Origin: Actinomycetota bacterium
Lineage (GTDB): Bacteria; Actinomycetota; Actinomycetes; S36-B12; CAIYMF01
DNA length: 46,638 nucleotides
Direction of reading: 5' to 3'
Assembly: GCA_009697815.1 (NCBI GenBank)
Contig: WLRQ01000014.1
Location: forward strand, 1 to 46,638
This document shows, piece by piece, positions 1 through 46,638 of this stretch (position 1 is its first letter; each line of letters opens with the position of its first letter). A program made the translations under genes and the position numbers. The notes beneath the pieces were generated by a model. It saw only the letters and a program-made list of their open reading frames with translations, ran no database searches and had not been told where the DNA came from.

Positions 1-863
1 ACCTTCACGACCGTCGCCGCACGGGTGTCGGGCTGACGGTCGGCCGGGAACAACAGTGTGGGCAACCGATCGCGGTTGCGGGCCTCACCCGCTGCCCCGA
101 CGACAACGGGCCTGTCGCCCTCGCGCGCCTCATCGGCCGCGACGACGTCGGCCACCACGCAGGTGACATTGTCTGGTGCGCCAGCTTCGAGCGCCGCGTC
201 GACCAAGCCCGTGACTGCGGCGGTGGGATCGGTGAGAAGCAGGAGTTCATGGATGCGGTCATCGGATACGAAGCCGCACAGGCCATCGCTGCAGACGAGG
301 TAGCGATCACCGTCACGCGCTTCGCGCACGGTGATGTCGGGCTCGGCAGGATGAACGCCGTCGATCGCTCGCATCAGCAAATTGCGTCGCGGGTGGAGCA
401 GCGCCTCGGCGGGGGTGATCTGGCCTGAGTCGACGAGAGTCTGGACATAGGTGTGGTCGCGCGTCACCTGGGTGAACACGCCCTCGCGCAGGAGGTAGGC
501 GCGTGAATCGCCGACGTGAAGTACTGCAACCCGAGGAGGGTCACCACCGAGCCATGCCAGTGCCGTGAGGGTCGTACCCATGCCCGCGTACTGCGACTGT
601 GCGGCGACGAGGTCGGCGATCCGCTCACTCGCGACCACCACGGCCTCGGATAGCCGCTCGAGCGCCTCGGCGTCGCCGAGCCCTGCTGGCTCCACTTCCG
701 ACATCGTGGCAATGGCAATGGCGGAGGCGAGCTCACCCGCGGCATGACCACCCATGCCGTCAGCGACGACGAGTAATTGCCTTCCGGCATAGCCGGAGTC
801 TTCGTTGCCGGGACGAACAAGGCCGACGTCTGACCGAGCGGCAGAGCGCAACATGAGCACCAT
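1..863 (-). CDS. pstP: PP2C-family serine/threonine protein phosphatase PstP (partial, 3' part off the left edge)
   Basis: Reading the minus strand from the ATG at 863 gives an open frame running off the window. It starts MVLMLRSAARSDVGLVRPG, followed by NEDS and DGMGGHAAG, and later GMGTT, HVGDSRAYL, RDHTYVQTL, CSDGL and DNVTCVVADV. These are the metal-binding aspartate and glycine motifs of PP2C phosphatases, in the order seen in mycobacterial PstP. The catalytic domain is about residues 5-240, and the part lost at the edge would be the membrane anchor and extracellular tail. PstP removes phosphates placed by PknA/PknB-type kinases on cell-division and wall-synthesis proteins. It lies directly downstream of fhaB with 6 bases between them, the usual actinobacterial order (fhaA-fhaB-pstP-rodA-pbpA-pknA/B), so rodA probably follows outside the window. 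An ATG at 854 is an alternative start. Confidence 0.93.
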   Translation of the reverse strand, partial: MVLMLRSAARSDVGLVRPGNEDSGYAGRQLLVVADGMGGHAAGELASAIAIATMSEVEPAGLGDAEALERLSEAVVVASERIADLVAAQSQYAGMGTTLTALAWLGGDPPRVAVLHVGDSRAYLLREGVFTQVTRDHTYVQTLVDSGQITPAEALLHPRRNLLMRAIDGVHPAEPDITVREARDGDRYLVCSDGLCGFVSDDRIHELLLLTDPTAAVTGLVDAALEAGAPDNVTCVVADVVAADEAREGDRPVVVGAAGEARNRDRLPTLLFPADRQPDTRAATVVK

Positions 864-869
864 CTCAGG

Positions 870-1370
870 TCACCGCCTCAGTTCCAGGACGGTGCGACCG
901 ACCTTGAGCTGGTGACCAACCCTCAAGGGCGTGGGGCCGGTAAGGCGTGTGCGATCAATCCAGGTGCCGTTCGTCGAGCCGAGGTCTTCGACGATCCACG
1001 AGCCGGACGTGAGGCGGACCCGGGCATGTGCACTGCTGGCGTAGTCGTCATCGAGGACGAGGGTGGAATCGGGGGCGCGGCCCAGCGTGATGTCGGCCGA
1101 GCCGAGGGGAATCACCGTGCCGGCCAGCGGGCCTTCGACCACCACGAGGGTCCGAACCCCTGACTTCGGAGCGCGGGAGGCCTTCTCCCCTCGGGTCGTC
1201 GGCGCGGTTCGACCATCGCCGCGTGAGCGTGGCACCGCAACGGCAACGAGGGGTCGGGCATCGCGTGGTGCCCGAAGGTCGCGGCGCAGCGCGATCACGG
1301 CGACGAGCACGAGAGACCAGATCAGGGCCAGGAATCCCAGGCGCACAAGGGTGAGCAGCAGATCGGACAC
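870..1370 (-). CDS. fhaB: FHA-domain membrane-anchored protein FhaB (FipA)
   Basis: A 166-residue protein with one N-terminal membrane segment (about residues 3-24, LLLTLVRLGFLALIWSLVLV) and a C-terminal FHA domain (about 85-166). The FHA phosphothreonine-binding motifs are visible: LGRAPDSTLVLDDDYASSAHAR (Arg and Ser-His loop, quoted in part) and EDLGSTNGTW. The GTG at 1370 is chosen because the predicted protein then begins with the membrane segment, as in mycobacterial FhaB; longer readings translate fhaA out of frame. FhaB binds phosphorylated partners of the PknA/PknB kinases and is linked to the divisome. It lies 7 bases after fhaA and just before pstP, so the three are probably cotranscribed. 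Confidence 0.92.
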   Translation of the reverse strand: MSDLLLTLVRLGFLALIWSLVLVAVIALRRDLRAPRDARPLVAVAVPRSRGDGRTAPTTRGEKASRAPKSGVRTLVVVEGPLAGTVIPLGSADITLGRAPDSTLVLDDDYASSAHARVRLTSGSWIVEDLGSTNGTWIDRTRLTGPTPLRVGHQLKVGRTVLELRR

Positions 1371-1377
1371 GGTGGGG

Positions 1378-2076
1378 TCATCCCGCCCGGAACGTGAGCC
1401 GTGTGTCCCCGAGTTGGACGACCGCGCCGTCGTGGAGCACGGTCTCGCCCACCTGCACCCCGTCGACGTAGGTGCCGTTGGTGGAATCGAGGTCGCGCAG
1501 CACGACCTCGCGGCCGAGCAGGATCTCGGCATGATGCCGTGAGACCCCAGGGTCGTCGATGCGGATGTCGACGTCAGTGCCTCGGCCGAGGCGAGTGACT
1601 GCTCGGCTGAGCGGGTGGGCTGTGTCGTCGGCGACTAGGCGTGGCTGGCCGGCGCCCTTGTCGGGGTTGCCCTGCGCCGGGCGGGGCTGTGCCGCGGTGG
1701 AGATTTCCGCCTTCGCTTCGCTGTAGACCCGGAAGAGTCCGGTGTCGAGATCCTCGTCGAGGTCGAGTGAGACGTCGGTGCCGCCAAGGAAGGTGTAGCG
1801 CTGCTCCTCGGCGTACTCGCCCACCATGACAGCGAGCTCCGCGGTGAGGGTGCTCGCGTAGACCGAGAGCCGGTCGAAGTCGTGGGGGCTCAGGTCCACC
1901 TTGAACACGTTGGGGACGACCGTGCGTCCGCGGCTGACCACGGCGGCGCGATCATCGATCTCTCGTTGCAGGGCCGATGCGATCTCAACGGGCTGAACCT
2001 CGGCCTTGAAGGCGCGAGCGAAGGCGCCATTCACCAGGCGATCGAGCCGCTGCTCGAAGCGGTCGAGCAGACCCAC
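1378..2076 (-). CDS. fhaA: FHA-domain protein FhaA with N-terminal DUF3662
   Basis: A 232-residue protein. Residues 1-115 form the DUF3662 domain (MGLLDRFEQRLDRLVNGAFA, later PNVFKVDLSPHDFDRL). A shorter, less conserved linker follows (to about 150), then an FHA domain with TRLGRGTDVDIRIDD, VSRHHAEI and RDLDSTNGTYVDG, the classic Gly-Arg, Ser-Arg-His and Ser-Thr-Asn-Gly loops. The GTG at 2076 is preceded by GGGAGG at good spacing. The linker is short compared with mycobacterial FhaA (about 530 residues), which carries a long repetitive middle. In mycobacteria FhaA recognises the phosphorylated pseudokinase domain of MviN, tying kinase signalling to peptidoglycan precursor export. It is probably the first gene of the fhaA-fhaB-pstP operon; 2077-2230 is left for its promoter. 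Confidence 0.92.
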   Translation of the reverse strand: MGLLDRFEQRLDRLVNGAFARAFKAEVQPVEIASALQREIDDRAAVVSRGRTVVPNVFKVDLSPHDFDRLSVYASTLTAELAVMVGEYAEEQRYTFLGGTDVSLDLDEDLDTGLFRVYSEAKAEISTAAQPRPAQGNPDKGAGQPRLVADDTAHPLSRAVTRLGRGTDVDIRIDDPGVSRHHAEILLGREVVLRDLDSTNGTYVDGVQVGETVLHDGAVVQLGDTRLTFRAG

Positions 2077-2230
2077 GGCGCCTCCCACTTCGATTGGGGG
2101 ACGCGGCGCCTGGCGGGCGCACGCGACCTCAGGATTGATCGTAACTGTGAGGGACCTCCGCGCCAGCGTGCCAGGGCTGAATCTGCGTCGTCTCAAGCCC
2201 CGGAGCGTGCGTGTTAGCCTTTCCCGGCGC

Positions 2231-2317
2231 GCGCGAGTGGCGGAATAGGCAGACGCGCACGGTTCAGGTCCGTGTGCCCGAAAGGGCGTAGGGGTTCAAC
2301 TCCCCTCTCGCGCACCA
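2231..2317 (+). tRNA. tRNA-Leu (anticodon CAG), CCA encoded
   Basis: The acceptor strands GCGCGAG (2231-2237) and CTCGCGC (2307-2313) pair perfectly, followed by discriminator A at 2314 and an encoded CCA at 2315-2317. The anticodon loop reads TTCAGGT, giving CAG. A long variable arm (class II) and the GGTTCAACTCC T-loop region are present. A tRNA-Leu next to fhaA is also the arrangement in mycobacteria. Confidence 0.96.
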
Positions 2318-2320
2318 TCA

Positions 2321-2353
2321 CAGGCACCCCGGGTCTCCGACCAGGGGTGCCTG
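2321..2353 (+). terminator. Hairpin directly after tRNA-Leu
   Basis: A perfect 10-base stem, CAGGCACCCC (2321-2330) with GGGGTGCCTG (2344-2353), around a 13-base loop, starting 3 bases after the tRNA CCA end. No real U-tract follows (TCGTGCTC), as is common in high-GC actinobacteria. Confidence 0.7.
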
Positions 2354-2418
2354 TCGTGCTCAGGCTCCTCCGTCGCCAGCGCAGCGACCACGGCGCCGTG
2401 ATGTGCTGGACTGGTGCC

Positions 2419-3300
2419 GTGCCCGCACTCCTCGCCCTGCTCTCCAGCCTGATCTGGGGCGTCGCCGACTTTGCCGGCGGCCTTGCGTCGCGCCGTTCGA
2501 CCGCGCTGCAAACCCTGATGGTCACGACGCCTGCGGGACTTGTCCTGATCTTGCCGATCGGCATACTCATGGGGGGCAATGTCTCGGGGACGGCCATTCC
2601 GGGCATCGGAGCAGGAGTCTTCGGAGCCGTGGGCATCCTGCTCCTCTACGCGGCCTTCGCCGCAGGTCCCATGGGAATCGTCTCGCCACTGTCGGCCGTA
2701 CTCGGTGCCGCGCTACCGGTTCTCGTGGGACTCATCAGGGGTGACCGACCGGGGCTGCCCGCCTACCTTGGCATGGCGCTCGCGGTGGTGGCCATCGTCA
2801 CCGTGGGCCTCGAGCCGCATGCTCCGACGGACGACCGCGATCACCAGCAGATGAACCGTCGGGCGTTCCTGCTCTCTCTTGGTGCGGGAATGTGCATCGG
2901 GATGTTCTTCACGCTCATCTCCTTCGGCCCGACCGACGGTGGGCTATGGCCGGTGGTCTGGTCGCGTCTGACCTCGACCATCGTGGTCATCGCGCTCGCG
3001 TTGGTGATGTGGGCCCTTTCGCGGTCGAAGTCCCCGGGGTCTGGCCCGCCGCGGTTCGTTCCGGCCCTGAACTCGGTGCGCGGGCTCGCGGTTCTGGCAG
3101 GAATTCTTGATGTCGCCGCCAATGGCTTCTACGTACTCGCCGCGCAGGTCGGGTTGTTGTCGGTGGTGGCGATTCTTGGCTCGCTCTACCCCGCAGCGAC
3201 GGTGCTCCTGGCGCGTTTCCTGCTCGCCGAGCGACTGCGGCCTATCCAGAAGCTCGGCATGGTGACGGCCTTGGTTGCAGCAGTGCTCCTGGCTATCTGA
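2419..3300 (+). CDS. EamA/DMT-superfamily transporter
   Basis: About 293 residues with ten hydrophobic segments in two repeated halves of five, the EamA (DMT) plan. It begins MPALLALLSSLIWGVADFAG, the typical first helix of these exporters, and the second half ends SVVAILGSLYPAATVLLARF, the conserved segment before the last helix. It probably moves a metabolite across the inner membrane; the substrate cannot be told. The GTG at 2419 is chosen because it puts the first helix at the N-terminus; ATG 2401 is an alternative. A longer open frame upstream runs back through the tRNA-Leu gene and is not credible. It is followed after a short gap by two small membrane proteins on the same strand. Confidence 0.85.
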   Translation: MPALLALLSSLIWGVADFAGGLASRRSTALQTLMVTTPAGLVLILPIGILMGGNVSGTAIPGIGAGVFGAVGILLLYAAFAAGPMGIVSPLSAVLGAALPVLVGLIRGDRPGLPAYLGMALAVVAIVTVGLEPHAPTDDRDHQQMNRRAFLLSLGAGMCIGMFFTLISFGPTDGGLWPVVWSRLTSTIVVIALALVMWALSRSKSPGSGPPRFVPALNSVRGLAVLAGILDVAANGFYVLAAQVGLLSVVAILGSLYPAATVLLARFLLAERLRPIQKLGMVTALVAAVLLAI

Positions 3301-3372
3301 CAATCATTCGGGGTGAAGACTCTCGAGTAGGGGCCCTGCGATCCATCGAGGCACCACAATCACGGAGTGATC

Positions 3373-3813
3373 ATGACCGGCGTGAGCCTTCTCGGTACGA
3401 CCCGCGGCCTGACGGACTCGGTTGCTTCGCTGACTCCCGTCGTGTCCTGGCCCTGGCCGCTGCTCTCGATGGTGATCACGGTGATCGCGCTGGTCATTGC
3501 GGCGGTCTGCGCTGTGCTCGCCGTGATGAAGAAGTCCACCCCGATGGTGGTCCTAGCCCTTGTCGGGATCCTGGAAGCGGCCATCGCGGTTCTCGCGATT
3601 GCGATGGTCTTGGAGTGGGGATCGGCTCAAGGCCCGGCGGAACCGTTCGTGTACCTCGGCTACCTGCTCATGTGCCTTGCCACCCCGCCCGCCATGGTGT
3701 GGTGGGCGCGAGGTGAGCCCGGCCGATGGGGCAGTGGTGTCCTTGCCGTGGCGGGTCTGATGCTGCCCGTGCTTCTCCTGCGACTGCAGCAGGTCTGGAC
3801 CGGACGTGCCTGA
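3373..3813 (+). CDS. Small integral membrane protein of unknown function
   Basis: 146 residues with four predicted membrane segments (about residues 25-55, 60-80, 90-108 and 118-138). A GGAG at 3364-3367 sits five bases before the ATG at 3373, favouring that start over the GTG two codons earlier. Its last 8 bases overlap the GTG start of the next gene, so the two are probably translationally coupled and their products may act together. No enzymatic motif is seen and I do not recognise the family. Confidence 0.7.
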   Translation: MTGVSLLGTTRGLTDSVASLTPVVSWPWPLLSMVITVIALVIAAVCAVLAVMKKSTPMVVLALVGILEAAIAVLAIAMVLEWGSAQGPAEPFVYLGYLLMCLATPPAMVWWARGEPGRWGSGVLAVAGLMLPVLLLRLQQVWTGRA

Positions 3814-4288
3814 GCCCGCCGACGTGGGATCGGCGATTCCCTCGCCCCCCGAGCCCGAGATCCACCAGATCCCGTCGACACGTCGCGGGGCTGGGCGGGT
3901 TCTCGTCGCCGTCTACGCGGTCTTCGCGATCGCGGCAACGAGCCGTGCCGGGGTGCAGTTGGTCACGAAGTTCAGCGACGCCCGACTGGCCTACGTGCTC
4001 TCCGCATTCGCCGCGGTCGTGTACGTCGTGATTACGGCCGCATTGATCAAGGGAACGGCGACGGCCCGACGCGTTGCCACGATCGGCATCGTGATCGAGC
4101 TCATCGGGGTGCTCGTCGTCGGTGCCTTCAGCTACGTCGATTCCGCGGTGTTCCCGCGCGCAACCGTGTGGTCGCACTTCGGCGAGGGCTACGGATTCGT
4201 TCCGTTGCTGCTGCCGATCCTCGGGCTGTGGTTCCTGCGCCGCAGTAACGCTGCCCGTTCATCTGCCGCCCGATCTGCCGTGCGCTAG
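3806..4288 (+). CDS. Small integral membrane protein of unknown function, coupled to the previous gene
   Basis: 160 residues: a 28-residue proline- and glutamate-containing cytosolic N-terminus (VGSAIPSPPEPEIHQIPS), then four hydrophobic segments, the last ending LLPILGLWFLRRS. It starts with a GTG inside the end of the preceding membrane protein gene (8-base overlap), typical of a coupled pair. Its stop overlaps tail-to-tail with the stop of the monooxygenase on the other strand through a shared CTAG. No function can be assigned. Confidence 0.7.
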   Translation: MPEPADVGSAIPSPPEPEIHQIPSTRRGAGRVLVAVYAVFAIAATSRAGVQLVTKFSDARLAYVLSAFAAVVYVVITAALIKGTATARRVATIGIVIELIGVLVVGAFSYVDSAVFPRATVWSHFGEGYGFVPLLLPILGLWFLRRSNAARSSAARSAVR

Positions 4289-4653
4289 AGCGACTGTGCC
4301 GCGACGACGCTCGACATCCGAAGTCTCACGGGGTCGAGCCGCATGATCCCGGGATTCTCCGCGACGAGGTCGGGAAGTTCGGCCATCAGGCGCGCGAAGA
4401 GCGGCGCATTGCGGTGCTCCTCGAGTGCGGCTTCGTCGCGGAACCACTCGTAGAGCCACACGACGTCGAGATCATCGGGGTCGATGGCGACCAGGAATGC
4501 CTCGGTTCCCGGTTCTTGATCGAGGTCGTCGACATAGCGGTTGAGGACGTCGAGGGCGCCCGCGCGCCGACCTGGCTGGACGGGTATCCGCACCAGGAGC
4601 CCGATGCGCCCAGGGAGCACCGCATCGACGGGCGGCTGATCCTGATCTCTCAC
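4285..4653 (-). CDS. Antibiotic biosynthesis monooxygenase (ABM) domain protein, YgiN-like
   Basis: About 122 residues with an ABM-type ferredoxin-like fold over most of the length: RIGLLVRIPVQPGRRAGALDVL, then LVAIDPDDLDVVWLYEWFRDEAALEEHRNAP (quoted in parts), the strand-helix pattern and His/Asn region of quinol or antibiotic monooxygenases. Members oxidise quinols or aromatic polyketides without cofactor, but many are of unknown substrate. The start is uncertain: GTG 4653 is given, GTG 4668 is also possible. It is divergent from the FAD-linked oxidase at 4797, so the interval probably holds both promoters. Confidence 0.78.
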   Translation of the reverse strand: MRDQDQPPVDAVLPGRIGLLVRIPVQPGRRAGALDVLNRYVDDLDQEPGTEAFLVAIDPDDLDVVWLYEWFRDEAALEEHRNAPLFARLMAELPDLVAENPGIMRLDPVRLRMSSVVAAQSL

Positions 4654-4796
4654 GCCGACAAGTGTCACCCATCGATCGACGGGACACCAGAGCGACCCGC
4701 GCATCGCCACCGCTCAAGAGCGGTGGTCAGGACGATCACCGGCCCAGGCGACTCGTCCTTGGCGTGATGTGCAGAGCGCGTGTGATCGGGCAGGAT

Positions 4797-6170
4797 GTGG
4801 AGGTGCCTGACGCCTCTGCCACCTCACGGCTGCTCACTGACCTCGCGTCGCTTGTTGGTGAGGCTCACGTGCTCACCGATCCCGACGTCACCGCGTCCTA
4901 CGGCATCGACTGGTCGCGTCGCTTCTCTGGTCCGGTGCTCGCGGTCGTGCGTCCGGCCGACACGGCGCAGGTGGCCGCGGTCGTGGCTGTGGTCGTGGCT
5001 GCAGGTGTCCCGGTGTTGCCGCAAGGTGGTAACACCGGCCTCGTCGGCGGCTCAGTGCCATCGCCGGAAGGGCCGGCCGTCGTGGTGATCTCGACGCGTC
5101 GGCTCACTCATCTCGATCCCGTCGATGACTTGGCAGGACAGGTCACGGTCGGTGCGGGAGTGGTGCTAGCCGATCTGCAGCGACATGTCAGTGCCGCTGG
5201 GTGGGAGTACGGCGTCGACCTTGCCGCGCGCGACAGCGCCACCGTGGGCGGCACGATCGCCACCAACGCGGGCGGAATCCGCGTGTGCTGCCACGGCATG
5301 ACCCGTCGTCAGGTGGTCGGCATCGAAGCCGTACTTCCCGACTCGTCGGTGATCTCCCATCTTGCAGGGCTCCCCAAGGACAACACCGGATACGACCTCA
5401 CCGGCCTGATGGTCGGCAGTGAGGGCACGTTGGGCATCGTCACCGGAGCGAGGCTTCGGCTGGTACGTCCTGCGATCGCGTCCGCCGTCGCCCTGATCGG
5501 GGTTCGCGACGCCGCGGATGCCCTCGCTCTCGTGCGTTCGATCGTCCCTCGTGGCGTCCGCCTGCTCGCCGGTGAGATTCTCGACGCGGCGACCTTGCGC
5601 CTGGTCTGCGACGTCACGGGGTTCCCGTGGCCGCTCGCCGACCACGCCGACCACGTCCTGCTCGTGGAGACCGAATCGCCCGCGCCGGGAGAGATCGCTC
5701 TCGACATTCCCCTGGACCGTGACGCGGTGGTTGCTGTCGATGCCGCAGATCGAGCCCGGTTCTGGGCCTACCGCGACCGGGTGTCCGAGTGCCTATCCAC
5801 CCTGGGTGTGCCGCATCGCTTCGACATCTCGGTGCCGCTCGAACGGATCGACGAGTTCGTGGCCGAGATGCGCAATCGCCTGGTGAGCATCGCGGAGGTG
5901 CACACCGTTCTGGTGTTCGGGCACCTCGTCGATGGCAACCTCCATATCGAGGTGCTGGGTCCGGATGCCGACGATGAGCGCGCCGACGCGCTGGTGCTGC
6001 GCTGCGTCGCGGACCACGGCGGGTCGATCTCGGCCGAGCACGGTGTCGGACGGGCGAAGGCGGCCTATCTGGGGCTCTCGCGCAGTGAGGCTGAGATCGC
6101 GGCGATGCGTGCGGTGAAGGCGGCGTTCGATCCGCACGCGCTGTTCAACCCCGGAGTTCTGCTGCCCTGA
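4797..6170 (+). CDS. FAD-binding oxidoreductase, GlcD / D-2-hydroxyacid dehydrogenase type
   Basis: About 457 residues. The N-terminal PCMH-type FAD-binding domain carries PQGGNTGLVGGSVP and later GGTIATNAGGIR, MVGSEGTLGIVTG and the pyrophosphate-binding glycines. The C-terminal FAD-oxidase_C domain has VFGHLVDGNLHIEVLG and ends with SAEHGVGRAKAAYL, the conserved His-Gly-x-Gly-Arg of this family. Such enzymes oxidise glycolate, D-lactate or D-2-hydroxyglutarate and pass electrons to quinones. The substrate cannot be decided here. Starts at GTG 4797, GTG 4803 and ATG 4767 are all possible; 4797 is favoured by AGGAT just upstream. Confidence 0.9.
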   Translation: MEVPDASATSRLLTDLASLVGEAHVLTDPDVTASYGIDWSRRFSGPVLAVVRPADTAQVAAVVAVVVAAGVPVLPQGGNTGLVGGSVPSPEGPAVVVISTRRLTHLDPVDDLAGQVTVGAGVVLADLQRHVSAAGWEYGVDLAARDSATVGGTIATNAGGIRVCCHGMTRRQVVGIEAVLPDSSVISHLAGLPKDNTGYDLTGLMVGSEGTLGIVTGARLRLVRPAIASAVALIGVRDAADALALVRSIVPRGVRLLAGEILDAATLRLVCDVTGFPWPLADHADHVLLVETESPAPGEIALDIPLDRDAVVAVDAADRARFWAYRDRVSECLSTLGVPHRFDISVPLERIDEFVAEMRNRLVSIAEVHTVLVFGHLVDGNLHIEVLGPDADDERADALVLRCVADHGGSISAEHGVGRAKAAYLGLSRSEAEIAAMRAVKAAFDPHALFNPGVLLP

Positions 6171-6221
6171 TCCGGGTCCGCCCTCACCTGGTTGCGCCAC
6201 AACCGGTGACACCATGGCTCT

Positions 6222-7055
6222 GTGACTGTTGTCGTCGCCCACCGGGGTGCGAGTGCGGATGCTCCCGAGCACACGCTGGCGGCCTACGTGCAGGCCGTCG
6301 CCGACGGCGCCGATGCCCTCGAGTGCGATGTGCGACTCACGGCCGACGGCCACCTCGTGTGCGTCCACGATCGACGGATCGATCGCACGAGTTCGGGACG
6401 AGGTGTGGTCTCGGTGATGACCCTTGCCGATCTCGACCGGCTGGACTTCGGGCGCTGGAAGGCCGACACGCTCCGACCCGAGCTCGATGACGAGCCGCTG
6501 CTACTTGATGAAGGGCACCGTCGCGTCCTCACCCTCGATCGGCTTCTCGAGCTCGTGGTCGACTCCGACCGCGAGGTGGGCCTGGCGATCGAGACCAAGC
6601 ATCCGACCCGTTACGCGGGTTTGGTCGAGCAGCGAACCGTGGAGTTGCTGCGGCACTTCGGGCTCGCGCGTCCCCGACGTGAAGGCGATTCGCGCATTCG
6701 GATCATGAGCTTCTCGCAGTTGTCGATGCGCCGGGTGCGCGAACTCGCACCCGGACTGCCGACGGTGTTCTTGATGGACCGGGTTCCGCTGCGCTTGCGC
6801 GACGGATCACTTCCTTTCGGCGCGCGAATCGCTGGGCCCTCCATCGAGATCGTGAGGGCTCACCCGCGTTACGTCCAGAGGGCCCACGCGGCCGGTGTCG
6901 CGGTGCATGTCTGGACGGTCGATGAGCCGGCTGATGTCGATCTGTGCGTCGCACTCGGCGTGGAGGCGATCATCACCAACCGCCCTCGTGAGGTGCTGGC
7001 CCACCTGGACGGTCCGGGACGCCCCCGTCGAACCGACGTTCGCGCTCAGGCGTGA
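6222..7055 (+). CDS. Glycerophosphodiester phosphodiesterase (GDPD)
   Basis: 277 residues over the whole GDPD TIM barrel. VVAHRGASADAPEHTLAAY holds the catalytic His-Arg and the Glu of the first metal site, ALECDVRLTADG the Glu-x-Asp pair, and VCVHDRRIDRTSSGRG the second His. The end has VHVWTVDEPADVD and AIITNRP, the typical last strands. It would hydrolyse glycerophosphodiesters from lipid turnover to glycerol-3-phosphate and an alcohol. There is no signal peptide, so it acts in the cytoplasm. The start is a GTG at 6222, 51 bases after the oxidase stop. Confidence 0.92.
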   Translation: MTVVVAHRGASADAPEHTLAAYVQAVADGADALECDVRLTADGHLVCVHDRRIDRTSSGRGVVSVMTLADLDRLDFGRWKADTLRPELDDEPLLLDEGHRRVLTLDRLLELVVDSDREVGLAIETKHPTRYAGLVEQRTVELLRHFGLARPRREGDSRIRIMSFSQLSMRRVRELAPGLPTVFLMDRVPLRLRDGSLPFGARIAGPSIEIVRAHPRYVQRAHAAGVAVHVWTVDEPADVDLCVALGVEAIITNRPREVLAHLDGPGRPRRTDVRAQA

Positions 7056-7100
7056 CCGCGTCGAGGCCATGTGCTCCGATGTCGCGTACGCTCGCCCACC

Positions 7101-8090
7101 GTGGCCAAGAAGCAGAACTCCTCCCGCCCCGTCCTTTCCCGCTCAGGTGCGGGTGTCGACGTCGTTGACGGCGCTGACATCCCCGTCGTCGGTCTGCGCG
7201 AGCCATGCCCGTGCGGCAGCGGCCGCCGCTACAAGGCCTGTCACGGTCGGGGCATCGCCGATGCCGGCCAGACCCTCGTGCACCGACCGTTCGAGGGGCT
7301 TGAGTCCGAGGGTGACTGGGTCGCCCTCCGCGAGATCGTGCCAGCGGCCACGGCTCCGCTGACGCTCGCCCCGCAGTATGCGGCGCGCCTCGACGGCCGC
7401 ACCGTCACTCTTGCCACGGTGCTGCCGATGGCGTGGCCCGCCCTGGTACGCAAGGACGGCCAGATCCTCCTCGGTCTCCAGACCACGACAGGCAGCGGGG
7501 ATACCAGCCGCGACATTGCCGGGGCACTCCTGCGCGCGCTCGACGCGGAACTAGGAAGCCCGGTGCCACCGGTCCGTTCCGGTGACGGCCCGCGCCTGCA
7601 GGATCTCCTCGCGCCGGTGCCGCTCGAGGTCACGGTGCACGCAGGATTCGACTTCTGGATCGAGGGCACCGGCACTGCGTCGACCCCCGAGGTCTCGGCT
7701 TCCCTTGAGCGCGCGAATGCCTCGGTGGTCCCCACCGAACGGCTTCAGGGTGTGACGGCCGCCTACTGGTGCCGCATCGGGGCCAAGGAGCACCTGCGCT
7801 GGGTGCAGCCGTATGCCGAGGAGCCGCTGCTCGACGCATTGGCCCGGATGCATGCCCGGGGTCAGGACGGTCTCGGGGAGGGCACCCGGCTGATCGGCAC
7901 CTTCCGCGCCCACGGTTTGCTTGTTCCGGTGTGGGACCTCGTCACGGGCACCGAGGTGGCTGCCGTCGAGGAGTCCGCGCGGGAGTTCGCCGTTCGGCTC
8001 GAGGCGGCCATGGGGGACACGGGCGATCTCTCCGAGTCTGAGCGCCGCGCACGTGCCGGCCTCACCAATCGTCAGGTCACGCTGCGCTAG
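7101..8090 (+). CDS. SEC-C motif protein, DUF5926 family
   Basis: 329 residues starting at the GTG at 7101 (VAKKQNSSRPVLSRSG). Residues 35-48 are a SEC-C zinc-binding motif, PCPCGSGRRYKACHG, with Cys36, Cys38, Cys47 and His48. The rest (about 50-329) is the DUF5926 region found in actinobacteria, without a recognised enzymatic motif. The SEC-C motif is best known at the C-terminus of SecA, where it binds zinc and SecB or ribosomes; here it is N-terminal and the role is unknown. It ends before a strong hairpin shared with the convergent GDT1 gene. Confidence 0.82.
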   Translation: MAKKQNSSRPVLSRSGAGVDVVDGADIPVVGLREPCPCGSGRRYKACHGRGIADAGQTLVHRPFEGLESEGDWVALREIVPAATAPLTLAPQYAARLDGRTVTLATVLPMAWPALVRKDGQILLGLQTTTGSGDTSRDIAGALLRALDAELGSPVPPVRSGDGPRLQDLLAPVPLEVTVHAGFDFWIEGTGTASTPEVSASLERANASVVPTERLQGVTAAYWCRIGAKEHLRWVQPYAEEPLLDALARMHARGQDGLGEGTRLIGTFRAHGLLVPVWDLVTGTEVAAVEESAREFAVRLEAAMGDTGDLSESERRARAGLTNRQVTLR

Positions 8091-8261
8091 TCCCTGAGCG
8101 GACGTCTCGCTCACCGCGCGCCCGGTATCCGCTGTGCCCACCGGAGATCGCGTCACCGGGCGTGATTCCGGGACGCTCTCGGATCGTCAAGGTTGATTCA
8201 AGAACAGGCAATCTGCGCGTCAATCACTTGAGAGCGCCCACCCCGCGACCTACCGTGGAGG

Positions 8262-8303
8262 TGATCGGACGCCCCCGCCTCCCCCGTCGGTGGCGTCCGA
8301 TCA
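8262..8303. terminator. Bidirectional hairpin between DUF5926 and GDT1 genes
   Basis: A 12-base perfect stem, 8262-8273 with 8292-8303, closes an 18-base loop and is followed on the plus strand by TTTCTCTCC. It sits between two convergent genes (ends at 8090 and 8329) and could terminate both. Confidence 0.65.
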
Positions 8304-8328
8304 TTTCTCTCCTGGGCCGCCGGTGTGC

Positions 8329-8973
8329 CTACCCACCACCCGCGATGAGCTCGACGAGCGTCACCACCGCAAGGGCGGCCAGCAGCGCTCCCGACACCAG
8401 ACGGATCCTCCACAGTGGAACGCGTCGCTGCAGCCAGGCGCCCACCAAGACCCCGAGGCCGGCCACCGCGATGAGTGCCGCCCACGAACCGATGAAGACC
8501 GCGAGCGGTGCCTGCGTGCGTGCTGCCTGACCCGCCGTCACGAGCTGCGTGAGATCACCCCACTCGGCGGTGAAGATCACGGCGAAGGTGGTCGCGAAAG
8601 CCCTGACTCCGCCGGACCCTCGTGCGGTCTTGGAGGCCATGGCCTCGATCTGCTCGGCCTCCTCGGCCTCCTCTTGCGCTTCGTCCTCGCGTGCGCGCAG
8701 GCCGCCCCGCACGAGGATCACGGCGCCTATGGCGAACAGCACGAAGGTCGCGCCCAGAACGAGCAGCCTGGGCAGGAGCGAGAGCACCTGGCCTGCGGCG
8801 ACGGCAATCACCATCTGAACCCCGAACGCGACCGATGCCCCGAGCCACACCCAGCGGTGCCGGTAGCGCGTGGCAAGTACCAGGGTGGCGATGAAGGATT
8901 TGTCGGGTAGCTCGGCAGGAAAGATGATCGCGAAGGTCGCGAACACCACCACGATGTCCAGAGAGAGATTCAC
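8329..8973 (-). CDS. TMEM165/GDT1 (UPF0016) family cation transporter
   Basis: 214 residues with six membrane segments in two halves of three. Each half begins with the family's acidic motif: ELPDKSFIATL near residue 21 (first Gly replaced by Pro) and EWGDLTQLV near residue 137. These carry the acidic residues that bind Mn2+ or Ca2+. A charged cytosolic loop rich in Glu (about residues 95-112) separates the halves. The family exchanges Mn/Ca for protons, and bacterial MneA-type members export manganese. The GTG at 8973 starts the protein at the first helix. It is divergent from DUF4446-pheA. Confidence 0.88.
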   Translation of the reverse strand: MNLSLDIVVVFATFAIIFPAELPDKSFIATLVLATRYRHRWVWLGASVAFGVQMVIAVAAGQVLSLLPRLLVLGATFVLFAIGAVILVRGGLRAREDEAQEEAEEAEQIEAMASKTARGSGGVRAFATTFAVIFTAEWGDLTQLVTAGQAARTQAPLAVFIGSWAALIAVAGLGVLVGAWLQRRVPLWRIRLVSGALLAALAVVTLVELIAGGG

Positions 8974-9088
8974 CTGGCCATTGTGGGGGCACCTGTGCGG
9001 CGGCCCACCCGGCAGTCACCCCGCTCGCCGCGCCGCGGCCTGCGACGGGCGCGCGAGAGGTGGCCCTTGCGCCGATACCCTGGGTCGT

Positions 9089-9583
9089 GTGTCCCTTGAT
9101 CCCTCGTCCCGCGACGTCCTTGTTGTCATCGCCTGTGGCATCGCCCTCGTGGCGTTGGTCCTCGGCGCCCTCGCCCTGTTCCTGCTGCGCCGGATCCGTC
9201 GCAACCTGACCCTTCTCGCGGCCAATGACGACGGTGAGTCATTCATCTCGGCCGTCGGACGCGGCGCCGAGCAGGTGCGCGGGCTCCGCCGGGAGGTCGA
9301 CGACCTGGCGGCGCTGGTGGCCCAGACGCGTGCCGAGCTCTCCGATGCGATCCGCCATATCAGCGTGGTCCGCTACGACGCGTTCGGCGACCTCGGTGGA
9401 CGTCTCTCGTTCTCCGCCGCCCTGCTCGACGACGACGGTGACGGCCTGGTGCTCACGGCGATCCACGGCCGATCCGAGACCCGGTCGTATATGAAGGGGA
9501 TCAAGTCCGGTGCCAGTGAAGCCCCGCTCTCGCCGGAGGAGCAGCAGGCAGTGACCTACGCCCTCAAGGGAGCGAGCTCATGA
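9089..9583 (+). CDS. DUF4446 family membrane protein
   Basis: 164 residues: an N-terminal membrane helix (about 12-36, VVIACGIALVALVLGALALF), a short coiled-coil stretch (about 45-90), then the conserved DUF4446 core YDAFGDLGGRLSFSAALLDD and TAIHGRSETRSYMKGI. It begins at a GTG at 9089. Its stop overlaps the ATG of pheA by four bases, so the two are translationally coupled, an arrangement I recall from other actinobacteria. The function of the family is unknown. Confidence 0.88.
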   Translation: MSLDPSSRDVLVVIACGIALVALVLGALALFLLRRIRRNLTLLAANDDGESFISAVGRGAEQVRGLRREVDDLAALVAQTRAELSDAIRHISVVRYDAFGDLGGRLSFSAALLDDDGDGLVLTAIHGRSETRSYMKGIKSGASEAPLSPEEQQAVTYALKGASS

Positions 9584-10503
9584 CGTGGATCGCCTACCTG
9601 GGCCCCCGCGGAACTTTCGCCGAGGCTGCGCTGCGCGAGATGCGCGAGGCCGAGGGGGCTTCCCTCACCCCGTACCCCACGGTGTCCGCGGCACTCGACG
9701 CCGTGCGAGGCGGGGATGTCACCTATGCGCTCGTGCCGATCGAGAACTCCGTCGAGGGCTCGGTCACCTCGACTCTCGACGAACTTGCCTCGGGTGAGCC
9801 ACTGATGATCGTCGGTGAGCAGGCGATTCCTGTTCGCTTCACCTTGGTCGCTCGACCCGGTACAACCCTGGCGGACGTTCGGCGCCTGGCCACACATCCC
9901 CACGCCTCGGCTCAGTGTCGCGACTGGCTCCGTAAGAACCTGCCTGCGGCGATCGTGATCCCGGCTGGCTCCACGGCGGGGGCGGCGGCGGCGCTTCTCG
10001 AAGAGCCGCCCGCCTATGAGGCCGCAATCGCCCCGCGCGTGGCGGCCGAGGTGTACGGCCTCGACATCCTTGCCGACGATATCGGCGACAACGATGAAGC
10101 ATGGACGAGGTTCGTCCTCGTCTCACTTCCCGGTGCCGTCCCCCCGCCCACGGGTGCCGACAAGACCACACTCACCCTGTACATGCGTGAAGACCACCCA
10201 GGTGCGCTGCTTGAGATCCTCACGGAGCTCGCTGTGCGCGGGGTCAACCTCACCCGAATCGAGTCCCGCCCCACGCGTAAGGCCCTGGGCGACTACTACT
10301 TCTCAGTCGACTGCGAAGGGCATGTCGCCGATGCCCGTGTGGGAGAGGCGATCGCAGGCCTTCACCGGGTTTGTTCCACCGTGCGATTCCTGGGTTCGTA
10401 CGCTCGTCACGATGGCAAGGCACCACTGCTCCGCAGCGGTGTTACCGATGCCGACTTCGCCGATGCGCAGGCGTGGCTGACATCCTTGCGTGGCCGCGAG
10501 TAG
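9580..10503 (+). CDS. pheA: Prephenate dehydratase
   Basis: 307 residues. Residues 1-185 form the PDT catalytic domain: YLGPRGTFAEAAL at the start, VPIENSVEGSV in the middle and DEAWTRFVLVS with the catalytic Thr-Arg-Phe. Residues about 195-275 are a regulatory ACT domain with LYMREDHPGALLEILT, GVNLTRIESRP and DYYFSVDCEGH; the ESRP element binds phenylalanine. It decarboxylates and dehydrates prephenate to phenylpyruvate for phenylalanine synthesis and is expected to be feedback inhibited. There is no chorismate mutase domain, as usual in actinobacteria. Confidence 0.96.
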   Translation: MTWIAYLGPRGTFAEAALREMREAEGASLTPYPTVSAALDAVRGGDVTYALVPIENSVEGSVTSTLDELASGEPLMIVGEQAIPVRFTLVARPGTTLADVRRLATHPHASAQCRDWLRKNLPAAIVIPAGSTAGAAAALLEEPPAYEAAIAPRVAAEVYGLDILADDIGDNDEAWTRFVLVSLPGAVPPPTGADKTTLTLYMREDHPGALLEILTELAVRGVNLTRIESRPTRKALGDYYFSVDCEGHVADARVGEAIAGLHRVCSTVRFLGSYARHDGKAPLLRSGVTDADFADAQAWLTSLRGRE

Positions 10504-10552
10504 CCACGAGCCCCGGCGGCCTGGGGTTGCGCGGGATTGATCATCGCAACTC

Positions 10553-12736
10553 TCAGTGGAACCTGCGGAGCCGCAGGCTGTTGGTCACCACGCTCACCGA
10601 CGACAGCGCCATGGCGAGCCCGGCCACCATCGGCGTCAACAGGCCGGCGGCGGCGAGGGGAACGGCGGCGAGGTTGTACCCGAAAGCCCAGCCGAGGTTG
10701 TGCTTGATCGTGCTCAGCGTCGCTCGGGAGAGTCGTACCGCATCCGCCCCCGCGCGAAGGTCGTCGCGCAGCAATGTGATGTCGGCGGCCTCCATGGCGA
10801 TGTCCGTGCCGCTGCCCATGGCGATCCCGAGATCAGCGGATGCGAGGGCCGCTGCGTCATTGATGCCGTCGCCAACCACGGCCACCATGCGTCCCGAGGC
10901 GCGAAGGCGCTGAACTTCGGCGACCTTGTCCTCGGGCCGTGCGTCGGCGATCACGTTCACGATCCCGACCTGTTCTGCTACCGCAGATGCGACGGCCGCG
11001 GCATCGCCAGTGACCATGACGGCCTCGATGCCCAGCGCGCGGAAGGACTCCACCGCGGCTCGGGAGGTGGGGCGAACCGTGTCTCCCACGGCCAGCAGTG
11101 CGCGGGCGGTGCCGTCGATCTCCACCGCGATCACCGTGAGGCCCTGGGTGCTCCAGAGTTCGAGGTCGGACGTCCACGTGGAGTCGAGCCCGATCCACTG
11201 CGGGCGACCGACGCGGACGAGATGCCCGTCGACATGTCCAGCGACACCCGACCCGCGCAGGGCCTCATGATCGCCGATCCCCGGCAGCTCGCCGAGAGCC
11301 CGGGCGTAGGCGGTGATGCCGCGGGCCACGGGGTGGGTTGATCCCGACTCCAGCGCCCCGGCGAGCACGACTGCCTCGTCATCGCCGCGACGCTGAGCCA
11401 CGGTCATGACTCCGGTCGTGAGGGTGCCGGTCTTGTCGAGGACCACGGTGTCGACCCGACGCGTCGACTCGAGCACCTCGGGCCCGCGTACCAGGATCCC
11501 CATCGACGCACCGCGCCCGGTGCCCACCAGCAACGCGGTGGGCGTTGCGAGGCCGAGGGCGCAGGGGCAGGCGATCACGAGCACCGCGACCCCGGCCGTG
11601 AGGCCCGACTGCCAACCGCGTGCGAAACCCCATGACAGCAAGGTGATCACAGCGATCACGAGGACGATGGGTACGAACACGGACGACACCCTGTCGGCCA
11701 GTCGCTGGACTGGTGCCTTGCCGGTTTGTGCCGCGGTGACGAGCGCGGTGATGCGGGCGAGAGCCGTGTCTGCGCCGATGCGATCTGCGCGGATCACGAT
11801 GAGGCCGTCCTGGACGACCGTGCCGCCGGCGACCTCATCACCAGCAGCGACCTCGCGGGGGACCGACTCGCCCGTGAGCATCGAGACGTCGACCGCAGAC
11901 GTTCCCTCGACCACGACACCGTCGGTCGCGATGCGTTCTCCTGGGCGAACCACGATGAGGTCGCCGACGACCACATGGCTGGCCGGCACCTCGCTGTCGA
12001 TGCCGCTGACGCGCACGCGGGCGGTTCGAGGTGCGAGGTCGAGAAGGGAGCGCAGCGCCGCTCCCGTTTCCCGCTTCGAGCGCTGCTCGAGCCGGCGCCC
12101 GATGAGCAGGAACGTCGTGACGGCCGCAGCTGATTCGAAGTACAGATCGAGGTGGACGGACGCACCCGCGTCGGCCATGGGAAGCCACGCCAACGCCATC
12201 GTCGTTCCGAGATCACCCGCGTCGGTGAACAGCACGGCAAAGGCCGACCACAGGTAGGCGGACAGCGTGCCAAGGGAGACCAGGGTGTCCATCGTGGTGG
12301 TGCGGTGCCGTGCGCCCTGCCAGGCCACGCGATGGAACGGCGCGCCGCCCCACAGGACGACGACCGAGGCCAGCGCGAAGGCCGCCCATTGCCAGCCGCG
12401 GAACTGCCAGGCGGGGACCATCGCGACGATCACCAGCGGAGTGGAGAGAGCTGCACTCACGCGCCAGCGCCGCGACAGTAGGCCAGGGTCGTCGTCCGCG
12501 TCGTCGTCCGCGGTGAGGACTCCGTAGCCAGCAGACTCGACGGCGCTCACGAGTTGCTCGACGCTCACGCCCTCGGGCCGGGCGACATGGGCGGTCTCGG
12601 TCGCATAGTTCACCGTGGCCGTGACCCCGGGGATCCGGTTCAGCTTCTTCTCGATCCGCATCGCGCAGGAGGCGCACGTCATCCCCGTGACCGTGAGATC
12701 GACGGGGCTGTTCTCGGCAGCAGGCGGCGGCGTCAT
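10553..12736 (-). CDS. copA: Copper-exporting P1B-type ATPase CopA
   Basis: About 727 residues. An N-terminal heavy-metal-associated domain has GMTCASC (Cys21, Cys24). Eight membrane segments follow, with the ion-pathway motif CPC at 390-392, the actuator motif TGES, the phosphorylation site DKTGT (Asp434), the HP motif in STHPVARG and the hinge GDGINDAAAL. The last two helices carry GYNLAAVPLAAAG and MALSSVSVVTNSLRL, the signature of Cu+ (P1B-1) pumps. It exports Cu+ from the cytoplasm. The ATG at 12736 leaves 16 bases after copZ; the longer frame from 12784 would overlap copZ by 32 bases and is less likely. It is the last gene of csoR-copZ-copA. Confidence 0.95.
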   Translation of the reverse strand: MTPPPAAENSPVDLTVTGMTCASCAMRIEKKLNRIPGVTATVNYATETAHVARPEGVSVEQLVSAVESAGYGVLTADDDADDDPGLLSRRWRVSAALSTPLVIVAMVPAWQFRGWQWAAFALASVVVLWGGAPFHRVAWQGARHRTTTMDTLVSLGTLSAYLWSAFAVLFTDAGDLGTTMALAWLPMADAGASVHLDLYFESAAAVTTFLLIGRRLEQRSKRETGAALRSLLDLAPRTARVRVSGIDSEVPASHVVVGDLIVVRPGERIATDGVVVEGTSAVDVSMLTGESVPREVAAGDEVAGGTVVQDGLIVIRADRIGADTALARITALVTAAQTGKAPVQRLADRVSSVFVPIVLVIAVITLLSWGFARGWQSGLTAGVAVLVIACPCALGLATPTALLVGTGRGASMGILVRGPEVLESTRRVDTVVLDKTGTLTTGVMTVAQRRGDDEAVVLAGALESGSTHPVARGITAYARALGELPGIGDHEALRGSGVAGHVDGHLVRVGRPQWIGLDSTWTSDLELWSTQGLTVIAVEIDGTARALLAVGDTVRPTSRAAVESFRALGIEAVMVTGDAAAVASAVAEQVGIVNVIADARPEDKVAEVQRLRASGRMVAVVGDGINDAAALASADLGIAMGSGTDIAMEAADITLLRDDLRAGADAVRLSRATLSTIKHNLGWAFGYNLAAVPLAAAGLLTPMVAGLAMALSSVSVVTNSLRLRRFH

Positions 12737-12752
12737 GGCATCGTCACGTGGT

Positions 12753-12962
12753 TCATGTGCGGACGAGTGCGTAGCCGGCCTCATCGATTGCTGCGGCGAC
12801 GGCGTCAGGTGTGGGGTCGAGAGCGGCGGTCACGGTGACCGCGCCGGTGGCGAGGTCGACACCCACCGATGTGACACCCGCGAGCGAGGACAACTCCGCG
12901 GTGACGGCGGCGACACAGTGACCGCAGGTCATTCCGGTGACGGTCCATAGGGTGGTGCTCAT
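12753..12962 (-). CDS. copZ: Copper chaperone CopZ (single HMA domain)
   Basis: 69 residues, one heavy-metal-associated domain with GMTCGHCVAAV, whose two cysteines bind Cu+. The ATG at 12962 is preceded by AGGGAG at good distance. It hands Cu+ to CopA, whose N-terminal domain is of the same fold. It lies between csoR and copA in one operon. Confidence 0.93.
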   Translation of the reverse strand: MSTTLWTVTGMTCGHCVAAVTAELSSLAGVTSVGVDLATGAVTVTAALDPTPDAVAAAIDEAGYALVRT

Positions 12963-13018
12963 CGATTTCTCCCTTAGTGCTGGTGTGGGCATGCGTTGAT
13001 GCCGGCCAGGTGCGCGGG

Positions 13019-13303
13019 TCAGGACCGGACGAGTCTGGCGATCGCCGCCGAGGCCTCGGCGAGTTTCACGTCGGCCTCGGGGCCACCACGGCGTGCGGCG
13101 TCGCGGACACAGTGGCCGAGGTGGTCATCGAGAAGGAGGAGCGCCACCTTCTCGAGCGCCCGCGTCGCGGCCGAGACTTGTGTGAGGACGTCGATGCAGT
13201 AGGTGTCGTCCTCGATCATTCGGGCGATTCCGCGCACCTGCCCCTCGACGCGTCGTAGCCGGGTCAGGATGGCGTCCTTGTCACTCGCGTATCCGTGAGC
13301 CAT
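13019..13303 (-). CDS. csoR: Copper-sensing repressor CsoR
   Basis: 94 residues, all-helical DUF156/CsoR family. The Cu+ ligands are Cys36 (DDTYC), His61 and Cys65 (DDHLGHC), the same spacing and numbering as I recall for Mycobacterium tuberculosis CsoR. RLRRVEGQVRGIARM is the conserved DNA-contact helix. The ATG at 13303 has a strong AGGAGG seven bases upstream. Without copper it represses; on binding Cu+ it leaves the DNA. It heads the operon and its predicted operator lies 46-62 bases upstream of its start. Confidence 0.95.
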   Translation of the reverse strand: MAHGYASDKDAILTRLRRVEGQVRGIARMIEDDTYCIDVLTQVSAATRALEKVALLLLDDHLGHCVRDAARRGGPEADVKLAEASAAIARLVRS

Positions 13304-13348
13304 GTGAAACCTCCTGGGGGTGGGCATGAGTTCACCGCGTCAACGACG

Positions 13349-13365
13349 ATACCCCCCTGGGGTAT
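13349..13365 (-). promoter_or_regulatory. Predicted CsoR operator in front of csoR-copZ-copA
   Basis: Interrupted palindrome ATACCCC-CCT-GGGGTAT, with 7-base arms around a 3-base spacer. CsoR operators are pseudo-palindromic G-tracts of the TACCCC/GGGGTA kind, so this fits autoregulation of the operon. Confidence 0.8.
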
Positions 13366-13420
13366 TTCATGGGAGGTCGTGTCCACGCGAGAGCCTGGTG
13401 AGATTCGTCCACCACAACGC

Positions 13421-13452
13421 ACGGAGCCCGGCCCCTCAGGGCCGGGCTCCGT
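13421..13452 (-). terminator. Strong hairpin terminator downstream of the NlpC/P60 gene
   Basis: A perfect 14-base GC-rich stem (13421-13434 with 13439-13452) and a CTCA tetraloop, 33 bases past the stop of the NlpC/P60 gene on the minus strand. It also separates that gene from the csoR promoter. Confidence 0.75.
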
Positions 13453-13485
13453 GGCGCGGTTCAGGTGGTGCGGCGTTCTCCGTGG

Positions 13486-14151
13486 CTAGATGAGCCGGCC
13501 CGCCCCGCTGTACCGACTGCCGTACCAACCCGAGAACACCAACTCGATCTTTACGCCGGCGCGGGGGTTGCTCGCACTGACCATGCGCCCATTGCCGATG
13601 TAGATACCGACATGGTGGGCTCCGCGGCCGAAGAAGAACACGAGGTCGCCGGGCCGGAGGTTCTTGCGGGCCACGCGTGCGGTCGCCCGCCACTGCGTGC
13701 GCGAGTAGTGCGGAAGCAGGCGACCCGTCGCGTGCCTCACGACGAATTGCGTCAGGCCAGAGCAGTCGAACTTCGTGGGCCCGGCGCGGCCGGCAACATA
13801 GCGGGAACCGATCTTCGAACTGGCCAGCCGGACGGCCGTGGTGCGTGCCCGCAGGGCTCGGGCTGCTGTCGCCCGGATGGCCGCCGCGCGGACAGCGGCT
13901 GCGCGGGCTGCTGCGGCACGGAGGGCTGCTGCGCGGACCGTTGCGACCTGGGCCGGCGTGAGTGCGGCCACCAAGGAGACCTTGGTCGCCGCAGGCGTGG
14001 CCGCGATTGTGACGACTGCGGGCGGGATGGTCGTGGCGGGCACCTCAGCCGTGGCCTGGGCGGGCATCGCCGCCCCGAGGAGGCCAACCGCGAGGGCGCC
14101 AGCGATCAGGAATGTGGATGGTCGGTAGAAACGTCGGGACACGGTCGACAC
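13486..14151 (-). CDS. Secreted NlpC/P60-family peptidoglycan endopeptidase
   Basis: 221 residues. Residues 1-33 are a signal peptide (Arg-rich start, IAGALAVGLLGAAMPAQA). Residues about 70-108 form an Ala/Arg low-complexity segment with repeated RAAA units. Residues about 108-221 are the NlpC/P60 domain with KFDCSGLTQFVV (Cys130), PGDLVFF and HHVGIYIGNGRMV (His180), the Cys-His catalytic residues. It should cut stem peptides of peptidoglycan outside the membrane. A c-di-AMP riboswitch lies in its leader, which suits a wall hydrolase tied to turgor control. The start is GTG 14151, with GTG 14142 as an alternative. Confidence 0.92.
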   Translation of the reverse strand: MSTVSRRFYRPSTFLIAGALAVGLLGAAMPAQATAEVPATTIPPAVVTIAATPAATKVSLVAALTPAQVATVRAAALRAAAARAAAVRAAAIRATAARALRARTTAVRLASSKIGSRYVAGRAGPTKFDCSGLTQFVVRHATGRLLPHYSRTQWRATARVARKNLRPGDLVFFFGRGAHHVGIYIGNGRMVSASNPRAGVKIELVFSGWYGSRYSGAGRLI

Positions 14152-14160
14152 TAAGAAGAC

Positions 14161-14305
14161 TCCTCTCCACGCCGACCGGGTTAGCTGACGGGCTCGGGCA
14201 AGAGAGGTGCCCTACGCCGACGGTCGCGATGACCGTGCGGTGATTCGCCCCAGGAAATGTGGGTCCCCGGCTCACTGGGCTGGAGGGCCCGGTGATTGAG
14301 CGCGT
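14161..14305 (-). promoter_or_regulatory. Cyclic di-AMP riboswitch (ydaO-yuaA class) in the NlpC/P60 leader
   Basis: Read on the minus strand, the leader contains, in order, GCGCTCAATC (around 14303-14294), GGGGACCCA (14268-14260), CCTGGGGCGAATC (14254-14242) and GTCAGCTAACC (14189-14179), then GGAGAGGAG before the GTG start. These are the conserved blocks of the ydaO-yuaA (c-di-AMP) riboswitch, which in actinobacteria commonly precedes cell-wall hydrolase genes. High c-di-AMP would be expected to switch the gene off. The rest of the 14152-14496 interval (14306-14496) holds no gene I can support and probably contains the promoter. Boundaries are approximate. Confidence 0.88.
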
Positions 14306-14496
14306 CGTCCGTGTACGGCGGACCCGTACGTGTGGCGAACGACCTAGGAAGACTAGGCAGAGGTGCGTGCATTCGTCGTGGTGTTTGTCCGGTCATGGGA
14401 CGATCACGGAGAGTCTGTGACTGAGGCCACACCCAGCCTCACGGGGACGTCACCGCAGGCTCATCGGGGGCGCAAGATCGGCGATTCCGAGCAGGG

Positions 14497-15372
14497 TCAG
14501 CGAGACCGGAAGGACATCAGCGCTGCGTCGATGAATGCCGCGACACCGTCCTGTGTCGGGCTCGGCAGCACCGCGTCGGCCTCTTCGAGCACCCGCGGGT
14601 GTGCGCCGGCCACCCCGAGGCCGACCCCGGCCCACGCGATCATGGGCAGGTCGTTGGGCATATCCCCGACCGCGGCCACCTCACTGGCGGCGTACCCGTG
14701 CGAGCTGGCAAAGGACGCCAGTGCCGCACCCTTGCTGACCCCAGCCGCACTCATCTCGAGCAGGACATCCCGCGAGTTCGAGTGCGTGAGGGTCACCAGG
14801 TGCTCGACATGGCTCAGGGCCAGGTCAAGGAATCCGTCGGCGTCGTGACCGGAGTCAATGACTCGGGCGAGGAGCTTCACGACGCGGCGGCCCTCGCACA
14901 GGAGCAGGACGTCATCGGGCTGGTGAACATCGGTGATCGCATACGGGGATGTGAAGTGGGATTCGCGCGCGAACAGTTCGGTGCCATGGCTCGTGGAGCC
15001 TTCGTCGACCCACTCGACCGCGAAAGAGATGCCGGGAACTTCTAGCCGCAGCGTGGTGACGACCTCCTCGATCACGTCCGCTTCCATGGCGTGTGACTCG
15101 AGCATCGTGCCGTTGACCATGTCCATGACGATGGCGCCGTTCGCGCAGATGGCGACTCCCAGATGACCGGTGACCTCGACGACCGGAGGGATCCACCGCG
15201 GAGGGCGACCGGTGACGAACACCACCGGCATACCTGCCGCGCGAGCCCTCTCGAGTGTGGCAATCGTGCGCGCGGACACGGCGAGGTCCGGGCGCAGCAA
15301 GGTGCCATCGAGATCGGTCGCGACGAGCCTGACGGCCTCGGCGAGCGGGACCCAGTCGGGGGCCGGCGTCAT
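14497..15372 (-). CDS. HAD-superfamily (Cof-type, IIB) phosphatase
   Basis: 291 residues. Motif I is LVATDLDGTLL with the nucleophile Asp and the acid Asp. Motif II is VFVTGRP. The conserved Lys is in GVSKGAAL and motif IV is VGDMPNDLPMIAWAGVGLGV. A large C2B cap lies between motifs II and III, as in Cof/sugar-phosphate phosphatases. The ATG at 15372 has AAGGAG six to seven bases upstream. It probably dephosphorylates a small cytosolic sugar- or flavin-phosphate. It follows serS by 76 bases on the same strand, an arrangement also seen in other actinobacteria. Confidence 0.88.
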   Translation of the reverse strand: MTPAPDWVPLAEAVRLVATDLDGTLLRPDLAVSARTIATLERARAAGMPVVFVTGRPPRWIPPVVEVTGHLGVAICANGAIVMDMVNGTMLESHAMEADVIEEVVTTLRLEVPGISFAVEWVDEGSTSHGTELFARESHFTSPYAITDVHQPDDVLLLCEGRRVVKLLARVIDSGHDADGFLDLALSHVEHLVTLTHSNSRDVLLEMSAAGVSKGAALASFASSHGYAASEVAAVGDMPNDLPMIAWAGVGLGVAGAHPRVLEEADAVLPSPTQDGVAAFIDAALMSFRSR

Positions 15373-15404
15373 GGCAATCTCCTTCGCTCGCGTGGGCCTC
15401 ACCA

Positions 15405-15426
15405 GGGCGCTGGTAATCCGGCGCCC
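15405..15426 (-). terminator. Weak hairpin downstream of serS
   Basis: A 6-base GC stem, GGGCGC (15405-15410) with GCGCCC (15421-15426), around a 10-base loop in the 76-base serS-HAD gap. It could attenuate or end serS transcription; with no U-tract this is tentative. Confidence 0.3.
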
Positions 15427-15448
15427 GGCCCATCCTCCCCCGGAATTG

Positions 15449-16765
15449 CTAGGTCAGCGGGGTGAGGAACTCGCGGCCGCCCAGATACGGCTGCAGGGCG
15501 GCGGGGACGCGCACCGAACCGTCGGCCTGCTGGTGGTTCTCGAGCAGCGCCACCATCGTGCGCGTGATCGCGACCAGTGTGCCGTTGAGGGTCGCGAGCG
15601 GACGTACGCCCTCACCGTCGCGCATGCGAACGCGCAGCCGGCGGGCCTGGAACTCCGTGCAGTTCGATGTGGATGTGACCTCGCGGTAACGCTCCTGTGA
15701 GGGAACCCAGGCCTCGATGTCGAACTTGCGGGCAGCAGAGGCGCCGAGATCGCCCGAGGCCACGTCGATGACGCGGTAGGGGATCTCGAGGGAGTCGAGG
15801 TACTGCCGCTCCCAGCCGAGCAGGCGCGCATGCTCGTTCAGGGCATCGGCCGGGTCGCAGTAGGAGAACATCTCGACCTTGTCGAACCAGTGCACGCGGA
15901 AGATGCCCCGGGTGTCCTTGCCGTGGGAACCGGCCTCTCGCCGGAAGCACGGGGAGTACCCGACGTAACGACGTGGAAGCGTTGCGGCGTCGAGGATTTC
16001 GTCGGAGTGGTAGGCCGCGAGGGGGACCTCCGCGGTGCCCACGAGATAGAGGTCGTCGGCCTCGAGCCGGTAGACGTTCTCGGCAGCCTGCCCGAGGAAT
16101 CCGGTGCCCTCCATCGCCGCAGGCTTGACGAGAGCGGGGGGGATCATCGGGATGAACCCGTTGCCGCAGGCGAGGGAGATCGCGTGGTTGATCAGCGCGA
16201 ACTCCAGCAGGGCGCCGACGCCGGTGAGGTAATAGAAGCGCGAGCCGGACACCTTCGCACCGCGCTCGATGTCGATGGCTCCGAGAATCTCGCCGAGTTC
16301 GACGTGGTCGCGCACCGCGAAGCCCTCGGCCGCGAAGTCGCGCGGGGTCAGCACGTGTTCGAGCACGGTGAAGTCGTCCTCACCCCCGACAGGGGCGGCG
16401 GGGTCGATCAGGTTCGAGAGCCGGCCGAGCAGCGCCTGGGCCGAGGTGTCAGAGGCATCGCGCTGGGCCTCGGCCGCCTTAACGCGGTCAGCGAGGTCGG
16501 ATGCGCCAGCCATCAGAGTGTCGATCTCGGCGGAGATCGCGGCGCGCTCGTTGTCGGCGGCCTTCTTCAGCCGTCCCTGGAGCGGACCGATCAGCTTGCC
16601 GAGGTCCTTCTGCTCATTGCGCAGTGCGCCGTAGTTCGACTCCGCGGAACGGCGGGCCTCGTCGGCCGCGAGCAGGAGGTCGACGATCGACTCGTCCTCC
16701 CCACGTGATCGCTGGGAGGCGCGTACGCGCTCGGGGTCGTCGCGGAGGATTTTGAGGTCGATCAC
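15449..16765 (-). CDS. serS: Seryl-tRNA synthetase
   Basis: 438 residues, full length. It begins at a GTG with [18 protein letters not shown], then a long antiparallel coiled coil (about 28-105) that grips the long variable arm of tRNA-Ser. The class II catalytic core follows: motif 2 in [20 protein letters not shown] and motif 3 in [20 protein letters not shown]. It charges tRNA-Ser with serine. Two of its tRNA substrates lie in this window, at 21338 and 28496. Confidence 0.97.
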
Positions 16766-16865
16766 GGGGCGAGCCTACGGCGCGGGGGGCAGGCCCACGC
16801 GGACGCAGTGCCGGTTGCTCTCGCGGCCCCTCACCGGGTGCCGCGCGATGTGCGCCGGGGCCTCG

Positions 16866-17441
16866 CTACAGGTAGAGGCCCCCGCCGCCCTCCGGCGTGC
16901 CCGGTGAACCCGGCATGAGCGGCACGCCGTCCTCGCCGCCGGGTCCGAGGGCTCGTCGTCGCATCTGCTCGAACTGGGCCCGTGCCGTCATCTGCTGGGC
17001 GAACAGTGCGGCCTGGATCCCGTGGAAGAGCCCCTCAAGCCACCCGACGAGCTGGGCCTGGGCGATGCGGAGCTCGGAGTCCGACGGGATGTGGTCGTCG
17101 CTGAAGGGTAGCGAGAGCCGCTCGAGCTCCTCGACCAGTTCGGGCGCGAGGCCCGACTCGAGCTCGGAGATCGAGCGGCGGTGGATATCGCGAAGGCGGG
17201 CGCGAGAGGCCTCGTCGAGGGGTGCCGTCCGGACTTCCTCGAGCAGTTGCTTGATCATGCTGCCGATGCGCATCACCTTCGCCGGCTGTTCGACCAGATC
17301 GGCGAGGGAGGGCCCGGAATCGTCGTCGCCATCAGCAGAGGGCAGGTAGGCGACGGCCTGTCCGTCGGGGCCGACGACGACGTACTGCGCCCCATCGGAC
17401 GGCGCAGCACTGACACCCTGCCCCGGAGTTGTCTCGGCCAT
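16866..17441 (-). CDS. bpa: Bacterial proteasome activator Bpa (PafE)
   Basis: About 191 residues. The core SLADLVEQPAKVMRIGSMIK, LDEASRARLRDIHRRSI and SELRIAQAQLVGWLEGLFHG is nearly identical to Mycobacterium tuberculosis Rv3780 as I recall it. Bpa forms an ATP-independent dodecameric ring that opens the 20S proteasome gate through its C-terminal tail. The mycobacterial tail ends GQYL; here it ends GLYL, keeping the last Tyr-Leu. The N-terminal 50 residues are acidic and variable. ATG 17441 is favoured by GGATGAG just upstream; ATG 17453 is possible. No proteasome genes are in the window. Confidence 0.93.
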   Translation of the reverse strand: MAETTPGQGVSAAPSDGAQYVVVGPDGQAVAYLPSADGDDDSGPSLADLVEQPAKVMRIGSMIKQLLEEVRTAPLDEASRARLRDIHRRSISELESGLAPELVEELERLSLPFSDDHIPSDSELRIAQAQLVGWLEGLFHGIQAALFAQQMTARAQFEQMRRRALGPGGEDGVPLMPGSPGTPEGGGGLYL

Positions 17442-17677
17442 GGGCTCATCCAACCACCGAGCCGATGATGGCAGCGCGGGAATTGCGGGACGGCGCGGCG
17501 GGTGGGAAGGATGCGGTCATTGACGGGGATGTGTCCGTGAAGATCCTGACCGGCCATTCAGCGTTCCTGCGTATAGGGATCCGCGATTCGGCGGTGTTCA
17601 CCTGGGCATGGTCCAATAGGCGACCGGTCTCCTGGAGGGGTCGCCGGAGCTTGCCTGCGTCGGAGAGGGAAACCACC

Positions 17678-18184
17678 GTGGACTACAACTGGATGCGCCC
17701 TGGCGCCGAGGCCCGTCCCGTCGGCGCGAAGGGCTGGGGCTCCTTCGCCACCGAGCTGATTCCCGCCGGAGCCACTGTCGCCGGATTCGGCGGCTGGGTC
17801 GTGCCGCGCGATGTGCTCTCCACCTTCAGCAGCGATCGCCAGGCACGCTCACTGCAGGTAGACGAGGATCTCTACCTCGTCTCGGACGAGACACCCGAGC
17901 CGGCCGACATGTTCAACCACTCCTGCGAACCCACGTGCGGGCTCCTGGGCGCCACTGTCCTGGTGGCACGTCGTGACATCGAGGTGGGTGAAGAGCTCAC
18001 CTTCGACTACGCCACCTGCGACTCCAGCGATTACGACGAGTTCCCCTGCTTGTGCGGTGAGTCGACGTGCCGAGGGGTGGTCACCGGCCTCGACTGGATG
18101 AAGCCTGAACTTCAGGCGAAGTACGACGGCTGGTTCTCGCCCTACCTCGCCCGCCGCATCGCCAGCCTGCCCGCCGTTCACTGA
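17678..18184 (+). CDS. SET-domain protein, putative protein-lysine methyltransferase
   Basis: 168 residues starting at GTG 17678 (GGAGAGGG upstream). It is essentially one SET domain with KGWGSFATELIPAG (about 18-31), the SAM-binding and catalytic NHSCEPTC (80-87), EELTFDYATCDSSDYD (about 105-120) and a post-SET-like cysteine cluster CLCGESTCRG. Asn-His-Ser-Cys and the Tyr of FDYA are the core catalytic elements of eukaryotic histone-lysine methyltransferases. Small bacterial SET proteins exist, with poorly known targets; candidates would be nucleoid or ribosomal proteins. It is divergent from bpa; the long frame upstream of 17678 is out of homology. Confidence 0.86.
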   Translation: MDYNWMRPGAEARPVGAKGWGSFATELIPAGATVAGFGGWVVPRDVLSTFSSDRQARSLQVDEDLYLVSDETPEPADMFNHSCEPTCGLLGATVLVARRDIEVGEELTFDYATCDSSDYDEFPCLCGESTCRGVVTGLDWMKPELQAKYDGWFSPYLARRIASLPAVH

Positions 18185-18210
18185 TCTGACGGTGCGGCGC
18201 AGCTAAGGCC

Positions 18211-19188
18211 TCACACCCGCAGCACCACCTTGCCGACGTGCTCGCCGGCGCCCACTACCCGATGGCCCTCACTGGCCTCGCTCATCGCGAGAACGCGATC
18301 GATCACCGGCGTGATGGCGCCCGTGGCGACCAGTGGCCACACCTGGTCGACCACTGCTGCGCATATCCGCGCCTTGTCTGCGGTCGGACGCGCGCGCAGT
18401 GAAGTCGCCTGCACCGACGCGCGCTTTCCCATCAGCTGCGCCAGATCCAACTCTGATCGAGTACCGCCCTGCAGCCCGATCACCGTGAGTCGGCCGCCCA
18501 TGGCGAGCACGTCCACATTGCGCCCCAGATACTTCGCGCCCATGTTGTCGAGGATCACGTCCGCGCCGTGGCCGCCGGTGGCCGCGCGTACGAGTTCGAC
18601 GAAGTCGTCGTCACGGTAGTTCACCAGAATCTCCGCGCCGAGGACGCGGCACCGGTCGAGCTTGTCGGCCGATCCCGCGGTGACGGCGACGCGTGCACCG
18701 AGTGCGACCGCGGCCTGGATCGCGAAGGTTCCGATGCCGCTGGCTCCACCGTGCACCAGGAGCACCTCACCGGCTCGAAGGCCCGCGTCGATCACGATGT
18801 TCGACCACACTGTGCACGCCACCTCGGGCAGCGCCGCCGCCGAGACGAGATCGATGCCCAGTGGTACCGGCATCACCTGCCCGACCGGGACCGCGACGTA
18901 CTCGGCATAGCCACCGCCCGAGAGCAGCGCCACGCACTCATCACCGACCGACCAGCCCTCGACTCCGCTGCCGAGCTCGGTGATCACTCCGCTGCACTCG
19001 AGCCCGGGATAGCGCGAGGCCCCTGGGGGTGGATCGTAGAACCCTTGTCGCTGAAGGAGATCCGCGCGGTTCACGGCTGATGCGGCGACGGCGACGAGGA
19101 CCTCGCCCGCGGCGGGAGGTGGCGTCGGCACCTCCGTCCACGTCAATACCTCGGGACCGCCTGGCTCGGTGATGGTGATCGCGTACAC
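18211..19188 (-). CDS. NAD(P)H:quinone oxidoreductase, PIG3-type medium-chain dehydrogenase
   Basis: 325 residues. It has the zinc-less MDR plan: VYAITITEPGGPEVLTW at the start, SAVNRADLLQRQGFYDPPPG (the TP53I3/PIG3-family signature), and the Rossmann motif VHGGASGIGTFAIQAA. It ends with GEHVGKVVLRV. No structural or catalytic zinc ligands are seen. It would reduce quinones with NADPH in the cytoplasm. GTG 19188 has GGAG eight bases upstream. It is convergent with the SET gene, 26 bases apart. Confidence 0.9.
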   Translation of the reverse strand: MYAITITEPGGPEVLTWTEVPTPPPAAGEVLVAVAASAVNRADLLQRQGFYDPPPGASRYPGLECSGVITELGSGVEGWSVGDECVALLSGGGYAEYVAVPVGQVMPVPLGIDLVSAAALPEVACTVWSNIVIDAGLRAGEVLLVHGGASGIGTFAIQAAVALGARVAVTAGSADKLDRCRVLGAEILVNYRDDDFVELVRAATGGHGADVILDNMGAKYLGRNVDVLAMGGRLTVIGLQGGTRSELDLAQLMGKRASVQATSLRARPTADKARICAAVVDQVWPLVATGAITPVIDRVLAMSEASEGHRVVGAGEHVGKVVLRV

Positions 19189-19265
19189 AGTCAACTCCGG
19201 GTCATGTGGTGGTTGGAGATCTCTGGATGTCATCGCGCCTGTGGTTGCCAGGGTCGGCCACCGCC

Positions 19266-20498
19266 CTAGGGCAGGGGGAGTACGTCAACGTCCGACCCAC
19301 GTGCCCCACCGCCGGGCATGATCACCGCGACGCCATCGGCGAGGGCGAGGCCGCGCAACATCGCGGGACCGTTGTGCAGGGTCGGAGTGGCCGTCACGGC
19401 CACCAGACCCCGCGCCCGCGACACAGGCACCAACCGCACATGCTCGGGGTGGCTCGTGACGTTCATGCTCAGCACGGCCTCTTCTATGCGTGCATCTTCT
19501 GCGCCGACCTCTCCGCGTAGGGCCGCAAACAGTGGGGTGCCGAGGGTGAGGATCGCGGACACCGCCGCGAGGGGGTTGCCCGGAAGTCCGAGCACATGGC
19601 GCCCGTCGGGCAGGGTGGCCAGACACATGGGGGAGCCGGGCCGTACGCCCACACCGTCGACAACCCACCGGGCACCGAGTCGGGTGAGAGCGGCGTGAAG
19701 GTGATCGGCTGGGCCCGCCGCGGTGGAGCCGGTGGTGATCACGATGTCGGCGTTGGCATCGTCGAGCTCGGCCAGCAGCGCCTCGAGGGTGTCGGGAACG
19801 CGGACCGGCGGGAATGCCCTTCCACCCGCCCAGGCGACCCAGCCCGGCAGCATCGGTCCCAGGGCATCCCGCACTCGGCCGTCGCGCGCGTGACCCCGCT
19901 CGAGGAGTTCATCTCCCAGGATGAGCAGGGCGACGTCGGGCGGGCGGATGACCGAGAGGGTGTCGTAGCCCGCGGCGGCAGCCATGCCCACCACGACGGG
20001 AGTGACCACCCCGCCCGCCTCGAGCAGGAGTTCGCCCGCAGCCGACTCCTGGCCACGAGGTCGGATGTCCAAACCCGGCTCGACGTAGCCCGGGTGCGGC
20101 GCGGTGTCTCCGGTGGTGGGGTTGCCGACATAGAGCTTGGGACCGCCCGCGTTGGCGTCGTTCCTTCCGATCACGAGCCCGCGCTCGCGTCGCAAGATGG
20201 CATCGGCCCCGATCGGGAGCGCCGCGCCCGTGGCGATCGATACAGCGGTGCCGTCGGCGAGGCGATCGAGTGTCTGCCCTGCGGCGAGATGACCGACGAC
20301 CGACCACGGGCCCGGTCCCGACACGGCCCAGCCATCCATGGCCGAGGCGTCGAACGGGGGAAGGGGTGTGGCCGACACCAGCGGGTGAGCCAGAACCGAC
20401 CCGAGGGCGAGGGCGAGCGGGACGTCGACAACCGACAGTGGCCCCGCCGCCTCGCGGGCGGCGCGACGGGCTTGTGCCCAGGGCATCAGATCGCTCAC
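19266..20498 (-). CDS. moeA: Molybdopterin molybdotransferase MoeA
   Basis: 410 residues. The N-terminal domain I/II region carries PLPPFDASAMDGWAV, the family signature, and ATGAALPIGADAILRRE. The MoCF-binding domain has ILGDELLE and TTGSTAAGPADHLHAAL, in place of the commoner TGGxSxG(D), and LPGNPLAAVSAILTL. The C-terminal domain IV is present. MoeA inserts molybdate into adenylated molybdopterin. Starting at GTG 20498 gives MSDLMPWAQARRAAREAA. It lies 50 bases after mobA, in the same operon; no other Moco genes are in the window. Confidence 0.88.
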   Translation of the reverse strand: MSDLMPWAQARRAAREAAGPLSVVDVPLALALGSVLAHPLVSATPLPPFDASAMDGWAVSGPGPWSVVGHLAAGQTLDRLADGTAVSIATGAALPIGADAILRRERGLVIGRNDANAGGPKLYVGNPTTGDTAPHPGYVEPGLDIRPRGQESAAGELLLEAGGVVTPVVVGMAAAAGYDTLSVIRPPDVALLILGDELLERGHARDGRVRDALGPMLPGWVAWAGGRAFPPVRVPDTLEALLAELDDANADIVITTGSTAAGPADHLHAALTRLGARWVVDGVGVRPGSPMCLATLPDGRHVLGLPGNPLAAVSAILTLGTPLFAALRGEVGAEDARIEEAVLSMNVTSHPEHVRLVPVSRARGLVAVTATPTLHNGPAMLRGLALADGVAVIMPGGGARGSDVDVLPLP

Positions 20499-20548
20499 CC
20501 GTCGATCCTCGCTGCGCTCGACTGCCGCGGTTGCTCGACCCGCCGGGC

Positions 20549-21196
20549 TTACCGTGTCGTTTCGCGCGCGAGGTCCTCGGTGGTGTCGATGTCGCGGGCT
20601 GAGGTGCCGACTTCGGGCACGTCGAGCACCCGCAGCCCATCGAGCAGCGCGAATGCGGCGCGGCCGTTGGGGTTGAGCCCGGCGATCGAGTCGAGCAGCG
20701 CACCCCACCGGTAGGCCGCGAGCAATGGTTGGTGACGGCCGTCGGCGTCGACGGTGACGGCTGCGTCGACCTGGTGTGGCGCGAGGTTGGTCGCGGAGGG
20801 GGTTCTCAGTGCGGCCACCAGCGCGGACAACTGCGGACCGGGATCGACGAGGTCGCCCGCGATCACCAGCACCACGTCATCGGCGGCGGGTTGCTCGAGG
20901 TGGCTCAGGTGCTCGAGCCCCGCGACAACGGCGGCGAACGGCCCGGCGAATGGCGGGTGCTCGCGAACGATCAGGATGCCCGAGGGCCAGGGCCGGTCAT
21001 CGGGCCCGACCACGACGACGACCTCGGCGACGGCCAGCGCTGCGGCGAGGGCCCGGTCCAGCAGCGGGCTCCCCGCGATCTCGGCAGCGAGCTTGTCGGC
21101 CCCGAAACGCCGGGACCGACCACCTGCCAGGACGACGGCGGCCACGGACATCGGGGCTCGTGCCCCGTGCGCGCCCGGATCTGTCTGGCTCGACAT
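20549..21196 (-). CDS. mobA: Molybdenum cofactor guanylyltransferase (MobA-like NTP transferase)
   Basis: 215 residues from ATG 21196 (ATG 21151 is an alternative, just before the domain). The N-terminal nucleotide-binding signature is VVLAGGRSRRFGADKL, followed by VVVVGPDDRP and REHPPFAGPFAAVVAGLE, and VLVIAGDLVDPGP with the metal-binding Asp. MobA attaches GMP to molybdenum cofactor; related CoxL-type proteins use CMP. Pairing with moeA supports a role in cofactor synthesis. A long N-terminal frame extension runs antisense through the tRNA-Ser gene and is not real. Confidence 0.85.
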   Translation of the reverse strand: MSSQTDPGAHGARAPMSVAAVVLAGGRSRRFGADKLAAEIAGSPLLDRALAAALAVAEVVVVVGPDDRPWPSGILIVREHPPFAGPFAAVVAGLEHLSHLEQPAADDVVLVIAGDLVDPGPQLSALVAALRTPSATNLAPHQVDAAVTVDADGRHQPLLAAYRWGALLDSIAGLNPNGRAAFALLDGLRVLDVPEVGTSARDIDTTEDLARETTR

Positions 21197-21337
21197 AGGC
21201 GCGACGATACCGCTGAGTGCTCGGGCCGCCCCTGGGTCGGGAGCGGCACCCCGGCTCTTCCGGTGCGGCACTGACCCGAACGTCGAGGGTGCAAGACCTG
21301 TCTCGAGTCGAAACGTGAGAAACTTCTGCCGCACCAC

Positions 21338-21425
21338 GGAGGGCTCGCATAGTGGCCTAGTGCGGCGGTCTTGAAAACCGCTGTTGGGTAACCCCCAACC
21401 GAGAGTTCGAATCTCTCGCCCTCCG
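21338..21425 (+). tRNA. tRNA-Ser (anticodon UGA)
   Basis: Acceptor strands GGAGGGC (21338-21344) and GCCCTCC (21418-21424) pair, with discriminator G at 21425. The anticodon stem is GCGGT/ACCGC (21365-21369, 21377-21381), with anticodon TGA at 21372-21374. The long variable arm (TGTTGGGTAACCCCCAACC region) is typical of tRNA-Ser. CCA is not encoded. Confidence 0.95.
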
Positions 21426-21507
21426 CTCGTCGGCGAAGCCGACCGCATGAGGCGCTCGGATTCGCCGAGGAGCGCAGCGACGGGTCTCTCGCCCTCCGCT
21501 CGTCGGC
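21412..21507 (+). repeat. Direct repeat of the tRNA-Ser 3' end
   Basis: The 23 bases at 21412-21434 (last part of the tRNA T-arm, the acceptor strand and nine bases beyond) recur exactly at 21485-21507. The copies are 73 bases apart, start to start. A shorter shared piece, CCGACCGCATG, recurs at 21439-21449 and 21537-21547. Duplication of a tRNA 3' end is the usual trace of site-specific integration, but a small local duplication would look the same. The rest of 21426-21587 holds no gene. Confidence 0.75.
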
Positions 21508-21587
21508 ACGTCCGAACCTCCCGCTGGGGGTCACCGTCCGACCGCATGTGAGCCACGCGAGGCGGAGCCCCTCTGTGTCACTTCGAG

Positions 21588-22412
21588 TCAGACTCCGACG
21601 ATGAGGCCGGTCGACTGCTGCTCGGCGAGCATCGGCGAGTGCGAGGTGAAACCACCATCGAGCTGGACCACCTGGCCGCTCATGTACTTGGACGCGCTCG
21701 ACGCGAGGTAGGCGACGAGGTGGGCGACATCCTCAGGGGTGCCGGCTTCACCGGTGCTGCAGTGCCGGGCGTACTGGTCGATGAGGTCCGGGCCGATGGC
21801 GAGCCCGGGAGCGCTGAGGATGAGTCCGGGGGCGATGGCGTTGCAGCGGATGCCTCGCTTGCCCCACTGTGCTGAGACGGACCGGACGAGCTGGTTCACC
21901 GCGGCCTTGGCGCTTCCGTACACGGTGAGGTTGGGCTCACCCATGAGGCTGGAGATGGACGTCGTGCAGATGATGCTGCCGCCGCCGTTCTCCACCATCG
22001 CGGGGATCGCGTGCTTGCAGGTGAGGAACGCCCCCAGCGCGATCGTCTCGAACTGCTCCCGCCACATCTCGACCGTGACCTGGGTGATGTCCGGGTCGCC
22101 GGGGTCGGCCAGGATCTCGAGGTCGGCGGCCTGGCTGTGCAGGACGTCGAGGCGCCCGTAGGTGCTGACCGCGTGGGCGACCATCGCGGACACCTGTGCC
22201 TCGTCTCGTACGTCGACTCTCATGCTGGACGCGACTCCGCCGGCGCTGACGATGCCCTCGGCGCACTCCGCCGCCAGATCTGCGTGGCGGTCGGTGACGA
22301 GGACGCGCATGCCTAGCGAGGCGAGCATGCGCGCGCTTGCCGCTCCCTGGCCCTGAGCGTGACCGGCACCTGTGATGACGGCCGTCTTGCCCTGAAGATC
22401 CTGGTACAGCAT
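21588..22412 (-). CDS. Short-chain dehydrogenase/reductase (SDR)
   Basis: 274 residues from ATG 22412 (AAGGAG eight bases upstream). The cofactor motif is TGAGHAQGQG, a Gln-containing variant of TGxxxGxG. The usual NNAG is replaced by SQAAD. The catalytic Tyr-x-x-x-Lys is in VYGSAKAAV, after Ser in TTSISSL. RCNAIAPGLILSAPG and GQVVQLDGGFTSH are typical end motifs. It would oxidise or reduce an alcohol or ketone with NAD(P). It is clearly similar to the SDR at 26581 (shared CKH-IPAMV, GGGSII and QWGK-GIRCNAIAPGL), so the two are paralogues. Confidence 0.9.
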   Translation of the reverse strand: MLYQDLQGKTAVITGAGHAQGQGAASARMLASLGMRVLVTDRHADLAAECAEGIVSAGGVASSMRVDVRDEAQVSAMVAHAVSTYGRLDVLHSQAADLEILADPGDPDITQVTVEMWREQFETIALGAFLTCKHAIPAMVENGGGSIICTTSISSLMGEPNLTVYGSAKAAVNQLVRSVSAQWGKRGIRCNAIAPGLILSAPGLAIGPDLIDQYARHCSTGEAGTPEDVAHLVAYLASSASKYMSGQVVQLDGGFTSHSPMLAEQQSTGLIVGV

Positions 22413-22601
22413 CGAGATCACTCCTTGGACGCGGACCCGGCTGCCAGGCGCAGCGGCAGACGCGAGGCTAGCAGGGCAGCCTGCCGGTGAGCACGATGTT
22501 CGAATCTGCGACACAGCCGCGGCTCTGCTTCCCAAGCTGCTCGCGCGCTCGTCTCGAGGCCGATGGTCTTCCTGGCAGCAGGCCTCGCCCTCAACCGCCG
22601 C

Positions 22602-22799
22602 CGTGTCGAGGACGCGGAACGCGCGTTCGATCAGTGGCCCCAGGTCGGAGCCGTCTTCGGCCCTGCGGGTCTCCAGGAACTCGCTGAAGAGGCCCTTCTC
22701 CCAGGCGCCTGTGTCGTCAGCGAAGAAGACGAACCTGAGCCGTACGAGGAACACGTTGAGGTCGTTGCCAGTGAAGCCGGCCACCTCCAGCGCGTCATG
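22602..22799 (-). pseudogene. Relic of an MmeI-like (type IIG) DNA methyltransferase, N-terminal fragment
   Basis: Minus-strand codons from 22799 read HDALEVAGFTGNDLNVFLVR, then RFVFFADDTGAWEKG, FSEFLETRRAEDGSDL and RAFRVLDT. This matches the N-terminal segment of large class I SAM-dependent DNA methyltransferases of the MmeI type as I recall it (LFADDTG, EDGSDLG, VLDT). An in-frame stop sits directly before it (22800-22802), and the likeness ends after VLDT. Only about 65 of roughly 900 residues remain. This explains part of the 458-base interval 22413-22870; the rest (22413-22601) shows no gene. Confidence 0.75.
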
Positions 22800-22870
22800 T
22801 CAGATCGGGGGTGCAAGGGAACGTCACATGGGTCGTTAGCCCGCGTCCCGGTTTCCGGGACAATGCAGTC

Positions 22871-23857
22871 GTGCTTCACCTCAGACTCACGGTGCCCGCG
22901 GACCGCACCAACGATGTCGTGCGACTTCTCTCCGGTGACGTCGCCGTGGCCCACCTTGCCGTGCATGTGGGTGCGAGCCGTCAGCCCCCGGGCGACGTGG
23001 TCGAGTGCGATGTCGCGCGTGAGGGCGCGAGCCTGGTTATCGAGGCGCTGCGGGACCTCGGCATCGAGCGCGACGGCGCGATCGTCGCCAACTCTCCCGA
23101 CCTCGTGCTCTCCCGTGCCGCCCGCGAATCCGAGGAGGCCGCTCCGGGCTTACCTTCGGATGCCGTGGTGTGGGAGCAGCTCGAGGCGCGCACCTACGAG
23201 GACGTCGCGCTCTCGGCCACCTACCTCGTGTATCTCGCCATTGCGACGATGCTGGCCGGGATCGGTGTGCTGCTCGACAGTCCGATTCTCATCGTCGGTG
23301 CCATGGTGGTGGGCCCGGAGTTCGGCCCGCTCGCGGCCATATGCGTCGCCGCAGTCCAGCGCCGGCGCGACGTGCTCGGGAGATCGCTGATCGCACTCTT
23401 CGTCGGGTTCCCGATTGCAATGGTCGTCACGCTGGTGTTCGTTCGGCTCATGACCGCTTTCGGCCTGTTCGATGCCTCGATGCTCACGGCCGACCGCCCC
23501 CTGACCTCCTTCATCTGGCGACCCGACGCACTCTCGTTCGTCGTGGCCTTCCTGGCCGGGGTCGTGGGCATGCTCTCGCTCACCACGACGAAGTCCGGTG
23601 CCCTGGTCGGCGTTCTGATCTCGGTCACGACCGTGCCCGCAGCGGCGAACGCCTCTGTGGCACTGGCCTATGGAGTGACCGAGGAGTTCATCGGATCCAG
23701 CGTCCAACTGATGCTCAACCTTCTCGGCATCGTCGTCGCGGGAATCATCACGCTCCTCGTGCAGCGCGCGTGGCTTCAACGTCGCGCGATGCGTCCCGCG
23801 CGGTCGCAGGATTCACAGTCCGTCGCTGAGAAGGCGCGACGAGCACCCCGGCGATAA
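22871..23857 (+). CDS. DUF389 family membrane protein
   Basis: 328 residues from GTG 22871. Residues 1-105 form a soluble domain (VLHLRLTVPADRTNDVVRLL). Then come about six membrane segments with the DUF389 signatures LAIATMLAGIGVLLDSPILI, VGAMVVGPEFGPLA, SFVVAFLAGVVGMLSLTTTK and the final VQLMLNLLGIVVAGI. The C-terminal tail is Arg/Lys-rich. The family is widespread in bacteria, with no established transport substrate. It is followed after 81 bases by the DUF2252 gene on the same strand. Confidence 0.9.
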   Translation: MLHLRLTVPADRTNDVVRLLSGDVAVAHLAVHVGASRQPPGDVVECDVAREGASLVIEALRDLGIERDGAIVANSPDLVLSRAARESEEAAPGLPSDAVVWEQLEARTYEDVALSATYLVYLAIATMLAGIGVLLDSPILIVGAMVVGPEFGPLAAICVAAVQRRRDVLGRSLIALFVGFPIAMVVTLVFVRLMTAFGLFDASMLTADRPLTSFIWRPDALSFVVAFLAGVVGMLSLTTTKSGALVGVLISVTTVPAAANASVALAYGVTEEFIGSSVQLMLNLLGIVVAGIITLLVQRAWLQRRAMRPARSQDSQSVAEKARRAPRR

Positions 23858-23938
23858 CGTTCAATGATTCGGCGGCCAATCGAGCGTCCGGCGAGGCCAC
23901 CCTTCCCCGAATCGCTGAGCTAGTGGGAGAGTCCTGTC

Positions 23939-25390
23939 ATGACCAGAGCCACGCACTCGTCTGCTTCCCCTCTCACCGACCTCGCTGGCCTGCCGCCCGT
24001 GGTCACCCCCGCGGAGCGTGCTGCGGCGGGCAAGGCCGTGAGGACGCGCGTCCCGCGATCTACTTTTGCCAGTTTCACACTTGCCGCCGACCGACCTGAT
24101 CCCATTGACCTGCTGCTTGAGCAGGCAGTTACCCGTGAGCCCGACCTCATTCCGATCCGCCACAGCCGCATGGCGGCAAGCCCTTTCGCGTTCTTCCGCG
24201 GAGCCGCGCTGCCCATGGCTGCCGACCTCGCGTCCATGCCCAACTCAGGCTTGCGCGTGCAGTTGTGCGGTGATGCCCACCTGCTCAACTTCGGCATATT
24301 CGGTACGCCGGAGCGCCGACTCGTGTTCGACATCAACGACTTCGACGAGACCTCCCCTGGGCCCTTCGAGTGGGATGTGATGCGGCTGGCCGCGAGTCTG
24401 GTGCTGGCCGCGCGTGAGCGAGGAGATAAGCAGGACTTCATCAACAAGCTGGTTCTCAGCACTGTGGCGGCGTACCGCGAGTCGATGGCGTCTTTCGCCA
24501 AGATGAGCAATCTCGACGTGTGGTACTCGCTGTTCGACGTCGACCAGCTCTTCAGCGAACTGGGTGGGGCAAGTCACGCTCACGCCGGTACGTTCGACGA
24601 ACGCAGTATGCGCAAGGTCCGCCGCCGTGACTCGGTGATGGCAGCGGAACGCACCACCGAGACGGTCGGGGGCGAGTTGCGCTTCGTCTCCAACCCCCCA
24701 CTCCAGGTTCCCGATTCGAGCATCATCGACAGCCTGTACTCGTACTCCCTTGGCCAGGTGCACACCAACGCCGAGCTCTACCGTCGGTCGTTGTCACCTG
24801 AGCGTCGCTACCTCTTCGACGACTACCGCATGGTCGACAGCGCCCGGCGCGTCGTTGGCGTGGGCAGCGTCGGCACGCGTTGTTACATCGTGCTGCTGCT
24901 CGGCCGCGACAGCAAAGACCCTTTGATTCTGCAAGTGAAAGAGGCTCAGGCCTCCGTGCTGGAGCGCTTCGCGGGCAAGGGCGCGTTTAGCAATCACGGT
25001 GAGCGAGTGGTCGTCGGACAGAAACTCACCCAATCGGCCAGCGACCTCTTCCTGGGCTGGACGACGATGATGATGCCCGATGCGGGCCACCGTTACTTCT
25101 ACCTGCGCCAGTTCCGTGACTGGAAGGCGAGCATCGACTACACCCAACTCAACGGTGAAGGCTTCCTCTACTACTCCCGCCTGTGTGCCTGGGCTCTGGC
25201 CAAGGCCCACGCACGTAGCGGTGACCAGATTGCCATCTCGGCCTACCTCGGCAGTGGCACGTCGTTCGACAAGGCTGTGCTCGAGTTCTCCCTCGCCTAC
25301 GCCGACCAGACCCTCGTCGATCACCAGAGCCTCGTCGATGCGATTGCCTCCGGCCGAGAGGGCGTCACCAGCGTTCCGGAGATCGTCTAG
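23939..25390 (+). CDS. DUF2252 family protein
   Basis: 483 residues, typical length for DUF2252, from ATG 23939 with GGGAG upstream. Visible signatures are RHSRMAASPFAFFRGAA, QLCGDAHLLNFGIF and VFDINDFDET, then WDVMRLAASLVLAAR and, late in the protein, YLRQFRDWK and ARSGD. The CGDAHLxNFG and FDxNDFDE pair resembles the HxxxxN and DxD metal-binding elements of aminoglycoside-phosphotransferase-like kinases, so a kinase-like fold is plausible. The substrate is unknown. There is no signal peptide or membrane segment. Confidence 0.9.
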   Translation: MTRATHSSASPLTDLAGLPPVVTPAERAAAGKAVRTRVPRSTFASFTLAADRPDPIDLLLEQAVTREPDLIPIRHSRMAASPFAFFRGAALPMAADLASMPNSGLRVQLCGDAHLLNFGIFGTPERRLVFDINDFDETSPGPFEWDVMRLAASLVLAARERGDKQDFINKLVLSTVAAYRESMASFAKMSNLDVWYSLFDVDQLFSELGGASHAHAGTFDERSMRKVRRRDSVMAAERTTETVGGELRFVSNPPLQVPDSSIIDSLYSYSLGQVHTNAELYRRSLSPERRYLFDDYRMVDSARRVVGVGSVGTRCYIVLLLGRDSKDPLILQVKEAQASVLERFAGKGAFSNHGERVVVGQKLTQSASDLFLGWTTMMMPDAGHRYFYLRQFRDWKASIDYTQLNGEGFLYYSRLCAWALAKAHARSGDQIAISAYLGSGTSFDKAVLEFSLAYADQTLVDHQSLVDAIASGREGVTSVPEIV

Positions 25391-25433
25391 GCGGAGGGCA
25401 TCGACAACCCCTCGTGACCCGGGCCGCTTGGCC

Positions 25434-26390
25434 TCAGACCTGTGCGACGAGGTCCACGACGAGGGCCAGGGGCTTCTGAGGCGAGGCGCCGGTGGTGGCG
25501 GGGATCTCAACCAGGACACGGGATCCCAGCGGTAACCCGACGACCCCGGCGAACACGGCGGCCCCATTGTCGCCGCCCACCTGCAGCGACTCCGGGATTC
25601 CCTTGGCCCATGTGGAGCCGACAATCACACTCGTCCAGTCGACCGCTTCGTACTGCACCACGAGCAGGCCCGCCTTGACGGGAGCACCGTTCCCCTTGGC
25701 GAGCACGACGGTGGTCACTGTGGCAGGGGTGGCCATTCCGGCAGCAATCGTGATCTTCGGCCTCTCACCGAGCGCGCCGGTCACCTGCGGCCCACCTGCG
25801 GGCGGAGTCTGCGGTGCCGCCGCAGGGTCGCCGGTCGACTTGGCGTTGAAGGCCCCGACGATGTCGACTACGAACACGATGGTGTCAGTGCCCGCGATCC
25901 CCGCGGAGGTGTTCCCCTTGCTCCCGTAGCCTTGCGCCGGCGGGATGCTTAGCAGGGCACGGGTTCCGACCTTCAGCCCGACAAGACTGGTGTCCCAGCC
26001 GGTGATGACCTTGCCGGTGCCGATGGGGAACCCGACGGGCGCCGATCGCGCGAATGAGCTGTCGAAGACCTTGCCCTTCCAGACCTGGCCGACATAGTTG
26101 GTCACCAGTAGGTCGCCCTTGGCGACCACTGTCCCTGTGCCCGTGACCAGCACCTGAATCTGCAGGGCGCCGGGGGCGTCCGCGTCGGGGAAGTTGATCG
26201 TGGGCTTTGTCCCGAATCCGCCGTCGACCGTGGGCATCCCCTCGCCGGAGGTGACGGCCGGCGTTGGGCCCGTCGAGGTTGGCAAGCCCGACGGGAAGTC
26301 CGGCCCCGGGACGTTGGCGGCCGAACTGCTCGCGCACGCGGTGGTGGTGAGCACGGCGGAGAGAACAAGGAGGGCGGCAACACGGCGCAT
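25434..26390 (-). CDS. Lipoprotein with tandem FKBP-type peptidyl-prolyl isomerase domains, the second degenerate
   Basis: 318 residues. Residues 1-19 are a lipoprotein signal peptide ending in the lipobox LTTTACAS with Cys19. A Pro/Thr/Ser-rich linker runs to about 70. The first FKBP domain (about 75-182) has TNYVGQVWKGKVFDSSF, IGTGKVITGWDTSLVGLKVG and IPPAQGYGSKG, the complete family core. The second (about 205-318) keeps the pattern VLAKGNGAPVKAGLLVVQYE and GVVGLPLGSRVLVEIP but has lost the Asp-Ser/Phe and Tyr-Gly active-site elements. It should fold or assist secreted proteins at the outer face of the membrane. Confidence 0.9.
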   Translation of the reverse strand: MRRVAALLVLSAVLTTTACASSSAANVPGPDFPSGLPTSTGPTPAVTSGEGMPTVDGGFGTKPTINFPDADAPGALQIQVLVTGTGTVVAKGDLLVTNYVGQVWKGKVFDSSFARSAPVGFPIGTGKVITGWDTSLVGLKVGTRALLSIPPAQGYGSKGNTSAGIAGTDTIVFVVDIVGAFNAKSTGDPAAAPQTPPAGGPQVTGALGERPKITIAAGMATPATVTTVVLAKGNGAPVKAGLLVVQYEAVDWTSVIVGSTWAKGIPESLQVGGDNGAAVFAGVVGLPLGSRVLVEIPATTGASPQKPLALVVDLVAQV

Positions 26391-26580
26391 GGGAAGGGCC
26401 TCACGTCATCGGGGGGTGTGCACCCAGGGTACGACGCCCCCAGCCCGTGCAGCGATGCGAGCCTCCGTTCGGCGCAACGTGCCCGTGAATCGCGCCACCG
26501 GATGGTTGACCCGACCGCGTGGGTGGGCTACGACTGGCACACGGGCCGAACAATCGGTCGGTCACGAGAGGGCGCGAGAG

Positions 26581-27402
26581 ATGTTCACACTCGACGGCAA
26601 AGTTGCCATCATCACCGGCGGAGCATCAGGAATCGGAGCCGCCACCGCCAGGCTCATGGCCAGCCTTGGCGCCCAGGTTGTCATCGCCGACGTGAACCAG
26701 GCGGGGTCGATCGCCCGGGTTGCTGAGATCGAGGCGGCAGGCGGCACCGCCCTGGCCGTCGAGACCAACGTCTGCGACGAGGCTCAGATCAAGCACATGG
26801 TCGAGATGGCCGTGACCACGTACGGACGACTCGACATCCTGTTCAACAACGCGGCTGATCTCGACATCATCGGGGGTGACCTCGACGTCACTGCCCAGGA
26901 CCTCTCGAACTGGGAGCTCACGATGCGTACGGGCCTGACCGGCCCGATGCTCGGGTGCAAGCACGGGATTCCCGCGATGGTCAAGACCGGTGGCGGCAGC
27001 ATCATCAACACCGCCTCGGTCTCTGGCCTTTTCGCTGAGGTGTACATGACCGGCTATCCGGTTGCCAAGGCCGGCGTTGCCCACCTCAGCCGCCAGGTTG
27101 CGCTCCAGTGGGGTAAGCAGGGCATTCGCTGTAATGCGATCGCGCCGGGGCTGACGCTCTCGCCCGCGGGCCTGAGAATGCCGGAGCCCATGCGCGAGAT
27201 GTACGTGCGCCACAACATGGTTCCGTTCGTCGGTCTGCCCGAGGACATCGCGCCCACGGTTGCCTTCCTGGCCTCGGATATGTCGCGCTACCTGACCGGG
27301 CAGTGCATACAGATCGACGGAGGCATCACGGGCGCAATCCCCATTGCCGCCGATTACCGGGACTTCGTCGCCGGTCTCACTGCGCCGCCCATGTCAGGGT
27401 GA
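26581..27402 (+). CDS. Short-chain dehydrogenase/reductase (SDR)
   Basis: 273 residues from ATG 26581. The cofactor motif is TGGASGIG, followed by FNNAAD, Ser in NTASVSGL and the catalytic Tyr-x-x-x-Lys in YPVAKAGV. The end has GQCIQIDGGITG. It is a classical SDR with NAD(P)-dependent alcohol/ketone chemistry; the substrate is not evident. It is a paralogue of the SDR at 21588. It ends 7 bases from the stop of the next SDR on the other strand. Confidence 0.92.
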   Translation: MFTLDGKVAIITGGASGIGAATARLMASLGAQVVIADVNQAGSIARVAEIEAAGGTALAVETNVCDEAQIKHMVEMAVTTYGRLDILFNNAADLDIIGGDLDVTAQDLSNWELTMRTGLTGPMLGCKHGIPAMVKTGGGSIINTASVSGLFAEVYMTGYPVAKAGVAHLSRQVALQWGKQGIRCNAIAPGLTLSPAGLRMPEPMREMYVRHNMVPFVGLPEDIAPTVAFLASDMSRYLTGQCIQIDGGITGAIPIAADYRDFVAGLTAPPMSG

Positions 27403-27409
27403 CGGTCTT

Positions 27410-28348
27410 CTAGGCCGACAGTGTGTCGACCGAGACCTCCCAGAGGCGCTCGGCGATCTCGGGATCGATCGCATAGGGCTGGACTCCGCGACGGGTTCCC
27501 GGAACGTGGGGCCCGGCCTCATTGCAGTCGTCGAAATAGCGTCCGCCGATGCCCTCAAGTAGGGGCGACGTCGCGAGAAGCACCGAGGTGGCCGCGCCCT
27601 GTTGCGGTGTCTTCCAGGTGAACGCGGCGCCCACCGCCGAGAGCACGGCGTCGAGTTCGTCGGCGCTGACGTGTCGCTGGAGGTTCGTGGCGATGGCACC
27701 GGGCATGAGGGCGTTCACGGTGATGCCGTCAGGGGCCCAGCGTCGCGTCGCTTCGACGGCGAACAGGACATTCGCGGTCTTCGACTGCCCGTAGGCGATC
27801 CACGGGTCGTAGGCACGCGCCTGGAAGTGGATGTCGTCGAAGTCGACCGCCGACCGCAAGTGCGCACTCGAGCTCACCGACACCACGCGCGCCCCGGGCG
27901 CCGCAGCGAGCGAACCGTGAAGTCCCGTCGTCAGGGCGAAGTGCCCGAGGTGGTTCGTGGCGAACTGCAACTCCCAGCCCTCGGGGGTCCGTGTGAGAGG
28001 GGCGGCCATCACTCCGGCGTTGTTGACCAGGATGTGGAGCGGGCCCTCCCAGGCTGCAACGAAGGCGGCGATCGACGAGTGGTCCGTGAGATCCAGGGGA
28101 GCCACGAGCACCCTGGCCGCGGGGTTTGTGCTGAGGATGTCGGCCACCGTCTGCTGCCCTGCCGTGCGGTCGCGCACCGCGATGGTGACCTCGGCACCCG
28201 CGAGTGCCAGGGCCCGCGCGGTCTCGACACCAATGCCCGACGAGCCACCGGTGACGATGGCGCGACGTCCCCGGAGGTCAATCCCGGCGACGACCTCCTC
28301 GGCCGTCGAGGTGAGGGAGAAGGGCGTGGTAATCAGCGGTGCGCTCAT
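27410..28348 (-). CDS. SDR-family oxidoreductase, retinol-dehydrogenase/WWOX-like
   Basis: 312 residues. TGGSSGIGVETARALA is the cofactor motif, then LVNNAGVMA, FATNHLGHFALT, SVSSSAHL and the catalytic YGQSKTANVLF. The FATNHLGHF and YxxSKxAN motifs place it in the retinol-dehydrogenase-like branch, distinct from the other two SDRs here. ATG 28348 is the start. The substrate is unknown. Confidence 0.9.
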   Translation of the reverse strand: MSAPLITTPFSLTSTAEEVVAGIDLRGRRAIVTGGSSGIGVETARALALAGAEVTIAVRDRTAGQQTVADILSTNPAARVLVAPLDLTDHSSIAAFVAAWEGPLHILVNNAGVMAAPLTRTPEGWELQFATNHLGHFALTTGLHGSLAAAPGARVVSVSSSAHLRSAVDFDDIHFQARAYDPWIAYGQSKTANVLFAVEATRRWAPDGITVNALMPGAIATNLQRHVSADELDAVLSAVGAAFTWKTPQQGAATSVLLATSPLLEGIGGRYFDDCNEAGPHVPGTRRGVQPYAIDPEIAERLWEVSVDTLSA

Positions 28349-28456
28349 GGCGATCTCTCATCTCGGGTTCGGCGGGCCGCATCGGTTCAGTGCCTGGCGC
28401 CAGCATGACGCGGTTTTCCTCACCCGATCATGCCTGCCGGGCCAGCACCTGGACGG

Positions 28457-28486
28457 CGATGGGGCGCCCTCTCGGGCGCCCCATCG
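28457..28486 (-). terminator. Hairpin downstream of tRNA-Ser(CGA)
   Basis: A perfect 13-base stem (28457-28469 with 28474-28486) with a TCTC tetraloop, 10 bases after the 3' end of the tRNA on the minus strand. It may end transcription of the tRNA. Confidence 0.7.
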
Positions 28487-28495
28487 GCTTGCTGG

Positions 28496-28580
28496 CGGTG
28501 GCGGTGGGATTTGAACCCACGGAGGCTCTCACCTCACACGCTTTCGAGGCGTGCTCCTTCGGCCGCTCGGACACGCCACC
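28496..28580 (-). tRNA. tRNA-Ser (anticodon CGA)
   Basis: On the minus strand the acceptor GGTGGCG (28580-28574) pairs with CGCCACC (28503-28497), with discriminator G at 28496. The anticodon stem CACGC/GCGTG frames the loop CTCGAAA, giving CGA at 28546-28544. It has a class II long variable arm and the T-loop GTTCAAATC. CCA is not encoded. It lies beside tadA. Confidence 0.95.
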
Positions 28581-28680
28581 GCCGAGGAGATTACAAGGTC
28601 GTGGGGCACTGACCACCATCGCGGTCGGACACCCGCTCGTTCCTCACGGGCGCGCCACCTCTTCGGGTGAGCAGGCCTGA

Positions 28681-29151
28681 TCAGTCAGGCGAACGCAAGT
28701 GGGCGAAGAAGTCTGTGAGCAACGCTTGGCACTCGTCGGCCAGCACCCCGGACACAACCTCGGGACGATGGTTGAGACGACGGTCCCGCACGACGTCCCA
28801 CAGGGAGCCGGCCGCGCCGTACTCCTGGTTCCACGCGCCGAACACCAGGCGGTCAACTCGGGCGAGCCACGCTGCCCCCGCGCACATGGGACACGGCTCA
28901 AGGGTGACCGCCAGTGTGCAGCCGGTCAGGCGCCAGGACCCGATGCGGGCGGCCGCGGCACGCAGGGCGACAACCTCGGCGTGGGCGGTGGGGTCGTGGG
29001 TGGCCTCGCGCTCGTTGTGGCCCACGCCGATGATTTCCCCGGCGGAATCGATGACCACGGCGCCGATCGGGATCTCGCCGGCATCGCCGGCGAGCCGGGC
29101 CTCCATGAGGGCACGGCGAATCGCCTCGACATCCACGGGACGGAACTTCAC
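28681..29151 (-). CDS. tadA: tRNA-specific adenosine deaminase TadA
   Basis: About 156 residues from GTG 29151 (GTG 29136 also possible). The cytidine/deoxycytidylate-deaminase fold has its zinc site in TAHAEVVALR (His and the catalytic Glu) and TLEPCPMCAGA (two Cys). VDRLVFGAWNQEYGAAGSLW is the TadA-type substrate loop. It converts A34 to inosine in tRNA-Arg(ACG). The gene for its partner protein lies 46 bases upstream on the same strand. Confidence 0.94.
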   Translation of the reverse strand: MKFRPVDVEAIRRALMEARLAGDAGEIPIGAVVIDSAGEIIGVGHNEREATHDPTAHAEVVALRAAAARIGSWRLTGCTLAVTLEPCPMCAGAAWLARVDRLVFGAWNQEYGAAGSLWDVVRDRRLNHRPEVVSGVLADECQALLTDFFAHLRSPD

Positions 29152-29197
29152 TGGGCGATCATCGCGCAACCCGCCCGACACCGGGCGGCGGCGCGTC

Positions 29198-29683
29198 CTA
29201 GTCGGGCAGCTGCTCGAGGGCGATGTCGAACTGGTCTCCGAAGCCGATGCGGGTGGCGAGGGTCGCGAGCACCTCGTCGGGCCACCGCTCGGAGTCCTCG
29301 AGCAGCATCTCGATCTCGTCAGCGCCGATTCCGAAGTCGGCGAGGATGCGCAGATCGCCGCCGGGCTGGGGGTCGTCACCCTCGTCATCCTCGGGGGAGG
29401 GCATTTCCAGCCTGTCGAGGACATCGAGCCCGAGCGGCCAATCCTCGGCGGCGAAGATGTCCGAGACGAGGAAACGTACTTCGCTGCCGAGGACGCGTAT
29501 GACGAGCAGGAACTCCTCGGCGACCGACACCAAACCAAGCACCCCACCCTCGCCGGGCTGGGCGCGCAGCGCATTCAGGAGTGATTCGAGATTCTCACTC
29601 GTGCGGGGCGGGAGGGTCTCGACCTGCCAGAGCCCTTCTTCGCGCCAGGCCGCGATGGCGAAGTCGACGGACGGCTCGTCCAT
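29198..29683 (-). CDS. tRNA adenosine deaminase-associated protein
   Basis: 161 residues from ATG 29683, with GAGGAGG five bases upstream. It begins MDEPSVDFAIAAWREEGLWQ, then EEFLLVIRVLGSEVRFLVSD and AAEDWPLGLDVLDRL, and ends ATRIGFGDQFDIALEQLPD. This matches the actinobacterial family always found just before tadA. The middle is Asp/Glu/Pro-rich. The molecular role is not known; linkage suggests help for TadA. The much longer open frame upstream is antisense to bioA and is rejected. Confidence 0.9.
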   Translation of the reverse strand: MDEPSVDFAIAAWREEGLWQVETLPPRTSENLESLLNALRAQPGEGGVLGLVSVAEEFLLVIRVLGSEVRFLVSDIFAAEDWPLGLDVLDRLEMPSPEDDEGDDPQPGGDLRILADFGIGADEIEMLLEDSERWPDEVLATLATRIGFGDQFDIALEQLPD

Positions 29684-29860
29684 GTCGACCTCCTCGCGGC
29701 GATGGTGCGTGAAGGCCGAGCGGCCCTGCCGCCCCAGAGTGCCAGACTCGCGCTCCGGAGGCTCCCTTTGGAGCCACGAGCGGCCACGTGTCCGATTAGT
29801 CCTGCCGCGCGAGCGGAACCCACCGTCTCCCGCGAGATCGTCCCCTGTCAGGATCGAACC

Positions 29861-31183
29861 ATGACGACCGAAGACCTTGTCGCCCGCGATCTCGCGAGCG
29901 TCTGGCACCCGTTCACCCAGCACTCGCGGTGGGCAGATGACCGACCCCTCGTCATCGACCGTGCCGAGGGCATGTACCTCATCGACACCGACGGCAACCG
30001 CTACCTCGATGCGATCGCGAGCCTGTGGGTCAACGTCCACGGCCACGCCGTGCCAGAGATCGACGACGCGATCCGTCGTCAGCTTGGTCGTCTCGACCAC
30101 ACCACCTTCCTGGGCCTGACCCATGAGCCGGGCATCGTCCTCGCGGAGAAGCTCCTCGCAACGGCCCCCGGAGGCGCGGATCGACGTGCCACCCGGGTCT
30201 TCTACGCCGGCGACGGTGCCAGCGCCGTCGAGGCCGCGATCAAGATGGCATTCCAGGCCAAGGCCCAGAACGGCGAGGACCGCCCGCTTTACCTCCACGT
30301 GGCCGAGGGCTACCACGGCGACACCCTCGGGGCGGTCAGCGTCGGCGGGATCGAGTTGTTCCACCACACGTACCGGCCGATCCTTCTCGACACCGTGATG
30401 ATCTCCAGCCCGGGTGTGAGGAGTCCGGGCCAGAGTGCGGCGGATCGCGCCATCGAGGTTGTGGCTGAGGCGCGGGCTCTCATGGAGGTGCAGGGCCATC
30501 GCGTCTGCGCCGTCGTGGTTGAGCCGATGGTGCAGGCGGCCGGCGGGATGCTCACCCATGACGCCGAGTTCTTGCGCGGTATGCGCGCACTTGCTGATCA
30601 GCACGGCGCCTACCTCGTGGCCGACGAGGTCGCCACCGGGATCGGTCGCACCGGCACGATGTGGGCCGTTGAGCACGCCGGAGTCGTTCCCGACCTCATC
30701 ACGTGCGGCAAGGGCCTCACGGCGGGCTATCTCCCCCTCTCTGCGGTACTGGCCACCGAGGAGATCTACGAAGCCTTCCTTGGCACCTCCGACAGTGGCC
30801 GCACCTTCTTTCACGGCCACAGTTACACCGCGAACCCGTTGTGCGCGGCGGCGGCGATCGCCAACCTCGACCTCATGGCCGACCGCGACACGGTGGGACG
30901 GGCCGCACGTCTCGGCGAGCGGATCGGCGAACTCACCGCCGGCCTGGCCGCATACGACGGCGTCAGCGAGATCCGACGGATCGGCACGATGACGGGTATC
31001 GAGGTGCGCAGCGTCGGCGAGCGCACCGGGTTCGAGATCTGTCAGCGTGCGCGGGACCGGGGCGTGCTCATCCGTCCGCTCGGCGACGTTGTGGTGCTCA
31101 TGCCGCCGCTCGCGTTGGGTGATGACGACCTTGACCTCCTCGTCGGCACGGTGGAGACGTGTATTCGTGAGGTGGTGGGGTGA
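29861..31183 (+). CDS. bioA: Adenosylmethionine-8-amino-7-oxononanoate aminotransferase BioA
   Basis: 440 residues from ATG 29861, with AGGAT upstream. It is a class III PLP aminotransferase: WHPFTQHSRWADDRPLVIDR is the BioA-specific start, YAGDGASAVEAAIKMAFQ the phosphate-binding loop, VADEVATGIGRTGTMW the PLP-ring Asp, and ITCGKGLTAGYLPLSAV the Schiff-base lysine (Lys284). FFHGHSYTANPL is typical of BioA. It converts KAPA to DAPA with S-adenosylmethionine as amino donor. It is the first gene of the biotin operon; its stop overlaps the start of the P450-BioF gene by 4 bases. The 177 bases before it should hold the operon promoter; no clear repressor site is seen there. Confidence 0.96.
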   Translation: MTTEDLVARDLASVWHPFTQHSRWADDRPLVIDRAEGMYLIDTDGNRYLDAIASLWVNVHGHAVPEIDDAIRRQLGRLDHTTFLGLTHEPGIVLAEKLLATAPGGADRRATRVFYAGDGASAVEAAIKMAFQAKAQNGEDRPLYLHVAEGYHGDTLGAVSVGGIELFHHTYRPILLDTVMISSPGVRSPGQSAADRAIEVVAEARALMEVQGHRVCAVVVEPMVQAAGGMLTHDAEFLRGMRALADQHGAYLVADEVATGIGRTGTMWAVEHAGVVPDLITCGKGLTAGYLPLSAVLATEEIYEAFLGTSDSGRTFFHGHSYTANPLCAAAAIANLDLMADRDTVGRAARLGERIGELTAGLAAYDGVSEIRRIGTMTGIEVRSVGERTGFEICQRARDRGVLIRPLGDVVVLMPPLALGDDDLDLLVGTVETCIREVVG

Positions 31184-33489
31184 CCCCCGCCGCCTTGGAC
31201 GCATCCGACCCCGCGTTCGCGCGCGACCCGTTCCCGACCTACGCCGAGCTCCGAGCCCGTGGTCCCGTCGGTTGCGTGCCGCTGTCGAATGGCCGCGAGG
31301 CCTGGTTCGTCACCGGCCTTGCAGAGGCCCGATATGTCCTGGCCGACAAGCGTTTCTCGGCGGTGCGGCCAAGTTCGCTCGATAGCTCGAGTCCTCGGGG
31401 TGTGCTCGAGCGCCACATGCTCAACACCGATGCGCCCGAGCACACACGCCTCCGTCGGCTGGCGTCGCGGGCCTTCACCGAGGCGAGGATCGATGCGCTG
31501 GCGCCGCGCATCGAGGTGCTCGTCGATGCCCTCCTCGACGCCATCCCGACCACTGGGGTCGTCGACATCGTCTCCGCCTTCGGCTTCCCACTCCCGGTGC
31601 AGGTGATGTGTGAGGTCCTCGGCGTCCCTGAGGCCGACCGTCTTGCCCTGCGGCAGTGGACCTACACCGTCGCGAGCCCCACCGGGCCGGGCACCGACGA
31701 TGCCTGGGACGGCTTGCTCACCTACTTCACCGGGCTCATCGCTGCCAAGCGCGCCGATCCCACCGACGACGTGTTCAGCGATCTCGTGCACCTGACGGAT
31801 GACGAGGGGATGCTCACCGAGCAAGAGCTTGTCGCGATGGCGTTCCTGCTGCTGTTCGCTGGCTACGAGACGACGATGAATCTCGTCGGCTCGGCAGTGT
31901 TGAGCCTGCTGACGCACCCGGACCAACTGCGCGCACTCACCACTCCCGCGCTGTGGGATGTCGCGGTTGAGGAGCTTCTTCGGCACGGGTCGCCGCTGGA
32001 AGGAGCGACATGGCGATGGGCGACCACCGACGTCGAGGTCGCCGGTGTGGTCGTGCCCGAGGGTTCGTCGGTGCTGGTCGTACTCGGTGCCGCCAATCGT
32101 GACCCTGACCGGTTCGACGACCCGGATCTGCTCGACCTCACGCGGTCTCCGAACCCGCACCTTGCCTTCGGGTACGGCCCGCACTTCTGTATCGGCGGCA
32201 GGCTCGCACGCCTCGAGGCCACTATTGCCCTGGCGCGGCTGGTGGCCCGCTTCCCTCACGTTCGCCTCGTGGCCGATCCCGCCGGAATCGCTTGGCGCCC
32301 AGGACTTCTCGTGCGTGGTCCCATGCGCCTCGACGTCCGCCTCGACGACCCTCACGCGCACCTGCACTCCCATGCTGACGCCCGCCGCGCTGCCGGATTG
32401 CGTCGTCGGCTCACGGCCCGGCAGGCCGATGCCGTCGTGATCGACCTCGCGGGCAATGACTATCTCGGGCTCACGCGCGACCCACGCGTCATCGACGGCG
32501 CGGTGACGGCCGCGAGCACATGGGGCGGCGGTGCCACCGGCTCGCGGTTGGTCACCGGTTCCACGCAGGGCCACCACGATCTCGAGGACGCGCTTGCCGC
32601 CTTTGTCGGCGCCGAGGCCGGACTCGTCCTCTCGAGTGGTTATCTCGCGAACTTGGGCGCTGTCGCCGCGCTATCGGGGCCGGGCACACTCGTGATCAGC
32701 GAGGCGCAGAACCACGCATCCATCATCGACGCCTGCCGGCTCAGCCGCGCTGACGTCGTCGTGACCGAGCACCGCGATATCGCAGCTGTTGAGCTCGCAC
32801 TCGCCGGACGCACCCTCGAACGCGCCATTGTGGTCACGGATGCCGTGTTCTCCGTCGACGGCGATCTCGCGCCGCTCACCGAACTTGCCTACGCGTGCCG
32901 GCGCCATGGGGCGCTGCTGATCATCGACGAGGCGCACGCTCTCGGGGTCGTGGGCGATGGTGGCCGAGGGGCGACGTATGCCGCAGGGCTGTCGGGCGCG
33001 CCGGACATCGTGCTGACGGCGACCCTCTCCAAGGCGCTCGGGTCGCAGGGCGGTGTCGTGCTCGGATCGCGTGCCGTCATCGACCATCTCGTCGACACCG
33101 CGCGTCCGTTCATCTTCGACACCGGGCTCGCGCCGGCCGCGGTGGGCGCGGCACATTCCGCACTCGATGCCCTCGTCGCCGACCCGACGTTGCCCCTGCG
33201 GGCCCGTCAGCGCGCGCGGGATCTCGCGCGGGTTGCGCGATCTGCGGGTTGGACGGCCTCGGAGCCTGATGCCGCGGTCACCTCGATCCTGATCGGCGAC
33301 CCGACTCTCGCGGTGGCCGCCGCTGCCGCATGTCTCGCGCGCGGGGTCAGGGTCGGCTGTTTTCGTCCACCGTCCGTTCCCGACGCGATCTCGCGGCTTC
33401 GGCTCACAGCTCGCGCCGATCTCACCGAATCGGACATCGACACGATCGCGACGGTCCTGGCCGAGGTTCGCGCCGAGGTGCTCGCATGA
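31180..33489 (+). CDS. Cytochrome P450 - 8-amino-7-oxononanoate synthase fusion (BioI-like P450 :: BioF)
   Basis: One 769-residue frame from GTG 31180. Residues 1 to about 388 are a complete soluble bacterial P450: I-helix FAGYETT (Ala227-Thr232, acid-alcohol pair Glu230-Thr231), ExxR at Glu265-Arg268, and the haem loop [11 protein letters not shown] with Cys337. Residues about 390-769 are a complete Bio[36 protein letters not shown] (Asp583, His586) and [10 protein letters not shown] with the PLP lysine Lys618, then FIFDTGLAP. There is no Met or Val codon to start BioF alone at the junction, and the linker is about ten residues. BioF condenses pimeloyl-ACP or -CoA with alanine to KAPA. In Bacillus the separate P450 BioI makes pimeloyl-ACP by cleaving acyl-ACP. 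I infer a joined pimelate-forming and KAPA-forming enzyme. It needs a ferredoxin or flavodoxin partner, not present here. Confidence 0.93.
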
Positions 33490-34217
33490 GCATCCTGGTC
33501 ATCACGGGCACGGGCACCGATGTCGGTAAAACCGTTGTCACGGCTGCGATTGCGGCGCTCGCACGAGATCGCGGCTCCCGGGTCGCCGTCGTCAAGCCCG
33601 GGCAGACGGGTGTCGGTGTCGGCGAACCGGGTGACCTCGACGCTGTGCGGCGCCTTTCCCTGATCGATGATCTCCACGAGCATGTGCGCTACCCCGACCC
33701 GCTCGCACCAGCCGCCGCGGCGAGGGTGAGTGGATTGCCCTCCCTCGATCTCGCCACGTCGGTCGCCGCGATCCGCGCGTTGGGCGAGGATCACGAACTT
33801 GTGCTCGTCGAGGGCGCGGGCGGCCTGCTGGTGCGCTATGACGATGACGGCTCCACGATCGCCGACTGGGCACGGCTGCTCTCCGCCGACGTCCTGGTGG
33901 TGGCGCATCCGCAACTGGGCACTCTCAACTCGACCGCCCTCACTCTCGAGGCCCTCGCCCACCGAGGCCTTACTCTCGCGGGCGTGGTCCTGGGCTCGTG
34001 GCCGCGCGACCCTGATCTGGCCTCGCGGTGCAATATTCGCGACCTCGAGACCTTGGCCGCGCGACCTCTGTCGGGTGCTCTGGCCGACGGCGCCGGGGCC
34101 TTCGATCCGCTCGAATTCCTGCTCGCCGCCCGGGCAGGGCTGGAGCCGGCTCTTGGCGGCATCTTCGATGCGTCAGACTTCCGTAGAAAGTACGACCCCT
34201 TGGAGGGACACTCATGA
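33486..34217 (+). CDS. bioD: Dethiobiotin synthetase BioD
   Basis: 243 residues from ATG 33486, overlapping the previous stop by 4 bases (ATGA). The P-loop is [10 protein letters not shown] (Gly8-Thr16), followed by [10 protein letters not shown] and [11 protein letters not shown], the Mg/ATP and substrate elements. It closes the ureido ring of dethiobiotin from DAPA, CO2 and ATP. It ends in a 4-base overlap with bioB. Confidence 0.96.
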
Positions 34218-35272
34218 CCACCACCCACTCGACCGACACCGCTCCTGGCGGCGCCGACGACACCTCGTCGGCCAGCTCATTCGCGCTCCTGGCGGCCGCT
34301 CGCGAGCAGGTGCTCACCGGTGGCATCGGGCTCAGCGAGGCTCAGGTGCTCGAGGTGCTGCGTCTGCCCGACGACGCGCTGCCCGAGTTGCTGGCGCTCG
34401 CACACGAGGTGCGCATGCGTTGGTGCGGCCCCGAGGTCGAGGTTGAGGGGATCGTGTCGCTGAAGACCGGCGGCTGCCCCGAGGACTGCCACTTCTGCTC
34501 GCAGTCCGGGCTGTTCTCCTCGCCCGTTCGCGCCGCGTGGCTCGACATCCCGTCGTTGGTCAAGGCCGCAGTCGAGACTGCCGCCACGGGCGCGACCGAG
34601 TTCTGCATCGTCGCTGCCGTGCGCGGCCCCGACGAGCGACTCATGACGCAGATGCGCGAGGGTGTGGCCGCGATCCGCGAGGCGGTGGACATCAACGTCG
34701 CCGCGTCGCTCGGCATGCTCTCGCAGGAGCAGGTCGACGACCTCGCCGACATGGGCATTCACCGCTACAACCACAACCTCGAGACGTCGAAGTCCTACTT
34801 CCCGCAGGTGGTCACCACTCACACCTGGGAAGAGCGATGGGACACCCTCACCATGGTGCGCGAGGCGGGCATGGAGGTGTGCTGCGGCGGCATCCTCGGA
34901 ATGGGTGAAACCCTTGAGCAGCGGGCGGAATTTGCCAGCCAGCTTGCCGAGATCGCACCCCACGAGGTGCCGCTGAACTTCCTCAACCCTCGTCCCGGTA
35001 CCCCGCTCAGCGAGCAGACCGTGATGCCGGCAACCGATGCCCTTCGGGCGATCGCGGCGTTCCGCCTCGCGCTGCCGCGCACGATCCTGCGTTACGCGGG
35101 TGGCCGAGAGATCACCCTCGGCGACCTCGGTACGCGCGACGGGCTCCTCGGTGGAATCAACGCCGTGATCGTCGGCAACTACCTCACCACGCTCGGCCGC
35201 GCCGCCACCGATGACCTCGCGCTTCTCGGCGAGCTCTCGATGCCGGTGAAGGCCCTGAACGCCACGCTGTGA
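34214..35272 (+). CDS. bioB: Biotin synthase BioB
   Basis: 352 residues from ATG 34214. A 30-residue Ser/Thr/Asp-rich lead is followed by the radical-SAM barrel. The [4Fe-4S] motif is [13 protein letters not shown], with Cys88, Cys92 and Cys95. [24 protein letters not shown] and the conserved Arg of RYAGGREI near the end belong to the auxiliary cluster region. It inserts sulfur into dethiobiotin. It overlaps bioD and the next small gene by 4 bases each. Confidence 0.97.
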
Positions 35273-35499
35273 GCGGGGTGAGGGACGAGGTCACGCAGGT
35301 GGGCCAGGGCCCTTACTGCGTGCGTTGCGGAGATCCGATCGACGCCCACGAACACCTCAGTTGTCTCGACGCCCTGGTGCTCGAGCCGCCTCGTTACTGC
35401 GCGATCTGCCGTCGCCGGATGGTGGTGCAAATCGTGCCCTCTGGCTGGACTGCCCACTGCAGCGAGCATGGTGATCTTCACGGCGGCAACGCCGTCTAA
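35269..35499 (+). CDS. bsaP: Biotin synthase auxiliary protein BsaP
   Basis: 76 residues from GTG 35269, overlapping the bioB stop by 4 bases. It has six cysteines: YCVRC (17, 20), Cys32, YCAIC (44, 47) and Cys64, with EPPRYC and PSGWTAHC between. This is the small Cys-rich protein encoded after bioB in actinobacteria (Rv1590 in M. tuberculosis). It has been reported as an iron-sulfur auxiliary protein that mycobacterial biotin synthase needs to turn dethiobiotin into biotin. Position and pattern agree; assignment rests on recall of that family rather than a search. Confidence 0.85.
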
Positions 35500-35516
35500 G
35501 AAGGCGGCCTTTCTTG

Positions 35517-36560
35517 TCAGTGGGCGAGTTCGATCAACGCCGAGGCTCGCGGCACGTAGGTGACCGAGACCGGCTCGAAGCCCGCCCGCGCCAGCAGCGT
35601 GTGCCCGTTGTGGTCTTCGCAGCCGGTCGGCTCGTTGACCTCGCCGAGGTCGAGGACGTCGTCTTGGCCCCACGGCCACACCTGGACGGCAGACGGGTTC
35701 AGGCCCTTCCACAGGTGACCGACGTAGTGCCTCGGCACGTTGTTCTGCGCCGCGGTCTTCGCGGGCATCGTGATGGGGATGTCGAATGACGCAGAGGTGA
35801 GGAATCGAGACACTGCCGCCAGCCCGTTGGCGGCCACGAGTCCCATTCCCTCGCGCAGGAACGGAACCGTTCCGAAGCGCTTCTTGGCCCGTCCTCGCAT
35901 GATGTTGCGCCCGTCCCATGCGAGATCGAAAGCGAACTCGCCCGCCTGATCGGACAGGACGCTTGAGACCGCCTTCGGGTGTTTCGGGGAGGCATGCATC
36001 TCCCGCCCCCACGAGATCGAGAGAGGACTGTCGATCCAGAGTGAGTGCAGGAACAGTGAGTCGCATACCGAGGGCCCGAAGTTCCCATACTGCAATGCCC
36101 AGGTGGCATCGACGAGTCCTCCCTCGCGGAAGGCCACCTGCCCGGGGCTCGAGTGGTTGACGTCGAAGCTCAGCACCACCTCGTTGTAGACCCCGCACAC
36201 GCTGTCGTGGATGACGTTGAACCAGATCGTGGCCATTGCCTTCGGGGCCCCGTCGCCGCGACGCTGCGCACCCACGGGGAAGACACCTTCATCGGCGAGC
36301 GCCTCGCTCACGACGTCCATGTCGCAGAAGCCTCGGATCAACCACGAGGTGTAGCTCAGGGCGTACCACTCGCGGTCAGTCGATAGCCCGTTCGACAAGG
36401 GCGCGGGATGGTAGGTGAACTGGTCGAACCAGGCCGCGCCCGCTATGGGGCGAGCGGGAGTCGCACCCCAGGCCGCGAGTTCGTTGCCCGTCTCACCTCG
36501 TCCGATGCGACTTTCGGGGATGCGCCCTGCTACTGGATCGACTGTCGGGTTGGGTTGCAC
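35517..36560 (-). CDS. Acetoacetate decarboxylase-like superfamily protein (tentative)
   Basis: 347 residues from GTG 36560. Features visible are WFNVIHDSVCGVYNEVVLSF in the middle, GREMHASPKHPKAVSSVLSD, then DGRNIMRGRAKKRFGTVPF. The Tyr-Asn-Glu-x-x strand followed by Gly-Arg-x-x-x-x-x-Pro-Lys resembles acetoacetate-decarboxylase-fold proteins, but the catalytic lysine cannot be placed with certainty. There is no signal peptide. It is convergent with the biotin operon, 17 bases after bsaP, and divergent from the pirin gene. Confidence 0.5.
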   Translation of the reverse strand: MQPNPTVDPVAGRIPESRIGRGETGNELAAWGATPARPIAGAAWFDQFTYHPAPLSNGLSTDREWYALSYTSWLIRGFCDMDVVSEALADEGVFPVGAQRRGDGAPKAMATIWFNVIHDSVCGVYNEVVLSFDVNHSSPGQVAFREGGLVDATWALQYGNFGPSVCDSLFLHSLWIDSPLSISWGREMHASPKHPKAVSSVLSDQAGEFAFDLAWDGRNIMRGRAKKRFGTVPFLREGMGLVAANGLAAVSRFLTSASFDIPITMPAKTAAQNNVPRHYVGHLWKGLNPSAVQVWPWGQDDVLDLGEVNEPTGCEDHNGHTLLARAGFEPVSVTYVPRASALIELAH

Positions 36561-36673
36561 CGCGCACCTCGCAGAAGGTAGTTACCTCAGTCACGGACCG
36601 CGGTGAGGTCGAACGCCTGGGGGCGCAAAGCGATGCGCGGCCATGGATGTCGGGCGACATCAGCGACACGGTA

Positions 36674-36693
36674 TACCGGTGCGCTGACCGGTA
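36674..36693. promoter_or_regulatory. Inverted repeat between the divergent 35517 and pirin genes
   Basis: TACCGGT (36674-36680), six bases, then ACCGGTA (36687-36693), a perfect 7-base inverted repeat. It lies in the 272-base divergent interval 36561-36832, which otherwise holds no gene I can support. The size fits an operator for a dimeric repressor such as a TetR-type one; no regulator gene is adjacent. Confidence 0.45.
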
Positions 36694-36832
36694 CATCGCC
36701 CGGAGATCAGCGGCGTGTGGCGTGATCGACTGCCCGGTGCGACCCATCTCCGGTGACCGGCCGAACTTGCGCGCCACCGCCCGGCGGGTGGACAGTTGAA
36801 TCTAGAACTACCTGCTGAGCCTGGAGGCCGAC

Positions 36833-37801
36833 ATGCCCGCCGTCACCGTCGACGACATCACCGTGCTGCCGCGGATCAAGACTCCTGATGTCGGGCTCGT
36901 GATGGGTCGAACCGTTCACAGCGTGACGACTGCGCCGAGTGGATTCGAGGGGGAGGGCTTCCCCGTACGCCGTACCTTCGCCGGTGTCGATGCCGCGCTC
37001 ATCGACCCCTTCATCATGATGGATCAGATGGGTGAGGTGGAGTACGCACCCGGTGAGGCCAAGGGCACGTCCTGGCACCCGCACCGCGGCTTCGAGACGG
37101 TCACCTACATCATCGATGGCACGTTCATCCATCAGGACTCCCATGGCGGCGGCGGTGAGATCTCCAATGGTGATACCCAGTGGATGACAGCGGGTTCCGG
37201 GCTTCTTCACATCGAGGCTCCGCCGGAGAAGCTCGTGATGTCGGGCGGGTTGTTCCACGGTTTGCAACTGTGGGTCAACCTGCCTCGCGTCGCGAAGATG
37301 TCGGCTCCGCGCTACCAGGACCTGCGGGCCTCCGGTGTGGTGCTGGCATCCTCCGACGACGGGGGTGCGCTGCTGCGCATCATCGCCGGCGACCTCGGGG
37401 GCCATGTAGGCCCAGGCTCGACACACACGCCGATGACGATGGTTCACGCCACGATCAGCCCCGGTGCGTCCATGACGATTCCGTGGCGCCGCGACTTCAA
37501 CGCGTTGGCCTATGCGCTCTCCGGGCGCGGCACTGTAGGTGCGGAGAAAAGGCCGATCCGCCACGGGCAGCTCGCCGTTTTCAACCAGGGCGGCAGCCTG
37601 ACGATCGCAGCTGACGGCACCCAGGACGGCCACACCCCCGCCCTCGACGTGATCCTGCTCGGCGGCCTCCCCCTGCGCGAGCCGATCGCGTGGATGGGGC
37701 CGTTCGTCATGAACACCCAGCAGGAACTCCGCCAAGCCGTCGACGACTTCCAATCCGGCCGCATGGGTCACGTCCCCCGCCACCCCCACTCCCCCCGCTA
37801 A
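36833..37801 (+). CDS. Pirin family protein
   Basis: 322 residues from ATG 36833 (GGAGG upstream). The N-terminal cupin has WHPHRGFETVTYIIDGTFIH, with the metal-binding histidines, then QWMTAGSGLLHIE. VMSGGLFHGLQLWVNLPR is a pirin signature; the second cupin carries a typical LAYALSGRGTVG. Bacterial pirins bind iron and some act as quercetin dioxygenases; the role here is unknown. Confidence 0.93.
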   Translation: MPAVTVDDITVLPRIKTPDVGLVMGRTVHSVTTAPSGFEGEGFPVRRTFAGVDAALIDPFIMMDQMGEVEYAPGEAKGTSWHPHRGFETVTYIIDGTFIHQDSHGGGGEISNGDTQWMTAGSGLLHIEAPPEKLVMSGGLFHGLQLWVNLPRVAKMSAPRYQDLRASGVVLASSDDGGALLRIIAGDLGGHVGPGSTHTPMTMVHATISPGASMTIPWRRDFNALAYALSGRGTVGAEKRPIRHGQLAVFNQGGSLTIAADGTQDGHTPALDVILLGGLPLREPIAWMGPFVMNTQQELRQAVDDFQSGRMGHVPRHPHSPR

Positions 37802-37815
37802 CCCCCGCCCCTTTC

Positions 37816-37939
37816 CGGTGAATGTGCCCTGGGCGGCCTTAGGGGCCGCCAGGCTTCCCCACTGTGTCCACAGGGAGACGCCTGTGGACACAGTGGGGAA
37901 GTTGAAAGGCCTCTAAGGCCGCCCAGGGCACATTCACCG
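37816..37939. repeat. 124-base composite inverted repeat (long hairpin)
   Basis: Outer arms of 26 bases, 37816-37841 and 37914-37939, are perfect reverse complements. Inner arms of 20 bases, 37855-37874 and 37881-37900, are also perfect, with a GAGACG loop (37875-37880). Between them are 13-base internal segments that mostly do not pair. It lies between the pirin stop (37801) and the Gfo/Idh gene. The inner arms contain GTGTCCACA / TGTGGACAC, close to actinobacterial DnaA boxes. It may be a terminator, a small mobile repeat or a protein-binding cruciform. Confidence 0.9.
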
Positions 37940-37971
37940 CGAAATAGGGGGGCAGTTGGGGGTTGGATGAC

Positions 37972-37998
37972 GACATGGGCGACATGGGCGACATGGGC
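37972..37998 (+). repeat. Triple 9-base tandem repeat at a gene start
   Basis: Three exact copies of GACATGGGC, each carrying an ATG in the frame of the Gfo/Idh gene. Changes in copy number keep the frame but change the number of start codons. Confidence 0.85.
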
Positions 37999-38991
37999 GG
38001 GATAAGCGCGACGATTCGATGGGGGATTCTCGGGGCGGGTGATATCGCGTCGGCGTTCTGTGGTGATCTTGTCCACGCGCCTGGTCACTCTGTGGTGGCC
38101 GTAGGGGCTCGCGTGCCCGGCGCCTCCGATGCTTTCGCTGATCGGTGGGGGATCGAGCGGCGTCATGGCTCCTACGTAGATCTTGTCGAGGACCCTGACG
38201 TTGACGTCGTCTACGTCGCCACCCCGCACCCCTTCCACCACGACGTCGCGATGCTCGCGATCGAAGCGGGCAAGGCCGTGCTGGTCGAGAAGCCGTTCAC
38301 GATGGACGCGACACAGGCACGCGCTCTCGTCACCGCATCACGAGCGCGCGGGACGTTTCTCATGGAGGCGATGTGGACGAGGTTCCTGCCGAGCTTCGTC
38401 GCGATTCGCGAGGTCATCGCCTCCGGCCGCCTGGGCGAACTCGTGCTCGTCACGGCGGAGCTCGGCCAGTGGTTCCCCCATGACGTCGAGCATCGCCTAT
38501 TCAATGGCGAACTCGGTGGCGGAGCCCTTCTCGACCTCGGGATCTACCCGGTGTCCTTCGCATCGATGGTGCTGGGCTCTCCGACCAGAATCACGGCAGT
38601 GAGCGACCCGACTACGACGGGCGTCGACGCTCAAACCTCGATGATCCTCAGCGATGACGCTGGGCGCCATGCAGTGATCACCACGACGCTGCGGGCAACC
38701 ACGCCCTCTCTTGCGCTGATCTCCGGTACCGAGGCGCGTATCGAGATCGAGGGAAACTTCTACAACGCGAGCGCATTTTCGATCATCGGCCGCGATGGAA
38801 GCGTCGAGCGCGTGGCCGCCCCCCGCGTGGGCCACGGCCTCTGGTACGAAGCTGCCGAGGTGGGGCGGTGCCTGCGCGCGGGCCTGACGGAGTCACCTGT
38901 CATGCCACTGATGGAGTCGATCTCGATCATGGAGACCCTCGATGAGGTGCGCCGTCACATTGGGCTCACGTATCCAGGACTCGCGCGCTGA
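37975..38991 (+). CDS. Gfo/Idh/MocA family oxidoreductase
   Basis: About 338 residues. The N-terminal Rossmann fold has WGILGAGDIA and DVVYVATPHPFHHDVAMLAI, then VLVEKPFTMD with the conserved Glu-Lys-Pro. The C-terminal domain has FLMEAMWTRFLP and GGGALLDLGIYPVSFASMVL, the Asp-x-Gly-x-Tyr/His catalytic region of sugar and trans-dihydrodiol-type dehydrogenases. The substrate is not evident. Three tandem ATGs (37975, 37984, 37993) and a TTG at 37963 are all possible starts. Confidence 0.9.
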   Translation: MGDMGDMGGISATIRWGILGAGDIASAFCGDLVHAPGHSVVAVGARVPGASDAFADRWGIERRHGSYVDLVEDPDVDVVYVATPHPFHHDVAMLAIEAGKAVLVEKPFTMDATQARALVTASRARGTFLMEAMWTRFLPSFVAIREVIASGRLGELVLVTAELGQWFPHDVEHRLFNGELGGGALLDLGIYPVSFASMVLGSPTRITAVSDPTTTGVDAQTSMILSDDAGRHAVITTTLRATTPSLALISGTEARIEIEGNFYNASAFSIIGRDGSVERVAAPRVGHGLWYEAAEVGRCLRAGLTESPVMPLMESISIMETLDEVRRHIGLTYPGLAR

Positions 38992-39097
38992 CTCGCCACC
39001 GACGCTCTACCGCGACCGCCGCGCGCACGTCACCCGCTCATACCCGAGTTCCTCACAGCACCGCCCCGATCGCCATATCTGTGGCAGCATTTCTGGC

Positions 39098-39460
39098 ATG
39101 AGTCTTGCCCTGAACGGCCTGCGGACCGTCATCTACCCAGCCCCCGATCTGGCTGCGGCGACGACATGGTGGAGCAGCCTGCTCGGTCAGCGTCCGTACT
39201 TCGATCAGCCCTTCTATGTCGGGTTCGAGGTTGCCGGATATGAACTCGGGTTGCTCCCCACGGCTGATCCTGTCGACGGCGCCCTCCTCTACTGGGGTGT
39301 TGACGACGTGCCGAGTGCGGTTGCACAGGCAGTGGCCGCCGGGGCCGCGATCCATACGGCTGCAACTGATGTGGGCGAAGGCATAGTCACCGCCACGGTG
39401 AGGTCTCCGGACGGGAGCATCGTGGGGCTGATCTTCAATCCGCACTTCCAGGGGTCTTGA
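39098..39460 (+). CDS. VOC-family (glyoxalase/bleomycin-resistance fold) protein
   Basis: 120 residues from ATG 39098. A single VOC domain: LRTVIYPAPDLAAATTWWSS, GFEVAGYELGLLP, YWGVDDVPSAVAQAVAAGA and VRSPDGSIVGLIFNPHF, the beta-alpha-beta-beta-beta repeats. Metal ligands are not all evident. It could be a dioxygenase-like or binding protein of unknown substrate. Confidence 0.88.
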   Translation: MSLALNGLRTVIYPAPDLAAATTWWSSLLGQRPYFDQPFYVGFEVAGYELGLLPTADPVDGALLYWGVDDVPSAVAQAVAAGAAIHTAATDVGEGIVTATVRSPDGSIVGLIFNPHFQGS

Positions 39461-39507
39461 GCGCGATCCACTGCGCCAAGCGAGATCGACGCTATGCGCG
39501 CCACATC

Positions 39508-40041
39508 TCAGAGCTCGAAAGTCGAGACGAGGATCGCGCGAGCCAACGTGTGGAACACCAGGTTGAAGCTCACCATCGCGGGACTCGCCGATGCGTCGAC
39601 CCCCAGGCTCTCGACGTCAAGGGCGTGCACGACGAAGTAATAGCGGTGCGGACCGTCGCCCGCAGGCGGTGCACATCCCCCGTAGTTGGGGGTGCCGAAG
39701 TCCGAGCTCGCGTGGAATCCGCCGGGCAGCGTGACGTCGGATTCGCCCGCGCCGCGTGCCAGCGAGGTCGAGGTGGCGGGCAGGTCGACAACGACCCAGT
39801 GCCAGAAGCCCGACGGTGTCGGGGCATCGGGGTCAAAACACGTGACCGCGAAACTCCTTGTTTCAGAGGGGAATCCGGCCCATGAAAGCGCGGGCGATTC
39901 GTTGCCTCCGCCCACCATCGAATGAGTGTGGACCAGGGGGACGGTTTCGCCCTCGCTGATGTCTGTGCTCGCCAAAGCGAACCGCGGCACCGGCGGGAGG
40001 TAGTCGTAGGGGTTGACGGCGGGCGTTCGGTCCAGGCTCAT
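39508..40041 (-). CDS. YbhB/YbcL-type phosphatidylethanolamine-binding protein (PEBP)
   Basis: 177 residues from ATG 40041 with GGGAGAAG upstream. The PEBP core is NESPALSWAGFPSETRSFAVTCFDPDAPTPSG (in parts), FWHWVVVDLPA, TPNYGGCAPP and HRYYFVVHALD. The Asp-Pro-Asp-Ala-Pro and His-Trp elements form the anion-binding pocket. No signal peptide. The cellular role of bacterial members is unclear. Confidence 0.93.
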   Translation of the reverse strand: MSLDRTPAVNPYDYLPPVPRFALASTDISEGETVPLVHTHSMVGGGNESPALSWAGFPSETRSFAVTCFDPDAPTPSGFWHWVVVDLPATSTSLARGAGESDVTLPGGFHASSDFGTPNYGGCAPPAGDGPHRYYFVVHALDVESLGVDASASPAMVSFNLVFHTLARAILVSTFEL

Positions 40042-40157
40042 GGCTTCTCCCTGCAGGCGAATGCGGCTGCCTTCCAGCCAACAACATGATGCCCGGGTTC
40101 TACGTATGAATCGCCCGAGGCCACGCGGTCGGCATCATCTAGCGTCCTAGCGCGACC

Positions 40158-40820
40158 TCAGACGTTGGACGAGTCGACGTCGGGCCGAATCAGCGCCGAG
40201 CGAATTGCCGTCGCGATCAGTTCGGTGGTCGTCCGTGCGCCGAGACGTTCCTTGAGTCGTTGGATGTGGAAGCGGACGGTCGACTCGGATATGTGCAACC
40301 GCTTTCCGATCTCGGCGTAGGTGCATCCGGCGGCGACAAGTTCGAGGACGCGCTCCTGCTGAGGGGTGAGAACCCGTGGCGTTCCGGTCTTGCCCTCGGT
40401 CTCGTGTAGCCGCTTCACCAGCGCTGACGAACTCCGCTCCCGGGCACCGCCACCGGTGAGCTGAAGATCTTGGAGAACGCGGCGAAGCTCGTCGAGGCCG
40501 GAGGCCTTCGTGACATAGCCGTGGGCACCCGCGTCGAGGCACCTCTGTACGACGTCGTCACTCAAATAGGTGGTGAGCACGATCACCGCGCAGTCGGGCG
40601 CGGCCTTGAGGATCTGCGCGCAGAGGACATCGCCCGTGGTGTCCGGCAGGCGGTAGTCGACGAGGACGACATCGGGTGTCACGCGCGTCAGCATCTCGAG
40701 CGCGCTGTCGCCGCTGCTGGCCTCGCCGACGACGTCGATGTCGAGTGCACGGTCGTCGGTGAGCACCCGCCGCAGGCCTTCACGGACGATTTCATGGTCG
40801 TCGACGATGCACACCTTCAT
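40158..40820 (-). CDS. LuxR/NarL-family response regulator
   Basis: 220 residues. The receiver domain (1-120) has the acidic pair Asp7-Asp8, the phospho-acceptor Asp55 in LVDYRLPD, Thr in VLTTYL and Lys in YVTKAS. A linker of 30 residues leads to a LuxR helix-turn-helix, LTPQQERVLELVAAG and YAEIGKRLHISESTVRFHIQ. It is the last gene of the kinase-ligase-regulator operon, 82 bases after the ligase, and should be the kinase's partner. Confidence 0.94.
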   Translation of the reverse strand: MKVCIVDDHEIVREGLRRVLTDDRALDIDVVGEASSGDSALEMLTRVTPDVVLVDYRLPDTTGDVLCAQILKAAPDCAVIVLTTYLSDDVVQRCLDAGAHGYVTKASGLDELRRVLQDLQLTGGGARERSSSALVKRLHETEGKTGTPRVLTPQQERVLELVAAGCTYAEIGKRLHISESTVRFHIQRLKERLGARTTTELIATAIRSALIRPDVDSSNV

Positions 40821-40902
40821 GGATACACCCCTTGCCGGCCCTCACTCGTCGAGCACTGCCGCCCGAACTGATCGTTCCGGCACGCGCGTGTTCTCCGCTC
40901 AG

Positions 40903-42846
40903 TTAACCCCGCGTATCGACAATTCGGCGAATCTCTGGGATGGACTCGGGGTTGTCGATTCCCGAGAGATCGCCGGGGTCGGTGCCCAGGGACGCGGCGC
41001 GAACGACTCGGCGTGCGATCTTCCCCGACATCGTCTTGGGCAACTGTGGGACTCGGATGACGCGGCTGGGGGCGAACGATTTCCCGAGTGCGTCAGAGAC
41101 CATGGCTCGCAGTTCTTCGGAGGCATCGGCGGTGACTCCGGGACGTGCCACCCAGAACGCCCATACGGCCTCGCCCTTCTTCGCGTCGGGTACGCCGATG
41201 GCCGCGGCCTCGGCGACATCCGCGTGGCTGGTCAGCACTTCCTCGACCTCGGCGGAGGCCAAGCGCTTGCCCGCGACGTTCATGACATCGTCCGAGCGAC
41301 CGCTGATGTACCAGTGACCCTGGGGGTCTCGGTGGGCGAAGTCGCCGTGACGCCAGAGCCCGGGGAAGGTTGACCAGTACGACTCCATGTAGCGCTGGTC
41401 GTCCTGCCACACGCTGCGCGTCATGGCCGGCCAGGGCTGTCGGCACACCAGTTCGCCGACGGTGCTGCCGCTCACCGGCTGAGCTTTGTCATCCACGATG
41501 TCGACGTCCATGCCCAGCGACGGGCCTCCGACGGAGCAGCTCGGGATGGGCTCCACGGGATACGGCGCCAGGAAGGAGCCGCCCACCTCGGTACCGCCGG
41601 AGAAGTTGATCATGGGGACGAGCGCCCGGAACACCTTGCTGGCCAGCCATTCGTAGGAGTCCGGATCCCAGGGCTCGCCCGTCGAGCCGATGACGCGGAC
41701 CGATGACAGGTCGTTCGCGTCGGGGACCGCTGAACCACTTGCCCGGATCACCCTGATCAGCGTGGGAGATACCCCGAGCATCGTGACGCCGTGGCGCTGC
41801 ACGAGTTGCCAGAGCCGGGTGGTGTCCGGCACATCGAGCGCGCCCTCGTAGAGCATGAGCGTCGCGCCGTTGGAGTGCGAGCCCGTGATCGACAGGGGCC
41901 CCATGATCCAGCCCATGTCGGTGACCCAGCAGAAGACCCCGCCGACGCTGACATCGAAGGAGTACGCGACCTCCGACGCCGTCTTCGTCAGGAATCCCGC
42001 GTGCGTGTGCACCGCGCCCTTGGGCCGGCCGGTGGTTCCGGACGTATAGGCCAGCAGCAGAGTCGCCGACGGGTCGAGGTGGACGATCGGGCCGGGATCT
42101 GACTCGCTCGCGAGGAGGTCGGCCCAGGTCACCTCATCGTCGCGTAGATCGGTGGCCGGGGAGAGGTTCTCGACGATGATCACGTTCTCGACGCTGGGGC
42201 AGGTCGCAAGCGCCTCATGGAGATGGGCGCGCATTTCGACCTTCTTGCCCCGACGCAGAGTGCCGTCGGCGCAGATGACGGCCTTCGCGCCAGAGTCCTG
42301 GATCCGTGAGGCGATGGCGTAGGGGGCGAAGCCGGAGAACAGCGGGACGATCACCGCACCGATGCGAGCGAGCGCGTAGTAGGCGATCGCCGCCTCGGGG
42401 ATCAGCGGGAGGAACAGGCCTACGGCGTCGCCGATGCCGATGCCGATGTCTCTGAGGCCCGCGCTCGCACGCTCCACCTCGGAGTTGAGCTCTCGGTAGG
42501 TGAGGCGGCGGATCGCGCCGGCCTCGTTCTCATGCACGATCGCGTCGCGTCCAGCAACCTCCGGATCATTGATCCAGCGGGTGATACACGAGTCGACGAT
42601 GTTCAGGGTGCCCCCGATGAACCACTCGGGGTGGGCGATTCCAGCCGAGAGGTCAACGACCGCGGAGTAGGGCTTGTCGAACACCAGCCCGAGATCTGTG
42701 ACTGCGGCGTCCCAGTACCACGAGATGTCGGCGACCGACCGGGCCCTGAGGCCATCGATCGAGTCAATGCCGTGCCGCCGCCCGAAGCGGGTCACATTGG
42801 CTTTCTCGACGTATTCCTGGGTGGGCGTCCATACGTAGTCAGACAC
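40903..42846 (-). CDS. AMP-forming acetyl-CoA synthetase-like acyl-CoA ligase
   Basis: 647 residues from GTG 42846, with GAGGAG upstream. The N-terminal region (YVWTPTQEYVEKANVTRF) and length match acetyl-CoA synthetase relatives. ATP motif: YTSGTTGRPKGAVHTHAG. Then GSTGEPWDPDSYEW, RHGDFAHRDPQGHWYISGRSDD and the C-terminal LPKTMSGKIARRVVR, whose lysine is the usual acetylation site. It activates a short acid to its CoA ester; acetate, propionate or acetoacetate are possible. Its start lies inside the kinase gene (8-base overlap), so it is translationally coupled to a sensor kinase. Confidence 0.92.
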   Translation of the reverse strand: MSDYVWTPTQEYVEKANVTRFGRRHGIDSIDGLRARSVADISWYWDAAVTDLGLVFDKPYSAVVDLSAGIAHPEWFIGGTLNIVDSCITRWINDPEVAGRDAIVHENEAGAIRRLTYRELNSEVERASAGLRDIGIGIGDAVGLFLPLIPEAAIAYYALARIGAVIVPLFSGFAPYAIASRIQDSGAKAVICADGTLRRGKKVEMRAHLHEALATCPSVENVIIVENLSPATDLRDDEVTWADLLASESDPGPIVHLDPSATLLLAYTSGTTGRPKGAVHTHAGFLTKTASEVAYSFDVSVGGVFCWVTDMGWIMGPLSITGSHSNGATLMLYEGALDVPDTTRLWQLVQRHGVTMLGVSPTLIRVIRASGSAVPDANDLSSVRVIGSTGEPWDPDSYEWLASKVFRALVPMINFSGGTEVGGSFLAPYPVEPIPSCSVGGPSLGMDVDIVDDKAQPVSGSTVGELVCRQPWPAMTRSVWQDDQRYMESYWSTFPGLWRHGDFAHRDPQGHWYISGRSDDVMNVAGKRLASAEVEEVLTSHADVAEAAAIGVPDAKKGEAVWAFWVARPGVTADASEELRAMVSDALGKSFAPSRVIRVPQLPKTMSGKIARRVVRAASLGTDPGDLSGIDNPESIPEIRRIVDTRG

Positions 42847-44599
42847 GACCGGTCTCCTCGACTGCAGAAAGTGTGCTCGCATGATTGTCCACGCCAGCAA
42901 CGACGGGCTCATGGCCGCCCGCCACGGGAATGACCGCTCGGTAGATCGTGCCGCTTTCCGAGCCAGCCGAGATCGAGAGAGTGCCGCCGACCGCCGCGAG
43001 GTTGCGGCGCAATGATTCGAGCCCGTGCCCCGGCTTCCCGTCGGGTAGGTAGCCAGTTCCGTTGTCGACCACCAGCAGGGTGAGCGCCTCGTCGCTTTGC
43101 CGGGTCAGATCGACCGTGATCCGGCACGGTCCGGCATGCTTCGCGGCATTCACCATCGCCTCGCGCGCGACCTGTACGAGCGCATTCGACGAAGGGGCCG
43201 GCAGGGTGCGGCTCGATGCGAGGACTTCGGGGTCGACGGTGACCTCGACGAAGATGTCGAACTGGTGCTGCACGAGTGCGGCCGCTGTCAGGAGCCGCTC
43301 GGAGATGTCGTGGATGACCGGTTGGGCGAGTTCCTGGATGGAGTCGCGCAGGGCGAGTTGACCTTGCGTAATCATCTTCTGGGCGTGATCGATTCGAGGC
43401 AGCAGTGAGGAGCCCGGGGGGAGGTCGTAGGCCATGGACTGGAGTGTGAGTTCGCCGCTGAACAGGTACTGGGCAACCTCGTCGTGGAGGGCGTCGGCGA
43501 TGCGCTGACGCTCCTGCATGAGGTCGTTCCGTGCCCGCTGCAACTGGTAGTGCTCGGTGGCCCATGCAAGGGCCATGACATTCGACAGCCGCAGGATGGT
43601 CTTGGTCTCCATGGAGGAGAACGGGATGCCGGGAACCCTCAGGGTTGAGATCGTGCCCTCCGCGCGCCCTCCGACCATGATCGGAGCGTGAATCGCGAAA
43701 GCGCCTGCGTCATCCGCCCGGGACGGGCGGGTCAGCGCGGTGTGCGCTGATTTCCGTGGCCGCTTCGAGGCCTCGAGGAAGTCGCGCTCGGTGTCGGCGT
43801 CGAGATCGTGGCGTCGGATGATGATGGGGGGAAACGATCCGGCGTGGAAGGTCACGACGACCATGCTGGTGTCCGCGGCCTGGCAGAAGTCGGCGAACAA
43901 CGTGGTGGAGAGCTCCTCGAGGTGACTTCCGGAGACCACCTCACGGGCCATGGCCCCGATCAGCTCGGAAAGCGCCTCCTGGCGTTGCAGAGTGATGCGC
44001 TGAAGCACCTGGGAGATTGTCACGGCGATGAATCCGCACAGCGGGCTGATGACTCCGACATCCTCGTTCGTGAATCCGTCGGGGCGATTGGCCAACTGCA
44101 GAACTCCGATGCAGTCACCATCTGCGATCAACGGCACGGTCAAGAAGTTCTCGATTTCGAATGCCTGGAGCCAGTCGCGCACCTCGGACAGTGTCTCCCG
44201 CGGCGTATTGGTGAAGCGGGCGATGCCCGTCAGAGCCACGCTTGCGGCGAAGCTCTGACGGTCGTCGGCGTCGATCTGAGAAGACGCGGCCATGCTGGGG
44301 GTCGCATTGAACGAGCCCGGGAGCGACTGAAGGTATTCACGTGACTCGCTCCAGAGCGCGATCCCGATCGTGCCGACGTGCGCGTAGGCGCAGACGATCT
44401 CGCTGAGTCGACGTACGGCCTCGTCGGTCGCGATGGCGGTGTGGCCGACGTCAGCAATTCCCTGCGCTGCCGCGATGGCCGATGACGCGGCGCTGCCCAG
44501 CACCCGATCCGGCAACGCCATGTGATCAGCCACGATCGGACTCCCTGAGCACTGGTCGGGAGGCTCGCGGACGGCGCGGCGGGCAGCGTCCTGTGCCAT
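42839..44599 (-). CDS. GAF-domain sensor histidine kinase (NarL-type HisKA_3)
   Basis: About 586 residues. An N-terminal GAF domain (about 40-200, ENFLTVPLIADGDCIGVLQL) is followed by a second, more divergent one (about 225-380). The dimerisation/phospho domain holds ERQRIADALHDEVAQYL with the phosphorylated His. The ATPase has NALVQVAREAMVNAAKHA, VVDNGTGYL and GHGLESLRRNLAAVGGTL. There are no membrane segments, so it senses a cytosolic signal, probably a small molecule or redox state via GAF. The start is uncertain: ATG 44599 leaves 126 bases to the divergent gene; ATG 44674, ATG 44701 and GTG 44725 are in frame. Confidence 0.9.
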   Translation of the reverse strand: MAQDAARRAVREPPDQCSGSPIVADHMALPDRVLGSAASSAIAAAQGIADVGHTAIATDEAVRRLSEIVCAYAHVGTIGIALWSESREYLQSLPGSFNATPSMAASSQIDADDRQSFAASVALTGIARFTNTPRETLSEVRDWLQAFEIENFLTVPLIADGDCIGVLQLANRPDGFTNEDVGVISPLCGFIAVTISQVLQRITLQRQEALSELIGAMAREVVSGSHLEELSTTLFADFCQAADTSMVVVTFHAGSFPPIIIRRHDLDADTERDFLEASKRPRKSAHTALTRPSRADDAGAFAIHAPIMVGGRAEGTISTLRVPGIPFSSMETKTILRLSNVMALAWATEHYQLQRARNDLMQERQRIADALHDEVAQYLFSGELTLQSMAYDLPPGSSLLPRIDHAQKMITQGQLALRDSIQELAQPVIHDISERLLTAAALVQHQFDIFVEVTVDPEVLASSRTLPAPSSNALVQVAREAMVNAAKHAGPCRITVDLTRQSDEALTLLVVDNGTGYLPDGKPGHGLESLRRNLAAVGGTLSISAGSESGTIYRAVIPVAGGHEPVVAGVDNHASTLSAVEETGRV

Positions 44600-44725
44600 C
44601 GGCGAACCCCACGATAGTTCACCGTGCTGAGGGCGTTGACTGGCTGAATGGTCAGTTGGCCGTTGCGGGTTCATGGGCTCTAATGGCGGCTGAAGATTCA
44701 TGCCCGCGTCTAGCAGGGAGATCAC

Positions 44726-46225
44726 GTGAGCGCGTCGCCTGGCACGGGCCTTGAGGAACTGAGCTTCTTCATCGGTGGTGAGTTCGTCTCCTCACGCGGC
44801 GACTCCCTCATCGAGAGCGTGAACCCCTACACCGGCCGGGCCTGGGCGACCGTCCCCAGCGGCACCCAGGCTGATGTCGACCGCGCCGTGCGCGCGGCAC
44901 GGGACGCCTTCGAGGGCCCCTGGGGCGCGATGACGGGCACTGCGCGAGCCGGGATCATGCGCCGGTTCTCCCAGCTCATCGTGGCGAACTCCGACATGCT
45001 CGGACGGGTCGAGTCGACCGACAACGGCAAGCTCCTCAAGGAGACGACGGGGGTCACCCACAACCTTGCGCGCTGGCTCGACTACTTCTCCGGAGCGGCT
45101 GAACGTCTCACCGGCCAGACGATTCCTGCGGGCAACCCCAACTACCTCGCCTACACCCAGCGTGTGCCGATCGGTGTCGTGGGAGCCGTGGTTCCGTGGA
45201 ACGCACCGATGATGCTCCTGATGATGAAGGTGGCACCGGCCCTGGCGGCCGGCTGCACCCTGGTGGTCAAGACGGCCGAGCAGACGACTGCGTCGGCCCT
45301 TCAGCTCGCCCGCCTGGCCCAGGAGGCTGGGCTCCCGCCGGGAGTGCTCAACATCATCACCGGTGAGGGTTCCACCACCGGTCGGGCGTTGGTGTCGCAC
45401 CCGGGCATCGACAAGGTGTCGTTCACCGGGTCCACCGCCTCAGGTATCCGCGTGATGCAGGACGCGGCAACCCACCTTGCCCCGGTCACACTTGAGCTGG
45501 GCGGCAAGTCGGCGAACCTCGTGTTCGAGGATGCCGACATCGAGGCCGCGATCAACGGCGTGGTCGCGAGCGTCTTCGCAGCCACGGGGCAGATGTGTAT
45601 CGCGGCAAGTCGGCTGTACGTCCATCACTCGATCCTCGACGACTTCGTCTCGCGGCTCGTCCAGCGCGCGGCCGAGATCCGCCTCGGCGACCCGATGTCT
45701 CCCGAATCCGATATCGGCCCGCTCGCGACGAAGGAGCAGCTCGTCCGAGTTCTGTCGATGATCGACGAGGCCCAGGTCGAGGGCGCCGAGCTCGCCACCG
45801 GTGGCCGGCGGCCGGACACCCCGGGCCTCAAGGACGGCTTCTTCATCACGCCCACGATCTTCACCAATGTCGATCCGGGCATGCGGATCGCGCGCGAGGA
45901 GATCTTCGGACCGGTCCTCGCTGTCTTCCCCTTCTCCACGGAGGCCGAGGCCGTGCAGTTGGCGAACTCGACCCCCTACGGTCTTGCTGGGGGTATCTGG
46001 ACGCAGAACCTGCAGCGGGCGCACCGGGTCGCGGCCGGTTTGCGTGCTGGCACCGTGTGGATCAACTGCTATCGCGTCGTCGACCCTGCCGTGCCCTTCG
46101 GTGGCATGGGTGCCAGTGGTTTCGGACGTGAGAATGGTGACGAGGCTGTCGTCTCGTACACCCAGACCAAGTCGGTGTGGGTCGAGCTCAGCGGCAACAC
46201 CCGCGATCCGTTCAAGATGGGCTAG
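44726..46225 (+). CDS. NAD(P)-dependent aldehyde dehydrogenase
   Basis: 499 residues from GTG 44726, GGGAG seven bases upstream. GAVVPWNAP, KTAEQTTASAL, FTGSTASGIRV, the catalytic-Glu motif LELGGKSANLVF and the catalytic Cys in ATGQMCIAASRL are all present. EEIFGPVLAVFPF and PFGGMGASGFGRENG are typical C-terminal motifs. It oxidises an aldehyde to its acid in the cytoplasm. It is divergent from the kinase-ligase-regulator operon and followed after 9 bases by an alcohol dehydrogenase. Confidence 0.96.
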   Translation: MSASPGTGLEELSFFIGGEFVSSRGDSLIESVNPYTGRAWATVPSGTQADVDRAVRAARDAFEGPWGAMTGTARAGIMRRFSQLIVANSDMLGRVESTDNGKLLKETTGVTHNLARWLDYFSGAAERLTGQTIPAGNPNYLAYTQRVPIGVVGAVVPWNAPMMLLMMKVAPALAAGCTLVVKTAEQTTASALQLARLAQEAGLPPGVLNIITGEGSTTGRALVSHPGIDKVSFTGSTASGIRVMQDAATHLAPVTLELGGKSANLVFEDADIEAAINGVVASVFAATGQMCIAASRLYVHHSILDDFVSRLVQRAAEIRLGDPMSPESDIGPLATKEQLVRVLSMIDEAQVEGAELATGGRRPDTPGLKDGFFITPTIFTNVDPGMRIAREEIFGPVLAVFPFSTEAEAVQLANSTPYGLAGGIWTQNLQRAHRVAAGLRAGTVWINCYRVVDPAVPFGGMGASGFGRENGDEAVVSYTQTKSVWVELSGNTRDPFKMG

Positions 46226-46234
46226 GAGAGCGAC

Positions 46235-46638
46235 GTGGTGGACAAGCGCAAGGCCTCGGTACTCGTGGACTACGGGATGCCCTTTGAGGTCAAGGAGTTC
46301 GACGTACCCACCCCGGGGCCGGGGTGCCTGGTCGTCGAGATCGACGTCGCGACCGTGTGCGGATCCGACGTGCACGTCTGGCGCGGCCACCTCAAGGGCG
46401 TGCTTCCCATCAACCCGCCCCTGATCCTCGGTCACGAGATGGTCGGACGGATCGTGGCCTTCGGCGAGGGTGCGGAGCTCGACACCCTTGGCGCGCCCCT
46501 TGCGCTCGGTGATCGCGTCGTGTGGGCGCATGCGCCGTGTGGCCGTTGCGTCGAGTGCACGGTGTTGCATCAGGCGCAGCTGTGCCGCAGCCGGTACGTC
46601 GCATACCTCAACGACTGCAGCGTGCCGCCGCACTTCAC
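46235..46638 (+). CDS. Zinc-dependent alcohol dehydrogenase, medium-chain type (partial, right edge)
   Basis: First 134 residues only, from GTG 46235 with AGGAGAG upstream. VCGSDVHVWRGH has the catalytic-zinc Cys, LILGHEMVGRIVAFGEG the His-Glu pair, and PCGRCVECTVLHQAQLC the four structural-zinc cysteines. The Rossmann part is beyond the window. With the aldehyde dehydrogenase before it, it would make the aldehyde that enzyme uses. Confidence 0.93.
   Translation, partial: MVDKRKASVLVDYGMPFEVKEFDVPTPGPGCLVVEIDVATVCGSDVHVWRGHLKGVLPINPPLILGHEMVGRIVAFGEGAELDTLGAPLALGDRVVWAHAPCGRCVECTVLHQAQLCRSRYVAYLNDCSVPPHF

Follow-up and report, generated by a model that had tools for sequence, protein, structure and literature searches.

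To our knowledge, it is largely an open question how non-mycobacterial actinobacteria obtain the pimelate moiety of biotin. The locus described here raises the question of whether a cytochrome P450 can be the source. It lies in a window of 46,638 nt, by which we mean the whole stretch of DNA that was analysed (forward strand of contig WLRQ01000014.1 of the Actinomycetota bacterium assembly GCA_009697815.1, which has 112 contigs, 2.66 Mb and a completeness of 93.4%). In this window a P450 and BioF, the enzyme that makes 8-amino-7-oxononanoate (KAPA), are encoded by one frame inside a biotin operon. A first-pass annotation had proposed that the protein makes a pimelate thioester and passes it straight to the KAPA step.

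The fused frame and its junction

The operon has the order bioA-[P450::bioF]-bioD-bioB-bsaP on the forward strand, with successive genes overlapping by 4 bases in the window ORFs. For bioA (29861..31183; TIGR00508, 481.1 bits against a cut-off of 405) the ATG at 29861 was picked by likeness to the congener G010, whose copy is 84% identical; the mechanical ORF starts at 29702. The fusion gene (31180..33489, stop counted in the end coordinate) overlaps the bioA stop by 4 bases and remains open from its GTG start over 769 codons, as the first-pass annotation had read it. It is followed by bioD (33486..34217; TIGR00347, 116.3 bits, cut-off 83.3; start taken from the ORF) and bioB (34214..35272; TIGR00433, 353.7 bits, cut-off 225), both on the same strand.

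All catalytic residues cited earlier were found at the positions given for them. The N-terminal P450 domain (31180..32343, residues ~1-388) scores 92.9 bits with the Pfam p450 model (PF00067, cut-off 22.8) and has the marks of that family, namely the I-helix acid and threonine (AGYETT, residues 227-232), ExxR (E265 and R268) and the haem-ligand Cys337. Its best solved relative, over residues 7-387, is PikC. The C-terminal BioF domain (32344..33489, residues ~389-769) scores 177.8 bits with Pfam Aminotran_1_2 (cut-off 19.7) and carries Asp583, His586 and the PLP lysine Lys618. The best solved relative of residues 391-765 is 3wy7, an 8-amino-7-oxononanoate synthase (E 1.6e-129) which we take to come from Mycobacterium. 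With the NCBIfam bioF model the fusion scores 379.1 bits, below the cut-off of 426.45. The operon-encoded, stand-alone BioF proteins of G010 (378.8) and of G017, a member of another family of the same order (385.0), also miss this cut-off, and the low score is therefore not specific to the fusion. It may be noted that no second BioF-family match was found in the host genome. P450 matches are present on eight other contigs, and the mere presence of a P450 is therefore unremarkable in this genome. It follows from the homology and the operon that the BioF half should make KAPA, by joining a pimeloyl thioester to alanine.

The junction (32311..32400) was examined closely, as the single frame could also be an assembly or consensus artefact in which a small indel error has joined two overlapping genes, a P450 and then bioF. 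At the remaining operon boundaries the genes overlap by 4 bases, an arrangement in which a small indel could merge two genes, and a frameshift at the join would stop the P450 at 32376 (frame +2) or at 32438 (frame +1). However, the P450 domain reaches its normal C-terminus (...GPMRLDVRL), at the same end point as the P450 of G017, and the residues right after it, from DP onward, align with the N-terminal part of the BioF of G010. The DPxAxL residues of the congener BioF thus follow the P450 C-terminus directly and in frame, and a consensus error would need to fall in the ~6 bases left between conserved residues, which is unlikely. Also, the in-frame start codons around the join are GTG 32311, ATG 32323 and TTG 32398, with none between 32323 and 32398, so that translation of a free BioF would need to begin within the P450 end (ATG 32323 or GTG 32311). 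The operon frames on both sides are intact. We therefore hold an artefact to be very improbable, and the earlier description of a full-length P450 followed, with almost no linker, by a full-length BioF in one chain stands on a complete P450 C-terminus and on the Pfam and solved-structure matches of both parts. Internal initiation may nevertheless yield some free BioF.

The same locus in congeners and the source of pimelate

The 17 family genomes, the window's own included, were searched for the same locus. Three congeners gave a bioF match at 73-75% identity, namely G005, G010 and G008, and the match in G008 runs off its contig end. In G005 and G010 bioF follows bioA with no P450 in between; their bioA-bioF-bioD-bioB genes are 73-85% identical to those of the window, and by eye the divergent gene upstream of the operon is the one that the window has too. 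The fused gene and the bioF of G010 start at the same place, with a 4-base overlap with the end of bioA. Therefore, the P450 is either a gain at the bioA-bioF boundary in the lineage of the window or a loss in its congeners.

The first-pass annotation had seen the lack of bioC, bioH and bioW as fitting a P450 that supplies the pimelate. BioC and BioH were over their curated cut-offs in none of the 17 family genomes, with weaker matches in all 17 (in G000 up to 52.6 bits for BioC and 66.9 bits for BioH), and BioW gave no match at all in any of the 17. The trans-aconitate methyltransferase (Tam) model NF002463 was over its cut-off of 297 in none of them either (best 238.9 bits in G004, 19.5 in G000), a model that may not recognise the mycobacterial type of Tam. 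Among 14 control genomes the cut-offs were passed by 1 for BioC, 1 for BioH, 2 for BioW and 1 for trans-aconitate methyltransferase. BioC was also below its cut-off in all of 9 further genomes (G017, three of the Streptomyces type and five P450-less members of the order); bioF was matched in 4 of the 5 P450-less order members among the matches listed, and G131 also matched. The lack of recognisable copies was thus borne out at the level of curated cut-offs. As proof of a pimelate role for the P450 we rejected it, since the congeners that carry the operon without a P450 look alike in this respect, and nothing in the absence singles out the P450.

If G005 and G010, which have neither the P450 nor a recognisable BioC, BioH or BioW, do make biotin, they must have another pimelate source, perhaps present in the host too. 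Mycobacteria are reported to use a Tam-type BioC together with three unusual BioH isoenzymes (PMC9302846), so unrecognised versions of BioC and BioH are possible, and such enzymes could escape the curated models. A second explanation of the locus is built on this, whereby the fusion is real, pimelate comes from an unrecognised BioC/BioH-type route common to the congeners, and the P450 is a recent and incidental arrival in the operon, or has an unrelated role. The BioC-like and BioH-like matches below cut-off in every family genome agree with it, as does the operon of G005 and G010, kept at the same place beside the same upstream gene with no P450. Against it, the P450 motifs are intact, and the Tam model, with the reservation given above, found no such enzyme over its cut-off in the family. 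We consider this explanation rather unlikely; the surroundings of the related P450s, given below, bear on it from both sides.

Descent and neighbourhood of the P450

A tree was made of 48 P450 sequences, of which 46 were picked from fetched loci and the other two are B. subtilis BioI and PikC. The P450s of the window, of G017 and of five Streptomyces-type loci form one group (support 100/99), and the BioI of B. subtilis and of Metabacillus lie elsewhere. Descent from a common BioI ancestor was also put to AU tests. The groups tested were defined with the tree already in view, and the two BioI have a letter composition unlike that of the other sequences. A clade of the four P450s linked to biotin genes (window, G017 and two Bacillales BioI) was rejected (p-AU 9.4e-6), and a clade of the seven-member window group with the two BioI was rejected more weakly (p 0.0164). 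The grouping of the window and G017 P450s as sisters is not rejected (p 0.367), and the branch separating off G017 is supported at 84/40. The window P450 is 38% identical to Metabacillus BioI, and among solved chains it matches PikC (319.9 bits) better than BioI (237.1 bits). The likening of this P450 to Bacillus BioI, if taken as common descent, thus fails. The P450 derives from an actinobacterial lineage separate from that of Bacillus BioI and, if it supplies pimelate, was probably recruited separately.

In a survey of 166 genomes of the order, with at most 11 candidates scored per genome, P450 matches at E 1e-60 or better were found in 18. The type itself (match beyond 1e-70) is present in 2 of the 166, the window genome and G017, and both copies are located at the biotin operon; the next match after G017 is that of G217, 41% identical (1.5e-68). 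The P450 of G017 is a separate gene, 58% identical to the window P450, and keeps the oxygen-activation and haem motifs as the window P450 does. On its contig (L154) it starts at base 8147 by alignment, with the bioA frame at 8079 on the other strand, so that the two are divergent and 67 bases apart. A P450 gene tied to the biotin operon, as BioI is, is hence found in both genomes, as a fusion within the operon in the window and as a divergent neighbour gene in G017. This occurrence beside a biotin operon in another family speaks against an incidental P450.

Relatives of similar identity came from G365, G400 and G379 (among 394 genomes of the class) and from the Streptomyces loci L039 and L040 (contig scan). 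We take the first three to be Streptomyces, as they group with named Streptomyces in the tree. No bio genes were seen near these five P450s in the fetched flanks, and their surroundings differ from one another. Therefore, 2 of the 7 members found in this group are tied to a biotin operon, and the sister P450s that lie away from bio genes are what would be expected if the P450 had come to the operon without a part in biotin synthesis.

Known partnerships, proposed role and other operon features

The premise from which the first-pass annotation argued, that Bacillus BioI is established as the maker of pimeloyl-ACP for BioF, was upheld in part. BioI is reported to cleave acyl-ACP to pimeloyl-ACP, but B. 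subtilis BioF reportedly cannot use this product and bioI is reported to be dispensable (PMC11089781, a review; PMC12915131, 2025). BioI (CYP107H1 in B. subtilis; Metabacillus bioI, L043) resembles the window P450 as a P450 of a biotin operon with a proposed oxidative supply of the pimelate chain. It differs in being a separate gene, in Metabacillus downstream of bioD, from another part of the P450 tree, whereas the window P450 is fused.

The nearest precedent is from Streptomyces, where mkpC, mkpD (BioF-like) and mkpG (a P450) are each reported to be essential for alpha-methyl-KAPA, with MkpG proposed to carry out an oxidative cleavage (PMC13336041, 2026). Here also an actinobacterial P450 and a BioF-like enzyme are needed together, but as two genes of secondary metabolism that have their own ACP and ketosynthase, as against one fused gene in the window. 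A Streptomyces avidinii locus (L242), found through its second BioF, has genes for an ACP, a ketosynthase, a BioF-like protein, an AMP-ligase and a P450, and from this gene content we infer that it is the published mkp cluster. Its BioF is 54.6% identical to the BioF domain of the window. Its P450, the likely MkpG, is just 26% identical to that of the window, and MkpG was therefore set aside as a close relative.

This precedent allows a third explanation, in which the P450 oxidises a related acyl substrate and the protein gives a modified KAPA or a biotin analogue, as in the biotin antimetabolite clusters of Streptomyces. The need for both MkpG and MkpD in alpha-methyl-KAPA formation is in line with it, as are the P450 AcdE in the proposed acidomycin pathway (both as reported in PMC13336041) and the gene content of the S. 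avidinii locus. On the other hand, no BioF-family match besides the fusion was found in its genome, the BioF domain shares 74% identity with the BioF from the ordinary biotin operon of a congener (G010), and a domain scan of 8 proteins encoded in and around the operon found no ACP or ketosynthase. We regard a modified product as quite unlikely.

Fusion of BioF to an enzyme that provides its substrate has been reported in BioWF of Corynebacterium amycolatum and Desulfosporosinus orientis, and in C. amycolatum BioF is C-terminal, as in the window (PMC9544090). The partner there is a pimeloyl-CoA synthetase that acts on free pimelate, and in the window it is a P450. BioE of Elizabethkingia and Chlamydia is a non-haem diiron oxygenase, in contrast to the haem P450 of the window. 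No other P450-BioF fusion was found among the best 80 of 480 confirmed loci in a pattern scan of genome contigs that covered close relatives, and the one match over both domains in these 80 consists of two separate Metabacillus genes. In the 394 class and 396 phylum genomes, two samples that overlap and in which scoring was confined to the two best candidates of a genome, with matches for the class listed to ~1e-110, the only match listed that spans residues 1-769 is the window itself. No report of such a fusion was found among the papers listed in searches of open-access full text, and the arrangement seems to be undescribed.

The reading that we favour is that fatty acyl groups are turned by the P450 domain into a pimeloyl thioester, which the fused BioF then uses; we give it a probability of about 0.55. 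It draws on the fusion, on the neighbouring P450 of G017 and on the two known P450-BioF partnerships, and not on kinship with BioI. Of what the first-pass annotation proposed, the passing of a pimelate thioester to the KAPA step is retained as a hypothesis, on a fusion that looks real and a P450 type linked to bio genes in a second genome, and the BioI label is dropped. In its favour, the P450 is fused to the sole BioF-family match found and lies inside a complete bioA-bioF-bioD-bioB-bsaP set; against it, the five Streptomyces-type sisters are in non-bio contexts and the fusion is known from a single case. The P450 domain would most likely give the pimeloyl thioester by oxidising a fatty acyl chain repeatedly and breaking it at C7-C8, with the chain probably bound to ACP. 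It would draw on O2 and, for its electrons, on a redox partner encoded at another locus; the operon genes included no such partner. The fusion would place the pimelate source on its consuming enzyme, where the product may be channelled. The fuller statement, that a P450 other than BioI cuts ACP-bound fatty acyl chains and hands pimeloyl to its own BioF domain within one polypeptide, we put at a little short of an even chance.

If this is true, oxidative pimelate supply would have arisen separately once more, in addition to BioI and BioE, and the BioF domain must be able to use what its own P450 makes. BioI remains a puzzle in being reported as dispensable and as making a product that its own BioF cannot use; with a P450 joined to BioF the question becomes testable in one protein, and the fusion could help settle whether fatty-acid-cutting enzymes really feed biotin synthesis. 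A functional fusion would also mean that a lineage in which bioC, bioH and bioW are not recognisable can enter biotin synthesis by an oxygen-dependent step, and it would offer a compact enzyme with which to produce biotin or aminoketones.

A scan of the window for a BioQ-like operator, with a consensus that we take to be its motif, gave no match near bioA, and the 2 one-mismatch matches elsewhere in the window were equalled in number by 12 of 100 shuffles. Inverted repeats upstream of bioA comprise one 10-base palindrome in the window and none in the other two regions compared. At the other end of the operon, bsaP (35269..35499, forward strand; biotin synthase auxiliary protein, 76 aa; NF052237, 90.4 bits, cut-off 39) lies directly after bioB with a 4-base overlap, which is the arrangement of the actinobacterial bsaP-type biotin operon. 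Its product has no Pfam match, and the gene was absent from the first-pass account of the operon. A fusion of BioB with BsaP is on record (PMC11099021).

Operon distribution and a congener BioF

A bioF match above 70% identity was found in 4 of the 17 family genomes, the window's own counted, and the distribution of the biotin operon across these genomes looks patchy. It may be noted that the BioF of one congener whose operon lacks the P450 (G010, L158:4755-6014) is extended by about 35 residues at its N-terminus, right at the position that the P450 occupies in the window.

The 3′ side of the operon

After bioB the window carries the small gene bsaP (35269-35499, forward strand), a clear match to NF052237 (90.4 bits), and downstream of the operon lies a 347-aa frame on the reverse strand (35517-36560) without any Pfam match. 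By eye, a short frame 3′ of bioB in G017, a genome of another family in the same order, resembles the window bsaP (L154:3654-3857), and in the congener G005 (L159) a bsaP-like short stretch is present 3′ of bioB within a longer frame.

BioI and BioF loci elsewhere

BioI is termed unique to B. subtilis in one paper (PMC12915131); contrary to this statement, a Metabacillus contig carries bioI in the gene order bioA-bioF-bioD-bioI (L043:3629-8066). Streptomyces avidinii has a second BioF, 54.6% identical to the window BioF domain and accompanied by ACP, ketosynthase, AMP-ligase and P450 genes (L242:7665-13161), and this locus is probably the alpha-methyl-KAPA cluster. For Streptomyces sp. SW4 (L223 and L231), the bioF match is divided between two frames at adjoining bases, which we attribute to a frameshift or sequencing error.
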